Position numbers and translations under genes: made by a program. A DNA stretch of 64,000 bases from assembly GCF_016595235.1 (NCBI RefSeq), contig NZ_JAENHL010000006.1, forward strand, positions 558,001 through 622,000, read 5' to 3'. Below are positions 1 through 64,000 of the stretch, one piece after another (positions within the stretch are counted from its first letter, which is position 1; each line of letters begins with the position of its first letter). Source of the DNA: Taklimakanibacter albus (GTDB lineage: Bacteria > Pseudomonadota > Alphaproteobacteria > Rhizobiales > Aestuariivirgaceae). Under the pieces are notes generated by a model. The model made no database searches and was not told where the DNA came from. It was given only the letters and a program-made list of their open reading frames with translations.

Positions 1-12
1 GCAGGATGGCGC

Positions 13-2359
<2,347 letters not shown>

Positions 2360-3325
2360 ATGAACAATCTAACGATCAAACAGCTTCGTTATTTCGAGGC
2401 GCTCGTCCGACATAGCCACTTCGGACGCGCGGCGGATGCCTGCGCGATTTCTCAGCCGGCGATGTCGGTGCAGATCAGGGAACTGGAGGAATCGTTGGGC
2501 GCTGACCTCTTCGAAAGAGGGGCGCGGCAGGTGCGGCTGACCAGCTTCGGCGAGGAGTTTGCGCTCCGCGTGCGCGAAATATTGCGCTCGGTGGACGAGC
2601 TGGGAGATCTGGCGCGCGCCTCGCAGGACCGGCTCACGGGGCGGCTGCGTATCGGCGTGATCCCGACGATCGCACCCTATCTGCTGCCCACCATCGTCGG
2701 AAACCTCACGGCCCGGTATGAAGGCCTCGACATTCACGTGCGTGAGACGCTGACCCGCAAGCTCATTGCCGAAGTCGCGGAAGGCCGCCTCGACACGGCG
2801 ATCGTCGCATTGCCGGTATCCGAAGCGTCGCTGACCGAGATTGCGCTCTTTACCGAGAGTTTTGTGCTGGTCCGGCCTGGCGAAGACGAGGGCAAGCCGG
2901 TGCCCAATGCCGAGAAGCTCCGCGAAATGCGGCTGCTTCTGCTGGAGGAGGGGCACTGCTTCCGCGATCAGGCTCTGTCGTTCTGCAAGATGCATTCGCT
3001 CGGACCGCGTGAATTGCTGGACGGGAGCTCTCTGTCCACCCTGGTCCAAATGGTCGGTGCCGGCATCGGTGTCACCTTGATCCCGGAGATGGCTGTTGCG
3101 GTGGAGACACGCTCAGCCTCGGTATCCGTGGCCCGCTTCAAGAACCCGCAACCATCGCGGACGATCGGCATGATCTGGCGCAAGACCAGCCCGCTCGACA
3201 AGCAGCTCAAGGAGATTGCCGAAGTCGTTCGTCAGTCGTCCGATATGTTGCGGGAACGGCACGACGCACCCGTCTCGTCGCGCCGCTCCGGCCTTGCGCC
3301 TGAGAGCACGTCGCCCATTCATTAG
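2360..3325 (+). CDS. oxyR: Hydrogen peroxide-sensing regulator OxyR (LysR family)
   Basis: LysR-type transcription factor of 321 residues. An N-terminal winged helix-turn-helix (about 1-60) is followed by the substrate-binding-like sensor domain. The redox pair is preserved: Cys200 and Cys209 lie in LEEGHCFRDQALSFC with the same eight-residue spacing as Cys199/Cys208 of E. coli OxyR, and the surrounding residues are nearly identical. It sits head-to-head with katG, its expected target. The C-terminal extension after about residue 300 is Arg/Ser-rich and not obviously conserved. Confidence 0.96.
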   Translation: MNNLTIKQLRYFEALVRHSHFGRAADACAISQPAMSVQIRELEESLGADLFERGARQVRLTSFGEEFALRVREILRSVDELGDLARASQDRLTGRLRIGVIPTIAPYLLPTIVGNLTARYEGLDIHVRETLTRKLIAEVAEGRLDTAIVALPVSEASLTEIALFTESFVLVRPGEDEGKPVPNAEKLREMRLLLLEEGHCFRDQALSFCKMHSLGPRELLDGSSLSTLVQMVGAGIGVTLIPEMAVAVETRSASVSVARFKNPQPSRTIGMIWRKTSPLDKQLKEIAEVVRQSSDMLRERHDAPVSSRRSGLAPESTSPIH

Positions 3326-3381
3326 AGCCCTTCCCGTTTTGATCGAATCGTTTCGATTCGATCAAAACGGGAAAAGGGCTC
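3325..3381. repeat. Long palindrome at the end of oxyR
   Basis: Nearly perfect inverted repeat: arms beginning GAGCCCTTCCCG and CGATTCGATCAAAACGGG read as reverse complements around a two-base centre, about 25 bp per arm. It overlaps the last base of oxyR. There is no T-run, so it is more likely a dispersed palindromic element that may also stop or stabilise the transcript than a classical terminator. Confidence 0.7.
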
Positions 3382-3398
3382 GAATACATATGATCTGG

Positions 3399-3444
3399 AG
3401 CGCTTCCTAATCGCCAAAGTCGAGCAACTTTGGCGAGAAGCGCT
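3399..3444. repeat. CCAAAG/CTTTGG palindromic repeat, copy 1
   Basis: Two nested inverted repeats: an outer AGCGCTTC/GAAGCGCT pair and an inner CGCCAAAGT/AACTTTGGCG pair around a short loop. The same inner core recurs at 46676-46720 and, with a shorter arm, at 61258-61298, each time in intergenic DNA with a different outer arm. Looks like a small dispersed palindromic element. Confidence 0.7.
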
Positions 3445-3542
3445 CTAGCGACCTGCCAATTCCGCATGGCTTCGACTTTGAACTTTCGCTGGGAAAGTTT
3501 ACAAAGTTCCGGACTCACTCAACTGAGTCGGAGGGGACTCAC

Positions 3543-4247
3543 ATGCAAAAGAAGCTTGCGGCGGAATTCTTTGGTACGTTCTGGCTGGTGCTCGGCGGGT
3601 GCGGAAGTGCGGTGTTGGCCGCAGCTTTCCCTAGCGTCGGTATTGGCCTGCTTGGTGTAGCATTCGCGTTCGGCCTCACGGTGCTGACCATGGCTTATGC
3701 CGTGGGCGGTATTTCCGGAGGCCACTTCAACCCGGCCGTTTCGGTCGGCCTCGCAACCGCGGGTCGATTCCCTTGGGCCTCGGTCATTCCCTATGTCATT
3801 GCCCAGGTGGTTGGCGCCATTGTCGCGGCGGGCGTGCTTTATCTCATCGCTTCCGGCAAAGCCGGTTTTGCGATCGATCCTGCGGCTCCCGGGGCATTCG
3901 CGACCAATGGCTATGACGCGCATTCGCCCGGCGGCTACTCGATGGTGGCGGCGCTTGTCACTGAAGTCGTGATGACCGCCTTCTTCCTGATCATCATCCT
4001 GGGCGCCACCGGCAAATCGGTGCCGGCGGGTTTCGCGCCGATCGCGATCGGTCTCGGACTCACGCTCATCCATCTGATCTCGATCCCGGTGACCAACACC
4101 TCGGTCAACCCGGCGCGCTCCACGGGACCGGCGCTCTTCGTGGGCGGTCTGGCCTTGCAGCAGCTGTGGTTCTTCTGGGTCGCTCCGCTGATCGGCGGCG
4201 CGCTTGGCGGTCTCGTCTATAAGGGACTGCTGAGCGACAACGACTGA
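3543..4247 (+). CDS. aqpZ: Aquaporin Z-type water channel
   Basis: Inner-membrane water channel of the MIP family, 234 residues with six membrane spans and two half-helices. Both signature boxes are present: Asn63-Pro64-Ala65 and Asn189-Pro190-Ala191. The selectivity filter matches a water-selective AqpZ rather than a glycerol facilitator: Phe43, His177, Thr186 and Arg192 sit at the expected spacings. The start follows a strong GGAGGGG ribosome site. A hairpin (3509-3531, arms around ACTCA and TGAGT) abuts that site and could modulate translation. The gene stands alone between two repeats and the downstream minus-strand genes. Confidence 0.96.
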
Positions 4248-4262
4248 TCTTACCTACAACGG

Positions 4263-4287
4263 GCGGCGTCGACAGGTTCGACGCCGC
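4263..4287 (+). terminator. Hairpin after aqpZ
   Basis: A perfect 10-bp stem GCGGCGTCGA / TCGACGCCGC with a 5-base loop, 16 bp after the aqpZ stop and between convergent genes. It lacks a T-run, so termination is likely but not certain. Confidence 0.45.
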
Positions 4288-4308
4288 TTCGCCAATTGAG
4301 CCGGCCGA

Positions 4309-5196
4309 TCAGCCCTGTGCGCCGGTCCGGTATGAGTAGCTGAAGCTAAAACTGGGCGACGGCGCAGCCTGAGACCGGGCTTCCCGCAGTTCGCGCGCCA
4401 ATCGTACGCGATGCTCTCTGTTGTCCCACCACGTCCTGACGCTCGCGAAGGGAATACGCGCCGGAAACATGCCGCGGCTCCCGAAGCGCTCGACGAGGCC
4501 GTCGAGATAGGAGCCTTCCGGGGGGCCCAGATCCTGTGGGAAGCCGATGGCGTTCCAGATCTCATTCCACAAATGCACGAAGAGCGATGACGCGACGCGG
4601 TCTTCGACCTCGCGCCGGGCGTCGGGATCGAACAGCTTGATGGCTTCCGTGTAGTCGATCTCATAGGCTGTCCGGCGATCATAGACTTTGTGCGCGAGGC
4701 CGTATTTCTCGACGAGACGGGTGATGAGATCGGGGCCGGTCTGGCCCCATTCGGCCTTGTCGATGACAGCCTCGACTTCCCGGATCGCGTCGCGGATCAC
4801 CGGCGATTGCGCCGGCAGGCGCATGATGCCGATGCCGAGACTGTTCTTGTTGACTTGCCGCGCCAGAAAAAAATCCGTTTCGGGCAGGTCCGATCGCAGC
4901 ATCACGACGTCGGTGTCGAGCCACCAGTCGCCACGCTCCACCAGACGGTAGCGGAAGAGGTTGGAGTGGAGCGACGGGCTGCCGGCGCCGAAACCGTTCT
5001 TATAGCGATGAATGTGGCCGCCGAGATCGAGGACATCCTCGGCCGGCCGCTGCCGCGCCCCCGGCGGCACCTTGATATCGGTGTCTGCCGTGTAGACGAC
5101 GACGTCGTAGCCGTGCGCCACCCAGCTTGCGATGCAGAGCGTCTGATAAGGGCTCGCGCGCCCCGCCCAGAATGTGAACAAGGTCGGCTTTGTCAT
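4309..5196 (-). CDS. GT32-like sugar transferase (DXD motif), copy 1
   Basis: Predicted cytoplasmic nucleotide-sugar glycosyltransferase of the Gly_transf_sug (GT32-like) type, 295 residues. The metal/sugar-nucleotide DXD motif is WWLDTDVVML with Asp94 and Asp96, in the usual place about one third into the protein. The start at 5196 follows GGGGGTGTG, a better ribosome site than the ATG 21 bp upstream. The neighbouring gene encodes a paralogue of exactly the same length that aligns without gaps through the N-terminal hundred residues. The acceptor is unknown; a role in surface polysaccharide or glycolipid synthesis is inferred. Both copies end in an odd aromatic SFSYSYR-type tail. Confidence 0.75.
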   Translation of the reverse strand: MTKPTLFTFWAGRASPYQTLCIASWVAHGYDVVVYTADTDIKVPPGARQRPAEDVLDLGGHIHRYKNGFGAGSPSLHSNLFRYRLVERGDWWLDTDVVMLRSDLPETDFFLARQVNKNSLGIGIMRLPAQSPVIRDAIREVEAVIDKAEWGQTGPDLITRLVEKYGLAHKVYDRRTAYEIDYTEAIKLFDPDARREVEDRVASSLFVHLWNEIWNAIGFPQDLGPPEGSYLDGLVERFGSRGMFPARIPFASVRTWWDNREHRVRLARELREARSQAAPSPSFSFSYSYRTGAQG

Positions 5197-5287
5197 CACA
5201 CCCCCATAGACCTGCATTCACGATAGGCGTGATCAGCTTGCCGCTCAACTCTGGATCGTGGCCGGTTTCTCAACGCGGGGCGGCTGA

Positions 5288-6175
5288 TCAGCCGGACGCG
5301 TCGGGCCGGTATGGGTAGGTGAAAGTGAATGTCGGTGCGGCGGCCATGCTCGCGCGCACGGCATTCAGCTCGTTCTCCAGGCGCAAATGCCGCTCCCGGT
5401 TGTCCCACCATGTTTTGACGCTGGCAAAGGGAGCCCGCAGCGCAAAAATGTCCCGTCCGCCATAGCGGTCGAGCAGGGCGTCGAGATAGGATCCTTCCGG
5501 CGGTCCCAGTTCCTGCGGAAAACCGATCGCGTGCCATATCGCGTTCCACAGATGCACGCAGAGGGATGACGCCAGACGCCTCTCGACTTCGTCCCGGGCG
5601 TCGGGATCGAACAGCTTGATGACTTCCGTGTAGTCTATTTCATAGACCGTGTTGCGGTCATGGGCCTTGTGCGCGACGCCATGTTTGCCGGCCAGCCGCG
5701 TGATGAGATAGGGACCCGTCTCGCCCCATTGGGCGTCTCGGGTCATCCCTTCGATTTCCCGGATCGCCTCGCGGATCAGGGGCGAATGCGCCGGCAGTCG
5801 CATGATGCTGCTGCCCAGGCTGTTTTCATGAGCCTGCCGGGCCAGGAAGAAGTCGGTTTCCGGCAGATCGCCGCGCAGCATCACTAGGTCGGCGTCGAGC
5901 CACCATTCACCACGCTCGACCAGCTTGCAGCGGAAAAGATCGGCATGCAGCGCCGGGCTGCCTGCCCCGAAACCGTTCTTGTAGCGATGAATGTGACCAC
6001 CGAGATCGAGGATCTCCTCGGCAGGCCGGTGTTCAGCACCGGGTGGGAGTTTGAGATCGGTATCGGTGGTGTAGACGACGACGTTAAAGCCGTGCGCGAC
6101 CCAGCTCATGAGGCACAAGGTCTGATACGGGCTCGCGGGGCCCGTCCAGAACGTACACAACGTCCTCGCCGCCAC
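5288..6175 (-). CDS. GT32-like sugar transferase (DXD motif), copy 2
   Basis: Paralogue of the gene at 4309-5196: also 295 residues, with Asp94-x-Asp96 in WWLDADLVML and shared blocks such as HIHRYKNGFGAGSP, SDLPETDFFLAR-like, EIDYTE and LGPPEGSYLD. It starts with GTG; no better ATG exists nearby. The two genes are in the same direction, separated by 91 bp, consistent with tandem duplication followed by divergence. They may use different donors or acceptors, since the residues around the DXD motif and the middle segment differ. Function beyond sugar transfer is not shown by the sequence. Confidence 0.75.
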   Translation of the reverse strand: MAARTLCTFWTGPASPYQTLCLMSWVAHGFNVVVYTTDTDLKLPPGAEHRPAEEILDLGGHIHRYKNGFGAGSPALHADLFRCKLVERGEWWLDADLVMLRGDLPETDFFLARQAHENSLGSSIMRLPAHSPLIREAIREIEGMTRDAQWGETGPYLITRLAGKHGVAHKAHDRNTVYEIDYTEVIKLFDPDARDEVERRLASSLCVHLWNAIWHAIGFPQELGPPEGSYLDALLDRYGGRDIFALRAPFASVKTWWDNRERHLRLENELNAVRASMAAAPTFTFTYPYRPDASG

Positions 6176-6196
6176 GGAATGCCCAGAGACTCTGGA

Positions 6197-6844
6197 TCAG
6201 GCTTCGCGCGCCAGCCGCTTGTCGAGATAGCCGGCGCAGATCTTGGTCAGGTCGTCGATCTTGTCCTGGAAGAAGTGATTGGCGCCCGCCATCACCTTGT
6301 GCTCGATGACGATGCCCTTCTGGGTCTTGAGCTTGGTGACCAGCGTGTTGACCGCTTCGGGCGACGTCACCGTGTCCTTGTCGCCATTGACGAAGAGGCC
6401 GGAGGCCGGGCAGGGCGCCAGGAACGAGAAGTCGTAATGCTTGGCGAGCGGCGCCACCGAGATGAAGCCCGAGATTTCCGGACGGCGCATCAGGAGCTGC
6501 ATGGAAATCCAGGCGCCGAAGGAGATACCGGCGATCCAGCAGATCTTGGCCTCGCGGTTATGGGCCTGGAGCCAGTCGAGGGCGGAAGCGGCGTCCGACA
6601 GCTCGCCGGCCCCGTTTTCGAACAGGCCCTGGCTGCGTCCCACGCCCCGGAAATTGAAGCGCAGCACCGAAAAGCCGCGTTGTACGAACATATAATAGAG
6701 CGAATGCACGATCGGGTTGTTCATCGTGCCGCCGAAGCTCGGATGCGGGTGGAGGAGGATCGCTATGGGAGATCCTTGGGCCTTGGAGTGATGGTAACGC
6801 GCTTCGATACGGCCGGCCGGGCCATTGAAAATCACTTCAGGCAT
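6197..6844 (-). CDS. Alpha/beta hydrolase of the dienelactone-hydrolase-like type
   Basis: Soluble 215-residue alpha/beta hydrolase. The nucleophile elbow is GISFG with Ser108; likely acid Asp155 or Asp157 (NGDKD) and His190 (GANHFF) complete the triad. The N-terminal HPHPSFGGTMNN block forms the oxyanion side and is typical of a widespread small family related to dienelactone hydrolases and found in many proteobacteria, whose substrate is unknown. It lies just upstream of the two glycosyltransferase genes on the same strand (21 bp gap) and divergently from the iscR-suf operon. Confidence 0.85.
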   Translation of the reverse strand: MPEVIFNGPAGRIEARYHHSKAQGSPIAILLHPHPSFGGTMNNPIVHSLYYMFVQRGFSVLRFNFRGVGRSQGLFENGAGELSDAASALDWLQAHNREAKICWIAGISFGAWISMQLLMRRPEISGFISVAPLAKHYDFSFLAPCPASGLFVNGDKDTVTSPEAVNTLVTKLKTQKGIVIEHKVMAGANHFFQDKIDDLTKICAGYLDKRLAREA

Positions 6845-6906
6845 GAGGGAATGTCGATCCTGTTCTGCATCTGGCGGTCATTGATTTCAGGGCAAAAACC
6901 GGCGGA

Positions 6907-6939
6907 ATAGTTGACTCCGGTAGTCGGACTTTCTATATG
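6907..6939 (+). promoter_or_regulatory. iscR-suf promoter with IscR type-1-like operator
   Basis: A sigma70 promoter with -35 TTGACT (6911-6916), a 17-bp spacer and -10 TATATG (6934-6939). The -35 and spacer are overlaid by a dyad, ATAGTTGACT, then CCGG, then TAGTCGGA (6907-6928), which fits the E. coli type-1 IscR site pattern (GACT, four bases, YAGTC). It is the natural site for autorepression by [2Fe-2S]-IscR, encoded 118 bp downstream. A second copy of this dyad lies in front of the heme receptor gene at 40949-40973. Confidence 0.7.
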
Positions 6940-6943
6940 CTTG

Positions 6944-6960
6944 TTTAGAACCGTTCAAAG
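6944..6960 (+). promoter_or_regulatory. Irr-box-like iron control element
   Basis: TTTAGAACCGTTCAAAG agrees at 12 of 14 defined positions with the rhizobial iron control element TTTAGAA-N3-TTCTAAA bound by Irr. It lies at about the expected transcription start of the iscR-suf promoter, so Irr bound here would block the operon under iron limitation. Called by eye against the consensus. Confidence 0.5.
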
Positions 6961-7063
6961 AAATATAGAATCCCACGGACGCCGGGCGAGGCCGGTCCTT
7001 AGCACGGCTCCGGGGTAAAATGGCAAGTTTTCTCAAGCGCGGCGGCAAACGAAAGAGCGACCC

Positions 7064-7555
7064 ATGAAACTATCCACCAAGGGCAGATATGCGGTTATGG
7101 CGATGGTCGATATCGGCCAGAATGGCCTGGGCCGCACCGTATCGCTGGCCGAGATCGCCGACCGCCAGGACATCAGCCAGGAATATCTGGAGCAGCTTTT
7201 CGTGAAGCTCCGCAAGGCCGGGCTCGTCCAGAGCGCCCGTGGCCCCGGCGGCGGCTACCGGTTGGCGCATGCCGCCGACGAGATCGCCATCTATGATGTC
7301 ATCGCCGCGGTCGACGAGCCCATGAAGGTGACCCGCTGCGAGGGCGACGCGGTCGAAGGCTGCGTCAAAGGCGAGCGCTGCTGCACCCATGATCTGTGGT
7401 CGTCCATCGGCCGGCAGGTGAACACCTTCCTCGCCAATGTCACGCTCGATGACGTGGTCAACAAGCGCAATCTGGCGTTGGCGGCCTCGATCCGCCAGGC
7501 CAAGGCGCGCCATGTCCGAAAGGGTCAGCCCGAGGTCAATGCGCATCTATCTTGA
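7064..7555 (+). CDS. iscR: Fe-S cluster regulator IscR (Rrf2 family)
   Basis: Rrf2-family transcription factor of 163 residues that reports Fe-S cluster status. A winged helix-turn-helix (about 1-65, with the RGPGGGYRLA wing) is followed by the cluster-ligand loop. Cys92, Cys100, Cys106 and His109 match the Cys3-His arrangement of E. coli IscR (second to third Cys spacing and third Cys to His spacing identical; the first gap is two residues longer). An extra Cys107 is present. First gene of the suf operon; its stop overlaps the following desulfurase gene. Confidence 0.93.
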   Translation: MKLSTKGRYAVMAMVDIGQNGLGRTVSLAEIADRQDISQEYLEQLFVKLRKAGLVQSARGPGGGYRLAHAADEIAIYDVIAAVDEPMKVTRCEGDAVEGCVKGERCCTHDLWSSIGRQVNTFLANVTLDDVVNKRNLALAASIRQAKARHVRKGQPEVNAHLS

Positions 7556-8618
7556 CCATAATGCCACGAGCCCGCTGCGCCAGGCGGCCCGAACGGCGAT
7601 GCACGCCGCGCTCGAGCTTCATGGCAATGCGTCCTCGATCCATGGCGAGGGCCGCGCCGCGCGGGCATCGCTCGATGCTTCACGTGAAGTCCTGGCGCGT
7701 GCGCTCGGCGTCATCGCGCCGATGGTCGTCTTCACCTCGGGCGGCAGCGAAGCGAATAATCTTGCCCTCAAGGGTGCGCCGGTCGCGCGGTTGATCGTTT
7801 CGGCGGTCGAGCATCCCTCCGTCATCGAGGCCGCCAAGGCTTCCGGAAAACCGGTCGAGATCCTTCCCGTCGATAGGGAAGGGATCGTTGATCTGACGGC
7901 GCTCGCTAGGCTTCTCCAGACTGGTCCCAAAGCGCTCGTCGCGGTGATGCTCGCCAATAACGAGACCGGTGTCGTCCAGCCGCTACGCGAGGTCTCGGCA
8001 CTCGCCCAGAAACATGGCGCGCTCGTCCATTGCGACGCGGTCCAGGCTTTTGGCAAGATCGCCGTCAATTTCGGCCTGCTCGGCGTCGATACGCTGAGCG
8101 TCTCGGCACACAAACTGGGCGGTCCGGTGGGCGCCGGCGCGCTGATCATCCGCGATGGCCTGGCGCTCGAGGCGCTGATCCAGGGCGGCGGCCAGGAGCT
8201 GCGCCGCCGCGCCGGCACCGAGAATGTCGCCGCGATCGCCGGCTTCGCCGCCGCGGTCAAGGAAAAGCGACTCGAAATCAGGAACTTGCGGGACGAGCTT
8301 GAATCAAAGCTCGAAGGCGTCGTGGTGTTCGGCGCTGCCGCCGAGCGGCTGCCCAATACCAGCTGCTTCGCGCTCCCCGGGCTTTCCGCCGAGACGGCGC
8401 TGATGGCGCTCGATCTCGCCGGCATCGCCGTCTCCTCTGGCTCGGCCTGCTCCTCGGGCAAGGTCGCCAAATCGCATGTGCTGGCGGCGATGGGGGTTGC
8501 CCCCGATCTCGCCGGCAACGCCGTCCGCGTCAGCCTCGGCTGGAACACGCGGGCTGAGGACATCGAACAATTCATCGCCGCCTGGAGCCGCCTCGCGGCC
8601 CGGCGCAAAGCGGCATAA
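7539..8618 (+). CDS. Cysteine desulfurase, IscS/NifS-like (class I)
   Basis: PLP enzyme that takes sulfur from cysteine for Fe-S cluster assembly. The protein begins MRIYLDHNATSP, the standard NifS/IscS start, so the ATG at 7539 is chosen (359 residues, overlapping iscR by 17 bp); an in-frame ATG at 7512 is possible. The PLP lysine is in SVSAHKLGGPVG and the mobile catalytic Cys in SSGSACSSGKV. It differs from the second desulfurase in the same operon (13355-14590), which is SufS-type. The operon therefore carries two desulfurases, as described for some rhizobial suf loci (sufS2/sufS1). Confidence 0.92.
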   Translation: MRIYLDHNATSPLRQAARTAMHAALELHGNASSIHGEGRAARASLDASREVLARALGVIAPMVVFTSGGSEANNLALKGAPVARLIVSAVEHPSVIEAAKASGKPVEILPVDREGIVDLTALARLLQTGPKALVAVMLANNETGVVQPLREVSALAQKHGALVHCDAVQAFGKIAVNFGLLGVDTLSVSAHKLGGPVGAGALIIRDGLALEALIQGGGQELRRRAGTENVAAIAGFAAAVKEKRLEIRNLRDELESKLEGVVVFGAAAERLPNTSCFALPGLSAETALMALDLAGIAVSSGSACSSGKVAKSHVLAAMGVAPDLAGNAVRVSLGWNTRAEDIEQFIAAWSRLAARRKAA

Positions 8619-8630
8619 GGAACGTAGAAA

Positions 8631-10097
8631 ATGGCCGATCTCGACACCATCGAACTCGTCAAGGATATCGACGTCGACAAGTACAAGTACGGGTTCACGA
8701 CCGAAATCGAAACCGAGCTGGCGCCCAAAGGCCTCAATGAGGACATCGTCGCCTTCATCTCGAACAAGAAGAACGAGCCGCAGTGGATGCTCGACTGGCG
8801 CCTCGAGGCCTATCGGCGCTGGATACAGATGACGGAGCCGACCTGGGCCAAGGTGCATTATCCCAAGATCGACTTCCAGGACCTGCATTATTATGCGGCG
8901 CCGAAGAGCATGTCGGGGCCGAAGAGCCTCGATGAGGTCGATCCCGAACTGCTCCGGACCTATGAGAAGCTCGGCATCCCCTTGCGCGAGCGCGAGGTGC
9001 TGGCAGGCGTCCAGACGCCCCGGGTCGCCGTCGATGCGGTGTTCGATTCGATCTCGGTCGTCACCACCTTCAAGGACGAGCTCGCCAAGGCGGGCGTGAT
9101 CTTCTGCTCGATCTCGGAAGCGGTGCGCGAGCATCCGGAACTGGTGAAGAAATATCTGGGCTCGGTCGTGCCGCAGGGCGACAATTTCTACGCCGCGCTC
9201 AATTCGGCTGTCTATACCGACGGCTCCTTCGTCTATGTGCCACCCAATACGCGCTGCCCGATGGAGCTTTCGACCTATTTCCGCATCAACGAGAAGAAGA
9301 CCGGCCAGTTCGAGCGCACGCTGATCATCGCCGACAAGGGCTCCTACGTCTCCTATCTGGAAGGCTGCACCGCGCCGACGCGCGATGAGAACCAGCTCCA
9401 TGCCGCCGTGGTCGAGCTCATCGCGCTCGATGATGCCGAGATCAAATATTCGACGGTGCAGAACTGGTATCCGGGCGACAAGGAAGGCAAGGGCGGCGTC
9501 TACAACTTCGTCACCAAGCGCGGTGACTGCCGCGGCAAGAATGCCAAGATTTCCTGGACCCAGGTCGAGACCGGCTCCGCCATCACCTGGAAATATCCGA
9601 GCTGCATCCTGCGCGGCGATAATTCTCGGGGTGAATTCTATTCGATCGCCATCTCGAACGGCCGCCAGCAGGTCGATTCCGGCACCAAGATGATCCATCT
9701 CGGCAAGAACACGTCGAGCCGCATCGTGTCGAAGGGCATCGCCGCCGGCCGCAGCGACAACACCTATCGCGGCCTCGTCTCGGCGCACCGCAAGGCAACC
9801 AATGCGCGGAACTTCACGCAGTGCGACTCGCTTCTGATCGGCGACAAATGCGGCGCCCATACCGTGCCCTATATCGAGGCGAAGACGCTGTCGGCGCATT
9901 TCGAGCATGAAGCGACGACGTCGAAGATTTCCGACGACCAGCTGTTCTACTGCCAGTCGCGCGGCCTGTCGCAGGAAGAGGCGGTGACGCTCATCGTCAA
10001 CGGCTTCGTGCGCGACGTGCTGCAGCAATTGCCGATGGAATTCATGGCCGAGACGCAGAAGCTGATCGGCATCTCGCTTGAAGGAAGCGTGGGTTAG
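8631..10097 (+). CDS. sufB: Fe-S cluster assembly scaffold SufB
   Basis: Core scaffold protein of the SufBC2D complex, cytoplasmic, 488 residues, the usual length. Typical SufB blocks are visible: [15 protein letters not shown] near the N terminus, the parallel beta-helix middle ([26 protein letters not shown]) and the C-terminal [12 protein letters not shown] and FYCQSRGL segments. The Cys in LEGCTAP is the conserved position in the beta-helix. It follows the desulfurase by 12 bp with an AAGGA ribosome site. Confidence 0.97.
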
Positions 10098-10111
10098 TTC
10101 GAGTTGATGGA

Positions 10112-10474
10112 ATGAAGACGACTGTCCTATATCGCCCGGTCGGGACGAAGGAGCTGGCGCTGATCGAAGCGTCCGGTTTCACGCGATTCCCGCCGCGCCT
10201 GCCGGAACAGCCGATCTTCTATCCGGTGACCAACGAAGCCTATGCGGTGCAGATCGCACGCGATTGGAATACGCGGCACAATGCGGACAGGAAGGGTTAT
10301 GTCACGCGCTTTGCGCTGCCTGCCGCCTACCTCTCGCGTTTCGATCGCAAGATCGTCGGTGCGGCCGAGCATGAGGAGCTTTGGGTTCCGGCTGAGGAAC
10401 TCGATCGGTTCAATGCCCAGATCGTCGGGCCGATAGAAGTCATCCACCGTTTCGAGGAGGCCTCAGTCTCATGA
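10112..10474 (+). CDS. Conserved protein of the family annotated ADP-ribosylation/crystallin J1
   Basis: Small soluble 120-residue protein between sufB and sufC. It matches my memory of a widespread uncharacterised family usually named ADP-ribosylation/crystallin J1, recognisable by YRPVG near the start, FPPRLPEQPIFYPV, IARDWN, YVTRF, ELWVPAEEL and IVGPIEV. The family name is historical and no activity is shown by the sequence. It starts 14 bp after sufB and overlaps the next gene by 4 bp, so it is co-transcribed with the suf genes. A link to Fe-S assembly is only positional. Confidence 0.75.
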   Translation: MKTTVLYRPVGTKELALIEASGFTRFPPRLPEQPIFYPVTNEAYAVQIARDWNTRHNADRKGYVTRFALPAAYLSRFDRKIVGAAEHEELWVPAEELDRFNAQIVGPIEVIHRFEEASVS

Positions 10475-10758
10475 GCAAGCCCCGCGGCGATATCTGGTTC
10501 GTGCGCTCCAATGGCGGGCAGGGATCCTATCCCGTCAACGCCGATGGCTGGCGCGTCGTCTGGGTCTTCGTCGCCGGCATCGTGGCTTCCGGAATCATGG
10601 GCGCCGTTCTCGCACAGACGATGGAGACTTGGCTCTGGGTGACCATCACAGGCATCGGCATGGCCGTGTCGGCCATCTGGTTCATCATGACGGCGCGTGC
10701 CCATACCGATCATTCGATTACCTATAATGAGTATGTGAAAGACAAGAATAATGCTTGA
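10471..10758 (+). CDS. Small membrane protein embedded in the suf operon
   Basis: Unrecognised 95-residue protein. Residues about 1-30 are polar, followed by two hydrophobic segments (about 32-55 VVWVFVAGIVASGIMGAVLA and 60-78) and a polar tail. It overlaps the preceding gene by 4 bp (ATGA) and sufC by 8 bp, so translation of all three is probably coupled. No catalytic motif seen. Possibly a membrane partner of its neighbour; function unknown. Confidence 0.7.
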   Translation: MSKPRGDIWFVRSNGGQGSYPVNADGWRVVWVFVAGIVASGIMGAVLAQTMETWLWVTITGIGMAVSAIWFIMTARAHTDHSITYNEYVKDKNNA

Positions 10759-11506
10759 GATCAACAACCTTCATGTGAAACTCGCGGATGAAGACCGCGC
10801 CATCCTCAACGGCCTCACGCTGAATGTGAAGCGCGGCGAAGTCCACGCCATCATGGGACCGAACGGATCCGGCAAGTCGACGCTTTCTTATGTGCTGGCG
10901 GGCCGCGAGGGTTATGAGGTGACGGACGGCTCGGTCACCTTCAAGGGCGAGGACCTGCTCGAACTGGCGCCCGACCAGCGCGCCGCCAAGGGTCTGTTCC
11001 TGGCCTTCCAGTATCCGATCGAGATTCCGGGCGTCGCCACCATGCAGTTCCTGAAAGTGGCGCTCAACTCGCAGCGCAAGGCGCGCGGCGAGAAGGAGCT
11101 GACCACGCCCGAATTCATGAAGCTGGTGAAGGACCGCGCTCAAAAGCTCGACATCTCGCAGGACATGCTGAAGCGTCCCGTCAATGTCGGTTTCTCGGGC
11201 GGCGAGAAGAAGCGCGCCGAGATCCTGCAGATGGCGGTGCTCGAGCCGTCGCTGTGCATTCTCGACGAAACTGATTCCGGCCTCGACATCGACGCCTTGC
11301 GCGTCGTCGCCGACGGCGTGAATGCGCTGCGCTCGCCCGACCGCGCCATGGTCGTCATCACCCATTATCAGCGCCTGCTCGACTATATCGTGCCGGATCA
11401 CGTGCATGTCCTCTCGCAGGGCCGCATCGTCAAATCCGGCGGCAAGGAGCTGGCGCTCGAGCTCGAAGCCAAGGGCTATGCCGAGTTCACCAAGGAAGCC
11501 GCATGA
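10751..11506 (+). CDS. sufC: Fe-S cluster assembly ATPase SufC
   Basis: Cytoplasmic ABC-type ATPase that drives the SufBCD scaffold. At 251 residues it has normal length. Walker A is GPNGSGKSTL, the signature is FSGGEKKRAEI and Walker B is LCILDETDSGLDID, with the characteristic SufC Asp-Glu-Thr-Asp context. Its start overlaps the upstream small membrane protein gene by 8 bp and its stop overlaps sufD by 4 bp. Confidence 0.98.
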   Translation: MLEINNLHVKLADEDRAILNGLTLNVKRGEVHAIMGPNGSGKSTLSYVLAGREGYEVTDGSVTFKGEDLLELAPDQRAAKGLFLAFQYPIEIPGVATMQFLKVALNSQRKARGEKELTTPEFMKLVKDRAQKLDISQDMLKRPVNVGFSGGEKKRAEILQMAVLEPSLCILDETDSGLDIDALRVVADGVNALRSPDRAMVVITHYQRLLDYIVPDHVHVLSQGRIVKSGGKELALELEAKGYAEFTKEAA

Positions 11507-12702
11507 ACATCGCCGTGAACAAGACGCTGGCGGAACTCGCCTATGACGGCATGCTTCTGCCGCATCCGCGTCTCGAAGACTGGAAGTGGACCAATCTGCG
11601 GGTCCTCATCGACCGGCCTTACCCGCCCCGCCTCAAGGTCGCGGCGGCGCCGAAGGAAATCGAGCGGCTGTTGAAGCGCGATCCTCTGGCGAAGCTGGCG
11701 CAGGCCCGCATCGTGTTCGTCAATGGCGAATTCGCGGAAGACTATTCGAACCTGCCGACGGATGGCGATGTGCGCGTGCGGCATCACCTTGCTCCGATCA
11801 CGGCCGAGGCCGAGCCGGTTCTCGACATGAACGCCGCCTTTGCCACGGGCGGCGTCGAAATAGAGATCGCCTCCAACATCGATGCGCCGGTCGCTATCGT
11901 GCATGTCGCAACCGACGGCGAGGCCCGCACCATTGCCACGCGGCACCGGGTGAAGGTGGCCGATGGCGCCTCCGCGACATTGTTCGAGACGCATCTGGGC
12001 GAGGGGGCCTATCTCGCCAATAGCGTCGTCGACATCACGGTCGGGGCAAACGCCAAGCTCGACCGGGTGAAGCTCGAGATCGAATCGAGCTCGGCCATCC
12101 ATCTCGCCCATGCGGTGATCACACTCGGCGCCAACGTGCTCCTGCGCGACTTCACCTTGACCTCGGGCGCCCGCGTCAACCGGCAGAACGGTACACTCGC
12201 CTTCAAGGGCGAGAATGCCGACGGCAAGATCGCCGGTTCCTATCTGCTGTCCGGCCGGCAGCATGCCGATACCCGCCTCGTCATCGATCATCAGGTGCCG
12301 AAATGCACGAGCCGTGAATTGTTCAAATGCGTGATGGACGAGAATGCGCGCGGCGTCTTCCAGGGCAAGGCGATCGTCCGGCCCGGCGCCCAGAAGACCG
12401 ACGGCAAGCAGTCCTCGCATGCGCTGCTGCTCTCGGAGACGGCCGAATTCGACGCTAAGCCCGAGCTCGAGATCTATGCCGATGACGTCGCCTGCGGCCA
12501 TGGCGCTACCAGCGGCGATATCGACCATAACCATCTATTCTATCTGCAGTCGCGCGGCATCCCAGAGGCCGAGGCCAAGTCGATGCTGATCGGCGCTTTC
12601 GTCGGCGAGGCCTTCGATACGATCAGCCATGACGGCGTGCGCGACGTGCTGACCCGCTTCGCCGGAAAGTGGCTGGTCAATCACAAGGAAGAAGCAAGGT
12701 GA
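11503..12702 (+). CDS. sufD: Fe-S cluster assembly protein SufD
   Basis: SufB paralogue that pairs with SufB and SufC in the scaffold complex. It has 399 residues: an N-terminal helical part (EDWKWTNLR) and a C-terminal beta-helix ending with the conserved ACGHGATSGDIDHNHLFYLQSRGI block, which holds the Cys and His important in SufD. ATGA overlap with sufC upstream and a GTGA overlap with the next gene. Confidence 0.96.
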   Translation: MNIAVNKTLAELAYDGMLLPHPRLEDWKWTNLRVLIDRPYPPRLKVAAAPKEIERLLKRDPLAKLAQARIVFVNGEFAEDYSNLPTDGDVRVRHHLAPITAEAEPVLDMNAAFATGGVEIEIASNIDAPVAIVHVATDGEARTIATRHRVKVADGASATLFETHLGEGAYLANSVVDITVGANAKLDRVKLEIESSSAIHLAHAVITLGANVLLRDFTLTSGARVNRQNGTLAFKGENADGKIAGSYLLSGRQHADTRLVIDHQVPKCTSRELFKCVMDENARGVFQGKAIVRPGAQKTDGKQSSHALLLSETAEFDAKPELEIYADDVACGHGATSGDIDHNHLFYLQSRGIPEAEAKSMLIGAFVGEAFDTISHDGVRDVLTRFAGKWLVNHKEEAR

Positions 12703-13352
12703 CCGCGGCGCCAGATCTCGCCGTCCCGGCGTCGCGCGGCGCTCTTTATTACGTGATCGGTGCGTTCACTGCGCCGCATTCGCGTGTAAGGGAGCTGATG
12801 GCGGAGCTGCGGCTCAAGAGTCTGGCCTGGCAGATCGTTCTGTTCTGCGCGGCGATCAGCGCCGCGTCCGGGATTGCGAGCAACTACTTCGATCACAAAT
12901 ATCGCGGTGGTGTCTCCTATATCTTGCCGCCCGACTATCCGGTCGCCGACACGCTGATATGGGGCGCGATCGAATTTCTCATCTTCATCGCAGGCTTCCC
13001 CGTCGCCAGGTTCCTGTGGTCATATTTGTTCGGTTATCGCGACGAAGAAAGGGGAGTGTGGGCGGCCTCGGCCATGGCCATGTGTCCCTTGATCATCCTC
13101 GATCCGTTGCTCGAGATCATTTCATTCTTTACGGGCTCCGATGAGGAGACGTCTTTGTATTTGCTGGTGTTCGTCGCCTATGCCTTCGTCAGTGCCGCGA
13201 TCACCGCGCTCTACTATGCCGCCGCTCTCGCGATCTCCTACCTGCGGGCCGCGGCTCTCGCTTTCGCCAGCATGCTGATCTATCTCCTTGCGGCGATCGT
13301 CCTGACGACCGTCATCATCCTGTTGCCCTCATTCTTGTTTCCTCCGGTCTGA
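12699..13352 (+). CDS. Yip1-like polytopic membrane protein in the suf operon
   Basis: Membrane protein of 217 residues with about five hydrophobic segments. A GTG start at 12699 is preferred: it overlaps the sufD stop as GTGA and has an AAGGAAG ribosome site, whereas an ATG 30 bp upstream lies deep in sufD. The arrangement (short polar N terminus with a FTAPHSRVRELM stretch, then clustered spans) resembles bacterial Yip1-domain proteins, but this is a weak match. It is followed after 2 bp by sufS, so it is part of the operon. Function unknown. Confidence 0.65.
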   Translation: MTAAPDLAVPASRGALYYVIGAFTAPHSRVRELMAELRLKSLAWQIVLFCAAISAASGIASNYFDHKYRGGVSYILPPDYPVADTLIWGAIEFLIFIAGFPVARFLWSYLFGYRDEERGVWAASAMAMCPLIILDPLLEIISFFTGSDEETSLYLLVFVAYAFVSAAITALYYAAALAISYLRAAALAFASMLIYLLAAIVLTTVIILLPSFLFPPV

Positions 13353-13354
13353 CC

Positions 13355-14590
13355 ATGAACGCACCTCTTCGCACTTACGATGTCAACCGCATCCGTCAGG
13401 ATTTCCCTATCCTGTCGCGTGAGGTCTATGGCAAACCGCTGGTCTATCTCGACAATGCGGCCTCGGCCCAGAAGCCGAAAGTGGTGCTCGACCGCGTGAT
13501 GCAGGCGATGGGGGAAGACTACGCCAATGTCCATCGCGGTCTGCATTATCTCTCCAATACCTCGACGCAGGCCTTCGAGGATGCGCGGGAAAGTGTCCGC
13601 CGTTTCCTCAATGCGCCCTCCAAGGACCAGTTGATATTCACCCGCAACGCCACCGAGGCGATCAACCTCGTGGCGCAGTCCTTCGGCGGCATGGTGATCG
13701 GAGAGGGCGATGAGATCGTGCTGTCGATCCTCGAGCATCATTCCAATATCGTGCCCTGGCATTTCCATCGCGAAAGGCAGGGCGCCGTCCTCAAATGGGC
13801 GCCGGTCGACGATGACGGCAATTTCCTGATCGAGGAATTCGAGAAGCTGCTGTCGGCGCGCACCAAGATGGTGGCCATCACCCATATGTCGAATGCGCTC
13901 GGCACCATCGTGCCGATCAAGGAGGTCATCCGCATCGCCCATGCCAAGGGCATTCCGGTGCTGGTCGACGGCAGCCAGGCTGCCGTGCATCTTCCGGTCG
14001 ACGTCCAGGATCTCGACGCCGATTTCTATGTCTTCACCGGGCACAAGACCTATGGGCCCTCAGGCATAGGCGTGCTCTACGGCAAGATGGAGCATCTGCG
14101 CCGCATGCCGCCCTATCAGGGCGGCGGCGAGATGATCGGCGAAGTGTCGCTCGACCGCATCACCTATGCCGAGCCGCCGCACCGTTTCGAGGCGGGGACA
14201 CCTGCCATTGTCGAGGCGATCGGGCTCGGCACGGCGCTCGATTATATGAAGGGCATCGGCCTCGAGGCGATTGCCGCTCATGAGGCGGATCTGCGCGATT
14301 ACGCGACGGCGCGGCTTTCGGAGATCAACTCGCTGAAGATATTCGGGCGCGCCCGCGACAAGGGGGCGATCGTCTCCTTCAACATGGAAGGGGCGCATGC
14401 CCATGACATCTCGACGGTAATCGACCGCGCCGGCGTCGCTGTCCGCGCCGGCACCCATTGCACCCAGCCGCTGCTCGCCCGCTTCGGCGTCACCGCCACC
14501 TGCCGGGCCTCCTTCGCCCTGTACAATACCAGGGCGGAAGTTGATAAACTGGCGGAAGCACTTATCTCAGCACAGAGGATATTTCTGTGA
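13355..14590 (+). CDS. sufS: Cysteine desulfurase SufS (class II)
   Basis: PLP-dependent cysteine desulfurase/selenocysteine lyase of 411 residues supplying sulfur to SufBCD. The N terminus has IRQDFPILSREVYGKPLVYLDNAASAQKP-type features (DNAASAQKP), the PLP lysine is in FTGHKTYGPSG and the active Cys in GTHCTQPLL, the SufS signature. No sufE or sufU is in the operon, so the sulfur acceptor that activates SufS must be encoded elsewhere. The stop overlaps sufT. Confidence 0.97.
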   Translation: MNAPLRTYDVNRIRQDFPILSREVYGKPLVYLDNAASAQKPKVVLDRVMQAMGEDYANVHRGLHYLSNTSTQAFEDARESVRRFLNAPSKDQLIFTRNATEAINLVAQSFGGMVIGEGDEIVLSILEHHSNIVPWHFHRERQGAVLKWAPVDDDGNFLIEEFEKLLSARTKMVAITHMSNALGTIVPIKEVIRIAHAKGIPVLVDGSQAAVHLPVDVQDLDADFYVFTGHKTYGPSGIGVLYGKMEHLRRMPPYQGGGEMIGEVSLDRITYAEPPHRFEAGTPAIVEAIGLGTALDYMKGIGLEAIAAHEADLRDYATARLSEINSLKIFGRARDKGAIVSFNMEGAHAHDISTVIDRAGVAVRAGTHCTQPLLARFGVTATCRASFALYNTRAEVDKLAEALISAQRIFL

Positions 14591-14982
14591 CCGAAGCTCC
14601 TGACCATATCGCCGCCCCCGAGGCGCCGCCCGCCGCGCCGGCCCCCACCTCGGCCCCGGCCATTCCATCGGACGAGATCGCGCGTCTGACGGACGACATC
14701 ACGGCCGCCCTCAAGACGGTCTATGACCCTGAAATCCCTGTCGATATTTACGAGCTGGGGCTCGTCTACAAGGTCGATATCGAGGATGACCGGCAGGTCA
14801 AAATCGATATGACCCTGACGGCGCCCGGCTGCCCGGTGGCCGGCGACATGCCAGGCTGGGTTGAGAATGCCGTCAGTGCGGTTCCCGGTATCTCAGGGGT
14901 CAAAGTTAACCTGGTGTTCGATCCGCCATGGGATCATTCCCGCATGTCGGATGAAGCGCGCGTCGCGCTCAATATGTGGTAG
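14587..14982 (+). CDS. sufT: SufT-like Fe-S maturation protein (DUF59/MIP18)
   Basis: DUF59/MIP18-family protein of 131 residues, needed for maturation of Fe-S proteins in several bacteria. The first 35 residues are an Ala/Pro-rich linker; the domain follows with DPEIPVDIYELGLVY and LTAPGCPVAGDMP, containing the conserved Asp-Pro-Glu and Cys. It starts with GTG overlapping the sufS stop (GTGA). Being located between sufS and sufA matches many alphaproteobacterial suf operons. Confidence 0.93.
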   Translation: MTEAPDHIAAPEAPPAAPAPTSAPAIPSDEIARLTDDITAALKTVYDPEIPVDIYELGLVYKVDIEDDRQVKIDMTLTAPGCPVAGDMPGWVENAVSAVPGISGVKVNLVFDPPWDHSRMSDEARVALNMW

Positions 14983-14991
14983 GCTCAACTC

Positions 14992-15366
14992 ATGGCTACA
15001 TCCCGTCCCCGTCCCAAAGTGATGACGCTCACCGATGCCGCGGCTGAGCGCGTCAAGGCGATCATGGCGCGCGCCACGAAGCCCGTTATCGCTTTGCGTC
15101 TCGGCGTCAAGAATGGCGGCTGCGCCGGCATGGAATACACGCTGGAATGGGCCGAGTATAAGAAACCGCTCGACGAGGTCGTCGAGGACAATGGCGTGAC
15201 GATCTTCATCGATCCCAAGGCCGTGCTGTTCCTGCTCGGCACCCAGATGGACTATCAGGAGTCCATGCTCAAATCGGGCTTCATCTTCAACAACCCGAAT
15301 CAGACCTCGGCCTGCGGCTGCGGTGAATCGGTGATGCTGAAGCCGGCCGAGGCGGTTCCCGCTTAA
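14992..15366 (+). CDS. sufA: A-type Fe-S carrier SufA/IscA
   Basis: HesB/IscA-family carrier of 124 residues that passes clusters to target apoproteins. The three conserved cysteines are present: one in NGGCAGMEY and two in SACGCGES near the C terminus. About 15 extra N-terminal residues rich in Arg/Pro precede the domain. It follows sufT by 9 bp and is probably the last true suf gene of the operon. Confidence 0.95.
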   Translation: MATSRPRPKVMTLTDAAAERVKAIMARATKPVIALRLGVKNGGCAGMEYTLEWAEYKKPLDEVVEDNGVTIFIDPKAVLFLLGTQMDYQESMLKSGFIFNNPNQTSACGCGESVMLKPAEAVPA

Positions 15367-15373
15367 TACAGGC

Positions 15374-15745
15374 ATGGCGACGAGCGCCGAGTTTCTCGAC
15401 TTCATCAAGGAACAGCTCCAGGATTTTGGCACCGTGTCGGTGCGCCGCATGTTCGGCGGCGCCGGCATCTTCCGCGATGGGCTCATGTTCGCGCTCATTG
15501 CCGATGAGATCCTCTATCTGAAAGCCGATGCGGTCTCGCAGAGGGAGTTCGAAGCCCTTGGCCTGTCGCCCTTCACCTATGGCGCCAAAGGCGGCAAGCG
15601 CACCGTGATGGCCTATTGGCGCGCGCCGGAAGCCTGTCTCGATGATCGCGATGAGATGACCGCCTGGTCGCGGAAGGCCTTCGGTGCGGCCTTGCGCGCC
15701 CAGAAGCCGGCTAAGACGGCCAAGCGGGGCAAGGGCAGGGGCTAG
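15374..15745 (+). CDS. TfoX N-terminal domain protein
   Basis: Small soluble protein of 123 residues with a TfoX_N domain (about 5-100): VSVRRMFGGAGIFRDGLMFALI and the downstream YLKAD and YWRAPEACLDD blocks are typical. Only the N-terminal half of competence regulator TfoX/Sxy is present, as in many rhizobial proteins whose role is unknown. The C terminus is a Lys/Arg tail. It starts 7 bp after sufA and probably rides on the suf transcript. Confidence 0.88.
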   Translation: MATSAEFLDFIKEQLQDFGTVSVRRMFGGAGIFRDGLMFALIADEILYLKADAVSQREFEALGLSPFTYGAKGGKRTVMAYWRAPEACLDDRDEMTAWSRKAFGAALRAQKPAKTAKRGKGRG

Positions 15746-15789
15746 CCCGGCTTTACGCTGTCTTCACGGGTTGGACGGTAGGAAGGGCC

Positions 15790-17085
15790 ATGTCGCTCGC
15801 CCATCTGATCAGGCGCCTGTTCAGCGCCGTCGGCGCACGCGCCGCCGCGGCCGCTTTCGGCCTGCTCAGCCAGCTGGCCTTGGCGCGGGTCTTCTCGCCG
15901 GCCGATGTCGGCATCTTTCTATTGACGATGAGCGTGATGGCTTTCGCCAGCCTGTTGATGACCGGCGGATATCCGGCGCTCGGCTTCACCTATCTCGCCC
16001 GCTACCAGTCGCTTGCCCGCAAGTCGCTGGTCGCCGCCTTTCACGCCGCCGCCTTGCGCACGACGCTGGCGCTGAGCGTGGTGATGGCGTTCCTCTCCGT
16101 CATCGCCTATTTGATCCCGGCCTTGGAACACATGCGTCCGGCCATTCTCTACGGCGCGCTCGCCGCGCCCGGCCTGGCGCTCATCCGTCTCAACAATGCG
16201 GCGGCCAACTCGCTGCGCCGCTTCGATCTCTCCTTCATTCCCGATTTCATGCTGCGGAGCGGCTTCCTCCTCGCCGCCATCATCGCCATCATCACTTTCG
16301 CGCATCCGCCGCAGATGGTCTGGGTCCTGTGGGCGATCGTGATTTCGACCTATGTGGCGGCGGCGATCCAGGCGTTGCTGCTCGGGCGCTCCGGCGTGGT
16401 GGCGAAAGTGTTCTCGGCTCAGCGGCGGAGCCTCGCGCCCTTCTACCGCATCCGCGCCGCCGCTCTTCTGGTGGGCGCTTTCGTGTCCTTCACCTTCGCC
16501 GAAATCGTGACGCTGGTCGCAGGGCTCTTGCTGCCGACCCATGATGTCGCGGTCGTCGGCATCGCGGTGCGGCTTGCCGCGATCGCGGGCTTCGTCGTCC
16601 AGACCATGCAGCTGATCGCCATTCCCGATCTCACCGACACGATGGCGAGGGGCACGCGCGAGGCCGCCGACCGGCTGATGCGGCGGACCAATCTCGTGAA
16701 TTTTGCCTTGATGGTGGCGGCGGTCCTGGTGACGCTGGTGCTGGGCGACTGGGTGTTGTCGCTCTTCGGACCCGATTACCTCGCCGGCAAATGGGCGCTC
16801 GTCCTGTTCCTGCTGTGCCAGACGATCCGCTCCGCCGGCACGATGAACAATCATCTCCTGTCGCTCGGCGGCTATCAGACGCGCACCGCGATCGTGTGCG
16901 CCGTAGCGCTCGCCGTGCTGCTCGGCGCCGCGGCTTGCCTGACACCCTATCTGGGCCTCATGGGCATCGGCTGGGCGGCGCTCATCGCCGAATGTGTCTG
17001 GGCGATCGGTCTTGCCATGGCGGCCCAGTCTCTGACGGGCCGCCGCGGCGATCTCCTGGCGGGATTTGCTTTCCGGCGCGGCTAG
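15790..17085 (+). CDS. Polysaccharide flippase-like membrane protein (MATE/Wzx superfamily)
   Basis: Inner-membrane protein of 431 residues with roughly twelve hydrophobic spans, arranged like O-antigen/lipid-linked oligosaccharide flippases. It starts ALARVFSPADVGIFLL-like, the usual first-helix region of the family. Its substrate is unknown; the ATP-grasp/FemAB pair and glycosyltransferases elsewhere in the window make a surface glycan plausible. The stop codon shares the CTAG tetranucleotide with the stop of the convergent helicase gene. Confidence 0.85.
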   Translation: MSLAHLIRRLFSAVGARAAAAAFGLLSQLALARVFSPADVGIFLLTMSVMAFASLLMTGGYPALGFTYLARYQSLARKSLVAAFHAAALRTTLALSVVMAFLSVIAYLIPALEHMRPAILYGALAAPGLALIRLNNAAANSLRRFDLSFIPDFMLRSGFLLAAIIAIITFAHPPQMVWVLWAIVISTYVAAAIQALLLGRSGVVAKVFSAQRRSLAPFYRIRAAALLVGAFVSFTFAEIVTLVAGLLLPTHDVAVVGIAVRLAAIAGFVVQTMQLIAIPDLTDTMARGTREAADRLMRRTNLVNFALMVAAVLVTLVLGDWVLSLFGPDYLAGKWALVLFLLCQTIRSAGTMNNHLLSLGGYQTRTAIVCAVALAVLLGAAACLTPYLGLMGIGWAALIAECVWAIGLAMAAQSLTGRRGDLLAGFAFRRG

Positions 17086-18584
17086 TTCGACGCGCTGCGC
17101 ACCGGACGCACCAGGAAGGCGGGCATGTTGCCGGCATGGAAGCTGTCCGAATCCGGCACATCGCCCGAGGGCGAATGGCGGCGGTCGCGAGATTCCTTGC
17201 GGCGCGGCGGCTGCGGGTCGTGACGGGGCTTCGCCTCGCGCGGCCGGTCTTCACGCGGCTTCTCCTCGCGGGGTTTTTCCTCGCGGCGCTTGGCCTCGCG
17301 CGGCTTCTCTTCGCGTGGTTTCTCCTCGCGCGGAGTTTCCTCGTGCGGCTTGACGGCTTCGGCCTGCGGGCGCTCGCTGCGCGATTTACCGCCGCGGCGC
17401 CGGCGCGATTTGTCTTCGCGCGGGGCTTCCGCACCGTCTTCACGGACGTCCTCGACGGGCGCCGCGCTGCCATCCACGGGGATGGTCTTGCGGATCAGCT
17501 GTTCGATGGCCTTCACATATTTCGCTTCGGCATTGGTCGCGAGCATGAAGGCATGGCCTTCACGTCCCGCCCGGCCGGTGCGCCCGACGCGATGGACATA
17601 GTCCTCGGCGTGGATGGGCACGTCGAAGTTGAACACATGGCTCACTTCCGGAATGTCGAGGCCGCGCGCCGCGACATCGGAGGCGATGAGGAAGGTGATT
17701 TCGCCGGCACGGAAGGAGGCGAGCGTGCGCAGGCGCGCGCTCTGATCCATATCGCCATGCAGAGCCGCGGCATTGAAGCCATGACGCTTGAGCGACACTT
17801 CGAGAAGGGCGACCGTTGTCTTGCGGTTGGCGAAGACGATGGCGTTCTTCACACTGGTCTGCGATCTGAGCAACTGGCGCAACGCTTCACGCTTCGCCTT
17901 GGCATCGCTCGGCGCCTTCACCAGCTTCTGCTCGATGGTCGCGGCGGTGCTGGAGGGCGGCGAGACTTCGACGCGCACCGGCGTATGCAGGAACTGATTG
18001 GTGATGCGCTGGATTTCCGGCGGCATCGTCGCCGAGAAGAACAGCGTCTGGCGCGTGAAGGGCAGGAGCTTGCAGATTCGCTCGATGTCCGGGATGAAGC
18101 CCATGTCGAGCATGCGGTCGGCTTCGTCGATGACCAGCATCTCGACGCCGGTCAACAGCAGCTTGCCGCGCTCGAAGTGATCGAGGAGGCGGCCCGGTGT
18201 GGCGATCACGACGTCGGCGCCGCGATCGATCTTGGCGGCCTGATCGTCGAAGGAGACGCCGCCGATGAGCAGCGCCACGGTGAGGCGATGCGCCTGACCG
18301 ATGCGTTCGAAGGCTTCCTGCACCTGAGCGGCGAGCTCGCGCGTCGGCTCGAGGATGAGCGTGCGTGGAATGCGCGCACGGGCGCGACCTGTTTCAAGAA
18401 GCGACAACATCGGCAGCACGAAGGCCGCCGTTTTGCCGGAGCCCGTCTGGGCGAGGCCCATCACGTCCTTGCGGGCGAGGGCGGGCGGAATGGCGCCGGC
18501 CTGGATGGGGGTAGGCGTGGTAAAGCCCGCTTTCTCGACGGCTTCGAGAACCTTAGGGCTTAGTCCCAATTCTGAAAATTGCAT
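17082..18584 (-). CDS. rhlE: DEAD-box RNA helicase RhlE-like
   Basis: ATP-dependent RNA helicase of 500 residues. Motifs in order: Q-motif region PTPIQAGAIP, Walker A AQTGSGKTAAF, PTRELA, TPGR, DEAD, SAT and HRVGRTGR. The RecA core ends near residue 375; the rest is a highly charged tail with repeated PREEKPRE units, presumably an RNA-binding extension. The start is placed at the ATG beginning MQFSELGLSPK because upstream residues do not resemble the family. The 5' leader contains a strong minus-strand terminator-like hairpin (18777-18802), so the gene may be controlled by premature termination. Confidence 0.95.
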   Translation of the reverse strand: MQFSELGLSPKVLEAVEKAGFTTPTPIQAGAIPPALARKDVMGLAQTGSGKTAAFVLPMLSLLETGRARARIPRTLILEPTRELAAQVQEAFERIGQAHRLTVALLIGGVSFDDQAAKIDRGADVVIATPGRLLDHFERGKLLLTGVEMLVIDEADRMLDMGFIPDIERICKLLPFTRQTLFFSATMPPEIQRITNQFLHTPVRVEVSPPSSTAATIEQKLVKAPSDAKAKREALRQLLRSQTSVKNAIVFANRKTTVALLEVSLKRHGFNAAALHGDMDQSARLRTLASFRAGEITFLIASDVAARGLDIPEVSHVFNFDVPIHAEDYVHRVGRTGRAGREGHAFMLATNAEAKYVKAIEQLIRKTIPVDGSAAPVEDVREDGAEAPREDKSRRRRGGKSRSERPQAEAVKPHEETPREEKPREEKPREAKRREEKPREEKPREDRPREAKPRHDPQPPRRKESRDRRHSPSGDVPDSDSFHAGNMPAFLVRPVRSASN

Positions 18585-18769
18585 GGAAAGTAAAAAAACC
18601 GATCTGGCGAGTGAGTGATGAAAGAGTCGAAGGGTGCGTCCGGCCGGGCTCGCCACACATCGGATGCACGAAATGTGCCCGGAAAATAGGAGGAATCTCG
18701 CAAAAGTCAAATGCGACGCTGCTGCGGCATTTTAGTTCGTCGGTTAGGAGGGGGCTGGCGCGTCTCAGA

Positions 18770-18802
18770 TACAAAAATGGGCAGTCTTGCGAAGCTGCCC
18801 AT
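18770..18802 (-). terminator. Intrinsic terminator on the minus strand upstream of rhlE
   Basis: On the minus strand an 8-bp stem ATGGGCAG/CTGCCCAT, extended by an inner 3-bp stem closing on a CGC loop, is followed directly by TTTTTGT. On the plus strand no T-run follows. It lies about 190 bp before the rhlE start codon with no plausible minus-strand protein gene ending there. Confidence 0.65.
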
Positions 18803-18908
18803 GAGGTTGGTACGCCAGGGAGGTTACAGACACCAGTTTAGCATTACCGATAGGTCCAGTATGCCTGATTCTTACGGTTTGGGCACCCATAAACTGTATC
18901 GTTCCACC
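18770..18908 (-). ncRNA. Candidate small RNA or attenuated leader of rhlE
   Basis: A roughly 139-nt minus-strand transcript is suggested by a promoter-like pair, TTGTTC (18938-18943) and TAGTAA (18915-18920) with a 17-bp spacer, and by the strong terminator ending near 18770. The predicted RNA has a 5' hairpin (GTTTATGGG pairing with CCCAAAC) and a mostly single-stranded stretch with CCTCC just before the terminator, a motif found in loops of several alphaproteobacterial small RNAs. I do not recognise it as 6S, SRP or tmRNA. It could equally be a regulated leader of the downstream rhlE gene. Confidence 0.35.
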
Positions 18909-18950
18909 CCTGTCTTACTAAGGTCGAATTCTTGATTGAACAAAGTTCCC

Positions 18951-19610
18951 ATGATGAAGATGATGTCCTTACGTAATGCACTCCTGATTGCCGCCCTCGC
19001 GACGCTTTCCGCCGGCATGGCCAATGCTTTCGAGCCGCCGGTCTTTCCGCTGAACGAGGCGCAGGTGAAGGCGCTCGAGGATTATTCGGCGGCCAAGACC
19101 GAAAAGGCCTTTGCCGCGGCCCCCGGCGGACAGTTCTCCGCGCAGACGGGCTTCATCAGCGCCACGGTGGCGGCGCGCGAAGCGCTCAAGGCCTGCGACC
19201 AGAACGTGTCCGATTCGACCAAGCGCTGCATTCTGATCGACCTGAACGGCCAGCGCCTGCCCGATGCCGTGCAGATGGCGCAGCTTCTGCGGATCGATCC
19301 CGCACTTCTGGAGAAGCCGACACCGATTCCCGATCTGGTGCTCGACATCGACGCCTGGCGCGCTAAGCAGGGTTATGGCGACAAGCCCGAGCACAAGGCT
19401 TTCGCCATCAGCCTGAAAGGACCCTGGGGACGCTCCTGGGAGGGTGGCTCGCTCGAAGAGGCTGAAAAGGAAGCGCTGGCAAGCTGCAACCGCCATGAGC
19501 CGGCCAAGACCGCACCCTGCTTCATCCTGATGCGCGATGGTGCGACCGTCCCGGTCGAGCAGCTTCGCGCCAATCCCGATCTTTCCGTCGACGGACAAAC
19601 GCCTCCCTGA
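18951..19610 (+). CDS. Secreted protein with two DUF4189-like modules
   Basis: Periplasmic or secreted protein of 219 residues. A signal peptide (about 1-26, ending AGMANA) is followed by two copies of a small cysteine-bearing module (about 50-115 and 150-210). Each runs from a KAFA-type strand through a Gly-rich turn, an Ala/Glu-rich helix with a Cys, a second Cys near IL or FIL, and DG/NG. The module resembles DUF4189 and recurs twice in the protein at 30536-31837. Start at the first ATG (18951); a TTG 15 bp upstream is possible. Role unknown. Confidence 0.7.
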   Translation: MMKMMSLRNALLIAALATLSAGMANAFEPPVFPLNEAQVKALEDYSAAKTEKAFAAAPGGQFSAQTGFISATVAAREALKACDQNVSDSTKRCILIDLNGQRLPDAVQMAQLLRIDPALLEKPTPIPDLVLDIDAWRAKQGYGDKPEHKAFAISLKGPWGRSWEGGSLEEAEKEALASCNRHEPAKTAPCFILMRDGATVPVEQLRANPDLSVDGQTPP

Positions 19611-19720
19611 ACGTCTTACTCGCGGGGGCCGCGCCGGGCCTCAACCTTGTGGCGCCGTGATTAGGGTTTCACTAACCACTCTAGACGCTTAAGGTCGCTG
19701 CAGGCGTAAGTGACGGCCGC

Positions 19721-19736
19721 TGGCACCCGACTTGCA
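19721..19736 (+). promoter_or_regulatory. Sigma54 promoter upstream of the ATP-grasp gene
   Basis: TGGCAC (19721-19726), five bases, then TTGCA (19732-19736) matches the sigma54 core consensus TGGCAC-N5-TTGCA at every defined position. It is intergenic and in the correct direction, placing the transcription start near 19747, about 75 nt before the ATP-grasp gene. A short hairpin (CGTCGC/GCGACG) lies in the leader. The activator and its upstream site were not identified. Confidence 0.75.
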
Positions 19737-19823
19737 ACCGGCTGCAATATCGGGGGACAGGAGGTCGCTGACGTCGCTGCAAGGCGACGGTTGTGCCGAA
19801 ATGGTTAAGGAAGCCGGCTGGTG

Positions 19824-21107
19824 ATGAAATTGGAACGAAGTTCGGTTGACGTGGGTCAATGGACCGCTTCGGGTATTTCCGACCGGCCGGTGCCTGAAAA
19901 GGGGACTGAATTGACGACGCAAGACGCGGCCCAGCGGCCGCGCGGGGCCATCATCCTGGCCGGATCGCACGGCGCCATAGCACTCGCCCGGGTCCTGGCC
20001 CGCCAGAAGCTGGATGTCTGGTTCGTGACGAATTACACGCCCCTGCCGCGTTTCTCGCGCGCCGTGGCGCAGTCGCGCAGCTGGCCCGGTGCCGAGAATC
20101 CGGGCGCCATCGAAGCGCTCGAGGAACTCGTGCGGCGTGAGAAGCTCGACGGTTATCTCCTCATTCCGGCCGCCGATGCCGATGTAAAATTCGCCGCCCA
20201 GGAGCATGAGCGCCTGTCGCGCCATCTCACTGTGCTGCTGCCCGACTGGTCGAGCCTGCAATGGGCGGTCGACAAGGCGCTGACCTACCAGCGCGCCGCC
20301 GAGCTCGGCATCGCGGTGCCCGAGGTCTATCCCATCCGCTCCTCCGAGGATGCTGCCCTGATGCCCATGCGGTTTCCGGTCGCCCTCAAGCCCGCGATGC
20401 GTATCGCGCTCAACCGCTTCACGCGCGACAAGGTCTGGCGCGCCGACGATCGCGAGAGCTTCATCCGTCTTTATGATGAAGCGGCGCGCCTCGTCGGAGC
20501 GGATTGCGTCGTCGTCCAGGAGCTCGTGCCCGGCGACGGCGAATGCCAGCTCTCCTATGCGAGTCTGTGGTGGCAGGGCCGGCCGGTCACCTCATTCGTG
20601 GCACAGCGCACCCGCCAATATCCGATCGATTTTAGCTATACGTCGACTTTCGTCGAAACCATCGATTCGGACGATGTGCGCCAGGCGGCCGAGACCTTCC
20701 TTGCATCCATCGGCCATCACGGCCTGTGCGAGATCGAGTTCAAACGCGATCCGCGCAACGGCGTGCTGAAGATCCTCGACGTCAATCCGCGGCCATGGTC
20801 GTGGTTCGGCCTCGCCGATGCGGCCGGCATCGATTTCGGCGCGGCGATCGTGACGCTCGCCAGTGGCCAGAAGCCGCCATCGATGCAAGCCCGCACCGGC
20901 GTGGGCTGGATGTTCAGCCTCAGGGACCAGGTCGCCGCAGTCCAGTTGGCGCTCGCCGGACGGCTCAATTTCGGAAGCTGGCTCGCATCGCTCACCCGCA
21001 CGCGCACCTTCGCGAGCTTCTCGCTCAGCGATCCGATGCCCGGCATCGTCGAGATGCCGCTGACTGTCTGGCGCGTGATCGCGCGCAATCTGAGCGGTCG
21101 CCGCTAG
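19824..21107 (+). CDS. ATP-grasp family ligase
   Basis: Predicted ATP-dependent carboxylate-amine ligase of 427 residues. After a 45-residue polar N terminus comes a Rossmann-like first domain (GAIILAGSHGAIALARVLA, DVWFVTN) and then the ATP-grasp fold: LKPAMRIA in the nucleotide lobe, VVQELVPGDGECQLSYAS, and the metal-binding FKRDPRNGVLKILDVNPRPW with the conserved Glu/Asn-x-Asn pattern. Substrates are not evident. The ATG at 19824 is taken; GTG at 19821 and a TTG near 19911 behind a GGGGAC site are alternatives. It lies behind a sigma54 promoter and 103 bp before a FemAB-like gene. Confidence 0.82.
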   Translation: MKLERSSVDVGQWTASGISDRPVPEKGTELTTQDAAQRPRGAIILAGSHGAIALARVLARQKLDVWFVTNYTPLPRFSRAVAQSRSWPGAENPGAIEALEELVRREKLDGYLLIPAADADVKFAAQEHERLSRHLTVLLPDWSSLQWAVDKALTYQRAAELGIAVPEVYPIRSSEDAALMPMRFPVALKPAMRIALNRFTRDKVWRADDRESFIRLYDEAARLVGADCVVVQELVPGDGECQLSYASLWWQGRPVTSFVAQRTRQYPIDFSYTSTFVETIDSDDVRQAAETFLASIGHHGLCEIEFKRDPRNGVLKILDVNPRPWSWFGLADAAGIDFGAAIVTLASGQKPPSMQARTGVGWMFSLRDQVAAVQLALAGRLNFGSWLASLTRTRTFASFSLSDPMPGIVEMPLTVWRVIARNLSGRR

Positions 21108-21210
21108 ATTACAATTACTCTACGTCGCTTAGGCCTGAGTGAGCTGTTAATATTTGCGCGGCTAAAGCTGCTGGAGCATCACGGATTTTCGTGACACTCT
21201 CCGGTGGATC

Positions 21211-22344
21211 ATGCCTCCGCAAAACAAGAAACTGTTCGATAGTGCAACACCCGGTAGCCGACTCAAAGACGACGCCTTTCGTGTCGAGATCGACTCGATT
21301 GCGGACCATGAGTGGGACAGGATCGCCAGCGCCTTCGCCGACATCCATCACGAGCAGACCGCGTGTTATGCCGGCCTCCATTGGAAGGGCCGTGACAGTC
21401 ACCTTCTTCTCTCGCGCGACGGCATGCCGGTCGCCGGCGCGCGCGTCGCATTGGTCAAGCTGCCGCTGATCGACAGGGGGCTCGCTTATCTTCGCTTCGG
21501 GCCGTTCTGGCGGCGGCGCGATCAGGCGGCCGATCCCGAAATCTACCGCGCTATGATTCGGGCGCTGGTCGAGGAATATTGCGGCAGGCGCGGCCATTGC
21601 CTGAGCGTCCTGGCGCGGCCGCATCCGGATTACCACGCGTTGGAAGGCGGCTGGTTGCGTGACATGGGCTTCGCCAAACGGCGCGATTATGAGGACCCGG
21701 AGCGTTATCTCGTCAATACGGCGCTCGATGCAAATGCCCAGAGCAAGAGCCTGGCGCAGAAATGGCGCTACAATCTGCGCCAGGCGGTCGCCAATTCACT
21801 CGATATCCGCCTGAGCGAGGATCCGGCGGAAGCGCAAGCCTTTCAGGCGCTGTATGCCGCCATGATGGAGCGCAAGGAATTCTCCAGCACGACACCGGTG
21901 CATCTGACCGGGCAGCTGATCGCCCGGCTGCCGGAGAATCTGAAGCCGAAGCTCTTCGTCGCCTATCATGAAAAGAAGCTGGTGGTCGGCGCCACCGTCG
22001 GGGTGTTCGGCGATACGGCCTATTACATGTTCGGCGCGTCGTCGGCCGAGGCGCTGCCGCTCAAGGCCGGCTATGCGCTGCATTGGCATATCGTCCAGTG
22101 GCTCAACGCGCAGGGGATCGGCTGGTACGATCTGGGCGGCGCATCGCACGAGCCGGGCTTGCGCCAGTTCAAGAAGGGTTTCGTCGGCAAGGCGGGCAAG
22201 ATCCTCGCCATGGAAGGCGAATATGACCGCTGGACATCGACGCTCGGCCGGATGTCGGCGGATATCATCTTCGAAGCGCGCCATCTCCGCCGCCGCATCC
22301 GTCACGGCGTGAAGTTCGGAAAGGCTTCAGGCGAAACGAACTGA
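21211..22344 (+). CDS. FemAB-like / GNAT-fold acyltransferase (BioF2-like)
   Basis: Protein of 377 residues with two GNAT-type halves, resembling FemAB-related aminoacyltransferases and the BioF2-like acetyltransferase_6 family. The second half shows KWRYNLRQAVAN, MMERKEF, an FVAYHEKKLVVGATVGVF core strand pair and WYDLGGASHEPGLRQFKKGF, the usual family ending. Such proteins transfer amino acids from aminoacyl-tRNA or acyl groups to cell-wall or polysaccharide precursors. Directly downstream of the ATP-grasp gene; the two probably share a transcript and a pathway. A small hairpin (ATCACG/CGTGA) lies in the gap. Confidence 0.8.
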   Translation: MPPQNKKLFDSATPGSRLKDDAFRVEIDSIADHEWDRIASAFADIHHEQTACYAGLHWKGRDSHLLLSRDGMPVAGARVALVKLPLIDRGLAYLRFGPFWRRRDQAADPEIYRAMIRALVEEYCGRRGHCLSVLARPHPDYHALEGGWLRDMGFAKRRDYEDPERYLVNTALDANAQSKSLAQKWRYNLRQAVANSLDIRLSEDPAEAQAFQALYAAMMERKEFSSTTPVHLTGQLIARLPENLKPKLFVAYHEKKLVVGATVGVFGDTAYYMFGASSAEALPLKAGYALHWHIVQWLNAQGIGWYDLGGASHEPGLRQFKKGFVGKAGKILAMEGEYDRWTSTLGRMSADIIFEARHLRRRIRHGVKFGKASGETN

Positions 22345-22353
22345 TCTCGGCAT

Positions 22354-22665
22354 CTACCGTGGCTCAGTATCGCCTTTGTCCTTCTCCTGGACGGCGTAGC
22401 GCCAGGTTTCCCATTTGACCCGCGCGATCTTGTAGGCGTCGATGATGGACAGCGCATAGATGAAGAAGCCACCGGCATAGCGGCCGATGAAGCTCGCCTG
22501 ATCGGGGGCCACCTTCGAGGTCGCCCAGCCGATGATGATCATGAAAAACAGGAATTGCAGGCCGCGGGCGGGGACGCCCGAGAAGACGTGGCCCGAGCCC
22601 GGCAGCGCGATGGCGAGCGCCAGTATGGCATAAGGGTTGAGCGGCTTTTGCGGCGTATCGGTCAT
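22354..22665 (-). CDS. Small membrane protein, unknown function
   Basis: 103-residue protein with three hydrophobic segments (about 12-30, 35-55 and 62-82) and a charged C terminus. The ATG at 22665 is chosen because it overlaps the upstream gene's stop as ATGA. The N-terminal NPYAILALAIALPGSGHVFSG and the GLQFLFFMIIIGW block resemble small DUF6677-like or TM2-like membrane proteins, but I cannot assign a family. Translationally coupled to the gene at 22662-23348. Confidence 0.65.
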   Translation of the reverse strand: MTDTPQKPLNPYAILALAIALPGSGHVFSGVPARGLQFLFFMIIIGWATSKVAPDQASFIGRYAGGFFIYALSIIDAYKIARVKWETWRYAVQEKDKGDTEPR

Positions 22666-23348
22666 GATGGGCTGGACCATTCGAGGATGGATTTCCGGAG
22701 CGAGAGGAGATGGTCGAGCAGGTCGCGCACCAGATCGGGATCGAGCGTGACCTCACCGAATTCGGCCTGGCGGAAGACGCCATACCGCACGCGGTCGGCC
22801 TCGGCGAGCTGCCAGACGAGGCGGCAGCCCTTGGGCGTGATCAGGAGCTCCTTGGCCATGGGAGCCTGGAATATGCCGAGATGCGGGGCCACGACATGGT
22901 AGGGCAGCACATGCTCGGGGTCATCGGTGCGCACCACGGCATATAGCGGCAAGTCGGGCAGCCCTTCGAGCGTCACCGGCAAATGGTCGAAATTGGAGAA
23001 GGTCGTGGGGCCGGCCGCCCGCATCATGAGATCGAAGGTGGCGGTGAGCGGCAAGGGCTCGGCGATCGTCGCCAGCAGCCAGATCGAGGGCAGCTTGCGG
23101 ATGGCGAGCGTGTCGACCACCGGGTGGAGCCTGACCCCGTGGCCCTGATATTTGCCGACGAGCTGCGGATAGCCGGGGAGGCCTTCGCCTTCGTAGCGCG
23201 CGTCCGCGAGGAGGGGCTTTACTCTGGCGAAGAAATCGTCGGGCGCCTGGCGCTTCTTGCGCAGAGCCGCCATGAGCTTCAGCGCGAAGCGGATGGCGAG
23301 TCCGATCGCGGCGGCGATGCCCAGTATGGTGATGATGGTTTGCAGCAT
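22662..23348 (-). CDS. Membrane-anchored conserved protein, unknown function
   Basis: 228 residues: one N-terminal hydrophobic anchor (about 4-22) then a soluble domain of about 190 residues with no motif I recognise. It is rich in the pattern of a mixed alpha/beta domain (YQGHGVRLHPVVDTLAIRKLP, then PLTATFDLMMRAAGPTTFSNFD). Overlaps the next gene by 4 bp. It follows the permease gene by 57 bp, but a strong hairpin (23358-23382) sits between them, only 9 bp before its start codon, and no clear ribosome site is visible. Confidence 0.65.
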   Translation of the reverse strand: MLQTIITILGIAAAIGLAIRFALKLMAALRKKRQAPDDFFARVKPLLADARYEGEGLPGYPQLVGKYQGHGVRLHPVVDTLAIRKLPSIWLLATIAEPLPLTATFDLMMRAAGPTTFSNFDHLPVTLEGLPDLPLYAVVRTDDPEHVLPYHVVAPHLGIFQAPMAKELLITPKGCRLVWQLAEADRVRYGVFRQAEFGEVTLDPDLVRDLLDHLLSLRKSILEWSSPS

Positions 23349-23357
23349 TGAATGATT

Positions 23358-23382
23358 ATGGCCCGCCGAAGCGGCGGGCCAT
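23358..23382 (-). terminator. Strong hairpin after the APC permease gene
   Basis: Perfect 11-bp inverted repeat ATGGCCCGCCG / CGGCGGGCCAT around a 3-base loop, 23 bp downstream of the permease stop. No T-run follows on either strand. It may end or protect the permease transcript and separate it from the next gene. Confidence 0.5.
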
Positions 23383-23405
23383 AGAGAGTGATTGCATCAC
23401 CTCGC

Positions 23406-24815
23406 TCAATAGCCTTTCGGCTTCGGCCAGGGCATCGTGAACTGGTCGCCGCGCCGCACATAGCGGTAGCGGTAGAAGTGGAACCAGATCGACACGATGA
23501 CGTAGAAGATCACCATCGCGATCAACTGCGAGCCATAGCCGAGGAAGATTGCGAAGAAGGTGATGGCGCAGAGAAGGAACAGGCAGATCGCCGGGATCGG
23601 GTGGAACGGATGGGTATATCCGCGCCGGATCGTGCCCAGCGGCCATTTGTTGCGGAACATCACGATGTTGATGCTCATGAAGGTGTATTGCAGCACGCCC
23701 GACAGGATCGAGAAGGTGATCGCCTGATTGATGTCGGCAATGAAGGCGAAGGCCAGCGCGATCGGCAGCAGGAAGAGAATGGACCTGTAAGGCGTCCGGT
23801 ATTTGGGATGGACCGCCGAGAACCAGGTCGGCAGATAGCGGTCACGGCCGAGCGAGAACCAGGCCCGGGCCGCATCGTTGATGCAGCCATTGGCCGAGGC
23901 CACGGCGGCGAGGATCGTTCCGACGAACAGCAGGAATTCGAGGAACGGACTTCCCGTCATCTTGGCCGCGTCCCACAGGGGATAGACCGTGATGCCGAGA
24001 TATTCCCATGGCAGGAGGCTCGCGCAGACATACCATGTCAGCGCCGCGGCGATCAGCAGTGTTATGATGCCGGCCATCGTGCCATAGGGCAAAGCGCGGG
24101 ACGGGGAGCGCACTTCCTCGGCCGCCTGTGTCGTGCCTTCGATGCCTAGATAGTACCAGATGGCAAATTGGAAGGCGGCGATGACGCCGATCCAGCCATA
24201 AGGCAGCGCGTTCTGCGGCGTCACCAGCTCATTGAGCTTGAGCACGACACCCTGGCTCCACGGCTGCACCGAAAAGAACAGGACGACGATGGCGACATAG
24301 GCTATCGCGGTGATGATGAAGTTCACATTGAGCGTCATCAGCACGCCGCGATAATTGAGCCACGCTAAGACCACGATGACGAGTGCGATGAAGCTGTCGC
24401 CATGGAAACCTTCCGTCGCCGCGAAGGCGACGATGGTGTCGCGTGCGAGGATCGCATCCGAGACTTCCAGCATCGTATAGGCGAAGACCAGGAAGAGGGC
24501 GACATTGAAGGCCATGAGGGGCCCGACAATGTGCTTGGCCTGGGCATATTGACCGCCGGCCGCAGCGACCGTCGAGGTCACCTCGGAATCGATCATGGCG
24601 ACGGAAGTGTAGAGAATACCTACGAACCAGCAGGTGATGAGGGCGGCAAGCGCGCCGCCCTTGTCGGCAGCGAAGTTCCAGCCAGTATATTCGCCGACGA
24701 GAACGATGCCGACGCCGAGCGCCCAGACATGGGCAGGACCGAGCACGCGCAGAAGCGATATGCGCTGTCCGTTGCCGGCGGCTTGGGTTGCGGTGGCTTG
24801 AGCTGCTTGTGACAT
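23406..24815 (-). CDS. APC superfamily permease (ethanolamine/amino-acid type)
   Basis: Inner-membrane transporter of 469 residues with about twelve spans. The start of helix 1, WALGVGIVLVGEYTGWNFA, resembles the unwound Gly-rich helix of ethanolamine/amino-acid permeases (GEY-GWN pattern), and a GGQYAQAK motif follows helix 2. The substrate is probably a small amine or amino acid, by family only. It is the last of four closely spaced genes; the other three encode tiny membrane proteins (24825-25678), with gaps of about 9-11 bp, so all four are very likely one operon and possibly one complex. Confidence 0.88.
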   Translation of the reverse strand: MSQAAQATATQAAGNGQRISLLRVLGPAHVWALGVGIVLVGEYTGWNFAADKGGALAALITCWFVGILYTSVAMIDSEVTSTVAAAGGQYAQAKHIVGPLMAFNVALFLVFAYTMLEVSDAILARDTIVAFAATEGFHGDSFIALVIVVLAWLNYRGVLMTLNVNFIITAIAYVAIVVLFFSVQPWSQGVVLKLNELVTPQNALPYGWIGVIAAFQFAIWYYLGIEGTTQAAEEVRSPSRALPYGTMAGIITLLIAAALTWYVCASLLPWEYLGITVYPLWDAAKMTGSPFLEFLLFVGTILAAVASANGCINDAARAWFSLGRDRYLPTWFSAVHPKYRTPYRSILFLLPIALAFAFIADINQAITFSILSGVLQYTFMSINIVMFRNKWPLGTIRRGYTHPFHPIPAICLFLLCAITFFAIFLGYGSQLIAMVIFYVIVSIWFHFYRYRYVRRGDQFTMPWPKPKGY

Positions 24816-24824
24816 GGCTGCCTC

Positions 24825-24986
24825 TCAAACCTTGTGCTTTTCGCTGACGGCTTCGATTTCCCCTTCGCGCGAGGAGGTCAATTGATCCTCGCTGTAGGTC
24901 GTATCCGTCTTGAACCAATCATAGAGCATCCACAGCGCAAGCGCGGCCGAGATAGCCCAGGCGATGTATGAGATTGTGAACCACAT
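24825..24986 (-). CDS. 53-residue single-span membrane protein, permease-associated
   Basis: Very short gene found by translating the gap between the permease and the 126-residue protein. It encodes MWFTISYIAWAISAALALW and continues through one membrane span (about 3-22) into a Glu/Asp/Ser-rich cytoplasmic-looking tail ending KHKV. The ATG is preceded by AGGAGCGCGCC, a good ribosome site, and the gene lies 9 bp from each neighbour. Its size, packing and one-span design suggest an accessory subunit of the permease. Unrecognised family. Confidence 0.7.
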   Translation of the reverse strand: MWFTISYIAWAISAALALWMLYDWFKTDTTYSEDQLTSSREGEIEAVSEKHKV

Positions 24987-24995
24987 GGCGCGCTC

Positions 24996-25376
24996 CTATT
25001 TCCCGTCGCCGAATTTTTCGGCGATCACTTCGCGGTATTCCTTGTCGGAGGCCCAGAAGAGAAAGACGTAGTAGCCGATGAGGACTGCCGCCATGAGGAC
25101 TAAGGTCAGCCAGTCGATATTGTAGTGGAAGCGGTTCTGGATGATGTCATGGGCGGTCGCCGGCGTGTAGCCGAGCTTCTCCCAGATCGACACCATGGTG
25201 GCGTTCTGGCCGAGCAATTCCCAGGTCGGGTTCTCGATCTTGTCGATCGCCTTGGCGGCGCCGGCGAGACCGAGTTGCAGCGGCAGCCACAAAGCGCCGA
25301 AGATCGCCAGGATCAGGAAGCCGACATCGACGAATTGCAGCGCCTTGTCTTGTTCGGGTGGTGTGTATTTTGCCAT
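24996..25376 (-). CDS. 126-residue membrane protein, permease-associated
   Basis: Two hydrophobic spans (about 16-38 and 89-108) separated by a polar segment of about 50 residues with NPTWELLGQNATMVSIWE, and a charged C terminus (EKFGDGK). Not a family I recognise. Second of three small genes before the permease; 11 bp after the 96-residue protein gene and 9 bp before the 53-residue one. Good GGGAGGG-type ribosome site (the upstream sequence reads AAGGGAGGGCAAA). Likely a transporter accessory protein, by position. Confidence 0.75.
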   Translation of the reverse strand: MAKYTPPEQDKALQFVDVGFLILAIFGALWLPLQLGLAGAAKAIDKIENPTWELLGQNATMVSIWEKLGYTPATAHDIIQNRFHYNIDWLTLVLMAAVLIGYYVFLFWASDKEYREVIAEKFGDGK

Positions 25377-25387
25377 TTTGCCCTCCC

Positions 25388-25678
25388 TTACATCCGGCCT
25401 TGCTTGCGCATGGCGTCGAGATGTTTGATGTCGAGGCCGTAGATGAACTCCTTGTCCTCGGCATAGTGCTTCACCATGGCCGCGATGGCGGCGGTGTTGA
25501 AGACGAGGATGGCGGCGGCGCCGATCAGCACGACGATGCGAATGGTTGCGTCAGGAATATGCGGCCAGGTCATGAACAGGACGAAGAGGATGGCGATCCA
25601 TAGGAGCGCTATGAGGAGCCAGGCACCGCGGCGATCGCTACGGTACATGGCCTCAATCCTCTGATTGAGGTCCGACAT
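25388..25678 (-). CDS. 96-residue membrane protein, first gene of the permease operon
   Basis: Two adjacent hydrophobic spans (about 18-37 and 45-67), an N-terminal charged segment (SDLNQRIEAMYRSDRRG) and a charged C-terminal tail (KHYAEDKEFIYGLDIKHLDAM). Family not recognised. It heads the four-gene cluster and has a GGAAGG ribosome site. A 7-bp dyad at 25758-25777 about 80 bp upstream may be an operator. Confidence 0.75.
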   Translation of the reverse strand: MSDLNQRIEAMYRSDRRGAWLLIALLWIAILFVLFMTWPHIPDATIRIVVLIGAAAILVFNTAAIAAMVKHYAEDKEFIYGLDIKHLDAMRKQGRM

Positions 25679-25988
25679 TTTTGTTTCCTTCCCATCGGGC
25701 GCTGCGTTTTCCCCGCAAGCCGCGCCGCCCCTTGTTAAGTTGCTTACGGGGCAATTTTATTTTCTCACAGGAAAATACGGCCCGGGGCCAAAGTCAAGAC
25801 GGGAGAGGAGCTTTCCCACCACGTCCTGCGGTTGCGGCATTGCACAATACCGGCCGGGCAGAGTTCAAAAACAAGCAATTCCAATGGTTTGAAGCTGAAC
25901 GGCAGATAAACGCGGCTCTCAGGCTCCATACAGGGGCAAAGGCGCATCCTCTGGCGACAATCACCACTCGCTCAGAGGAATCGTGCTT
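25679..25988. other. Intergenic region between the permease operon and an orphan small gene
   Basis: About 310 bp. Contains the presumed minus-strand promoter of the permease operon, with a TTGACT on the minus strand (within GTCAAG at 25793-25798 region) and an AT-rich stretch, but no well-spaced -10 could be fixed. The dyad at 25758-25777 is described separately. The half nearest 25989 shows nothing distinctive apart from the AGAGGAA ribosome site of the next gene. Confidence 0.5.
25758..25777. promoter_or_regulatory. Candidate operator of the permease operon
   Basis: Perfect inverted repeat TATTTTC-TCACAG-GAAAATA, arms of 7 bp with a 6-bp centre, in the promoter-proximal DNA of the permease operon. 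Size and symmetry suit a dimeric repressor, but no regulator gene is adjacent and the cognate protein is unknown. Confidence 0.3.
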
Positions 25989-26240
25989 ATGACTCGCCTT
26001 TTCGCCCGCAAGAATCTCCAGGTCACCCTTGGCCTCCTCGTGGCCATCGGCATTGCGGCGACCCGCACCGAGAAGCTTTTCGTCGAGATGCAGGCGAGCC
26101 TTCCGCATGAGACGGAGCGCATGATTTCGAGCCTCGGTCACAATCTGCCGGAGCCCTTCGACCCGGCCCGCGTGCCGCAGTCGGGCGGCATGGCCTCGCG
26201 CCTTCTCGCCGGCATCGGCGTGAATATCGTCAGGATCTGA
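25989..26240 (+). CDS. Orphan 83-residue protein
   Basis: Unrecognised small protein with one probable membrane span or signal anchor (about 10-27, LQVTLGLLVAIGIAATR) and a polar C-terminal part (HNLPEPFDPARVPQSGG). The ATG at 25989 has AGAGGAA 8-10 bp upstream, while the in-frame GTG 6 bp earlier would be too close to it. The C terminus overlaps the convergent ABC permease gene by 11 bp. Coding is supported by the ribosome site and composition, not by a known family. Confidence 0.55.
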   Translation: MTRLFARKNLQVTLGLLVAIGIAATRTEKLFVEMQASLPHETERMISSLGHNLPEPFDPARVPQSGGMASRLLAGIGVNIVRI

Positions 26241-27384
26241 GAGCCGCCACCGCCGGCTGGCGATAGGCGAGCGAAGCGGGGATGGCGGCGATCGCCGCCG
26301 CGGCGACCAGGAGCAGTAAAGCGAGCCCCAGGTCGCCGCCCTGGAACTCGACCGGCAGGACGACACCGTTCTGCCGGGTCAACTGGTCGGAGATGAGGCG
26401 CACCGCGGCCCAACCCACCAGGAAGCCGAGCCCGATGCCGGTTCCCATCAAGGCCAGAAGCTCGATCCACACGATGCCGAAGACGGCGCTCCTGGGCGCC
26501 CCGAAGGCGCGCAGCGCGCCGATCTGGCGGCGCCGTTGCGCCACATGGGCGATGGCGATGAGGGCGATGGCCGCGGCGACGAGCGCCTGCGCGGCGAGGG
26601 CGATGATGCTCATCACCTGGCGCGCATCGCCGAGCGTCGCATAGAGCCTGGTCAGCACTTCGCCGGGAAACACCGCCACGGTCTGATCACCGCGATATTC
26701 ACCGCGGAGCTTATAGGCGTCGGCGATCGTTTTCGGTTTGACCAGGATGGCCGGCACGCCGGGCGGTTTTTCTTCCGCGTGAAGCCCATGGATCTCCCAC
26801 ACCGCCTCGATCGGCACGATGATGGCGCGGTCCCAGGCGGTGCCGGTTGGCATGAGCCGGCCCACGACCTGATAGGTGAACTCGGTATGGACATGACCGG
26901 CATCGCCCGCCGCGCCATGCATCGGCTCGAAGGACTGGCCGATCGTCAGATCCACGGCGCTGCCGATGACGGCGTCATGTTCGCCGGCCGGCGTGCCGCC
27001 TTCGGGGGCCGCGCCATTGTTCAAGGCGTTGATCAGATCAGGCGTCGAGCCGACGACCGGATAGGTCTTGAAGGAATCGCCGAAGCCGATCGGCGCCGCG
27101 AAGGTGACGCGGGGATCCTGTTTGAGCTTCGGCAGGACGTCGCCGGGAAGCAGCGGCAAGGGCGCCGGCTGCAGGAAGACGGAAGAAAGCACGAGCTGCG
27201 TCTCGCTGCCGGCGGCGCCGATGACGAGATCGAACTTGTCGGCGGCCCGGGCGCTGCCGAGGCGGAGCGCGCGTTCCTGCAGTGTGATGCCGACGCCGAG
27301 CGCCGAGGCGAGCGCCACCAGGAGGATGATGACGAGGGAGGCCGCCCACAGGCGTTTGAGATCGGCGAGGATGAAGCGGATCAT
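26230..27384 (-). CDS. ABC transporter permease, FtsX/MacB type
   Basis: 384 residues: one N-terminal span (about 14-34), a periplasmic domain of about 210 residues, then three C-terminal spans, the layout of FtsX/MacB-type permeases that do not move substrate through a classical channel but work by mechanotransmission. It overlaps the ATPase gene by 4 bp. With the DUF3299-like gene it resembles P. aeruginosa PA4064-PA4066, a Zur-controlled operon, so a link to zinc is possible; the DUF2796 partner seen there is absent here. Confidence 0.85.
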   Translation of the reverse strand: MIRFILADLKRLWAASLVIILLVALASALGVGITLQERALRLGSARAADKFDLVIGAAGSETQLVLSSVFLQPAPLPLLPGDVLPKLKQDPRVTFAAPIGFGDSFKTYPVVGSTPDLINALNNGAAPEGGTPAGEHDAVIGSAVDLTIGQSFEPMHGAAGDAGHVHTEFTYQVVGRLMPTGTAWDRAIIVPIEAVWEIHGLHAEEKPPGVPAILVKPKTIADAYKLRGEYRGDQTVAVFPGEVLTRLYATLGDARQVMSIIALAAQALVAAAIALIAIAHVAQRRRQIGALRAFGAPRSAVFGIVWIELLALMGTGIGLGFLVGWAAVRLISDQLTRQNGVVLPVEFQGGDLGLALLLLVAAAAIAAIPASLAYRQPAVAALRS

Positions 27385-28067
27385 GCCGCGAGCCCGGCAA
27401 AGGCCGCGTTGGCAAGGCGTCCGGCGCTGAGCGCCAGGCTGCGGTCCATGCGTTTGATGAGCCGCTCGTCATGCGACACGGCGATCAGGGTGGCGCCGCT
27501 TTCGCGCGCCAGCGACAGGAGCAGCTCCGCGACCTCGGCGCCATGGCCAGGATCGAGGCTCGCCGTCGGCTCATCGGCGATGAGCACTTTTGGCCGGCGC
27601 AGCAAGGCGCGCGCCACCGCGACACGCTGCATCTCGCCCCGCGACAGGGTGGCGGTCGACTGATTGGCGCGTTTGATGCCCACCCGTGCGAGCAGCGCAT
27701 GGGCGTGATCGACGGTGTCGCGGCCGGCGGCGCGGCGCAGGCGTGCCGGCAGCAGCACATTGTCGAGCGCGGACAGGCCTTCGAAGAGATGGAAATCCTG
27801 CATCACGAGACCGACCGTCTCGGCGCGCCAGCGATCCCGCCGGGCTTCGGGAAGCGCCGCGATATCTTCCGCGCCCCACAACACGCGGCCCTGATCGGGC
27901 CGCGCCAGGCCGGTGATGATGTTGACGAGCGTCGTCTTGCCGGAGCCCGACGGGCCGGTGACGGCGACGCATTCCTCGGCCGCGATGGCGAGGCTGCGAA
28001 TATCGAGCACGGGCGTTTCGAGTCCTGGATAGGACACCCGCACCTGGTCGAGGGTCAGCGCCAGCAT
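27381..28067 (-). CDS. ABC transporter ATP-binding protein, MacB/LolD-like
   Basis: ATPase of 228 residues. Walker A GPSGSGKTTLV, Q-loop MQDFHLF, signature LSRGEMQRVAVARALL, Walker B VLIADEPTASLD and switch His in AVSHDE. Start placed at the ATG giving MLALTLDQVRVSYPG, just after the stop of the upstream gene; upstream residues lack family resemblance. Overlaps its permease partner by 4 bp. Confidence 0.93.
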   Translation of the reverse strand: MLALTLDQVRVSYPGLETPVLDIRSLAIAAEECVAVTGPSGSGKTTLVNIITGLARPDQGRVLWGAEDIAALPEARRDRWRAETVGLVMQDFHLFEGLSALDNVLLPARLRRAAGRDTVDHAHALLARVGIKRANQSTATLSRGEMQRVAVARALLRRPKVLIADEPTASLDPGHGAEVAELLLSLARESGATLIAVSHDERLIKRMDRSLALSAGRLANAAFAGLAA

Positions 28068-28072
28068 CGCGC

Positions 28073-28513
28073 TCAGGCCAAACCGAATTGCGCGTGGCGC
28101 AGGCGTAAGAGGCTCACGAAGCCGGTCTCGGGATCGGTCCACGAGCCGTATTCGAGCGTGCCTTCTACATCGATCGGCGCATTGGCCTGCACGAAGGTCT
28201 GCTTCTCGTCGAGATAGACGACGACGATATTGTCCGGCCAGTCGGCATCCGACGAGCAGAAGGGGCAGAGCGCCATCGGGATTTCGGTGAACACGAAGAA
28301 CTTCGCCTCCGCCTTGAGGGGAGGGGCCATGAAGCCGCGCATGGTGACGTTGGCGCCCGAGAGCGCCTTCACCTTCTCGGTGAATTTGAGCCCGAGCACG
28401 CTCTGCGCCTCATAGAGCTCATCGAAAGCGAGCTGCGTCGCGGCGCGGGCGGGCGAGTGAAACGCTACGAACGCAATGAGGCCAAGAAAGCCGCGCCGAC
28501 TGAACGACTTCAT
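28073..28513 (-). CDS. DUF3299-like exported protein
   Basis: 146 residues with a twin-arginine-like signal (KSFSRRGFLGLIAF, cleavage after SPARA). The domain matches the DUF3299 pattern: MRGFMAPPL, a strand ending FFVFTEIP, the CPFC pair (two Cys separated by two residues), IVVVY, PIDVEGTL and a closing DPETGFVSLLRL. Proteins of this type sit beside MacB-like ABC genes in Zur-regulated loci. The start at 28513 is chosen because the upstream in-frame DNA is an intergenic repeat. The Cys pair could bind metal; not shown. Confidence 0.8.
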   Translation of the reverse strand: MKSFSRRGFLGLIAFVAFHSPARAATQLAFDELYEAQSVLGLKFTEKVKALSGANVTMRGFMAPPLKAEAKFFVFTEIPMALCPFCSSDADWPDNIVVVYLDEKQTFVQANAPIDVEGTLEYGSWTDPETGFVSLLRLRHAQFGLA

Positions 28514-28523
28514 ACGAGGAATA

Positions 28524-28674
28524 CCCTCGCCCCCAACGGGGGAGAGGGAGGGACCCATTGCGCAGCAATGGGAGGGTGAGGGGGAACCGACCGACATCAT
28601 TTTCTTCAATCGTGACCAATCTTCTCCGCCGGTTCCCCCTCACCCTAACCCTCTCCCCCGTGGGGGGAGAGGGG
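28524..28674. repeat. Inverted pair of GGGGAGAGGG palindromic elements
   Basis: Two divergent copies of an element that reads GGTTCCCCCTCACCC..., an arm CCCTCTCCCCC, a short loop and GGGGGGAGAGGGG. One copy ends at 28587 and the other begins at 28631, so they face each other with 43 bp between. The left copy has an extra small hairpin (CCCATTG/CAATGGG). The type is common in intergenic DNA of rhizobia and relatives. It also lies where the phoA transcript would end before the DUF3299 gene begins. Confidence 0.75.
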
Positions 28675-28684
28675 ATCCGATGGA

Positions 28685-30439
28685 TCAATTGCCGAGCTGC
28701 TGCTTGCCGAGCGCGAAGACATCGGCGAGCACGCGATAGACGTCGCTCTCTTCCATATAACCCTTGAAGGCTTCCGAGCCCGGGCCCTGCGCCTGGAGCA
28801 CGATGTCGTCCACGGCGTGGACGCCGCTGTCGCCGTCCTTGGGCAGGTTGCCGGTGCGCAGCACCGCGCCGGGCACGTCCTTATAGGCGGCGTTGGCGAT
28901 GTAATGCTTGTTCTCGTCCTGGACCGCCGGCACGAAGGGGCCGTCGAGATGGGGGCGGAAGGTCTCGTAATAATCGGGGAAGTTGTTGGCGAACATCGCC
29001 AGCCGCTTCGTCACATCGACGCGGTCGGGATAGCCGTCGCCATTCTCGTCCTTGTAGTTGGGGTAGCCGGCCTTGTCATAGGTACCGACCTTTTCGCGCA
29101 TGTCGGTGCCGGGCTTGTCGTCGTCGATCGTGCCGATGATCGAGAAGCCATGGGTGTGATCGCCGGTCGCGATGATGAGCGTGTCGGGATTCTTGGCGGC
29201 GAACTCACGCGCGATGCCCACCGCCTTGTCGAACTCGATCGTCTCGATGACGGCGCGGTCCCAGTCGAGCGGGTGAGACATCTTGTCGATCGAGGCGCCT
29301 TCGACCATCAGGAAGAAGCCTTCCGGATTCTTCGACAGCCGCTCAAGGGCGGTCTTGGTCATCTCGACCAGGCCCGGCTGATTGGGGAATTTCTCCACCG
29401 TGCCCTTCTTGAGAAATTCGCGGTCGAGCGTCGTGTCCATGTTGCCGGTGTGGAAGAGCCCGAGCAGGTTCGGCTGGTTCGACGCCGCGGCGGTCGCCAG
29501 CTCGGTCTTGTCGGTGGCGAGCGCATAGCCCGCATCCTTGAAGAGCTGGATATAGTCCTTGTCGTCCTTGCGCTTGGAGCCGGCGGTCGCCTGCGGCAGG
29601 AAATAGGCCGAGCCGCCGCCCAGGATGACGTCCGGCTTCACGCCGTAGAACATCTCGACGATATCGGCCTTGTCGGCGCGCCGGCGCGTATGGGAGACGA
29701 CGGCGGCAGGGGTCGCGTCCTCGATCTCGGCGGTCGAGACGACGCCGATCGATTTCTTGGTCTGACGGCGCAGCGCCTCGGCGATGGTTTCGACGCGCGG
29801 ATCATCGAGGGTCGCGGGCGTGCGATCGGCATAGACGCCGAGCGCGTTGACCGAGCCCTTGTGTCCGGTCATATAGGCCGACATCGAGTTGGCGCTGTCG
29901 ACGGCGATCGAGTCGACCGACGAGGTGCCGATGAAAGCCATGCGGTCGAGCTCGTCCATATTGAGCCTGCCATTGGCTTTGCCCTCGGTGACGCCCTTCG
30001 ACATGATACGGGCACCGGTGCGATGCGCGACGGAAAGGCCGTCGCCCAGGAGGAAGATGATGTTCTTGGCTTTCGGCGCGGCGGTCGTGCCATAGACGTC
30101 CCACACGACTTTCTTCGTGTCGCTGCCGGCGGTGGCCTCGATCGTGTAGCTGCCGGGCTCGGCGATGGTGACGCCGCGGATGATCACCGCCGAGGCGTCG
30201 GCCTTCTCTTCCTTCTCGGTGAAGACGGGTTCCTTGCCGAAGATGGCTTTGTAGTCCTGGCCGTTGACGGTGACCTTGACGTCCTCCGGCTTCACCACGC
30301 CGGCAAACTCCACTTTGAAATCGAAAGGCGAGCCGGCGAGGATGGTCGCACGGTCGATCGGATAGACCGTTGCCGCCATGGCGGCGCCGGTGAGGAAGGT
30401 CGTGGCCGCCAGCGTGGCGAGAAATCTGCGCATGCGCAT
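28685..30439 (-). CDS. PhoA-type alkaline phosphatase with N-terminal extension
   Basis: Periplasmic metal-dependent phosphomonoesterase of 584 residues. Signal peptide about 1-22 (cleavage after GAAMA), then about 100 residues of beta-rich sequence not found in E. coli PhoA, then the catalytic core from about residue 125: metal-binding Asp133 (LLGDG), nucleophile Ser182 in VDSANSMSAYMTGHK, and further metal ligands in MVEGASIDKMSHP and IATGDHTHGF. The extension contains an Ig-like stretch. A classical pair of Pho-box repeats is not evident upstream; only one half-site is seen. Confidence 0.93.
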   Translation of the reverse strand: MRMRRFLATLAATTFLTGAAMAATVYPIDRATILAGSPFDFKVEFAGVVKPEDVKVTVNGQDYKAIFGKEPVFTEKEEKADASAVIIRGVTIAEPGSYTIEATAGSDTKKVVWDVYGTTAAPKAKNIIFLLGDGLSVAHRTGARIMSKGVTEGKANGRLNMDELDRMAFIGTSSVDSIAVDSANSMSAYMTGHKGSVNALGVYADRTPATLDDPRVETIAEALRRQTKKSIGVVSTAEIEDATPAAVVSHTRRRADKADIVEMFYGVKPDVILGGGSAYFLPQATAGSKRKDDKDYIQLFKDAGYALATDKTELATAAASNQPNLLGLFHTGNMDTTLDREFLKKGTVEKFPNQPGLVEMTKTALERLSKNPEGFFLMVEGASIDKMSHPLDWDRAVIETIEFDKAVGIAREFAAKNPDTLIIATGDHTHGFSIIGTIDDDKPGTDMREKVGTYDKAGYPNYKDENGDGYPDRVDVTKRLAMFANNFPDYYETFRPHLDGPFVPAVQDENKHYIANAAYKDVPGAVLRTGNLPKDGDSGVHAVDDIVLQAQGPGSEAFKGYMEESDVYRVLADVFALGKQQLGN

Positions 30440-30535
30440 GCTCCATGAGAGAGACTGGGACGTCCCTGGGCTAGGACCCGAACATGACAGCTTGATAAAG
30501 ATCGGAGGTTGTAAACAGGACTGTGACTGGAGCCC

Positions 30536-31837
30536 TCAAGGGGTGACGGGCTTGATGCCGATCGCATAGAGACGGCAGGGCTGCCTGCCGCCGGGCGGAT
30601 AGGGAGCGTCTTGCGATATGAAGTCCACCGCGCGCGCACATTGATAGAGCGCGTCCTGCTTCGTGTCCTCGGTATTGGACCAGGAGGCGGCGATGCAATA
30701 AGCTCCGCCGGGACCGATGGCGAAGGCTGTCTTGCCGATATGCAGATAGCTCTTTTCGTAAGCGACGCGCGCTTCACCTTCCAGGGAGAGTGGTTCCTTG
30801 CTCTCGGCAAGGCCGAAGGATTTCTGCCCGATCATCCGGCTTACCGCGTCGATCACATTTTGCCGCCAGATCGACGTCAGGTGATCGGCGTCGTCGGCGA
30901 TGACCCAGCTTCTGCCCTTGCCGCGATAGCGTGGGCCGCAAAGCTTATCGACGTATTTTCGGGTCATGGTCTTGGTGCCGTCTATGACCTTGTCGTCGAG
31001 CTCCCCGTAGACATGCAGGATTGGAACCGATCTCGGCACCAGCATGGCTCCCGGACGGCTGATCCCGCAGACCGTCCCGACGATGATGATGCCCGACAGC
31101 TTGGTGTCGAGAACTTGCGCCACATAGCCACCTTCCGAATGGGCCCATATGTACAGGGGAAGGTCTGGATGAGATTTGCGCAGCTCGGCAATCGTGCGCC
31201 GCGTCTGCGCGGCCCGGAATTTGACGGCCTCGGTGAATGCCCGATAGTTTTCCGGCGCGATCCATCCGCAATATGACGGCGGGCGTTGCTCGTCGAAGCT
31301 CGACGGATAGATCACCAGGAAACCGCGCGCCTGAAAGAAGCGAAACCATGAGTCGACGAAAGCATCGACACCGTTGCCGGGCCCGCTGCACCCATGCAAC
31401 GCCAGGACGATTCCCTTCAGTTTGGGATCCTTGGGCCAGAAGCGAACCGCGCCCCTGAGCGGCACGTCCGGCAGCGGCAGAGCCTTGTCGAACGAGGCCC
31501 CCATGAAAGGGGTGCTCCAGACGAATTTGTTGCCGCGGGCGAGAAGCTTGCAGGTCGCCGACTTGCCCCAGGATTTTGGTCTGAGAGCGGCACGGCATGT
31601 CTTGATGGCGTTTTTTTCCGCTTCGGCGGCGCTCCCATACCCGTAGCTGTTGCCCCACACGCCGCCGGGTCCGATGGCCATGGCCTTGTGGCGTTTGAGG
31701 CCGGGATATTCGGTGCGATAGATCACCTCGGCGTCGAGACCAGCTTGCGGATCGATGGCATAAGCGGGTGCTGACGCCAGCGCGAGGAGTTTGGCGCCCG
31801 CCACGACGATGACCAGCCGGATGAGCTGCCGTATCAT
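30536..31837 (-). CDS. Secreted alpha/beta hydrolase flanked by two DUF4189-like modules
   Basis: 433 residues. Signal peptide about 1-27 (ends SAPAYA). Module A (about 45-110) carries MAIGPGGVWGNSYGYG, an Ala/Glu helix and two Cys; then an esterase-like domain (about 125-360) with oxyanion LALHGCSGPGNG, nucleophile Ser in WAHSEGGYV, an acid in GELDDKV and a His in DDADHLTS; then module B (about 375-433) with FAIGPGGAYCIAASW and two Cys. The hydrolase resembles PHB-depolymerase/esterase families. The same module occurs twice in the protein at 18951-19610. Start chosen at the signal-peptide Met (31837). Substrate unknown. Confidence 0.8.
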   Translation of the reverse strand: MIRQLIRLVIVVAGAKLLALASAPAYAIDPQAGLDAEVIYRTEYPGLKRHKAMAIGPGGVWGNSYGYGSAAEAEKNAIKTCRAALRPKSWGKSATCKLLARGNKFVWSTPFMGASFDKALPLPDVPLRGAVRFWPKDPKLKGIVLALHGCSGPGNGVDAFVDSWFRFFQARGFLVIYPSSFDEQRPPSYCGWIAPENYRAFTEAVKFRAAQTRRTIAELRKSHPDLPLYIWAHSEGGYVAQVLDTKLSGIIIVGTVCGISRPGAMLVPRSVPILHVYGELDDKVIDGTKTMTRKYVDKLCGPRYRGKGRSWVIADDADHLTSIWRQNVIDAVSRMIGQKSFGLAESKEPLSLEGEARVAYEKSYLHIGKTAFAIGPGGAYCIAASWSNTEDTKQDALYQCARAVDFISQDAPYPPGGRQPCRLYAIGIKPVTP

Positions 31838-31888
31838 GTGATGTCCCCGATCAACCGGGGTACATCCTGCGCGAGGCACTCGTTCCGG

Positions 31889-32947
31889 TCAATCGGCGCT
31901 CAGAAACGGATAGTCCGTATAGCCCTCCGCCCCGGGCGTGTAGAAGGTTGTGTCATTGGGCGCGTTCAGCGCTGCTTTGCCGGCGAAACGGGCGGGGAGG
32001 TCGGGATTGGCGATGAACAGGCGCCCGAAAGCCACCGCATCGGCTTCACCCTCCGCCACGACGTGCTCCGCCACCTCGTAGGTGAAATCCTGGTTGGCGA
32101 TATAGATGCCGCCGAAGGCCTGTTTCACTTTCGGTCCAAGGCGCGGTTCGGCGAGCGACTCGCGCGCGATGATGAAAGCGAGGTTGCGCCGCCCGACCTC
32201 GCGCGCGACATAAGTGAAGGTCGCTTCCGGCGTCGTGTCGTCGATGTCGTGCGAGTTGCGCCTGAGATTGAGATGCAGGCCGACGCGGTCGGCGCCCCAG
32301 ACCGAGATCGCCGCATCGGTCGCCTCGAGCATCAGGCGGGCCCGGTTCTCGATAGGGCCGCCATAGTCGTCGTCGCGCTTGTTGGTCTTGTCCTGCAGGA
32401 ACTGGTCGAGCAGATAGCCATTGGCGCCATGAAGCTCGACACCGTCGAAGCCGGCCCTTTGGGCGTTCTCCGCGCCCTTGCGATAGGCGGCGATGACATC
32501 GGCGATCTCATGGCGCTCGAGCGCGCGCGGTGTCACATAGGGACGCTTCGGCCGCACCAGGCTGACGGTTCCCGCCGGCTGGATGGCGCTCGGCGCCACC
32601 GGAAGGGCGCCATCGAGGAAGATGGGATCGGAGATGCGCCCGACATGCCAGAGCTGCAGGAAGATACGACCGCCGGCCTCATGGACGGCCTTGGTCACGA
32701 GCCGCCAGGCGTCCGTCTGCTCTTTCGACCAGATGCCCGGCGTGTCGGCATAACCGACGCCCATGGGCGTCACGCTGGTCGCCTCGCTGAGAATGAGGCC
32801 GGCGGAAGCACGCTGCGCGTAATATTGGGCCATCAGCGGATTGGGAATGCGCGCCGACCCGGCCCGGCTGCGGGTCAGGGGCGCCATCAGGATGCGGTTC
32901 GGCAGGGTCAGCGGACCGAGTTTGAGCGGATCGAAAAGTCCAGGCAT
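31889..32947 (-). CDS. NADH:flavin oxidoreductase of the Old Yellow Enzyme family
   Basis: FMN-dependent ene-reductase of 352 residues (NemA/xenobiotic reductase type). Family marks: N-terminal LFDPLKLGPLTLPNRI, MAPLTRSRA, LQLWHVGR, the substrate-binding His/Asn pair in ELHGANGYLLDQFL, and the flavin-binding VAFGRLFIANPDLP near the end. Start at 32947 corresponds to MPGLFDPL, matching family length; an upstream ATG would add 12 atypical residues. Monocistronic. Confidence 0.95.
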   Translation of the reverse strand: MPGLFDPLKLGPLTLPNRILMAPLTRSRAGSARIPNPLMAQYYAQRASAGLILSEATSVTPMGVGYADTPGIWSKEQTDAWRLVTKAVHEAGGRIFLQLWHVGRISDPIFLDGALPVAPSAIQPAGTVSLVRPKRPYVTPRALERHEIADVIAAYRKGAENAQRAGFDGVELHGANGYLLDQFLQDKTNKRDDDYGGPIENRARLMLEATDAAISVWGADRVGLHLNLRRNSHDIDDTTPEATFTYVAREVGRRNLAFIIARESLAEPRLGPKVKQAFGGIYIANQDFTYEVAEHVVAEGEADAVAFGRLFIANPDLPARFAGKAALNAPNDTTFYTPGAEGYTDYPFLSAD

Positions 32948-33128
32948 TTCATGATCTTCGCTTTTATGGGGCGGGAAGCCCATATTTAAGCGCAGACACA
33001 GGCGTAATGTGAAGTGACGTTTGCGACAGGGCAGCCATTCTTCCGCCGCTTCTGTCGGCTTTTACCCGCCTCCGGAACTGGGGTAGTTAGATTCAACCCC
33101 CGAAAGCACTGATTCGACTGGAATACCG

Positions 33129-35156
<2,028 letters not shown>

Positions 35157-35276
35157 GCCGGCTGTCAGTCCCGGCGAATCCAGCTATATAGAACAGAGAT
35201 GGGAGCCCTGCTGGAACCTCAACGAGGTTCCGGCGGTTAATCTGTATCGGCAGACGATGCCGGTGAGGAGCTGCCC

Positions 35277-35606
35277 ATGACCAGACCGCATCCGATTCCC
35301 GAAGACCGTATTCGTGAGCGCGCGTACCGCCTCTGGCTCGAGGAGGGCCAGCCGCAAGGAAAATCCACCGAGCATTGGGAGAAGGCGCGCGAGCTGCTGG
35401 CACTCGAAACCGATCCCGAAGAGGGCAAGGCAGGCGTCGGGGAGGGCTACAATAATCCCGGGCCCTGGGGCGAGCCGGTGGAGGAGGCGAGTATCCTCGA
35501 GAATCAGGGCGAGTTCCCGATGACGACCGACCAGGGTGATCAGAAGATCCCCAAGAAGCATCGTCCGAGCTTGAGCCGCAAACCGGCCAGGCGCCGCGCC
35601 ATGTAG
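35277..35606 (+). CDS. DUF2934 domain protein
   Basis: 109 residues. The N-terminal 40 residues form the DUF2934 helix pair: DRIRERAYRLWLEEGQPQGKS followed by EHWEKARELL. The remainder is polar and probably disordered, ending in a basic tail (SLSRKPARRRAM). Such proteins are frequent in rhizobia, often near stress genes; function unknown. The following KTSC gene is 12 bp downstream, so they are likely co-transcribed. Confidence 0.85.
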   Translation: MTRPHPIPEDRIRERAYRLWLEEGQPQGKSTEHWEKARELLALETDPEEGKAGVGEGYNNPGPWGEPVEEASILENQGEFPMTTDQGDQKIPKKHRPSLSRKPARRRAM

Positions 35607-35618
35607 CGGTGAGATCCG

Positions 35619-35846
35619 ATGCCTTCGACCGCGATCAGCCGCATCGAATTCGACCCGGAGACCGGCGCGCTCGATATCTGGTTTCGCGAGTCAGGGCGGC
35701 GCTATCGTTACTATGATGTGCCGGCGCGGGCCTATGAGGCCTTCCGCAAGGCGACGTCGAAGGGCCGTTTTTTCAACAGCCATATCCGCGACCGTTACGA
35801 CTTCGCGCATATTTCGGTGGAGGGGTCGAGACGTCACGCGGCGTGA
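35619..35846 (+). CDS. KTSC domain protein
   Basis: 75-residue soluble protein that is essentially one KTSC domain: IEFDPETGALDIWFRESGRRYRYYDVP, AYEAFRKATSKGRFFNSHIRDRY. The domain is found alone or fused to nucleic-acid-related enzymes; its role is unknown. The last residues run to within 2 bp of the convergent gene at 35849. Confidence 0.88.
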   Translation: MPSTAISRIEFDPETGALDIWFRESGRRYRYYDVPARAYEAFRKATSKGRFFNSHIRDRYDFAHISVEGSRRHAA

Positions 35847-35848
35847 GC

Positions 35849-36112
35849 CTACGGCGCGCCGAGGATTGTTCCGGTACGGGAATCGATCCGTACCTTCCGA
35901 ATAACGGCGGTCGTCGGTCTAATCCTGAACAGGCCGCCGCAGTCGAGGCCGCAGAGGTCGCGCCCCAGGCTGGAAGGAAGGGGTGCTTTGACGGGCTTGA
36001 TTGCCAGACGTGGTGCGTGGGAGATCGGCGGATCAGGATCTTTACTCGTGAAAAGGACCAGGGCCAGCCCACCAACGACCAGGCTTATCACGATCATATG
36101 AAGGGGCTTCAT
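35849..36112 (-). CDS. Small secreted protein with a CGLDCG motif
   Basis: 87 residues: a signal anchor (about 5-22, MIVISLVVGGLALVLF) then a basic/Pro-rich region and a short Cys motif, Cys-Gly-Leu-Asp-Cys-Gly. The ribosome site GGGGAGA precedes the ATG. I do not recognise a family. The two Cys could form a disulfide or bind metal. Convergent with the KTSC gene, 2 bp apart. Confidence 0.55.
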   Translation of the reverse strand: MKPLHMIVISLVVGGLALVLFTSKDPDPPISHAPRLAIKPVKAPLPSSLGRDLCGLDCGGLFRIRPTTAVIRKVRIDSRTGTILGAP

Positions 36113-36184
36113 CGCGTCTCCCCAAAACGAACGAAGGCGGTTCGCCGTAGAACCGCCCCCGTCTCGCCGTCCGTCAGCTGTGAA

Positions 36185-36361
36185 CTACTTCACGAACCTT
36201 CGGATTTCTATGTCGGCCCGCGAGATGCCGATGTCGCGCAGCAGGTGATCATCGAGGTCCCGCAGGCGCCGTCTGGCATCACGCTGCGCCAAATGGATAC
36301 GCACACGCGTGAACAGTCCGGGCGGTGCAAGAAGAATGCCGCGGGCGGTGTCGAGGGTCAT
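36185..36361 (-). CDS. DUF1127 small protein
   Basis: 58 residues, mostly Arg-rich helix with the DUF1127 (YjiS-like) core DARRRLRDLDDHLLRDIGISRADIE. ATG at 36361 is chosen: AGGAGG lies 8 bp upstream, and the alternative GTG would put that site inside the gene. Short DUF1127 proteins in alphaproteobacteria have been linked to phosphate/carbon metabolism and RNA turnover; the role here is unknown. Confidence 0.88.
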   Translation of the reverse strand: MTLDTARGILLAPPGLFTRVRIHLAQRDARRRLRDLDDHLLRDIGISRADIEIRRFVK

Positions 36362-36526
36362 TTGAGTGGCCTCCTGAAGCACTTGGAACTCAGTGATGGG
36401 GGTTCTAGCAGGGGCTGGCGCAACCCACCCTGAACGGGTCGTTCATCTGCCGTTTAACTTGCGGATTTGGGGATGGCGGGCGCCTGAGACTTTCAAGCTC
36501 GGGCCTGGACGGCTAAACTGAGCGCC

Positions 36527-37258
36527 ATGGCAGATTCGCAGGAAATGCTCCTCATCGTGCACGACCGCGATGAGATGGACGACCGGGCCTCAGCCTGGGC
36601 GAAACGCCAGGGTTATGTCCTGAATTGGGTCTGCCCGGCGGCTGGCGAAAAACTCCCGGAGCTCGACGAACGGACGGCGGGCGTCATTGTCTATGGCGGT
36701 GCCCAGGATGTCGACCAGCAGGACAGGTTCCCTTACCTGAAAGACGAGATGCGCCTCCTCGACCAGGCGTTGAAGCGCGAGACGCCGGTGCTGGGCCTTT
36801 GCCTCGGCGGCCAGCTGCTCGCCCATACGCTGGGCGAGACCGTCACCGGACATCCGGGCGGCCAGGCCGAATATGGCTATTACGACCTTGTGCCGACCGA
36901 TGCGGGCAAGGCGCTCTTCGGGGCGGGCATGAAGGTTCTGCAGTCGCATTGGCATGGCTGGTACGGCACACCCAAGGGTGCGGTGAAGCTCGCTGGCACG
37001 GCCGATTTCCCCGAGCAGGCCTTCCGCTATGGCCCGACCGCTTACGGCTTTCAGTTCCATCCAGAGACGAGCCGCCATGGTCTGTCGCGCTGGATCGGCC
37101 GCCGGCCGGCGAACAAGCAGACCATGAAGGGAGCGCATCCCCCCGATCGCCAGCTCGCGGATAATCTCCTCTATGACAAGGTGCTCGGCGACTGGTTCCA
37201 CCAATTCCTCGACGGCTGGATGAGCGGACGGCAAATGAAATACGAGGCGGCAGAATGA
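36527..37258 (+). CDS. Class I glutamine amidotransferase (GuaA-like)
   Basis: 243-residue single-domain glutaminase-like protein. The nucleophile elbow is GLCLGGQLLAH with Cys92, and the His-Glu pair is in GFQFHPETS, so the triad is complete. No synthetase domain is attached, unlike GMP synthase; stand-alone members hydrolyse gamma-glutamyl compounds in several catabolic pathways. It overlaps the next gene (GNAT) by 4 bp, so the two may act together. Confidence 0.9.
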   Translation: MADSQEMLLIVHDRDEMDDRASAWAKRQGYVLNWVCPAAGEKLPELDERTAGVIVYGGAQDVDQQDRFPYLKDEMRLLDQALKRETPVLGLCLGGQLLAHTLGETVTGHPGGQAEYGYYDLVPTDAGKALFGAGMKVLQSHWHGWYGTPKGAVKLAGTADFPEQAFRYGPTAYGFQFHPETSRHGLSRWIGRRPANKQTMKGAHPPDRQLADNLLYDKVLGDWFHQFLDGWMSGRQMKYEAAE

Positions 37259-37815
37259 CGATTGCCACCATACTTCCCGCGGTAGACACGCGATCCCTCG
37301 TCCTGCGCGAGATCGAAGCCGGCGACTGGAAGGCTTTGGCGCATTTCATGACGCAGAGCGCCTATCAGCGCCACATCGCCATGCGCCTGCGCAACGAGGA
37401 CGACGTCAAGAATTTCGTCACCCGCCAGGTGGCGCGCCAGGGCGACGAGCGCCGGCATGTCTTCCATCTGGCGGCCGAGGACAAATCGCGCGGCTTGGCG
37501 GTCGGCGACGGTTTCATCATTCTGGGCCGCGGCGGGCTCGCCGAGATCGGCTGGGGCGTGGCGCCGGCTCTCTGGGGCAAGGGCTACGGCACCGAGATCG
37601 GCCGTGCGCTGGTCGGCCTTGCGGTCGAACGCGTCGGGGCGGCGAGGGTGTGGGCCAAGGTGATGGCGTCCAATACCGCATCCTTGAAGCTCGCCCGTCG
37701 TATAGGTCTCAAGCATGAGCGCTCGCATCCGGACTATCCGGCGGGCCATGGGCGCTTCGAAGCAGTTGAATTCTTCGCCATGGCGGCGGAAGATTATTTC
37801 GACGCTGCTTATTAA
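37255..37815 (+). CDS. GNAT acetyltransferase (RimJ/RimL-like)
   Basis: 186 residues. RimJ-type GNAT layout: RSLVLREIEAGDWKAL at the N terminus, the acetyl-CoA site in GWGVAPALWGKGYGTEIGRAL and NTASLKLARRIGLKHE as the last conserved helix-strand. Starts by ATGA overlap with the glutamine amidotransferase gene. Acceptor unknown. Confidence 0.9.
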   Translation: MTIATILPAVDTRSLVLREIEAGDWKALAHFMTQSAYQRHIAMRLRNEDDVKNFVTRQVARQGDERRHVFHLAAEDKSRGLAVGDGFIILGRGGLAEIGWGVAPALWGKGYGTEIGRALVGLAVERVGAARVWAKVMASNTASLKLARRIGLKHERSHPDYPAGHGRFEAVEFFAMAAEDYFDAAY

Positions 37816-37844
37816 GCTTATTAAATAACACTAAGAGCGGTCTT

Positions 37845-38402
37845 ATGGCTTCGACGCCCCCGATCTGCGATTTCGGCTGGAAGGCGCGCGACTTCCGCCT
37901 GCCGGCGACCGACGGGCGGATTTATGGCCTTGGCGATCTGCGCGGTGAGAAGGGGACTGTGCTCGTCTTCATCTGCAATCATTGTCCTTACGTGATTGCG
38001 ATCACCGCCAGACTGGTGCGCGACGCCAAGGATCTGCAGAAGGCGGGTTTCGGCGTGGCGGCGATCTGCTCCAACGATGCGGCTGAGTATCCGGAAGATT
38101 CCTTCGCCAATATGAAGCTCTTCGCCGCCAAGAACGGCTTTCCGTTTCCCTATCTCCATGATGAAAGCCAGAAGGTGGCGCGGGACTATGGCGCCGTCTG
38201 CACGCCCGATTTCTTCGGCTTTGACGGCCGGGACGGGCTGCAATATCGCGGCAGGCTCGATGAATCGCGCAAGGAGGCGGTGCCGGGCGCCAGGCGCGAT
38301 CTTTATGAAGCGATGATGGAGGTCGCCCGGACGGGTGAGGGGCCGCGCGACCAGATTTCCGCAATGGGCTGCTCCATCAAGTGGAAACCCGGCAACTGGT
38401 AG
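37845..38402 (+). CDS. Thioredoxin-like peroxiredoxin-family protein
   Basis: 185-residue thioredoxin-fold protein of the AhpC/TSA-like cytosolic group. The active site FICNHCPYV contains Cys44-x-x-Cys47. The FGAVCTPDFFGFD-like cis-Pro region (VCTPDFF) and the closing segment MGCSIKWKPGNW are characteristic of this conserved family, which probably reduces disulfides; no substrate is known. Stands 29 bp after the GNAT gene. Confidence 0.9.
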   Translation: MASTPPICDFGWKARDFRLPATDGRIYGLGDLRGEKGTVLVFICNHCPYVIAITARLVRDAKDLQKAGFGVAAICSNDAAEYPEDSFANMKLFAAKNGFPFPYLHDESQKVARDYGAVCTPDFFGFDGRDGLQYRGRLDESRKEAVPGARRDLYEAMMEVARTGEGPRDQISAMGCSIKWKPGNW

Positions 38403-38588
38403 CTATTTCCGGTTCGACGGCTTTTTGAGCGGCGCCGTGGCGATGGCGAATAGGTCCTCGGTTTCAGGGATCCGGTCATAACGCACGCCCGGGAAGATGA
38501 TGATCTTGGCGGGGCCGTGCGCAACCGAAGCATGAAACAGCGCCTCGTGGGCAGCGCGCTTCGGGAACGGAATGACGACGGCGTTCAT
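38403..38588 (-). CDS. Small conserved protein (VVIPFPKR/IIIFPGVRYDR type)
   Basis: 61 residues. The pattern VVIPFPKR near the N terminus and KIIIFPGVRYDRIPE in the middle recalls a small family I have seen only in rhizobial genomes, without a named domain. Ribosome site GGGAG precedes the ATG. The stop is directly adjacent to the end of the convergent thioredoxin-like gene. Function unknown. Confidence 0.65.
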   Translation of the reverse strand: MNAVVIPFPKRAAHEALFHASVAHGPAKIIIFPGVRYDRIPETEDLFAIATAPLKKPSNRK

Positions 38589-38804
38589 GGATGTCTCCCA
38601 ACAATCATATGCATCGAACTTGGTGCAAGATTAGAGCCGCGTGGCAGAAGGAAGCCTGAATGGTGTCGTTAGCTGCCGTTCATTCCTGACGCGTACTCCC
38701 CCAGCACGTAACTCGGCATCAACGTCATTTCCGGCCATCTCAGCCTGAAATGACAAAAGGGAGAATAATCTCAAGCGCTTCGCGTGGCGGTGCGGAAACC
38801 CACA

Positions 38805-38858
38805 TTAGCGCGTGATCAGGAAAAGTGGATCCCGGTTTTCCGTCCGATCACGCGCTAA
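38805..38858. repeat. GCGTGATC-GGAAAA palindromic repeat, copy 1
   Basis: Inverted repeat TTAGCGCGTGATC..GGAAAA / TTTTCC..GATCACGCGCTAA around an internal GTGGATCCCGG. A second copy of the same element is at 61194-61242, and elements of this kind are abundant between genes in many rhizobia. Confidence 0.8.
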
Positions 38859-38870
38859 GCTTAAGATTCC

Positions 38871-38918
38871 GATCACGTTTATCACTTCAGGTCGAACCGA
38901 CCTGAAGTGATCGTGATC
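38871..38918. repeat. Palindrome with ATCACTTCAGGTCG arms
   Basis: Long inverted repeat: ATCACTTCAGGTCG and CGACCTGAAGTGAT flank an AAC centre, further extended by outer GATCACG/CGTGATC. It sits 12 bp from the preceding palindrome, forming a composite intergenic element. Only one copy was seen in this window. Confidence 0.7.
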
Positions 38919-38989
38919 TAGGAACGGGAGAGTACAAAAAGTGTTCCGGCTTTCCCTGTCCGGTTGGTTGTGAGAAAACTTCAAAGGCC

Positions 38990-39898
38990 ATGAAGATCCG
39001 CAAGCGTCACCTGCCGCCGCTCAACGCCATCCGCGCCTTCGAGGCGGCGGCCCGGCATCTGCATCTCGGCAAGGCCGCCGAAGAGCTGTCGGTGACCCAT
39101 GGCGCAGTCTCCAAGCAGATCGGCAATCTCGAGGACCATCTGGGCTTTCCGCTGTTCGAGCGCGCCGGCAACCGGCTGGTCCTGACCGAGCGCGGCCGCA
39201 AGCTGCTCGCCGCCTCGAACACCGCGTTGGATCAACTTGGCTATGCGATCGCCCGGCTCGACGGCGCCGCGGTCGAGGGCGAGCTGCGCCTCTCGGTTCC
39301 GCCGGCCTTTGGCGCCAACTGGCTGATTCCGAGATTGGCCCAGTTCCGCAAGCAGGCGCCGGCCTTGCGGCTGCAGCTCCTTGCCTCCGACCGGCCTGAA
39401 GACGCGCTCGATAAGGATGTCGATCTGGCGGTGCGGTTCGGCAAGCCGGTGTGGCGCGACTGCACGGTCCGGCTGCTCGCCCATGTCCGCTATTTCCCGG
39501 TCTGCAGCCCGAGCCTGCTCAACGAGCCGCCGGGACTGGCGACGCTGGGCGACCTCGCCTTTCACACACTGCTGCTCGACGATCCGGCGGGGGAGAACTG
39601 GAAACGCTGGCTCGATCATGCCGGCCTGCGCGATGCGGAGGCCCCCAACACCATCTATTTCGAGGACTTCGCCCATATCCTGGCGGCCGCCCGCGAAGGC
39701 CTGGGGCTCTGCCTCGGTGACATGATCACCACCGGCGCCGATCTGGCGGCCGGGCGGCTGGTGCGGCCTTTCGAGCAATCGGTCGAGGGGCTGGCCGCCT
39801 ATTTTCTTATCGAGCCCTCGGTGACCTCGCCTGCGGCCCGGCTCTTCGCCGACTGGCTACAGGCCGAGATGGTGAGCTTTGTGAGGAATATTCACTGA
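38990..39898 (+). CDS. LysR-family regulator, GcvA-like
   Basis: 302 residues. Helix-turn-helix in the first 65 (LPPLNAIRAFEAAARHLHLGKAAEELSVTHGAVSKQI-type pattern; key part VTHGAVSKQIGNLE), then the GcvA-type effector domain (LRLSVPPAFGANWLIPRL). This subgroup often controls neighbouring genes. The arginine-deiminase-fold gene follows 73 bp downstream in the same direction and may be its target. Confidence 0.92.
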   Translation: MKIRKRHLPPLNAIRAFEAAARHLHLGKAAEELSVTHGAVSKQIGNLEDHLGFPLFERAGNRLVLTERGRKLLAASNTALDQLGYAIARLDGAAVEGELRLSVPPAFGANWLIPRLAQFRKQAPALRLQLLASDRPEDALDKDVDLAVRFGKPVWRDCTVRLLAHVRYFPVCSPSLLNEPPGLATLGDLAFHTLLLDDPAGENWKRWLDHAGLRDAEAPNTIYFEDFAHILAAAREGLGLCLGDMITTGADLAAGRLVRPFEQSVEGLAAYFLIEPSVTSPAARLFADWLQAEMVSFVRNIH

Positions 39899-39971
39899 GG
39901 GGGGAGGATTACTCTCTTGTTCCGAAGGACCGGCTGAACGAATGCTGGGCCAGAAAATAACGGAGACAGGC

Positions 39972-40904
39972 ATGACCCAGAACAACACACCCTTGCGCGC
40001 CCGCAAAGAAGGCGGCGGCACGCCGTTGATGACCGACTGGTATCTGAAGTCGGAGACCGGTCCCCTCAAGGACGTCCTTTTAGGCCCGGCCGAAAGCTTC
40101 CGCTGGATGGGCCTCGAAAATGCCCAATGGTCGTCGCTGGTGCGCGACACGTTGCGGAAGGGCTACAAGTTCGACAAGCAGGCCGCCATGCGCCAGCACC
40201 GCGAGATGATCGACGCCTATGAGTCGGCCGGTGTCACCTGCCATTTCCTGCCCGTCGACATGACCAATCCCTATCAGGTCTATGCGCGCGATTCCTCTTT
40301 CATGTCGCCCTACGGCGCCGTTGTCTGCCAGCTCGCCAATCCGCGCCGGCGCGGCGAATATGCGGCGGTGCTGCGTTTCTATCTCGAGCGCGGCATCCCG
40401 ATCTACGACATGGTGAGCGCCGGCAATTTCGAAGGCGGCGACTTCAACATCATCAAGCCCGGTGTGGCGCTGGTCGGTTATACTGATCACCGCTCCGAGG
40501 AAGTGGCAGCCCGCCAGGTCTCGGAATGGTTCCTTAAAGAGGGCTGGGAGATCAAATACGCCCCGATCGACCAGTTCTATGTCCATATCGATCTGATGGT
40601 GTGCATGCTCAACGAGCATTGCGCCGCCGTCTGCCTCGAGACGACCGAGGACGACATCGTCCAGTGGCTCAAATCGAAGAAGATCGAGATCATCCCGGCG
40701 AGCTTCAAGGAAACCATGGCGCTCGGCTGCAACGTGGTGGCGCTGGGTAATGACCGGGTGCTGTCGACGGCAGGCGCAACCGAGCTCAACGGCAAGATGC
40801 GCGCCGCGGGCTTCACGGTCTATGATCCCGACATGACCATGTTCACCCAGGCCGGCGGTGGCGTCCACTGCATGTGCCAGCCGCTGCGCCGGGAAGCTGC
40901 ATGA
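39972..40904 (+). CDS. Arginine-deiminase-fold amidinotransferase/hydrolase (DDAH-like)
   Basis: 310 residues, beta/alpha-propeller (pentein) fold. Likely catalytic set: Asp-Glu-type acid in GNFEGGDFN, His in YVHIDLMV and nucleophile Cys300 in GGGVHCMCQPL. Family members hydrolyse or transfer from guanidino compounds (arginine, dimethylarginine, or amidinotransferases), so a guanidino substrate is expected; which one is not clear. ATG at 39972 follows GGAGAC; the in-frame ATG 30 bp earlier lacks a ribosome site. Confidence 0.85.
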   Translation: MTQNNTPLRARKEGGGTPLMTDWYLKSETGPLKDVLLGPAESFRWMGLENAQWSSLVRDTLRKGYKFDKQAAMRQHREMIDAYESAGVTCHFLPVDMTNPYQVYARDSSFMSPYGAVVCQLANPRRRGEYAAVLRFYLERGIPIYDMVSAGNFEGGDFNIIKPGVALVGYTDHRSEEVAARQVSEWFLKEGWEIKYAPIDQFYVHIDLMVCMLNEHCAAVCLETTEDDIVQWLKSKKIEIIPASFKETMALGCNVVALGNDRVLSTAGATELNGKMRAAGFTVYDPDMTMFTQAGGGVHCMCQPLRREAA

Positions 40905-40940
40905 TCGCTTCGGATGCAATTCCGGGTTAATTCGCAATCA

Positions 40941-40982
40941 GTTAGATAATTCTTGACTGAATTAGTCGGATACCATTAGTTA
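40941..40982 (+). promoter_or_regulatory. Iron-responsive promoter region of the TonB receptor gene
   Basis: CTTGACTGAATTAGTCGGA within 40949-40973 fits the E. coli type-1 IscR pattern (GACT, RWWW, YAGTC, RR) and nearly repeats the site before iscR (6907-6928). TTGACT (40953-40958) doubles as -35; TTAGTT or TAGTTA 17-18 bp on is the likely -10. An overlapping element at 40941-40956 (GTTAGAT..TTCTTGA) matches 10 of 14 positions of the Irr iron control element. Confidence 0.6.
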
Positions 40983-41072
40983 ACAGCCGCCGGACGGGAG
41001 TCCGGCGGCCAGCAAACGACCTCTCAACGTCCAGTAGCCAGCATTTTCAAGGGTACAGGGGAGAGGGGTCTC

Positions 41073-43262
41073 ATGGGACATTCCGCATATCTGCGGCTTT
41101 GGCTGTTGGCGACAGCCGCGAGTTTCGCATTGACGGTTCCGGCGCAAGGCCAGGAACAGCCGCAGCAGCAAGCTGCCCAGGAAGCCGGCGACAGTGGCGG
41201 TCTTCTGGATCTGATCACGGTCGTTGCCTCCAAATTCGACGAGGAAGTGATCAACTCACTGACTTCCACCAGCGTCGTCGGTGGCGAACGCCTCCAGCAG
41301 AAGCAGGCCTCCGACATCAGGCAGGTGCTCACCGGCGTGCCAGGCGTCTCGACCGCCGGCACTCAGGACCGCACCGGCCTCGGCACCAGCATCAACATCC
41401 GCGGCCTCCAGGATTTCGGCCGCGTCGCCATGATCACCGACGGCGCCCGCAACAATTTCGCCCGCAACGATCATGGCAGCGCCAGCTCCATGTGGATCGA
41501 GCCGGAACTGCTCAAGCAGGTGACGGTGGTCCGTGGACCGGTCGCCAATATCTACGGCTCGGGCGCCATTGGCGGCGTCGTCGTCTTCGAGACCAAGTCG
41601 GCCAGCGATTTCCTGCGCGAGGGCGAGCAGTTCGGCGGCTCGGTCAAGGGCGGCTATGAAACCAATGGTGACGGATTCCTCACCAGCGTGACCGGCGCCA
41701 TCAAGCCGGTCGAGGCCTTCGACCTGCTCGGCAACTTCACCTATCGCGAACGCGATGATTACAAAGGCGGCGACGGCAATACCGTCGACGACTCGAATTA
41801 CGAGGTCAATGCCGGGCTCGCCAAGAGCGTCATCCGCCCGGCCGACGGCCACGAGATCACGCTCGGCTGGATCGGAAACAACAATAATTGGCGCGAGCCT
41901 TCGACCTCGATGCCGCAGGAGACCGATCTCAAGGAGAACGTCTTCACCGGCAAGTACCGCTTCACGCCCGGCAATGACTGGATCGATCTCACCCTGAGCG
42001 GCTATGTCAACGATACGAAGATGGATCAGACCTCCTTACGGGACGGCGTACGCTGGAATCAGAATGGCGGCGGCTGGATTCCGGTGCCGAAAGGCAGTGA
42101 ACGGAATTTCGACCTGACCACGACGGGCGTCGACGTCAACAACGTCTCGCGCTTCGATACCGGGGCGCTGAAGCACACATTCACGGTTGGCGGCGACTGG
42201 TTCGACGACGATGTGAATGTGGAAGATCCTCTGGGCGGCGCCTTCGTCTACAGCCCCTCCGGCAACCGCGAGGTGTGGGGCGCCTTCGTCCAGGACAAGC
42301 TCGAATATTCCAACTGGCTCGAAGTGATCGGCGGCCTGCGCTACGACTCCTACAAGCTCGAAAGCGACGACGGCGAGATCGAAAGCGATGACAACCGGCT
42401 GTCGCCGCGCATCACCGTGGGTGTGAAGCCCTTTGAGTCCACCGGGTTCAATGGGCTCCAGGTCTATGGCACCTATGCCGAGGGGTATCGCTCGCCGAGC
42501 GTCATCGAAACGCTGATGACCGGCATGCATCCCGCCGGCGTGTCCTTTCCGTTCCTGCCCAACCCCGATCTGACGCCGGAAACCGCGCATCTCTTCGAAG
42601 CGGGAATCAACTACAAGCGCGATGGCCTCTTCACACCGGAAGACGGCTTGCGCATCAAGGCGGCAGCGTTCCACAACACGATCAATGATTACATTGGCCT
42701 GACGTCGCTCTCGCCTTTTCCGCCCAATCCGGATCCGGGCTGCACCTTCGTGCCGGGCCCAGGCGTCATTCCCATCTGCTACCAGTACCAGAACTTTGAC
42801 AAGGTCGTGCTCAAGGGCTTCGAATTCGAGGCGACATACGACAACGGCCGGTTCTTCGCGGGGCTCTCCGGCACCTATCTCGACAGCGTGAACAAGGAGG
42901 ACGACAACGAACTCCTCACCGCGCCGCAGAGCAATGTCAGCGCCTTTTCGGGGGTGCGCTTCCTCGAGAGCCGGGCGGTCGTCGGCGGCGAGCTGCAATA
43001 TTACTTCAAATCCAATCGCGAGCGGCTCAATGAGGATACGCCCGCTCCCGATGACGAGATCAAATACTCCATTTCCGACTATGCGCTGGTCAATGTCTTC
43101 GCCGGCTATGCGGTGACGGATGATTTTCGTCTCGATCTCAGGCTCGAAAACATCTTCGACCAGAAATACACCAACTACCTGAACGAGGCGGTGGGCGTCG
43201 GCGATTTCTACGAGCCCGGCTTCAACGCGAAGATTTCGGCCACCTACCGCTTCGGCGGCTGA
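41073..43262 (+). CDS. TonB-dependent receptor, heme/hemoglobin type
   Basis: Outer-membrane receptor of 729 residues. Signal peptide about 1-26, plug domain (TSTSVVGGERLQQKQASDI, LTGVPGVSTAG, NIRGLQDFGRVAMITDGARNN-type, VVRGPVANIYGSGAIGG), then a 22-strand barrel ending in the Phe-like YRFGG. The barrel has AEGYRSPS and NPDLTPETAH, the equivalents of the FRAP/NPNL boxes of bacterial hemin receptors. No TonB, permease or heme-binding genes are adjacent, so it is an orphan receptor. The promoter carries iron-type operators, supporting iron/heme uptake. Confidence 0.88.
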   Translation: MGHSAYLRLWLLATAASFALTVPAQGQEQPQQQAAQEAGDSGGLLDLITVVASKFDEEVINSLTSTSVVGGERLQQKQASDIRQVLTGVPGVSTAGTQDRTGLGTSINIRGLQDFGRVAMITDGARNNFARNDHGSASSMWIEPELLKQVTVVRGPVANIYGSGAIGGVVVFETKSASDFLREGEQFGGSVKGGYETNGDGFLTSVTGAIKPVEAFDLLGNFTYRERDDYKGGDGNTVDDSNYEVNAGLAKSVIRPADGHEITLGWIGNNNNWREPSTSMPQETDLKENVFTGKYRFTPGNDWIDLTLSGYVNDTKMDQTSLRDGVRWNQNGGGWIPVPKGSERNFDLTTTGVDVNNVSRFDTGALKHTFTVGGDWFDDDVNVEDPLGGAFVYSPSGNREVWGAFVQDKLEYSNWLEVIGGLRYDSYKLESDDGEIESDDNRLSPRITVGVKPFESTGFNGLQVYGTYAEGYRSPSVIETLMTGMHPAGVSFPFLPNPDLTPETAHLFEAGINYKRDGLFTPEDGLRIKAAAFHNTINDYIGLTSLSPFPPNPDPGCTFVPGPGVIPICYQYQNFDKVVLKGFEFEATYDNGRFFAGLSGTYLDSVNKEDDNELLTAPQSNVSAFSGVRFLESRAVVGGELQYYFKSNRERLNEDTPAPDDEIKYSISDYALVNVFAGYAVTDDFRLDLRLENIFDQKYTNYLNEAVGVGDFYEPGFNAKISATYRFGG

Positions 43263-43306
43263 CAAGACCACACGGGGTCTCTCCCTTGGATGACCGCTCC
43301 TTATCC

Positions 43307-43633
43307 TTAAGGGGCGGTCATCTGCTTCTTGAGGGCCAGCTTGCTTTTATCCAGCGCCTGACGGACATCGGCCGCCTTCAGGCCGTTCTCGCCGGCCCGC
43401 GCCACCACCGTGTCATATTGCGCCTGGCACGCGGCGAAGCTCGCTTCCGCCGCCTCATTCTTGTCGGACATCACTTGCCGTTGCGCCTTGTAGGCGGCGG
43501 CCGCGCATTGCTGCCAGGACTTGATCGCCTGGGTGATTTGCGGCGGCAGTGCCTGCTTTGCTAGGAGTGGGTCGGACAGCAGAGCAAACGCCAGAACCGA
43601 CAGGCTGAATCGCAATGAATTTCGTGATCGCAT
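43307..43633 (-). CDS. Small periplasmic protein, unknown function
   Basis: 108 residues with a signal peptide (about 1-25, cleavage near DPLLA) and a helical, charged remainder with three Cys (QCAAA, ACQAQY). Heptad-like spacing of Ala suggests a coiled helix. Family not recognised. Convergent with the receptor gene; 44 bp gap. Confidence 0.65.
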   Translation of the reverse strand: MRSRNSLRFSLSVLAFALLSDPLLAKQALPPQITQAIKSWQQCAAAAYKAQRQVMSDKNEAAEASFAACQAQYDTVVARAGENGLKAADVRQALDKSKLALKKQMTAP

Positions 43634-43676
43634 GCAAGCATATTAGCGGCCGAACCTGCCGTGTCCATGCCGCGCC

Positions 43677-44828
43677 ATGAGTTTCTCGGTCGACATTATC
43701 GGCGCCGGGCCTGCCGGGCTGATGGCGGCGGAAGTCCTTTCCGAGGGCGGCGCGACCGTGCGCATCATCGATCACATGGCATCGCCGGCGCGCAAGTTTC
43801 TGATGGCGGGCAGGGGCGGTCTCAATCTCACCCACTCCGAGCCGCTCGATCGTTTTCTCGATCGTTACGGTGAGGCGCGCGGTTTTCTCGAGCCCGCCAT
43901 CCGCGCATTTCCGCCCGAGGCGCTGATCGCCTGGTGCAACTGCCTCGGCATCGAGACTTTCGTCGGCTCATCGGGACGCGTCTTCCCGAAGACGATGAAG
44001 GCCTCGCCGCTGCTGCGCGCCTGGCTGAGGCGGCTCGATGGCCTGGGTGTGAAGCTCGAGCTCAAGACCGAATGGACAGGCGACAAAGAAGCCGATGCGA
44101 TGATCCTCGCCATGGGTGGCGCCAGCTGGCCGCGCCTTGGCTCGGACGCCGGCTGGGCCGCGATCCTGCGCCAGCGCGGCATCGAGGTGAAGGAACTCAT
44201 CCCGGCCAATTGCGGCGTCACGATCGACTGGTCTGACTTCTTCATGGAGCGTTTCGCGGGTGAGCCGTTGAAGCGTATCGCGATGACCGTCGGCGGGCGA
44301 ACGGTGCGCGGCGAAGCGGTCGTCACGCGGCGCGGTCTCGAAGGCGGTGTCGTCTATGCGCTCGGGCCGCACCTGCGCGCGACCAACGAGCTTGCCCTCG
44401 ACCTCAGACCTGATTTGAGCGTCGCGGACCTGGAGGCGAGGCTGGCGCGTCCGAAGGGGAAAGCGTCGCAGAGCAATTTCCTGCGCAAGGCTGCGGGGCT
44501 CTCACCTGTCGCGATCGCGCTTTTGCGTGAGGTCGGGGCGCCCATGACCGCGGCCGGACTCAAATCGCTCAACCTGACCGTCACCGGTACCGACACGCTG
44601 GCGCGCGCCATCTCCTCGGCGGGCGGTGTGGCTCTTGGAGAGGTCGACCGGCAATTCGAGCTCAGGCGCTGGCCGGGCGTATTTGCGGTGGGCGAGATGC
44701 TGGACTGGGAGGCGCCGACCGGCGGCTATCTGCTGCAAGCCTGTTTTTCGACCGCGGTCACCGCCGCGAGGGCCTGCCTGGCGCGGTTTCAGGCTGCCCC
44801 GGGCCGGCCACAATCGGTTCCTAGGTAA
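43677..44828 (+). CDS. HI0933-like flavoprotein (TIGR03862 type)
   Basis: 383-residue FAD-binding protein. N-terminal dinucleotide fold VDIIGAGPAGLMAAEVL, then MASPARKFLMAGRGGLNLTHS, which is the family's hallmark, and a C-terminal GEMLDWEAPTGGYLLQACFSTA flavin-binding block. The HI0933 family is widespread and thought to be an NAD(P)/FAD oxidoreductase; substrate unknown. Confidence 0.93.
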   Translation: MSFSVDIIGAGPAGLMAAEVLSEGGATVRIIDHMASPARKFLMAGRGGLNLTHSEPLDRFLDRYGEARGFLEPAIRAFPPEALIAWCNCLGIETFVGSSGRVFPKTMKASPLLRAWLRRLDGLGVKLELKTEWTGDKEADAMILAMGGASWPRLGSDAGWAAILRQRGIEVKELIPANCGVTIDWSDFFMERFAGEPLKRIAMTVGGRTVRGEAVVTRRGLEGGVVYALGPHLRATNELALDLRPDLSVADLEARLARPKGKASQSNFLRKAAGLSPVAIALLREVGAPMTAAGLKSLNLTVTGTDTLARAISSAGGVALGEVDRQFELRRWPGVFAVGEMLDWEAPTGGYLLQACFSTAVTAARACLARFQAAPGRPQSVPR

Positions 44829-44855
44829 GGGCAGCACTTCATGAGGAGATACGGC

Positions 44856-45350
44856 ATGAATCGGACAGTTTTGGCGAAATGTGTGGGTGCCGCTCTGGCG
44901 CTTGCCGTGACGGCGGGTTTTGCCGGAACCGCTTCCGCGGGACCGCGCGGCTATTGCGACAGCTATGCGCGTGACGTCGCGCACCGCAAGACCAATGGCG
45001 GCGCCGATGTGCTCGTCGGCACGATCGGCGGCGCGGTGGCCGGCGGCATTCTGGGTGGCATCATCGATAACGGCAAGGGTGCCGGCCGTGGCGCCATCAT
45101 CGGCGGTGTCGGCGGCACGCTGCTGGGCGCCGGTGTCACCAGCGACCGTTATCGCCGTGCTTATGACAATGCCTTCGCCCGCTGCATGGACAATTACGAA
45201 GGCCAGCGCAGCAACTATCAGTCGGCTGGCGATTTCGAGCCGGGCAGCCGCTCGTGGGCGCGCGCCTGCTCGCGCAAATATCGCTCCTTCAATCCCGATA
45301 CCGGCAAATACAAAGCGAGCTCGGGCCAGTGGCGCACCTGCCGCCTCTGA
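44856..45350 (+). CDS. Exported glycine-zipper protein
   Basis: 164 residues. Signal peptide about 1-28 (ends GTASAG), then a Gly-zipper (IGGAVAGGILGGI and AIIGGVGGTLLGAG), then a soluble part with four to five Cys (CMDN, ACSRK, TCRL). Gly-zipper proteins insert in the outer membrane or periplasm. ATG at 44856 is preferred because AGGAGA lies 8 bp upstream. A strong terminator follows. Confidence 0.8.
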   Translation: MNRTVLAKCVGAALALAVTAGFAGTASAGPRGYCDSYARDVAHRKTNGGADVLVGTIGGAVAGGILGGIIDNGKGAGRGAIIGGVGGTLLGAGVTSDRYRRAYDNAFARCMDNYEGQRSNYQSAGDFEPGSRSWARACSRKYRSFNPDTGKYKASSGQWRTCRL

Positions 45351-45368
45351 TCAATTCGCCAGAAATCA

Positions 45369-45400
45369 AAAAAGGCCGGAGATTTCTCCGGCCTTTTTTG
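45369..45400 (+). terminator. Intrinsic terminator after the glycine-zipper gene
   Basis: AAAA-GGCCGGAG-ATTT-CTCCGGCC-TTTTTT: a perfect 8-bp GC stem, 4-base loop and T-run on the plus strand, with A-run on the other side, so it can also serve the convergent minus-strand gene. Confidence 0.93.
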
Positions 45401-45416
45401 TTGTTCTGTCGGCGGA

Positions 45417-46091
45417 TCACGCCGCTTCGTCGCCAGCCCGCTGGCGCACGATGATCGAGGCGCCGGGGCGCGCCCGGTTGAACAGGTCGATCACGTCCTG
45501 GTTGACGAGACGCACGCAGCCCGATGAAACGGCCTTGCCGATGCTCGACGCATCCTGGGTGCCATGCAGGCGATAGAGCGTGTCCTGGCCGTTCTGGAAG
45601 ATATAGAGGGCGCGGGCGCCGAGCGGATTGTCGAGACCCGGCTCCATGCCATTGCGGTATTTCTCGAGCTCAGGCTGCCGGTCGATCATTTCGGAGGGCG
45701 GCGTCCAGCGCGGCCAGGCGCGCTTGTACTGGATGCGGCCGCGGCCGCCCCAGGTGAAGCCGTCGCGGCCGATGCCGACGCCGTAGCGCATCGCCTGGCC
45801 GTTCTCGAGAACGAGATAGAGATAGCGGTTGGGCGTATCGACGATGATCGTGCCGGGGATCTCAGCGGTCGGGAAGTCGACCTGCCGGCGGCGGTATTTC
45901 GGCTTGAGCTTCTTCAGATCTACGGCCGGAATCGGAAACTGCTCATCGGGCAGCGCGCCATAGTTCGCCCTGAAGACGGAAGGATCGGAACCGGTCGGGT
46001 CGGCGGTGATGCCTTCAGTTTCGCCCTGGACGCAGGCGCTGAGCCCCGCACCGATGCCGCTGAGAAGAAATAAACGCCGGGTGATCGGCAT
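45417..46091 (-). CDS. Lipoprotein L,D-transpeptidase (YkuD domain)
   Basis: Periplasmic peptidoglycan-modifying enzyme, 224 residues. N-terminal signal with a lipobox-like LSAC (about 1-21). YkuD domain about 85-215: IIVDTPNRYLYLV, then HGTQDASSIGKAVSSGCVRL with catalytic Cys and His; the SSGCVR core is complete. Forms 3-3 crosslinks or attaches lipoproteins in the cell wall. ATG at 46091 follows AAGGATTG; an in-frame TTG 9 bp earlier is less likely. Confidence 0.93.
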   Translation of the reverse strand: MPITRRLFLLSGIGAGLSACVQGETEGITADPTGSDPSVFRANYGALPDEQFPIPAVDLKKLKPKYRRRQVDFPTAEIPGTIIVDTPNRYLYLVLENGQAMRYGVGIGRDGFTWGGRGRIQYKRAWPRWTPPSEMIDRQPELEKYRNGMEPGLDNPLGARALYIFQNGQDTLYRLHGTQDASSIGKAVSSGCVRLVNQDVIDLFNRARPGASIIVRQRAGDEAA

Positions 46092-46167
46092 GACAAACAA
46101 TCCTTAATTCAAGTGAAAGAGACCGCGACGCCATCGCCACGGCTGATTGGTGATCCTGGAAGGAAGA

Positions 46168-46518
46168 TCAGGCCGCGCGCGGTGGCGGTGTCGGGACCCC
46201 GATTTCCGCGCTGGGCGGCGGTATCGAGGCGAGGGCGTGGCGCAAGTCGCAGGCGATGAAGCCGGGCTTGAAGCTGGCGCTGTCGATTTCAATGGGCGCC
46301 AGCTTGATGCTGGCGCAGCGGGCCGGCAGATGGCTCTGAGTTCCCGCCGTCCTGAATGCGGCGCCGACAGTGGTCTGCTCGGCAGGATCGATCGGCGTGA
46401 AGGCGTGATTCAACCGCGCTGTCGGCCCCAGGAGCTGACACACGACAAGCGCCGTCATACACAGGAACACAATGGCAACCGTGACGCGGCGCAAGGAAAA
46501 GTTGAATACGCGATTCAT
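46168..46518 (-). CDS. Small membrane-anchored protein, unknown function
   Basis: 116 residues with one N-terminal anchor (about 12-32, TVAIVFLCMTALVVC) and a soluble part with two Cys (ARCASIK, ACDLRH) and a Pro-rich end. No ribosome site is strong. Possibly secreted. No family recognised; called on length and composition. Confidence 0.45.
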   Translation of the reverse strand: MNRVFNFSLRRVTVAIVFLCMTALVVCQLLGPTARLNHAFTPIDPAEQTTVGAAFRTAGTQSHLPARCASIKLAPIEIDSASFKPGFIACDLRHALASIPPPSAEIGVPTPPPRAA

Positions 46519-46635
46519 TTCGGGGTTCTTTTACCCGGTTTCGTCCCCGCGCCAAGCTCACGACGGCGTGAATCGAGACGTTAAGTCGGCGACTGTTGCG
46601 CGAAGGTCACAGTCTGGTTTGATTAGCGCGCATCC

Positions 46636-46720
46636 CGGCGAAGTGGAACACTTCGCCGATAAGAAATTGTGGTGGAGCAAATCCTTTTCGCCAAAGTCTT
46701 CAACTTTGGCGGGATTTGCT
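46636..46720. repeat. Composite palindrome with CCAAAG/CTTTGG core, copy 2
   Basis: Two adjoining inverted repeats: CGGCGAAGTG-GAA-CACTTCGCCG (46636-46658) and AGCAAATCC..CGCCAAAGT-CTTC-AACTTTGGCG..GGATTTGCT (46676-46720). The latter shares its core with 3399-3444 and 61258-61298 and lies in the 250-bp gap before the aminotransferase gene, which otherwise shows nothing. Confidence 0.7.
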
Positions 46721-46769
46721 TTACGCCATCTCCATGCAATAGCTCGCTCTTTCAGCAAGGGAGCCCTTC

Positions 46770-47870
46770 GTGTCCCGCATACCGCAGACGCCCATCGTCG
46801 AGCTTTTGCCCTCGACGGTGCCCTTTGTCGGCCCGGAAGCGCTGGAACGCCAGCGCGGCGTAGCCTTCAAGGCGAGGCTTGGCGCCAATGAAAGCGGCTT
46901 CGGCCCGGCGCCCAGCGTGGTCGCGGTGATCGCCGCGGCAGCAAATGACGTATGGAAATATTGCGACCCCGAGAATTACGATCTCAAACAGGCGCTCGCC
47001 CGCCATCACGGTGTGAAACCGGAGAATATCGCGGTGGGCGAGGGGATCGATGCGCTGTTCGGCTATGCGGTCAGGATGTTCGTGGCGCCCGGCATTTCGG
47101 TGGCGACCTCGCTCGGCGCCTACCCGACCTTCAACTTCCATGTGAATGGCTATGGCGGCAGGCTGGTGACGACGCCTTATGTGGCGGATCGTGAGGATCC
47201 GGCGTCCTTGCTCGCTCTTGCTCGCGCTGAAAACGCGCGGCTTCTCTTCTTCGCCAATCCGGACAATCCGATGGGCTCCTGGTGGTCGGCGAGCGTCGTC
47301 TCGGAGCTCATCGCCACTATTCCCGACGGCACGCTTCTGATCCTCGATGAAGCCTATGGCGAGTTCGCGCCGGAAGGCACCTTGCCACCGCTCGACGTGA
47401 GCAATCCCAGGCTCCTGCGTTTCCGCACCTTCTCCAAGGCCTATGGGCTGGCCGGTGCCCGCATCGGTTATGTGATCGGCGAAGCGGAACTGGTGAAGAG
47501 CTTCGACAAGGTACGCAATCATTTTGGCGTCAATCGCGTGGCGCAGGCAGCGGCGCTCGCGGCGCTTGCCGATCAAGCCTATCTGCGCACGGTGATCGGC
47601 AAGGTGGAGCGCGCCCGCGCACGCATCAGCGACATCGCGCGTGCCAACGGCCTGGCGCCGCTGCCATCCGCCACCAATTTCGTCACCATCGATTGCGGCC
47701 GTGACGGGGCTTTCGCCAAGCGCCTGCTGGACGAGCTGATCACGCGCGGCATCTTCGTGCGTATGCCCGGGGTCGCCCCGCTCAACCGTTGCATCAGAGT
47801 GAGTGCCGCCCCCGACGCCGAGCTCGATCTTTTCGCCGAATTGCTGCCCGAGGCTTTGCGGGCTGTCTGA
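46770..47870 (+). CDS. HisC-like PLP aminotransferase
   Basis: Fold-type I PLP-dependent aminotransferase of 366 residues related to histidinol-phosphate aminotransferase. Start is GTG with AAGGGAG upstream. N-terminal LGANESGFGPAP, FANPDNPMGSWW, DEAYGEFA and FSKAYGLAGARIGY (Lys of the Schiff base) are family motifs, and a C-terminal CIRVSA binds PLP. It is not in a his operon and is followed by an enolase-superfamily gene and an amidohydrolase, so a catabolic role is more likely than histidine synthesis. Confidence 0.88.
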   Translation: MSRIPQTPIVELLPSTVPFVGPEALERQRGVAFKARLGANESGFGPAPSVVAVIAAAANDVWKYCDPENYDLKQALARHHGVKPENIAVGEGIDALFGYAVRMFVAPGISVATSLGAYPTFNFHVNGYGGRLVTTPYVADREDPASLLALARAENARLLFFANPDNPMGSWWSASVVSELIATIPDGTLLILDEAYGEFAPEGTLPPLDVSNPRLLRFRTFSKAYGLAGARIGYVIGEAELVKSFDKVRNHFGVNRVAQAAALAALADQAYLRTVIGKVERARARISDIARANGLAPLPSATNFVTIDCGRDGAFAKRLLDELITRGIFVRMPGVAPLNRCIRVSAAPDAELDLFAELLPEALRAV

Positions 47871-47952
47871 CGGACCGGTGAAAGGGGCTGGCTCTTGTCT
47901 TGTCGGCGGGCACCGGCGAAGCTGATCCAAAACAGGGCAGGGAGCGTTCACC

Positions 47953-49146
47953 GTGAAGATCAAGGACCTCAAGGTTTTCATCGTCGGCAATCCGCCGCCG
48001 GGTTTTGGCGGACGGTATTTTATTTTCGTCAAGCTCACGACCGACGACAATGTCAGCGGCATCGGCGAGGTCTATTGCGACACCTTCGGCCCGAAGGCGA
48101 TGACCGCCATGATCGAGGATGTCTTCGCCCGTCATGTCGAAGGCATGGACCCGTTCCACATCGAGGCCTTGTGGCGCAAGGCCTACGGCACCGGCTACAC
48201 CATGCGGCCGGACGCATCGCTGATGGGCGTTCTCTCCGGCATCGAGATCGCGCTGTGGGACATCAAGGGCAAGGCGACCGGCAAACCCGTCTATGAATTG
48301 CTGGGCGGGCGGGTGCATGAGAGCCTGCGCTCCTACACCTATATCTATCCCGACACCGCCAAGGGCCAGGACAGTTCCATCTATTGGAATGCCGAGGCCT
48401 CGGCCGAACGCGCCGCGCATTATGTGAAGCAGGGTTTCACCGCGGTGAAATTCGATCCCGCCGCACCTTACTCTGTCTTCGATCCACGCCAGCCTTCGCT
48501 CGAATCACTCGATCTGTGCGCCAAATTCTGCCGGCTCATCCGCGCGGCTGTCGGCAATAAGGCCGACTTGCTCTTCGGCACGCATGGCCAGTTCACCGCC
48601 TCGGGCGCGATCAGGCTGGCGAAGCGGCTCGAGCCTTATGAGCCTCTGTGGTTCGAGGAGCCGACACCGCCCGAAATGCCAGAGGAAATGGCGAAGGTGG
48701 CGCGCGCCACCTCCATTCCGGTGGCGACCGGCGAGCGCCTCGTCACCAAATATGAATTCGCCCGTGTGCTGGAGACGGGTGCGGCCTCGATCCTGCAGAT
48801 GGCGCTCGGCCGCGTCGGCGGCATCATGGAGGCGAAGAAGATCGCCGCGATGGCGGAGACGCATTATGCGCAGATAGCACCCCATCTCTATGCGGGACCC
48901 GTGGAGGGCGCCGCCAATATCCACTTTGCCGCCTCGCTGCCCAACTTCCTCATTCTCGAAAGCATCGAGACCTGGGGCGGCTTCCATGCGAAGCTTCTGA
49001 AGAAGCCGATCCGCTGGGAGGCGGGGCGCGTGCTGCTGCCGACGGAGCCCGGGCTTGGCATCGAGCTCGATGAAGACGTGGCGTTGGCACATCCCTATAC
49101 CGGCACCAATGTCCATCTCGAAATGACCGAGCGGCCGATCGAGTGA
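47953..49146 (+). CDS. Enolase-superfamily enzyme (mandelate racemase/muconate lactonising group)
   Basis: 397-residue protein starting with GTG. N-terminal capping domain, then the barrel: GVLSGIEIALWDIKGKA, FDPAAP, LFGTHGQFT, FEEPTPPE, ATGERLVTK, QMALGRVGGI and APHLYAGP. Metal ligands are present at Glu (FEEP) and Glu (TGER); the usual DxHG element of the acid-sugar dehydratases (such as DgoD) reads GTHG, so the first metal-binding Asp is Gly here. The His is kept. Most likely a sugar-acid dehydratase-like enzyme of a divergent subgroup. Confidence 0.85.
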   Translation: MKIKDLKVFIVGNPPPGFGGRYFIFVKLTTDDNVSGIGEVYCDTFGPKAMTAMIEDVFARHVEGMDPFHIEALWRKAYGTGYTMRPDASLMGVLSGIEIALWDIKGKATGKPVYELLGGRVHESLRSYTYIYPDTAKGQDSSIYWNAEASAERAAHYVKQGFTAVKFDPAAPYSVFDPRQPSLESLDLCAKFCRLIRAAVGNKADLLFGTHGQFTASGAIRLAKRLEPYEPLWFEEPTPPEMPEEMAKVARATSIPVATGERLVTKYEFARVLETGAASILQMALGRVGGIMEAKKIAAMAETHYAQIAPHLYAGPVEGAANIHFAASLPNFLILESIETWGGFHAKLLKKPIRWEAGRVLLPTEPGLGIELDEDVALAHPYTGTNVHLEMTERPIE

Positions 49147-49211
49147 CGTGCTTTCCGACACGGCTCAGATGAACTAGAAACGCAGACCACAAGAAAAGCA
49201 GGGGGTAGTCG

Positions 49212-50843
49212 ATGACGCCAGATCTCATTCTCATCAATGCCGATATCCGGACCATGGATCCATTGAAGCCACGCGTCGAGGCTTTGGCCGCGCGCAACGG
49301 GCGGGTGATGGCGTTGGGATTGACGGCGGAGATCCGGGCGCTCGCCGGCAAGACAACGCGGGTCATCGATGCCGGCGGCAGGCTCGTCCTGCCGGGTTTC
49401 CAGGACACGCATATTCATATGCAGGACGGCGGCATGAATGGCGCGCTCAATGTGGATCTGGCGCATATCCGCACCATTCCCGACCTGCAGGCCGCCTTGG
49501 CCGATTTCGCGAAGAAGAATCCAAAGCGCCTGTGGCTGAATGGCCATGGCTGGTATTCCGGCATCTTCGGCGAGCACAATCTGACCCGTGAAGTGATCGA
49601 CGCCGTGATCCCGGATCGCCCGTCGATGCTTTTTTCCTCCGACTATCACAGCGCCGCCATCAATTCGAAGGCCTGCGCGCTGATCGGCCTCGATGCCGGT
49701 GTGAAGGATCCGGAGAACGGCTATTTTAGCCGCGATACCAAGGGTGTGCCGACCGGCCTCGTGCATGAAAAGGCCATCGACTGGGTGCGCGATCGCATGC
49801 CGGAGATTCCGGATTCTGATTGGGAGGACGGCGTGCGCTACGGCCAGGCCCTGTGCAACCGCCATGGCTTCACCGGCGTGCTTGATGCGCTCGTCACTGA
49901 CCGGCATTTGCGAATCTATCGCGCCGTCGAGAAGTCGACTGGCCTCACCGTGCGTGTCGCTTCGACCGCTCTGGTCGAGCCCACCGACACGGTCGAGGCT
50001 GCGCTCGAGCGTATCGAAGGTTTTCGCCGCGACTTCGCCTCCGACATGCTGAAGGTTCATTCGGCGAAATTCTTCCTCGACGGCGTGCTCGAGAACCGCA
50101 CCGCCGCGATGATAGAGGACTATCATGACGCGCAGGGCGGAAATTTCCCGGTGATGTTCGGCGAAAACCATCTGCGCGAGCTGTTCATCGCCTTCGACCG
50201 GGCGCGCTTCCAGATCCATTGCCATGTCATCGGCGACAAGGCAGTGCGCGCCGGGCTCGATGCGCTCGAAGCGGCGCGCGACGTCAATGGCGCCTGGCCG
50301 AGCCTGCATCAGCTGGCGCATGTCCAGGTCGTCGACCCGGACGATATCCCGCGCTTCGCCAAGCTCGGTGTGATGCCCAATATCCAGCCGCTGTGGGCGC
50401 GGAGCGAAGCGTCGGTCACCGAAATCGCGGTGCCGATCGCCGGCCCCAAGGCGCGCTGGATCTATCCTTTCCGCTCGCTGATCGATGCCGGCGCCACCTG
50501 CGCCATGTCGAGTGACTGGAGCGTCACCACCCTAAATCCGTTCCCGATCATGCAGACGGCGATCACGCGCCAGCCGCCGGAAATGGGCCGCGATCATCCG
50601 GTCTTCCTGCCCGAGGAACGCATGACGCTGGACGAATGCATCAAGGGCTACACGGTCAATGCCGCGGCAGCCGCCTGGCGCTCGGCCGATACGGGCTCGC
50701 TGGAGCAGGGCAAATATGCCGACCTCATCATCCTCGACCGCGATCTGTTCGCCATCGACCCTTACGAGATCGCCGGCACGCAGGTGATGCTGACCTTGCT
50801 CGGTGGGAAAGAGGTGCACCGGCATAGTGAGTTCAAGGGGTAG
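49212..50843 (+). CDS. Amidohydrolase family protein (YtcJ-like)
   Basis: Metal-dependent hydrolase of 543 residues of the YtcJ type. First metal site Asp-Thr-His67-Ile-His69 in QDTHIHMQ, later HVIGDKAVRAGL and HLAHVQVVDPDD-type (LAHVQVVDP) and the SSDWSVTTLNPF Asp. Follows the enolase-superfamily gene by 65 bp in the same direction, suggesting one transcript with the aminotransferase. Substrate unknown. Confidence 0.9.
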   Translation: MTPDLILINADIRTMDPLKPRVEALAARNGRVMALGLTAEIRALAGKTTRVIDAGGRLVLPGFQDTHIHMQDGGMNGALNVDLAHIRTIPDLQAALADFAKKNPKRLWLNGHGWYSGIFGEHNLTREVIDAVIPDRPSMLFSSDYHSAAINSKACALIGLDAGVKDPENGYFSRDTKGVPTGLVHEKAIDWVRDRMPEIPDSDWEDGVRYGQALCNRHGFTGVLDALVTDRHLRIYRAVEKSTGLTVRVASTALVEPTDTVEAALERIEGFRRDFASDMLKVHSAKFFLDGVLENRTAAMIEDYHDAQGGNFPVMFGENHLRELFIAFDRARFQIHCHVIGDKAVRAGLDALEAARDVNGAWPSLHQLAHVQVVDPDDIPRFAKLGVMPNIQPLWARSEASVTEIAVPIAGPKARWIYPFRSLIDAGATCAMSSDWSVTTLNPFPIMQTAITRQPPEMGRDHPVFLPEERMTLDECIKGYTVNAAAAAWRSADTGSLEQGKYADLIILDRDLFAIDPYEIAGTQVMLTLLGGKEVHRHSEFKG

Positions 50844-50865
50844 GTGTTTGCCCCTAACACCGTCA

Positions 50866-50950
50866 CCCCGGCGAAAGCCGGGGCCTACTGAATAAGTTCA
50901 GGCGGATGGCGCGTGGAGAGAATTTATTGGATCCCGGCTTTCGCCGGGAT
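50866..50950. repeat. Inverted pair of CCCGGC-GAAA-GCCGGG elements
   Basis: Two hairpins of the same kind facing each other: CCCCGGC-GAAA-GCCGGGG (50866-50883) and ATCCCGGC-TTTC-GCCGGGAT (50931-50950). The unit GTCATCCCGGCGAAAGCCGGGATCC is a common intergenic repeat in alphaproteobacteria. It lies between convergent genes (amidohydrolase and glnA). Confidence 0.8.
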
Positions 50951-50984
50951 GACGGGTAATTGGTGTTCACTCACGGAGCACAAG

Positions 50985-51011
50985 AAAAAGGCCGGATGTT
51001 TCCATCCGGCC
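50985..51011 (-). terminator. glnA intrinsic terminator
   Basis: On the minus strand GGCCGGATG-GAAA-CATCCGGCC followed by TTTTT, 24 bp after the glnA stop. Stem of 9 bp and a T-run, so termination is likely. Confidence 0.93.
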
Positions 51012-51034
51012 TCAGTTCCCAGGGGTAACAAAAA

Positions 51035-52453
51035 TCAGCAGCTGTAGTACATGTCGAATTCAACGGGATGCGGCATCATCTCGTAGCGCATGTTCTCTTC
51101 CATCTTGAGCTCGATGAAGCTGTCGATCTGATCGTCGGTGAAGACGCCGCCCTTCTTCAGGAACTCGCGGTCCTTGTCGAGCGAGGTGAGCGCCTCGCGC
51201 AGCGACCCGCACACCGTCGGGATGCCTTTCAGTTCGGCCGGCGGCAGATCATACAGGTTCTTGTCCATGGCGTCGCCCGGATGGATCTTGTTCACCACGC
51301 CATCGAGGCCGGCCATGATGAGCGCCGAGAAGCCGAGATAGGGATTGGCCGTCGGATCGGGGAAACGCACTTCGACGCGCTTGGCCTTGGGGTTCGATGT
51401 GTGCGGAATGCGGCACGACGCCGAGCGGTTGCGCGAGGAATAAGCGAGCAGCACCGGCGCCTCGTAGCCCGGCACCAGACGCTTATAGGAGTTGGTCGAC
51501 GGGTTGGTGAAGGCGTTGCAGGCCTTGGCGTGCTTGATGACGCCGCCGATGAAATAAAGGCACAGCTCCGAGAGGTCGGCATACTGGTTGCCGGCCATCT
51601 GGGTTTTGCCGTCCTTCCAGATCGAGAAGTGGCAATGCATGCCCGAGCCGTTGTCGCCGAAGACCGGCTTCGGCATGAAGGTGGCCGTCTTGCCATAGGC
51701 ATGCGCCACATTGTGGATCACATATTTGTAGATCTGCATGTGGTCGGCGGCGGTGACGAGCGTCTGGAACTTGGTGCCGAGCTCATGCTGGGCGGCCGCC
51801 ACTTCGTGATGGTGCTTCTCGACGGAGAGGCCCATCTGGCCCATCACCGAAAGCATCTCGGAGCGCATGTCCTGCGCCGAGTCCATCGGGTTCATCGGGA
51901 AATAACCGCCCTTGGTGCGCATGCGATGACCGAGATTGCCGGTCTCATATTCACGGTCGGTGTTGGTCGGCAGTTCGATCGAGTCGAGCTTGAAGCCGGT
52001 ATTGTAGGGCGATGACGAGAAACGCACGTCGTCGAAGATGAAGAATTCGGCTTCGGGACCGACATAGACCGTGTCGCCGAGCTTCGTCTGCTTGAGATAA
52101 GCCTCGGTGCGCTTGGCGATCATGCGCGGGTCGCGCGAATAGCCTTCGCCGGTCGACGGCTCGAGAATGTCGCAGAACACCGCGAGCGTCGTCTGGGCAT
52201 AGAAGGGGTCCATATGCGCGGTGGACGGATCCGGCATGAGCACCATGTCGGATTCATTGATCGCCTTCCAGCCGGCGATCGAGGAGCCGTCGAACATCAG
52301 CCCCTCGGCGAACGCTTCTTCATGCATCTGCGACACGTCCATCGTCAGATGCTGCATCTTGCCGCGCGGATCGGTGAAGCGGAGATCGACGAATTTCACG
52401 TCCTTGTCCTTGAGAAGCTTCATTACCGCTTCGGCGTCTTTCGGCTTAGCCAT
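51035..52453 (-). CDS. glnA: Glutamine synthetase type I
   Basis: Dodecameric GS-I, the main ammonia-assimilating enzyme, 472 residues. Motifs: FDGSSIAGW latch, [52 protein letters not shown] and, for adenylylation, NLYDLPP with the modified Tyr. Regulated by GlnE through PII; the glnB gene is just upstream in the same operon (49 bp gap). Confidence 0.98.
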
Positions 52454-52502
52454 TTTCTGTTTATCCTCTGCTTGGCTTGGTTGTCTTGTGGTGCTGAGAC
52501 GA

Positions 52503-52934
<432 letters not shown>

Positions 52935-53046
52935 TCAGAGGAAAAGCCCCGCCTGATTCCTGTGCCTAATTATAGGGCATTCGCCGAAAGCTTAGGCATG
53001 CAAATCCGGTATCGCACGAATTTGCCGTGCTGGGTATGGTCAGGGC

Positions 53047-53655
53047 ATGAATCGGACCCGGAAGGCACCCGCGAAGTTCACCGCTCATCCGCTTACGCCG
53101 TCGCGCTGGGCCGACCTGGAAGATTTGTTCGGGCCTGATAAGGGCGCCAATTCCGGCTGCTGGTGCATGTGGCCGCGGCTGACCAGCAGCGACTTCCGCT
53201 CCATGGACAAGGAAAAGCGCAAACGCTCTTTCAAGTCCTGTGTGACCAAGGGGCCGGTGCCCGGAATTCTTCTTTATGAGAACGGCCAGGCCATCGGCTG
53301 GGTGGCGGTGTCGCCGCGCGCCGACGTCATCCGCTTCGAGAAAGCGAAGACTTCGCAACTCGAGCCGGAGAAGGATCCGGCGAAGCACTATGCCATCACC
53401 TGTTTCTTTGTGCGCACCGGCCACCGCAAGCGCGGGCTGATGACCGACCTTGCCAAAGCCGCCATCGATTATGCGAAAAAGAAGAAGGCGGCAGCGCTCG
53501 ATGTCTGTCCGATCGAGACCGACAAGCCTTTGATGTGGGGCGAGGGCTTCGTCGGCATCGCCTCGGTGTTCCGCGAATTGGGCTTCGAGGAAGTGGCGCG
53601 CCGATCGCCCCGGCGGCCGCTGATGCGGCTTTCCTTCGATCGGCGAGCGCGATAG
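53047..53655 (+). CDS. GNAT acetyltransferase with GCWCMWPR motif
   Basis: 202 residues. GNAT acetyl-CoA region ITCFFVRTGHRKRGLMTDLAKAA follows a distinctive N-terminal motif, Gly-Cys-Trp-Cys-Met-Trp-Pro-Arg, that marks a conserved but uncharacterised group. C terminus is basic. The next gene (pfp) starts 8 bp downstream. Acceptor unknown. Confidence 0.88.
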   Translation: MNRTRKAPAKFTAHPLTPSRWADLEDLFGPDKGANSGCWCMWPRLTSSDFRSMDKEKRKRSFKSCVTKGPVPGILLYENGQAIGWVAVSPRADVIRFEKAKTSQLEPEKDPAKHYAITCFFVRTGHRKRGLMTDLAKAAIDYAKKKKAAALDVCPIETDKPLMWGEGFVGIASVFRELGFEEVARRSPRRPLMRLSFDRRAR

Positions 53656-53663
53656 GAAAAAGC

Positions 53664-54848
53664 ATGACCAAGATCGCGATGTTGACCGCCGGCGGACTGG
53701 CGCCCTGTCTTTCTTCCGCCGTCGGCGGATTGATCGAGGGCTACAGCGCCGTCGCGCCCGATGCCGAGATCATTTTCTATCTCTATGGCTATCAGGGCCT
53801 GCTGACCGGCACGTCGCTGACCGTCACGGCGGATATCCGCGCCGGCGCGCATCTGCTGCATCGCCAGGGCGGCAGCCCGATCGGCAACAGCCGGGTGAAG
53901 CTCACCAATGCCGGCGATCTCGCCAAACGCGGACTGATCAAAACGGGCGAGGAGCCGCTCGCCGTGGCGGCGGCGCAGTTGCGTAAAGATGGCGTCACCA
54001 TCCTCCACACGATCGGCGGCGACGACACCAGCACGACCGCGGCCGATCTCGCGCGCTTCCTCGCCAATGAGGGCCATCATCTCACCGTGGTCGGCTTGCC
54101 CAAGACCATCGACAACGACATCGTGCCGATCCGCCAGTCGCTCGGCGCCGTCACGGCGGCGGAGCAGGGGGCGATCTTCTTCGAGAATGTCGTCAATGAG
54201 CTGACCACGGCGCCGCGCACGCTGGTGATCCATGAGATCATGGGCCGCCATTCGGGCTGGCTGGCCGCGGCGACCGCCGAAACCTATCGCCGCCGCATGA
54301 ACGAGACGGCGGTGCTCGACTTCGGCGTGGTGCGCAAGGACATCGACGCGCTTTATATCCCGGAGCTGCCGATCGATATCGACGGCGAGGCAAAGCGGCT
54401 GCGCGCAGTGATGGACGACAAGGGCGCCGTCGCCATCTTCCTCAGCGAAGGCGCGGGCGTCGCCGACCTGGTGCGCGAGATGGAAGGACGTGGCGAGACC
54501 GTCGAGCGTGACGCCTTCGGCCATGTGAAGATCGACAAGATCAATGTCGGCGACTGGTTCTCCAAGCGCTTCGCCAAGCTCATCGGCGCCGAACGCACGC
54601 TGGTGCAGAAATCGGGCTACTTCGCCCGTTCCGCCGCCGCCAATGCGGAAGACCTGGCGCTCATCCGCGATATGGTGGCGCTGGCCGTCGCCACGGGCCT
54701 CAAGGGCGAGAGCGGCGTCATCGGCCATGACGAGCAGCGCGGCGGCGAATTGCGCGCCATCGAGTTCCCGCGCATCGCCGGCGGCAAGCCCTTCGATACA
54801 AATGTGTCCTGGCTCACCGACCTCTTGCGCGAGATCGGGCAGAGATAG
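53664..54848 (+). CDS. pfp: Pyrophosphate-dependent 6-phosphofructokinase
   Basis: 394 residues. The phosphofructokinase fold has the PPi-specific residues: GGDD at 118-121 (second Asp in place of the Gly seen in ATP enzymes) and Lys147 in LPKTIDNDI. MTAGGLAPC-type start and GHDEQRGGELR and MGRHSGWLAAA follow. So glycolysis/gluconeogenesis at the fructose-6-phosphate step is PPi-linked and reversible here. Start 53664 (MTKIAMLTAG) follows AGGAAAA. Confidence 0.95.
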   Translation: MTKIAMLTAGGLAPCLSSAVGGLIEGYSAVAPDAEIIFYLYGYQGLLTGTSLTVTADIRAGAHLLHRQGGSPIGNSRVKLTNAGDLAKRGLIKTGEEPLAVAAAQLRKDGVTILHTIGGDDTSTTAADLARFLANEGHHLTVVGLPKTIDNDIVPIRQSLGAVTAAEQGAIFFENVVNELTTAPRTLVIHEIMGRHSGWLAAATAETYRRRMNETAVLDFGVVRKDIDALYIPELPIDIDGEAKRLRAVMDDKGAVAIFLSEGAGVADLVREMEGRGETVERDAFGHVKIDKINVGDWFSKRFAKLIGAERTLVQKSGYFARSAAANAEDLALIRDMVALAVATGLKGESGVIGHDEQRGGELRAIEFPRIAGGKPFDTNVSWLTDLLREIGQR

Positions 54849-54931
54849 CCGACATCATTTTGCAATGGGCTTCTGATCTCTATAGACTGACAGGATTGCC
54901 GGGACGGCCGCGTTCTTCAAGGAGAGTGCCA

Positions 54932-55321
54932 ATGTCTTATGCCAGTCTGATCCCGCATATGACCATCAACGACAATGCCAAGGCCGCCATCGACTTCTAT
55001 AAGAAGGCGTTTGGCGCCGAGGAGCTTGCCCGCCATGATGCCGAGGACGGCAAGCGCCTGATGCATGCGCATCTCAAGGTGAACGGGCACGACATGTTCC
55101 TCATGGACGCTTTCCCGGAGCGGGGGTCGCCCATGACCGCACCGTCCGGCATCATGATCGCCTTGCGCGTCGATGATCCCGACAAGTGGTGGGATCGCGC
55201 GGCCAAAGCCGGCGCGACGGTCGTCGTGCCGCTCGACGATCAGTTCTGGGGCGACCGCTGGGGTCTCTTGAAGGACCCCTTCGGCCATGAATGGTCGATC
55301 AGCGCGCCGTCAAGGAAGTAA
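54932..55321 (+). CDS. VOC family protein, PhnB/glyoxalase-like
   Basis: 129-residue vicinal oxygen chelate fold protein of the PhnB (DUF1428/3-demethylubiquinone-like) type: IPHMTINDNAKAAIDFYKKAFGAEEL, then FGHEW and DPFGHEWSI. Start at 54932 has AAGGAGAG upstream. Metal ligands and substrate are not defined. Confidence 0.9.
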   Translation: MSYASLIPHMTINDNAKAAIDFYKKAFGAEELARHDAEDGKRLMHAHLKVNGHDMFLMDAFPERGSPMTAPSGIMIALRVDDPDKWWDRAAKAGATVVVPLDDQFWGDRWGLLKDPFGHEWSISAPSRK

Positions 55322-55360
55322 CGGCTTGCGATAGAGGCGGGCGCCCGGCAAACATGGCGC

Positions 55361-56824
55361 ATGTATTCCCACGCGCTGCTGACGCCGGAACAGATGTATC
55401 GCGCCGATGCGCTCGCCGTCGCCGCGGGCGTGTCGTCCCTGACGCTCATGGAGCGGGCCGGCCGTGCCGTGGCGGAGGAAATCCTGCGCCGCTTCGGGGC
55501 GCGTCCGACGCTCGTTTTATGCGGACCCGGTAATAATGGCGGCGATGGTTATGTCGTGGCGCGGCTTCTGCGCGACTGGGGCTGGCCGGTGCGCGTGGCG
55601 CTCTTGGGCGAGACGGCGCGGCTCAAGGGCGATGCCGCCATCATGGCCAAGCGCTGGGGCGGGCCTTTCGAGAGTGTGACGTCCGTGGACGGCGCCGGAC
55701 TGATTGTCGATGCATTATTTGGCGCCGGACTATCCAAGCCCCTGTCGGACCAGATAGTGAAGTTGAGCAGCGCCGTGAAGGTGCCGGTGGTCGCCATCGA
55801 CGTGCCCTCCGGCATCGACGGTGCGACGGGCGCGGCGCGGCCTGCCGCTTTCAGGGCCGACCTGACCGTCACCTTCTTTCGCAAGAAACCCGGCCATGTG
55901 CTGATGCCGGGGCGGGAATATTGCGGCGAGACGGTCGTCGCCGATATCGGCATCCCCGACCGGGTCCTGGACGAGATCAAGCCGCCGCTGATGGAGAATT
56001 TCGTGCCCGAACTGCCGCAGGCGGGGCCGAACCAGCACAAATATCGGCGTGGCCATGCGGTGGTCGTCTCCGGCGCCGCGCATCAGACGGGCGCGGCACG
56101 GCTCGCGGCGAGAAGCGCACTCCGGGTCGGCGCCGGGCTGGTCACTGTCGCCTCGCCTAAAGCGGCGATGGCGGCCAATGAGGCGCATCTAACCGCCATC
56201 ATGCTGGCCGAGGCCGACGACGCCTTGGCGCTCGGGCGGCTTCTCGCCGACCGGCGCAAGAATGCCGTCTGCATCGGACCGGCGGCCGGAGTTGGGGCGG
56301 AGACCCGGGCCAAGGTGCGCGCCGCTTTGGCGAGCGGCGCCGCAGTGGTTCTCGACGCCGATGCGCTGACTTCCTTTGCACTCGCCCCGGACGAGTTGTT
56401 CGAGGCCATTGCCGAGACGCCGGAGCGGGCCGTCGTCATGACTCCACATGAGGGAGAATTCGCCCGCCTTTTCAAAGATCTGGTGAAGGAATCGGATTCA
56501 AAATGTGAGCGTGCGATCGCCGCCGCCAAGCGCTCCGGCGCCGTCATCCTGCTGAAGGGTCCGGACAGCGTGGCGGCGAATGGAGAGGGGGGGGCCATCG
56601 TCAACACCAATGCCCCGCCGAGCCTCGCCACGGCGGGGTCGGGTGATGTGCTGGCGGGACTCCTGACCGGCCTCCTGGCGCAGGGCATGGAAGGGGTCGG
56701 GGCGGCGGCAGCCGCCATGTGGCTCCATGGCGCCGCGGCCGGAAAATTTGGCCGCGCGGGCCTGACCGCCGAGGATTTACCTGACCTCATTTCTTGTGGA
56801 ATCCCCCAAAACCCTCTGCTATAG
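55361..56824 (+). CDS. nnr: Bifunctional NAD(P)H-hydrate epimerase/dehydratase
   Basis: Repairs damaged NAD(P)H. 487 residues. N-terminal YjeF/epimerase domain (about 1-210) with GPGNNGGDGYVVARLL; C-terminal ADP- or ATP-dependent dehydratase (about 220-487) with the HKYRRGHAVVVSG box, MTPHEGEFARL and AGSGDVLAGLLTGLL. The stop is 37 bp before the tRNA-Leu gene. Confidence 0.96.
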   Translation: MYSHALLTPEQMYRADALAVAAGVSSLTLMERAGRAVAEEILRRFGARPTLVLCGPGNNGGDGYVVARLLRDWGWPVRVALLGETARLKGDAAIMAKRWGGPFESVTSVDGAGLIVDALFGAGLSKPLSDQIVKLSSAVKVPVVAIDVPSGIDGATGAARPAAFRADLTVTFFRKKPGHVLMPGREYCGETVVADIGIPDRVLDEIKPPLMENFVPELPQAGPNQHKYRRGHAVVVSGAAHQTGAARLAARSALRVGAGLVTVASPKAAMAANEAHLTAIMLAEADDALALGRLLADRRKNAVCIGPAAGVGAETRAKVRAALASGAAVVLDADALTSFALAPDELFEAIAETPERAVVMTPHEGEFARLFKDLVKESDSKCERAIAAAKRSGAVILLKGPDSVAANGEGGAIVNTNAPPSLATAGSGDVLAGLLTGLLAQGMEGVGAAAAAMWLHGAAAGKFGRAGLTAEDLPDLISCGIPQNPLL

Positions 56825-56860
56825 ACCCCGCCCATCGCAACGGGCCCGAGCCTATGGCGC

Positions 56861-56945
56861 GCGGGCGTGGTGAAATTGGCAGACACGCAGGATTTAGGTT
56901 CCTGTGGGGCAACCCGTGGGGGTTCAAGTCCCTCCGCCCGCACCA
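56861..56945 (+). tRNA. tRNA-Leu (anticodon UAG)
   Basis: 85-nt class II tRNA. Acceptor stem GCGGGCG/CGCCCGC, anticodon stem CAGGA/TCCTG closing the loop TTTAGGT with anticodon UAG, long variable arm (TGGGGCAACCCG), T-loop GTTCAAGTC and encoded CCA at 56943-56945. It reads CUN leucine codons. Between nnr and tig. Confidence 0.97.
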
Positions 56946-57027
56946 AGGCTCATGCGCCCGAAGCAACCCGGTTTTCGCAGAGATGCCGCGAAGAAGAGAC
57001 AGAACCCCATAAGGATTGAGCAGGGAC

Positions 57028-58593
57028 ATGCAGGTTACCGAAACGCTGAGCTCCGGTCTGAAGCGCGAATATAAAGTGGTCGTCGCCGCCTCTGAGCTCG
57101 ACACCGAACTCAACAAGCGGCTGCAGGAACTCGCCGGCAAAGCCAATATCAAAGGCTTCCGTCCTGGCAAGGTCCCCGTTCCGCATTTGAAGCGCGTGTA
57201 CGGCAAATCGGTCATGGCCGAAGTCGTCCAGAAGCAGGTCGACGACGCCAGCAAGAAAGTGCTCGAGCAGCACAATCTGAAGCCCGCTTATCAGCCGGAA
57301 GTGAAGCTCCCCGAGGACCAATTGGAAGTAGAGCGCATCTTCGACGGCAAGGAGGATCTCTCCTACACCATGTCGCTCGAAGTGATTCCGACCTTCGAGC
57401 TCAAGGACACGACGGGCCTCACCCTCGAGCGTCATGTCATCGACGTGACCGACACCCATATCGACGAGGCGCTCGGCCGCATCGCCGCCCAGTACAAGGA
57501 CTGGCAGGCCAAGGATAGCGCCGCCGCCAAGGGTGACCGCGTCACCATGTCCTTCGTCGGCAAGATCGACGGCACCGTTTTTGAAGGCGGCTCGGCCGAA
57601 AACGTCCCGCTGGAGCTCGGCTCCGGCCAGTTCATCCCGGGCTTCGAGGACCAACTGATCGGCACCAAGACCGGCGATGAGCTGGTGGTCAAGGTCACCT
57701 TCCCGGAGACCTATGGCGTCGCCACGCTCGCCGGCAAGCCGGCCGAGTTCGACGTCAAGGTAGGCAGCGTCGAGGCGCCCAAGGAAACCGTCATCGACGA
57801 CGAATTCGCCAAGAAGCTCGGCCGCGAGAGCCTCGACAAGCTGAAAGAGACGGTGCGCGAGCGCATGGGCCAGGAATTCGGCCAGATGACCCGCCTGAAG
57901 CTCAAGCGCGACGTCCTCGACGCGCTCGACAAGACCTACAGCTTCGAGCTGCCGGAGCGGCTCGTCGAAGCCGAATTCAACGGCATCTGGAACGCGCTCG
58001 ACGCCGAGATGAAGCGCTCGGGCAAGAGCTTTGCCGATGAGAACACCACCGAGGAAGAGGCGCGCAAGGAATACCGCGCCATCGCCGAGCGCCGCGTGCG
58101 TCTGGGCCTCGTGCTCGGCACGCTGGGCGAGAAGGAAGGCGTCAACGTCACCGACGACGAGCTGCAGCGCGCGCTCATGGAGCGCGCCCGCCAGTTCCCC
58201 GGCCAGGAGCGCAAGGTGTTCGACTATTACCGTAAGAACGCCAATGCGGTGCTCGAGCTGCGCGGCCCGATCTTCGAGCAGAAGGTCGTCGACCACATCG
58301 TCGCCAAGGCCAATGTCTCGGACAAGAGCGTGACGCGCGAGGAGCTCCAGGCCCTGGTGCAGGACGAGGATGAGCATGATCACGATCATGCCCATCACGA
58401 CCATGACCACGACCACGACCACGACCATGATCATCACCACCATGATCACGATCACGATCATCACCACCATGATCATGACCACGGCCACGATCATGCGCAT
58501 GACCACGACCATGACCACGATCATGGCGACGAGGCCAAGAAGGCCCCGGCCAAAAAGAAGGCTCCGGCCAAGAAAGCCAAAAAGGCGGAGTGA
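57028..58593 (+). CDS. tig: Trigger factor with a long His/Asp-rich tail
   Basis: Ribosome-associated chaperone and peptidyl-prolyl isomerase, 521 residues. N-terminal ribosome-binding domain with GFRPGKVP, FKBP domain at about 155-250 (GDRVTMSFVGKIDG, LGSGQFIPGFEDQLIG), then the C-terminal helical arms. After about residue 449 comes an unusual tail: 50 residues with about 29 His, mostly alternating with Asp, followed by Lys/Ala repeats. Normal trigger factors end near 430-450 residues. The tail should bind Ni, Zn or Cu, as SlyD's does. ATG at 57028 follows an AAGGA site. Confidence 0.96.
   Translation: MQVTETLSSGLKREYKVVVAASELDTELNKRLQELAGKANIKGFRPGKVPVPHLKRVYGKSVMAEVVQKQVDDASKKVLEQHNLKPAYQPEVKLPEDQLEVERIFDGKEDLSYTMSLEVIPTFELKDTTGLTLERHVIDVTDTHIDEALGRIAAQYKDWQAKDSAAAKGDRVTMSFVGKIDGTVFEGGSAENVPLELGSGQFIPGFEDQLIGTKTGDELVVKVTFPETYGVATLAGKPAEFDVKVGSVEAPKETVIDDEFAKKLGRESLDKLKETVRERMGQEFGQMTRLKLKRDVLDALDKTYSFELPERLVEAEFNGIWNALDAEMKRSGKSFADENTTEEEARKEYRAIAERRVRLGLVLGTLGEKEGVNVTDDELQRALMERARQFPGQERKVFDYYRKNANAVLELRGPIFEQKVVDHIVAKANVSDKSVTREELQALVQDEDEHDHDHAHHDHDHDHDHDHDHHHHDHDHDHHHHDHDHGHDHAHDHDHDHDHGDEAKKAPAKKKAPAKKAKKAE
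58375..58524 (+). repeat. Imperfect CAYGAY repeat encoding the His tail
   Basis: 150 bp of hexamer-like repeats (cat/cac alternating with gat/gac) inside tig. All substitutions are synonymous or His/Asp, so selection for the His/Asp composition is likely. Repeat length may vary between strains by slippage. Confidence 0.9.
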
Positions 58594-58614
58594 TCTCCGT
58601 CTGACGGAATTGAG

Positions 58615-58641
58615 AAAGGCGGCCGGTTGGCCGCCTTTTTG
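58615..58641 (+). terminator. tig intrinsic terminator
   Basis: AAA-GGCGGCC-GGTT-GGCCGCC-TTTTTG: 7-bp GC stem with a 4-base loop and T-run, 21 bp after the tig stop. Adjacent to the convergent phosphatase gene. Confidence 0.93.
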
Positions 58642-58645
58642 TTTT

Positions 58646-59221
58646 CTATGGCCCGTCGATGGGGCGCCAGCCGTGAACGGGCCGCAAGTCCGGCACAGTG
58701 AAAGTGAAGTAGTTGCCGCCGCCGCCAGGCTGATCGGCGCTCCGGCTGATCGGGCGCCCCGTCAGGGACAGAAGGAGCAGCGTGCCGACGCCACCATGTC
58801 CGACAAAGGCGATGTCGCCTCCGGTGTGACCGGCAAGAACCTCGTCGACCTCGGCACGGATGCGCGCTTGCGCGTCGATCGCGCGTTCCCAGCCGCGAAT
58901 GCTGGTCTCGGGATGGGCGAAGAACTGATCGGCGACGGCCTCGAACTCGGGCGGCGGCAGGAAGCCCGTCGCCGAGCGGTCGTTCTCATGCATCTTCTCG
59001 CGGATCTCCGGCGCGATGCCGAGATGACGTCCCAGGATTTCCGCCGTCTCGATGGCCTTTCTTTCGCCCGAAGACACGATCCGCCGGATCGATCTCACCC
59101 AGGGCTGGCCGAGCATCCTTTGCGCCCGCGCGCGGCCGAGGTCGGACAGGCCCCAGTCGGGCACCGGCACATCGGCGTCGATGCGGACCTGCGGGTGTGT
59201 GATGTAACAGGCCGTCGCCAA
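58646..59221 (-). CDS. Histidine phosphatase family protein with altered RHG motif
   Basis: 191 residues with the phosphoglycerate-mutase-like fold, starting with TTG (no ATG in place; 4 bp from the previous stop). The usual RHG motif reads THP in CYITHPQV, keeping the catalytic His but losing the Arg and Gly. A second His lies in FVGHGGVG, and SSGERKAIETAEIL follows the family pattern. It may be an altered or inactive phosphatase. It may share a transcript with exoD and the CNNM gene upstream. Confidence 0.82.
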   Translation of the reverse strand: MATACYITHPQVRIDADVPVPDWGLSDLGRARAQRMLGQPWVRSIRRIVSSGERKAIETAEILGRHLGIAPEIREKMHENDRSATGFLPPPEFEAVADQFFAHPETSIRGWERAIDAQARIRAEVDEVLAGHTGGDIAFVGHGGVGTLLLLSLTGRPISRSADQPGGGGNYFTFTVPDLRPVHGWRPIDGP

Positions 59222-59225
59222 TGGA

Positions 59226-59840
59226 CTACGGTGCCAACCAGTTGCTCAGGAAGGCGAAGATCGCGGTGCCGAAGAGATAGAGCAGGATGAGAATGACGAC
59301 GGTGGCGGCGGTGCCGAACCAGCCGCCCGCCATGGCGAGATCGTCCTGCTCGATGAGGCCGAGCGCGAAGCAGCACAGCGCCAGAGCCGGCGCCATATTG
59401 GCGCCGGGGATCGGCAGCAGCAGGATGATCGCGCAGAAGAGGCCGGCGAGGCCTGCCAGCCTTTCGCCGAGCGAGGAGGTGAGCAGTGTGCCGCGCGGCT
59501 TGAGGAGCCTTTCGACCTTGACGACATAGGGCACCAGGCGGTTGAGCAGATAGGGCAGGCGTCCGCCGCCGACTTTGGCGTTCATCAGTTTCTGCGGCAG
59601 CCAGACCTTGTCCTGCTTGATCATCAGCTGCGCAGTGATGAAGACGAGCGGCACGCCGAAGATGAAGGAGGAGCCCGGCGGCAACGGGATGATGTTGGGC
59701 GCCGCCAGCAGCAGAATGAGCGCGCCGAAGCCGCGCTCGCCCAAAGCGCGCACGACGTCGCCCAAAGTCAGGTCTGGATTGTGGTCCTGCGCCAGCCTTT
59801 TCAGGATGTCGGACAGGCGTTCGTTATGCGGTTCCGTCAC
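59226..59840 (-). CDS. exoD: ExoD family membrane protein
   Basis: 204 residues, four to five membrane spans, with the ExoD-domain LSDILKRLAQ N-terminal part, then LGERGFGALILLLAAPNIIPLPPG and the C-terminal hydrophobic segments. ExoD is needed for exopolysaccharide production and alkaline tolerance in rhizobia. Starts GTG directly after the CNNM gene stop codon (no gap), so the two are co-translated. Confidence 0.92.
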   Translation of the reverse strand: MTEPHNERLSDILKRLAQDHNPDLTLGDVVRALGERGFGALILLLAAPNIIPLPPGSSFIFGVPLVFITAQLMIKQDKVWLPQKLMNAKVGGGRLPYLLNRLVPYVVKVERLLKPRGTLLTSSLGERLAGLAGLFCAIILLLPIPGANMAPALALCCFALGLIEQDDLAMAGGWFGTAATVVILILLYLFGTAIFAFLSNWLAP

Positions 59841-61145
59841 TTACGCCCCCTTTCGCCGGAGCGCGGGCGCCCGCATGGCCAGAACTTTGTCGATACGGCG
59901 CTGGTCGAGATCGAGGATCTCGAAGCGCCAGCCGCCGAATTCGGTATGTTCGCCGATCTTGGGCAGGCGGCCGAAGCGTTCGAGCATGAGGCCGGCCACC
60001 GTGTGATAGACGCGTTTGTCGGGCAGCGGCATGCTGATGAGTTCCATCAAGTCGTCGACCGGCATGCTGCCGGCGAGGAGCCATGAGCCGTCCTCGCGCT
60101 CGACCGCATCGGGCTCGGGCGCACCTTCCTCGGTATGGAAGCTGCCGACGATCGCCTCGAGGATGTCGGCGGTGGTGACGACGCCCTCGAAATGGCCGAA
60201 CTCGTCATGGACGAGGCCGACATGGACGGGACTGTCCTTGAGCTTCGCCACCACGTCGAGCGCGTCCATCGTGTCGGGAATGATCGCCGCCTCGCGCACG
60301 AATTTCTTGGGGTCGGGCCTTTTGCCCTTGAGATAGGCATCGAGCAGGTCCTTGGCCTGGAGGATGCCGATGATCACTTCGGGATCGCCGTCGGTGACCG
60401 GGATGCGTGAATGGACGCTCTCGGTGATGGCTTTGCGGATCTCGGCGGCACTGCCGGTGAGGTCGATGATGTCGACGTCGTGGCGTGGCGTCATGACGGC
60501 GCGGACCGGCCGGTCGCCGAGCTGCATGACGCCTGAGATCATCTGACGCTCATCGCGCCCGAGGACGCCCGCGGTCTCTGCCTCGGCCACGAGGGTGCGG
60601 ATTTCTTCTTCAGTTACCTGCGATTCGGGCGAAGCCTTACGGCGAAGGATGAACAGGACGAAGCGCCCGGAGGCGTCGAGAAGCGTGACGACGGGGCCCA
60701 TCACCCGCGACAGAATGGTCATGAACGGGGCGACGATGCAGGCGATGCGCTCGGCATTGCGCAAAGCGAGCTGCTTGGGCACCAATTCGCCGATGATGAG
60801 CGAGAGATAGGTAATGAGCGCCACGACGATGCCGAGGCCGACGGGTTCCGCCCAGCCGCGCGCCATGCCGAGGCTCTGCAGCCAGAGCGACAGGTAATCG
60901 CCGAGCGAGGCGCCCGAATAGGCGCCGGCCAGGATGCCGACGAGGGTGATGCCGATCTGGACGGCGGAGAGGAAGCGACCGGGATTGGCGGCCAGCGCCA
61001 TGGCGCGCCGGGCGCCTTTTACGCCCCGGTCGGCCAATGTCTTGAGGCGGGTGCGTCTGGCGGAGACGATCGCGAGTTCCGACATCGCGAAAAGGCCATT
61101 GATGAAAATGAGGATGAGAACGACGACAATGTCTAGGACAGGCAT
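59841..61145 (-). CDS. CNNM/CorC-type hemolysin-family transporter (TlyC)
   Basis: 434 residues. N-terminal DUF21 transmembrane domain (about 1-190, LILIFINGLFAMSELAIVSARR), a CBS pair (about 210-335, VMTPRHDVDIIDL and GILQAKDLLDAYL) and a C-terminal CorC_HlyC domain. Family members export Mg2+/Co2+. The start (MPVLDIVVVLILIF) follows a normal ribosome site; longer forms lack family resemblance. Upstream are two palindromic repeats. Confidence 0.92.
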   Translation of the reverse strand: MPVLDIVVVLILIFINGLFAMSELAIVSARRTRLKTLADRGVKGARRAMALAANPGRFLSAVQIGITLVGILAGAYSGASLGDYLSLWLQSLGMARGWAEPVGLGIVVALITYLSLIIGELVPKQLALRNAERIACIVAPFMTILSRVMGPVVTLLDASGRFVLFILRRKASPESQVTEEEIRTLVAEAETAGVLGRDERQMISGVMQLGDRPVRAVMTPRHDVDIIDLTGSAAEIRKAITESVHSRIPVTDGDPEVIIGILQAKDLLDAYLKGKRPDPKKFVREAAIIPDTMDALDVVAKLKDSPVHVGLVHDEFGHFEGVVTTADILEAIVGSFHTEEGAPEPDAVEREDGSWLLAGSMPVDDLMELISMPLPDKRVYHTVAGLMLERFGRLPKIGEHTEFGGWRFEILDLDQRRIDKVLAMRAPALRRKGA

Positions 61146-61193
61146 GATGCCGCAATAATGGGGCACGGGGCCTCGGGTTGCAAATCCCTTGAC

Positions 61194-61242
61194 GGCGCGT
61201 GATCCGGAAAAGTGGCCCGGTTTTCCGTTCCGATCACGCGCC
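61194..61242. repeat. GCGTGATC-GGAAAA palindromic repeat, copy 2
   Basis: Inverted repeat GGCGCGTGATC-CGGAAAA / TTTTCCG..GATCACGCGCC around GTGGCCCGG, nearly the same as 38805-38858. In the gap between the CNNM gene and clpP. Confidence 0.85.
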
Positions 61243-61257
61243 AAAATAATAGTTGGT

Positions 61258-61298
61258 GCAAGTCCTTATAGCCAAAGCTTCGCTTTGGCGGGACTTGC
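61258..61298. repeat. CCAAAG/CTTTGG palindromic repeat, copy 3
   Basis: GCAAGTCC-TTATAG-CCAAAG-CTTCG-CTTTGG-CG-GGACTTGC. The core matches 3399-3444 and 46676-46720. 15 bp from the preceding palindrome, so the two form a composite element. Confidence 0.75.
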
Positions 61299-61324
61299 TA
61301 TGGGATGAGGAATATGCTGCACCT

Positions 61325-61356
61325 CTTCCGATTAGCCCGGCAATCACCTATCTATG
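61325..61356 (+). promoter_or_regulatory. RpoH-type heat-shock promoter of clpP
   Basis: CTTC (61325-61328), 18 bp, then CCTATCTATG (61347-61356). The second part matches the alphaproteobacterial heat-shock -10 CYTATNTNNG at every position; the first differs by one from CTTG. Start site would be about 40 bp before clpP. Confidence 0.55.
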
Positions 61357-61399
61357 CTGGGCTCTGATCTCATTCTGATTCGCAATATCCGGGACTTTC

Positions 61400-62026
61400 A
61401 TGCGCGATCCTATTGAAACTTATGGTTCTTTCTGGCCCCAGGTCATCGTCCAGGAGACGCGCGGCGAGCGCGTTTATGACCTGCCGTCAAGGCTTCTGCG
61501 TGAGCGCATCATCTTTATCACCGGGCCGATCGACGATGGCGTGGCGGCTTCGGTGTCGATGCAGCTTCTCTTTCTCGAGGCGGAAAACCCGAAGAAAGAG
61601 ATTTCGATGTATATCAACTCGCCGGGCGGCGTCGTTACGTCAGGCCTGTCGATCTACGACACAATGCAATTCATCCGTCCGCCGATCTCGACCACGGTGA
61701 TGGGCCAGGCGGCCTCGATGGGCTCGCTGCTGCTCTGCGCCGGCGACAAGGGCATGCGTTTCGCGTTGCCCAATGCCCGCATCATGGTGCATCAGCCGTC
61801 CGGCGGTTTTCAGGGCCAGGTGACCGACATCCTGATCCACGCCAAGGAAGTGGAAAGCCTGAAGCGCCGGCTGAACGAGATCTATGAAAAGCACACCGGT
61901 CAGCCGCTCAAGGCGGTCGAGCAGGCGCTGGAACGGGATAATTTTCTCACCGCCGAGGCCGCCAAGGAGTTTGGCCTTATCGATAAGGTGATCGACAAGC
62001 GTCCGGCGCCGGCGGAGTCCAAATAA
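61400..62026 (+). CDS. clpP: ATP-dependent Clp protease proteolytic subunit
   Basis: Serine protease of 208 residues, forming the ClpP tetradecamer with ClpX (next gene). Ser106 in [11 protein letters not shown], His131 in MVHQPSGG and the following Asp are the triad. The [16 protein letters not shown] and [17 protein letters not shown] segments are typical. Start follows no strong ribosome site but matches the family. A likely heat-shock promoter lies upstream. Confidence 0.97.
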
Positions 62027-62209
62027 TTGGCGGATTTGGCCTTTACACCTTATTATTTGTACTATGGGAGCTACCCCTCCGGCAGCTGGCATGCCAGTTG
62101 AATCAATTCTTGATTAACCAACGGGGCGCATGCTCAAATTGAGTCGGTCGTGTCAAAATGGTGACATCCACGCAGATACGGCCCGTTCAGAGTTCGAGGA
62201 AGTATTGAA

Positions 62210-63487
62210 ATGACCAAGTCCGGTGGCGGCGACAGCAAGAACACCCTGTACTGCTCTTTCTGCGGAAAGAGTCAGCACGAGGTCCGCAAGCTCATTGCCG
62301 GGCCGACGGTATTCATCTGCGACGAATGCGTGGAATTGTGCATGGACATCATCCGCGAGGAAAACAAATCCTCGCTGGTGAAGACCAAGGACGGCGTGCC
62401 GACCCCGCACGAGATCCGCAAGGTTCTCGACGACTATGTCATCGGCCAGGACCACGCCAAGAAGGTCCTCTCGGTCGCGGTCCACAATCACTATAAGCGC
62501 CTGAACCACGCGCAGAAGAACAACGACGTCGAGCTGGCGAAGTCGAACATTCTGCTGGTCGGTCCGACCGGCTGCGGCAAGACCTTGCTCGCCCAGACGC
62601 TCGCCCGCATCCTCGACGTGCCCTTCACCATGGCCGATGCGACGACGCTCACCGAAGCCGGCTATGTCGGCGAGGACGTCGAGAACATCATCCTGAAGCT
62701 GCTGCAGTCGGCCGACTACAATGTCGAGCGCGCTCAGCGCGGCATCGTCTATATCGACGAGGTCGACAAGATTTCGCGCAAGTCGGACAATCCCTCGATC
62801 ACCCGCGACGTGTCGGGCGAGGGCGTGCAGCAGGCGCTCCTCAAGATCATGGAAGGAACCGTTGCCTCGGTTCCTCCGCAGGGCGGCCGCAAGCATCCGC
62901 AGCAGGAGTTCCTGCAGGTCGACACCACCAACATCCTGTTCATCTGCGGCGGCGCTTTCGCCGGCCTCGAGCGCATCATCGCGCAGCGCGGCAAGGGCTC
63001 CGGCATCGGCTTCGGCGCCGAGGTCAAGTCGCCTGAAGATCGCCGCACCGGCGAGGTGTTGAAGACCCTGGAACCCGAAGACCTGCTCAAATTCGGTCTC
63101 ATCCCCGAATTCGTCGGCCGTCTTCCGGTCGTCGCCACGCTCGAGGATCTCGACGAGCCGGCGCTGATCCAGATCCTGAGCGAGCCGAAGAATGCGCTGG
63201 TCAAGCAGTATCAGCGTCTGTTCGAGCTCGAGGGCGTCAAGCTGACCATCGCCGAAGAGGCGATGCGCTCGATCGCCCGCAAGGCTATCGACCGCAAGAC
63301 CGGCGCCCGTGGCCTGCGCTCCATCATGGAAGCGATCCTTCTCGACACGATGTTCGATTTGCCGGCCATGGACGGGGTCCAGGAGGTCGTCATTTCGAGG
63401 GATGTCGTCGAAGGCGACGCGCGTCCCTTGCTGATCTATGCCGATCGCGAAAAGCAGCCGGTCAAAGCCGCCCCGGTCTCGGCCTGA
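62210..63487 (+). CDS. clpX: ATP-dependent Clp protease ATPase subunit
   Basis: AAA+ unfoldase, 425 residues. N-terminal zinc domain with Cys15, Cys18, Cys37 and Cys40; Walker A GPTGCGKT (about 119-126); Walker B IDEVDK; sensor 2 region [10 protein letters not shown]. Partner of ClpP. The 183-bp gap to clpP has no clear gene. Confidence 0.98.
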
Positions 63488-63528
63488 AGCGGGCCGGGAA
63501 CCGGTAGAGCGGGCCCTTTTGTCAAGGG

Positions 63529-63557
63529 ATTGAAATACGTTAACGCTGCCTCCATGT
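63529..63557 (+). promoter_or_regulatory. Possible heat-shock promoter of lon
   Basis: ATTGAAA (63529-63535), 14 bp, then CTCCATGT (63550-63557), which compares to the sigma32 pattern CTTGAAA / CCCCATNT with one change in each half. About 180 bp before the lon start. Weaker than the clpP case because alphaproteobacterial heat-shock promoters often use CYTATNTNNG instead. Confidence 0.3.
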
Positions 63558-63735
63558 GAGGAGCGGATTTAAGCTGTCCGTCCGTCGAGTTCCGCGTAAA
63601 CTGCGTAATTGCGGATAGGTACAGCTTGGATCCCGGCACCGAAAGTCCGTGGCTTAAAGTTGATGCGTTTGCCCAGCGGGAAGCGTATCCAGAGTGCGGA
63701 TTTCACGCGTGGCCTAACCCGCGAAAGGAAACAAA

Positions 63736-64000
63736 ATGACCTCGACTCCCTCCCGGCCAGCTTCTTCAGCCGGACCCGAAACGCTCCCTGTCCTCCCGCT
63801 TCGCGATATCGTCGTTTTCCCGCACATGATCGTGCCGCTCTTCGTCGGCCGCGAGAAGTCCATCCGCGCGCTCGAGGACGTGATGCGCGAGGAGAAGCGC
63901 ATTCTGCTGGTGGCGCAGAAGAACCCGGCGGACGATGATCCGCAGGCCAATGCCATCTACGAGGTCGGCACGCTCGCCCAGGTCCTGCAGCTCCTCAAGC
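63736..64000 (+). CDS. lon: ATP-dependent protease Lon, N-terminal part (cut by window end)
   Basis: The first 88 codons. Met-Thr-Ser-Thr start after AAGGAAA, then LPVLPLRDIVVFPHMIVPLFVGREKSI (only the core shown) and ALEDVMREEKRILLVAQKNP, the Lon substrate-binding (LAN) domain. The order clpP-clpX-lon is typical of alphaproteobacteria. The gene continues past the window. Confidence 0.95.
   Translation, partial: MTSTPSRPASSAGPETLPVLPLRDIVVFPHMIVPLFVGREKSIRALEDVMREEKRILLVAQKNPADDDPQANAIYEVGTLAQVLQLLK

Follow-up and report, generated by a model that had tools for sequence, protein, structure and literature searches.

A conserved six-gene cassette around an APC permease: a candidate multi-subunit methylammonium importer

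The eukaryotic heteromeric amino acid transporters (SLC7 light chain plus SLC3 heavy chain) contain an APC permease that needs a partner polypeptide, a single type II protein with a large extracellular glycosidase-like domain that is joined by an interchain disulphide. Secondary transporters with small membrane subunits are represented by the SSS symporters with a DUF485 or DUF4212 partner and by the TRAP transporters with DctQM. According to the accessible part of a study on the mycobacterial transporter MmpL3, the protein TtfA interacts physically with MmpL3, is needed for its work and has a C-terminal domain that faces the cytoplasm (PMC6593404). Methylamine commonly serves as a source of carbon and nitrogen in soil and sea, and the enzymes that degrade it have been well studied, whereas the transporters named for methylamine itself were of the Amt type only in the portions of the open-access literature examined. 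A gmas-mgsABC-amt operon is given for Pseudomonas C5pp in the accessible part of PMC8292978, where the glutamate-synthase- and sarcosine-oxidase-like genes around gmaS are assigned to the N-methylglutamate (NMG) pathway. As far as the accessible parts go, amino-acid permeases respond to methylamine in Methyloversatilis (PMC5023235), and dimethylamine or metformin increases most of the coding sequences in the methylamine cluster carried by plasmid paAMD1 (PMC9699525).

The window, i.e. the whole stretch of 64,000 nucleotides analysed (Taklimakanibacter albus, contig NZ_JAENHL010000006.1, positions 558,001 to 622,000), contains a cassette of six minus-strand open reading frames in the order A-B-C-P-D-E. 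Based on the reading frames and hydropathy, A (25388..25678) encodes a 96-aa two-span protein, B (24996..25376) a 126-aa two-span protein with a loop of ~50 aa and C (24825..24986) a 53-aa one-span protein. P (23406..24815) encodes a 469-aa APC permease, as assigned by Pfam. It is followed by D (22662..23348), encoding a 228-aa protein with one N-terminal span and, by structure prediction, a domain of TtfA-like fold, and by E (22354..22680), encoding a 108-aa membrane protein with weak profile matches to DUF6677/DUF5683. The A-B, B-C and C-P gaps measure 11, 9 and 9 bp, the P-D gap 57 bp, and the ends of D and E overlap. A preliminary description of this DNA had reported four packed genes, A, B, C and P, with two, two and one spans in the small proteins; coordinates, gaps and span numbers were all reproduced, and the unit itself had to be extended, since its conserved form has six genes and includes D and E downstream. 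Compared with the nearest relative (locus L036), A, B and C differed mostly at third codon positions (differences at the first/second/third position: A 5/1/8, B 9/3/22, C 3/0/9), which, like their conservation next to P in other lineages, marks them as more than chance reading frames. Upstream of the cassette, and transcribed in its direction, lie genes for an FtsX-like permease and a LolD-like ATPase (26230-28142), which were not seen in the conserved unit.

P scored 105.3 bits against Pfam AA_permease (cut-off 24.6), in agreement with its earlier designation as an APC permease, and 97.5 bits against AA_permease_2 (cut-off 27); both values exceed the gathering score and place it in the APC superfamily. 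The best NCBIfam match was the ethanolamine permease TIGR00908, and the nearest solved relative in the sequence profile alignment was GkApcT (5oqt/6f34). P aligns with both over nearly its whole length, but differs from TIGR00908 in its score (170 bits, below the cut-off of 381.75) and in being accompanied by A-E. The TM1 motif of P, G(E/D)xxGWN, is common to ethanolamine-permease-like proteins and was found, whole or in part, in two further permeases of this type that lie outside the cassette in the same genome. The TM1 site would fit an amine rather than an amino acid. Its acidic position, E42, was E in 25 of 26 cases and D in one, and was discarded as a cassette-specific cation site because it is also present in a non-cassette permease of the same genome.

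The profile of P matched GkApcT as well as SLC7 transporters, in which respect the cassette resembles the heteromeric amino acid transporters. It differs from these in having five smaller partners, of which D would face the cytoplasm; none of them resembles a heavy chain, as A-E comprise at most 228 residues and the predicted fold of D is TtfA-like. With the SSS and TRAP systems the cassette shares small membrane proteins next to a secondary transporter, but P belongs to a different permease family. Searches with the window's A, B and C at a limit of E 1 returned none of the small-subunit families of SSS and TRAP, and these were likewise absent from the families displayed for aligned relatives of A-C (for A, 25 of 27 families were displayed).

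None of the window's A-E reached a Pfam family at the cut-off, and A, B and C had no NCBIfam family above cut-off; sub-threshold Pfam matches of A-C were treated as chance. Conserved positions in the C-terminal tail of A are H, D, IYG and D (in the window, HYxEDKxxIYGxDxxxLD), B carries the motifs PPxQ, W..L.Q and EYxxVIxExF, and C the motif LxSSxEG. The AF2 model of B comprised two long helices and a small structured loop (pLDDT 80, pTM 0.47), and its Foldseek search returned no match below E 2.2. When profiles were compared with PDB sequences at E 1, none was matched by A, D or E, and B gave two matches only (E 0.77 and 0.88). E was weakly similar to DUF6677, with 22 of 29 members matching at E 0.1 (best 3.7e-4).

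The predicted structure of D (pLDDT 91, pTM 0.83) starts with a long helix, followed by a mixed domain. Its best solved match was TtfA (PDB 6t84; Foldseek E 2.9e-4; VIA Z 11.2 over 154 residues, rmsd 3.5). Next came three chains of ribosome-translocon structures (Z 10.9, 9.5 and 9.4), which we take to be CCDC47 or its relatives, and then matches from Z 7.2. D is thus predicted to combine an N-terminal span with a TtfA-like domain, the arrangement also seen in TtfA. This likeness was undetected at the sequence level, the D profile matching no PDB chain at E 1, and likeness of fold says nothing on function by itself. TtfA is an accessory to a transporter, as described in the accessible part of PMC6593404; its partner is an RND lipid exporter, unlike the APC permease P.

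The constancy of the cassette was assessed in 87 loci (61 from the genome contigs, seven from plasmids and 19 of 20 fetched separately), which are mostly from Mesorhizobium and hence non-independent. All six genes were strictly ordered on one strand with gaps below 400 bp in 76 of them. Among the 11 exceptions, L037, L066, L074 and L076 are cut off by contig ends, L140 and L143 each lacked one gene in the extraction that was nevertheless found by tblastn, P and D are farther apart in L149, L157 and L153 (447, 499 and 1496 bp, the last due to a second permease), and L144 is an incomplete second copy. In the remaining one, L131 of S. meliloti Ak57, the extracted frames overran the ends of B and C, and tblastn placed both genes; this overrun (L131:11995-13527) may reflect sequencing error, decay or an extraction artefact. 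The second permease of L153 (L153:9878-12763) is a tandem duplicate inside the cassette, and its second copy (genome G124) showed one stop. In L099-L106 (family f89, another order), B has 159-160 aa, with an insertion of ~30 residues after the first span. The order is kept in eight families of the order, in another order, in another class and in named Alpha- and Betaproteobacteria. Annotated plasmids of Paracoccus, Pseudohalocynthiibacter and Aminobacter show the same row (three small hypothetical genes, the permease and two hypothetical genes), as does S. meliloti Ak57, where B and C are unannotated. The expectation that C is prone to be missed by annotation held for the latter strain and failed in five records, which list it as 'hypothetical protein'.

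B was present in 30 of the 199 genomes of the order and in 61 genome-contig loci, mostly of Mesorhizobium. With P as a query, 29 genomes of the order had a permease with at least 59% identity, and all other APC matches stayed at or below 29%, save one fragment of 32 residues (72% identity) that adjoins the listed permease of G074. This fragment (G074:C11:232433-232531) corresponds to the N-terminal part of a cassette permease and forms a short match of its own next to the main match, perhaps owing to a frameshift. All 29 genomes carry B, and the thirtieth B (G004) stops 132 bp short of a contig end. Identical sets for B and P were also obtained in the phylum set (14 of 398 genomes; P threshold E 1e-60) and in the full lists from the plasmid collection (22 accessions among 72,556 records). 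In the class set, B occurred in six of 385 genomes, and A, C and P adjoin it in the loci returned. The preliminary description had made its proposal depend on the small genes being conserved next to related permeases, and such conservation was found. This reciprocal co-occurrence of P and B supports a constant multi-component system, and the gene partnership of A-B-C-P-D-E is real. Across 25 hand-chosen diverse loci, the median pairwise identity was 69% for P, 49% for B, 47% for E, 45% for C, 43% for A and 33% for D; the partner identities track those of P (r 0.56-0.75), as co-inherited genes are expected to do.

On balance, these sequence comparisons favour the reading that A-B-C-P-D-E form one multi-subunit APC-type secondary importer of methylammonium, perhaps also of dimethylammonium. 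P, from the ethanolamine-permease-like branch of the APC superfamily, would form the pathway, surrounded by A, B and C as small membrane subunits, with the loop of B on the extracytoplasmic side and the conserved tails of A and C in the cytoplasm. D, with its N-terminal anchor and TtfA-like cytoplasmic domain, and the small membrane protein E would complete or regulate the assembly. The complex would bring in protonated monomethylamine, perhaps dimethylamine too, and the imported amine would feed the cytoplasmic NMG pathway (GmaS, MgsABC, MgdABCD). We infer that the proteins form a physical complex, and we likewise infer its direction of transport, its substrate and coupling ion, its topology and the subunit roles. 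The undescribed multi-subunit complex envisaged in the preliminary description is upheld in so far as the gene partnership is constant; an APC permease with a second polypeptide, by contrast, has a eukaryotic precedent.

The choice of substrate rests on gene context, and the link to methylamine was absent from the preliminary description. The cassette has NMG or dmm-like genes as neighbours in P. aminophilus, S. meliloti and Aminobacter, and it is located on plasmid paAMD1. In both P. aminophilus and S. meliloti it adjoins glnT, three glutamate-synthase-like genes and sarcosine-oxidase-like genes, which were read as gmaS, mgsABC and mgdABCD, respectively; reading the latter two sets, around gmaS, as the NMG pathway follows PMC8292978. 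Further neighbours in S. meliloti were read from domain names as dmmDABC, an identity that we presume. With S. meliloti GmaS as a query, a match to this gamma-glutamylmethylamide synthetase of at least 59% was found in 72 of the 199 genomes of the order, i.e. in 29 of the 30 cassette genomes, the exception being G004, as against 43 of the 169 others (Fisher p 4e-14, uncorrected for phylogeny). Among the matches at 59-68% there may be type III glutamine synthetases with a different role, but several of this group adjoin mgs genes (L145, L146, L147, L156 and L159). A glutamine synthetase-like gene in the window (51035-52453) was rejected as a second GmaS, being a type I GlnA (668 bits, cut-off 429). 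Carriage of the pathway does not depend on the cassette, since 43 genomes with GmaS lack B.

GmaS lies within 10 kb of P in 18 of the 30 cassette genomes of the order; in the other 12 it lies more than 10 kb off, on another contig or, in G004, was not found at 59%. In addition, 20-kb stretches were inspected for 18 first-copy loci, hand-chosen from both the near and the far group. NMG genes were located within 20 kb in ten of these and dmm-like plus TmoP-like genes, with no NMG gene in the stretch, in three (L150, L151 and L152), giving 13 loci with NMG or dmm-like genes; L157 had distant matches only to such genes in its stretch, and in L148, L149, L153 and L154 neither NMG nor dmm genes were close. 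Among the seven plasmid loci, L126, L127, L131 and L160 contain NMG genes, the Paraburkholderia locus L130 contains DmmD-like (GcvT) and TmoP-like genes, and L128 and L129 have neither an NMG nor a dmm gene close by in the fetched stretch. The case against a methylamine importer includes the 12 genomes without GmaS within 10 kb, the loci with no close NMG or dmm gene in the fetched stretch and the window's own genome, whose NMG cluster lies on contig C7 (L158) and whose cassette lies on C6. A less likely but serious alternative is that the same complex has another main substrate, such as dimethylamine or another small amine, or acts as an exporter in methylated-amine metabolism. The dmm-like loci L150, L151 and L152, the Paraburkholderia plasmid and the loci without a close methylamine gene (L148, L153, L154, L128 and L129) point in this direction, but the fetched stretches of L140, L141, L142, L143, L147, L155, L156 and L159 contain NMG genes and no dmm-like ones, and both the GmaS-like gene in nearly all cassette genomes and the mau-linked copy described below argue for methylamine.

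The amt gene of Pseudomonas C5pp is, like the cassette, a transporter gene in a methylamine cluster, but belongs to the Amt family. An Amt gene was found within 10 kb of gmaS in six of the 43 GmaS genomes without the cassette, in three of 11 with the cassette far from gmaS and in none of the 18 with the cassette near. The resulting comparison (9/54 vs 0/18, Fisher p 0.10) is insufficient to count as evidence for replacement of Amt beside gmaS; the distribution agrees with the cassette taking the place of Amt, without proving so.

G031 contains a diverged second set, A2, P2 and B2 (L144:5382-18336), that is split around mauB, mauE and mauA, all three above the Pfam cut-off. P2 shows 58-59% identity and lies next to the genes of a two-component system (histidine kinase and response regulator); no C, D or E belonging to this copy was detected. 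The mau cluster further comprises a MauJ-like gene (below cut-off) and a reading frame with two CxxCH motifs, which is probably MauG-like. This arrangement links the family, in one genome, to a second, unrelated route of methylamine oxidation; that it occurs in one genome only weighs against the methylamine-importer reading. Since methylamine dehydrogenase is periplasmic, as stated in the accessible part of PMC5023228, the mau-linked copy would need no importer for catabolism and could serve nitrogen uptake or sensing. The regulatory genes next to P2 suit an improbable alternative in which P acts alone, with A-E as separate assembly, stability or regulatory factors, or in which P senses methylamine rather than supplying it. 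The resemblance of D to TtfA fits as well, since accessory proteins can act transiently. The identical phyletic pattern of P and B and the tight A-B-C-P spacing across lineages speak instead for constant partners, not general factors.

It is very improbable that A-E belong with the NMG enzymes, for instance to anchor MgdABCD in the membrane or to accept its electrons, and that P merely shares their operon. The frequent proximity of the cassette to mgs, gmaS and mgd genes and a sub-threshold FixQ-like tail of B (5 of 23 members, best E 0.0039) accord with such a role, but P and B were not seen apart in any set, 12 of 30 genomes have no gmaS within 10 kb, and B is missing from 43 of the 72 GmaS-bearing ones. 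A chance operon of unrelated membrane genes can practically be dismissed, being contradicted, as far as sequence allows, by the wide taxonomic range over which the order is kept.

Upstream of A, the perfect dyad already noted at 25758..25777, a possible operator with the sequence TATTTTC-N6-GAAAATA, was recovered exactly, 80-99 bp from the start codon. Among relatives it was exact in L036, had one mismatch in L066 and was represented elsewhere by looser matches only. The whole genome contained no other copy with fewer than two mismatches and, at up to two mismatches, five sites in total compared to four in the reversed control. The dyad was therefore rejected as evidence of a shared operator, being kept only in the closest relatives and near control in its genome count. 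A looser motif, TTTCCTGCAGGAAA, was found with up to four mismatches in 22 of 43 regions upstream of A, as against ~2.5 expected from shuffles; its consensus was derived from the same, related sequences, and three consensus forms were tried. In a two-half-site scan of 26 whole sequences, most lacked a clear excess, and the motif was left out of the argument. A gene for an XRE-family regulator lies divergent to A in L131, L141, L147 and L155, and an XRE-type regulator gene is also present within the NMG cluster of the window's genome. An XRE-type protein appears to be the likeliest regulator of the cassette, and probably controls both the cassette and the NMG genes.

In the open-access literature, with subscription papers mostly uncovered, no report was found of A-E or of any APC transporter in bacteria that has subunits dedicated to it; A-E are undescribed in the accessible parts of PMC4543880, PMC5023235, PMC5520151, PMC13390433, PMC9800807, PMC9699525, PMC8292978, PMC5023228, PMC8235418 and PMC6593404. 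We tentatively advance, with slightly less confidence than the importer function as such, the broader proposal that the cassette encodes an APC transporter of six components, which would be the first from bacteria to have its own subunits, that D equips this nutrient importer with a cytoplasmic domain of TtfA-like fold, and that the transporter is the missing methylammonium importer of many bacteria with the NMG pathway. If the cassette is an importer, five nameless protein families would gain a function, the APC transporters would have a multi-subunit representative in bacteria, and the fold shared with TtfA would be a recurring accessory of unrelated transporters. The carriers of the cassette are soil and plant-associated bacteria, which may thus possess an overlooked multi-part importer for methylamine.
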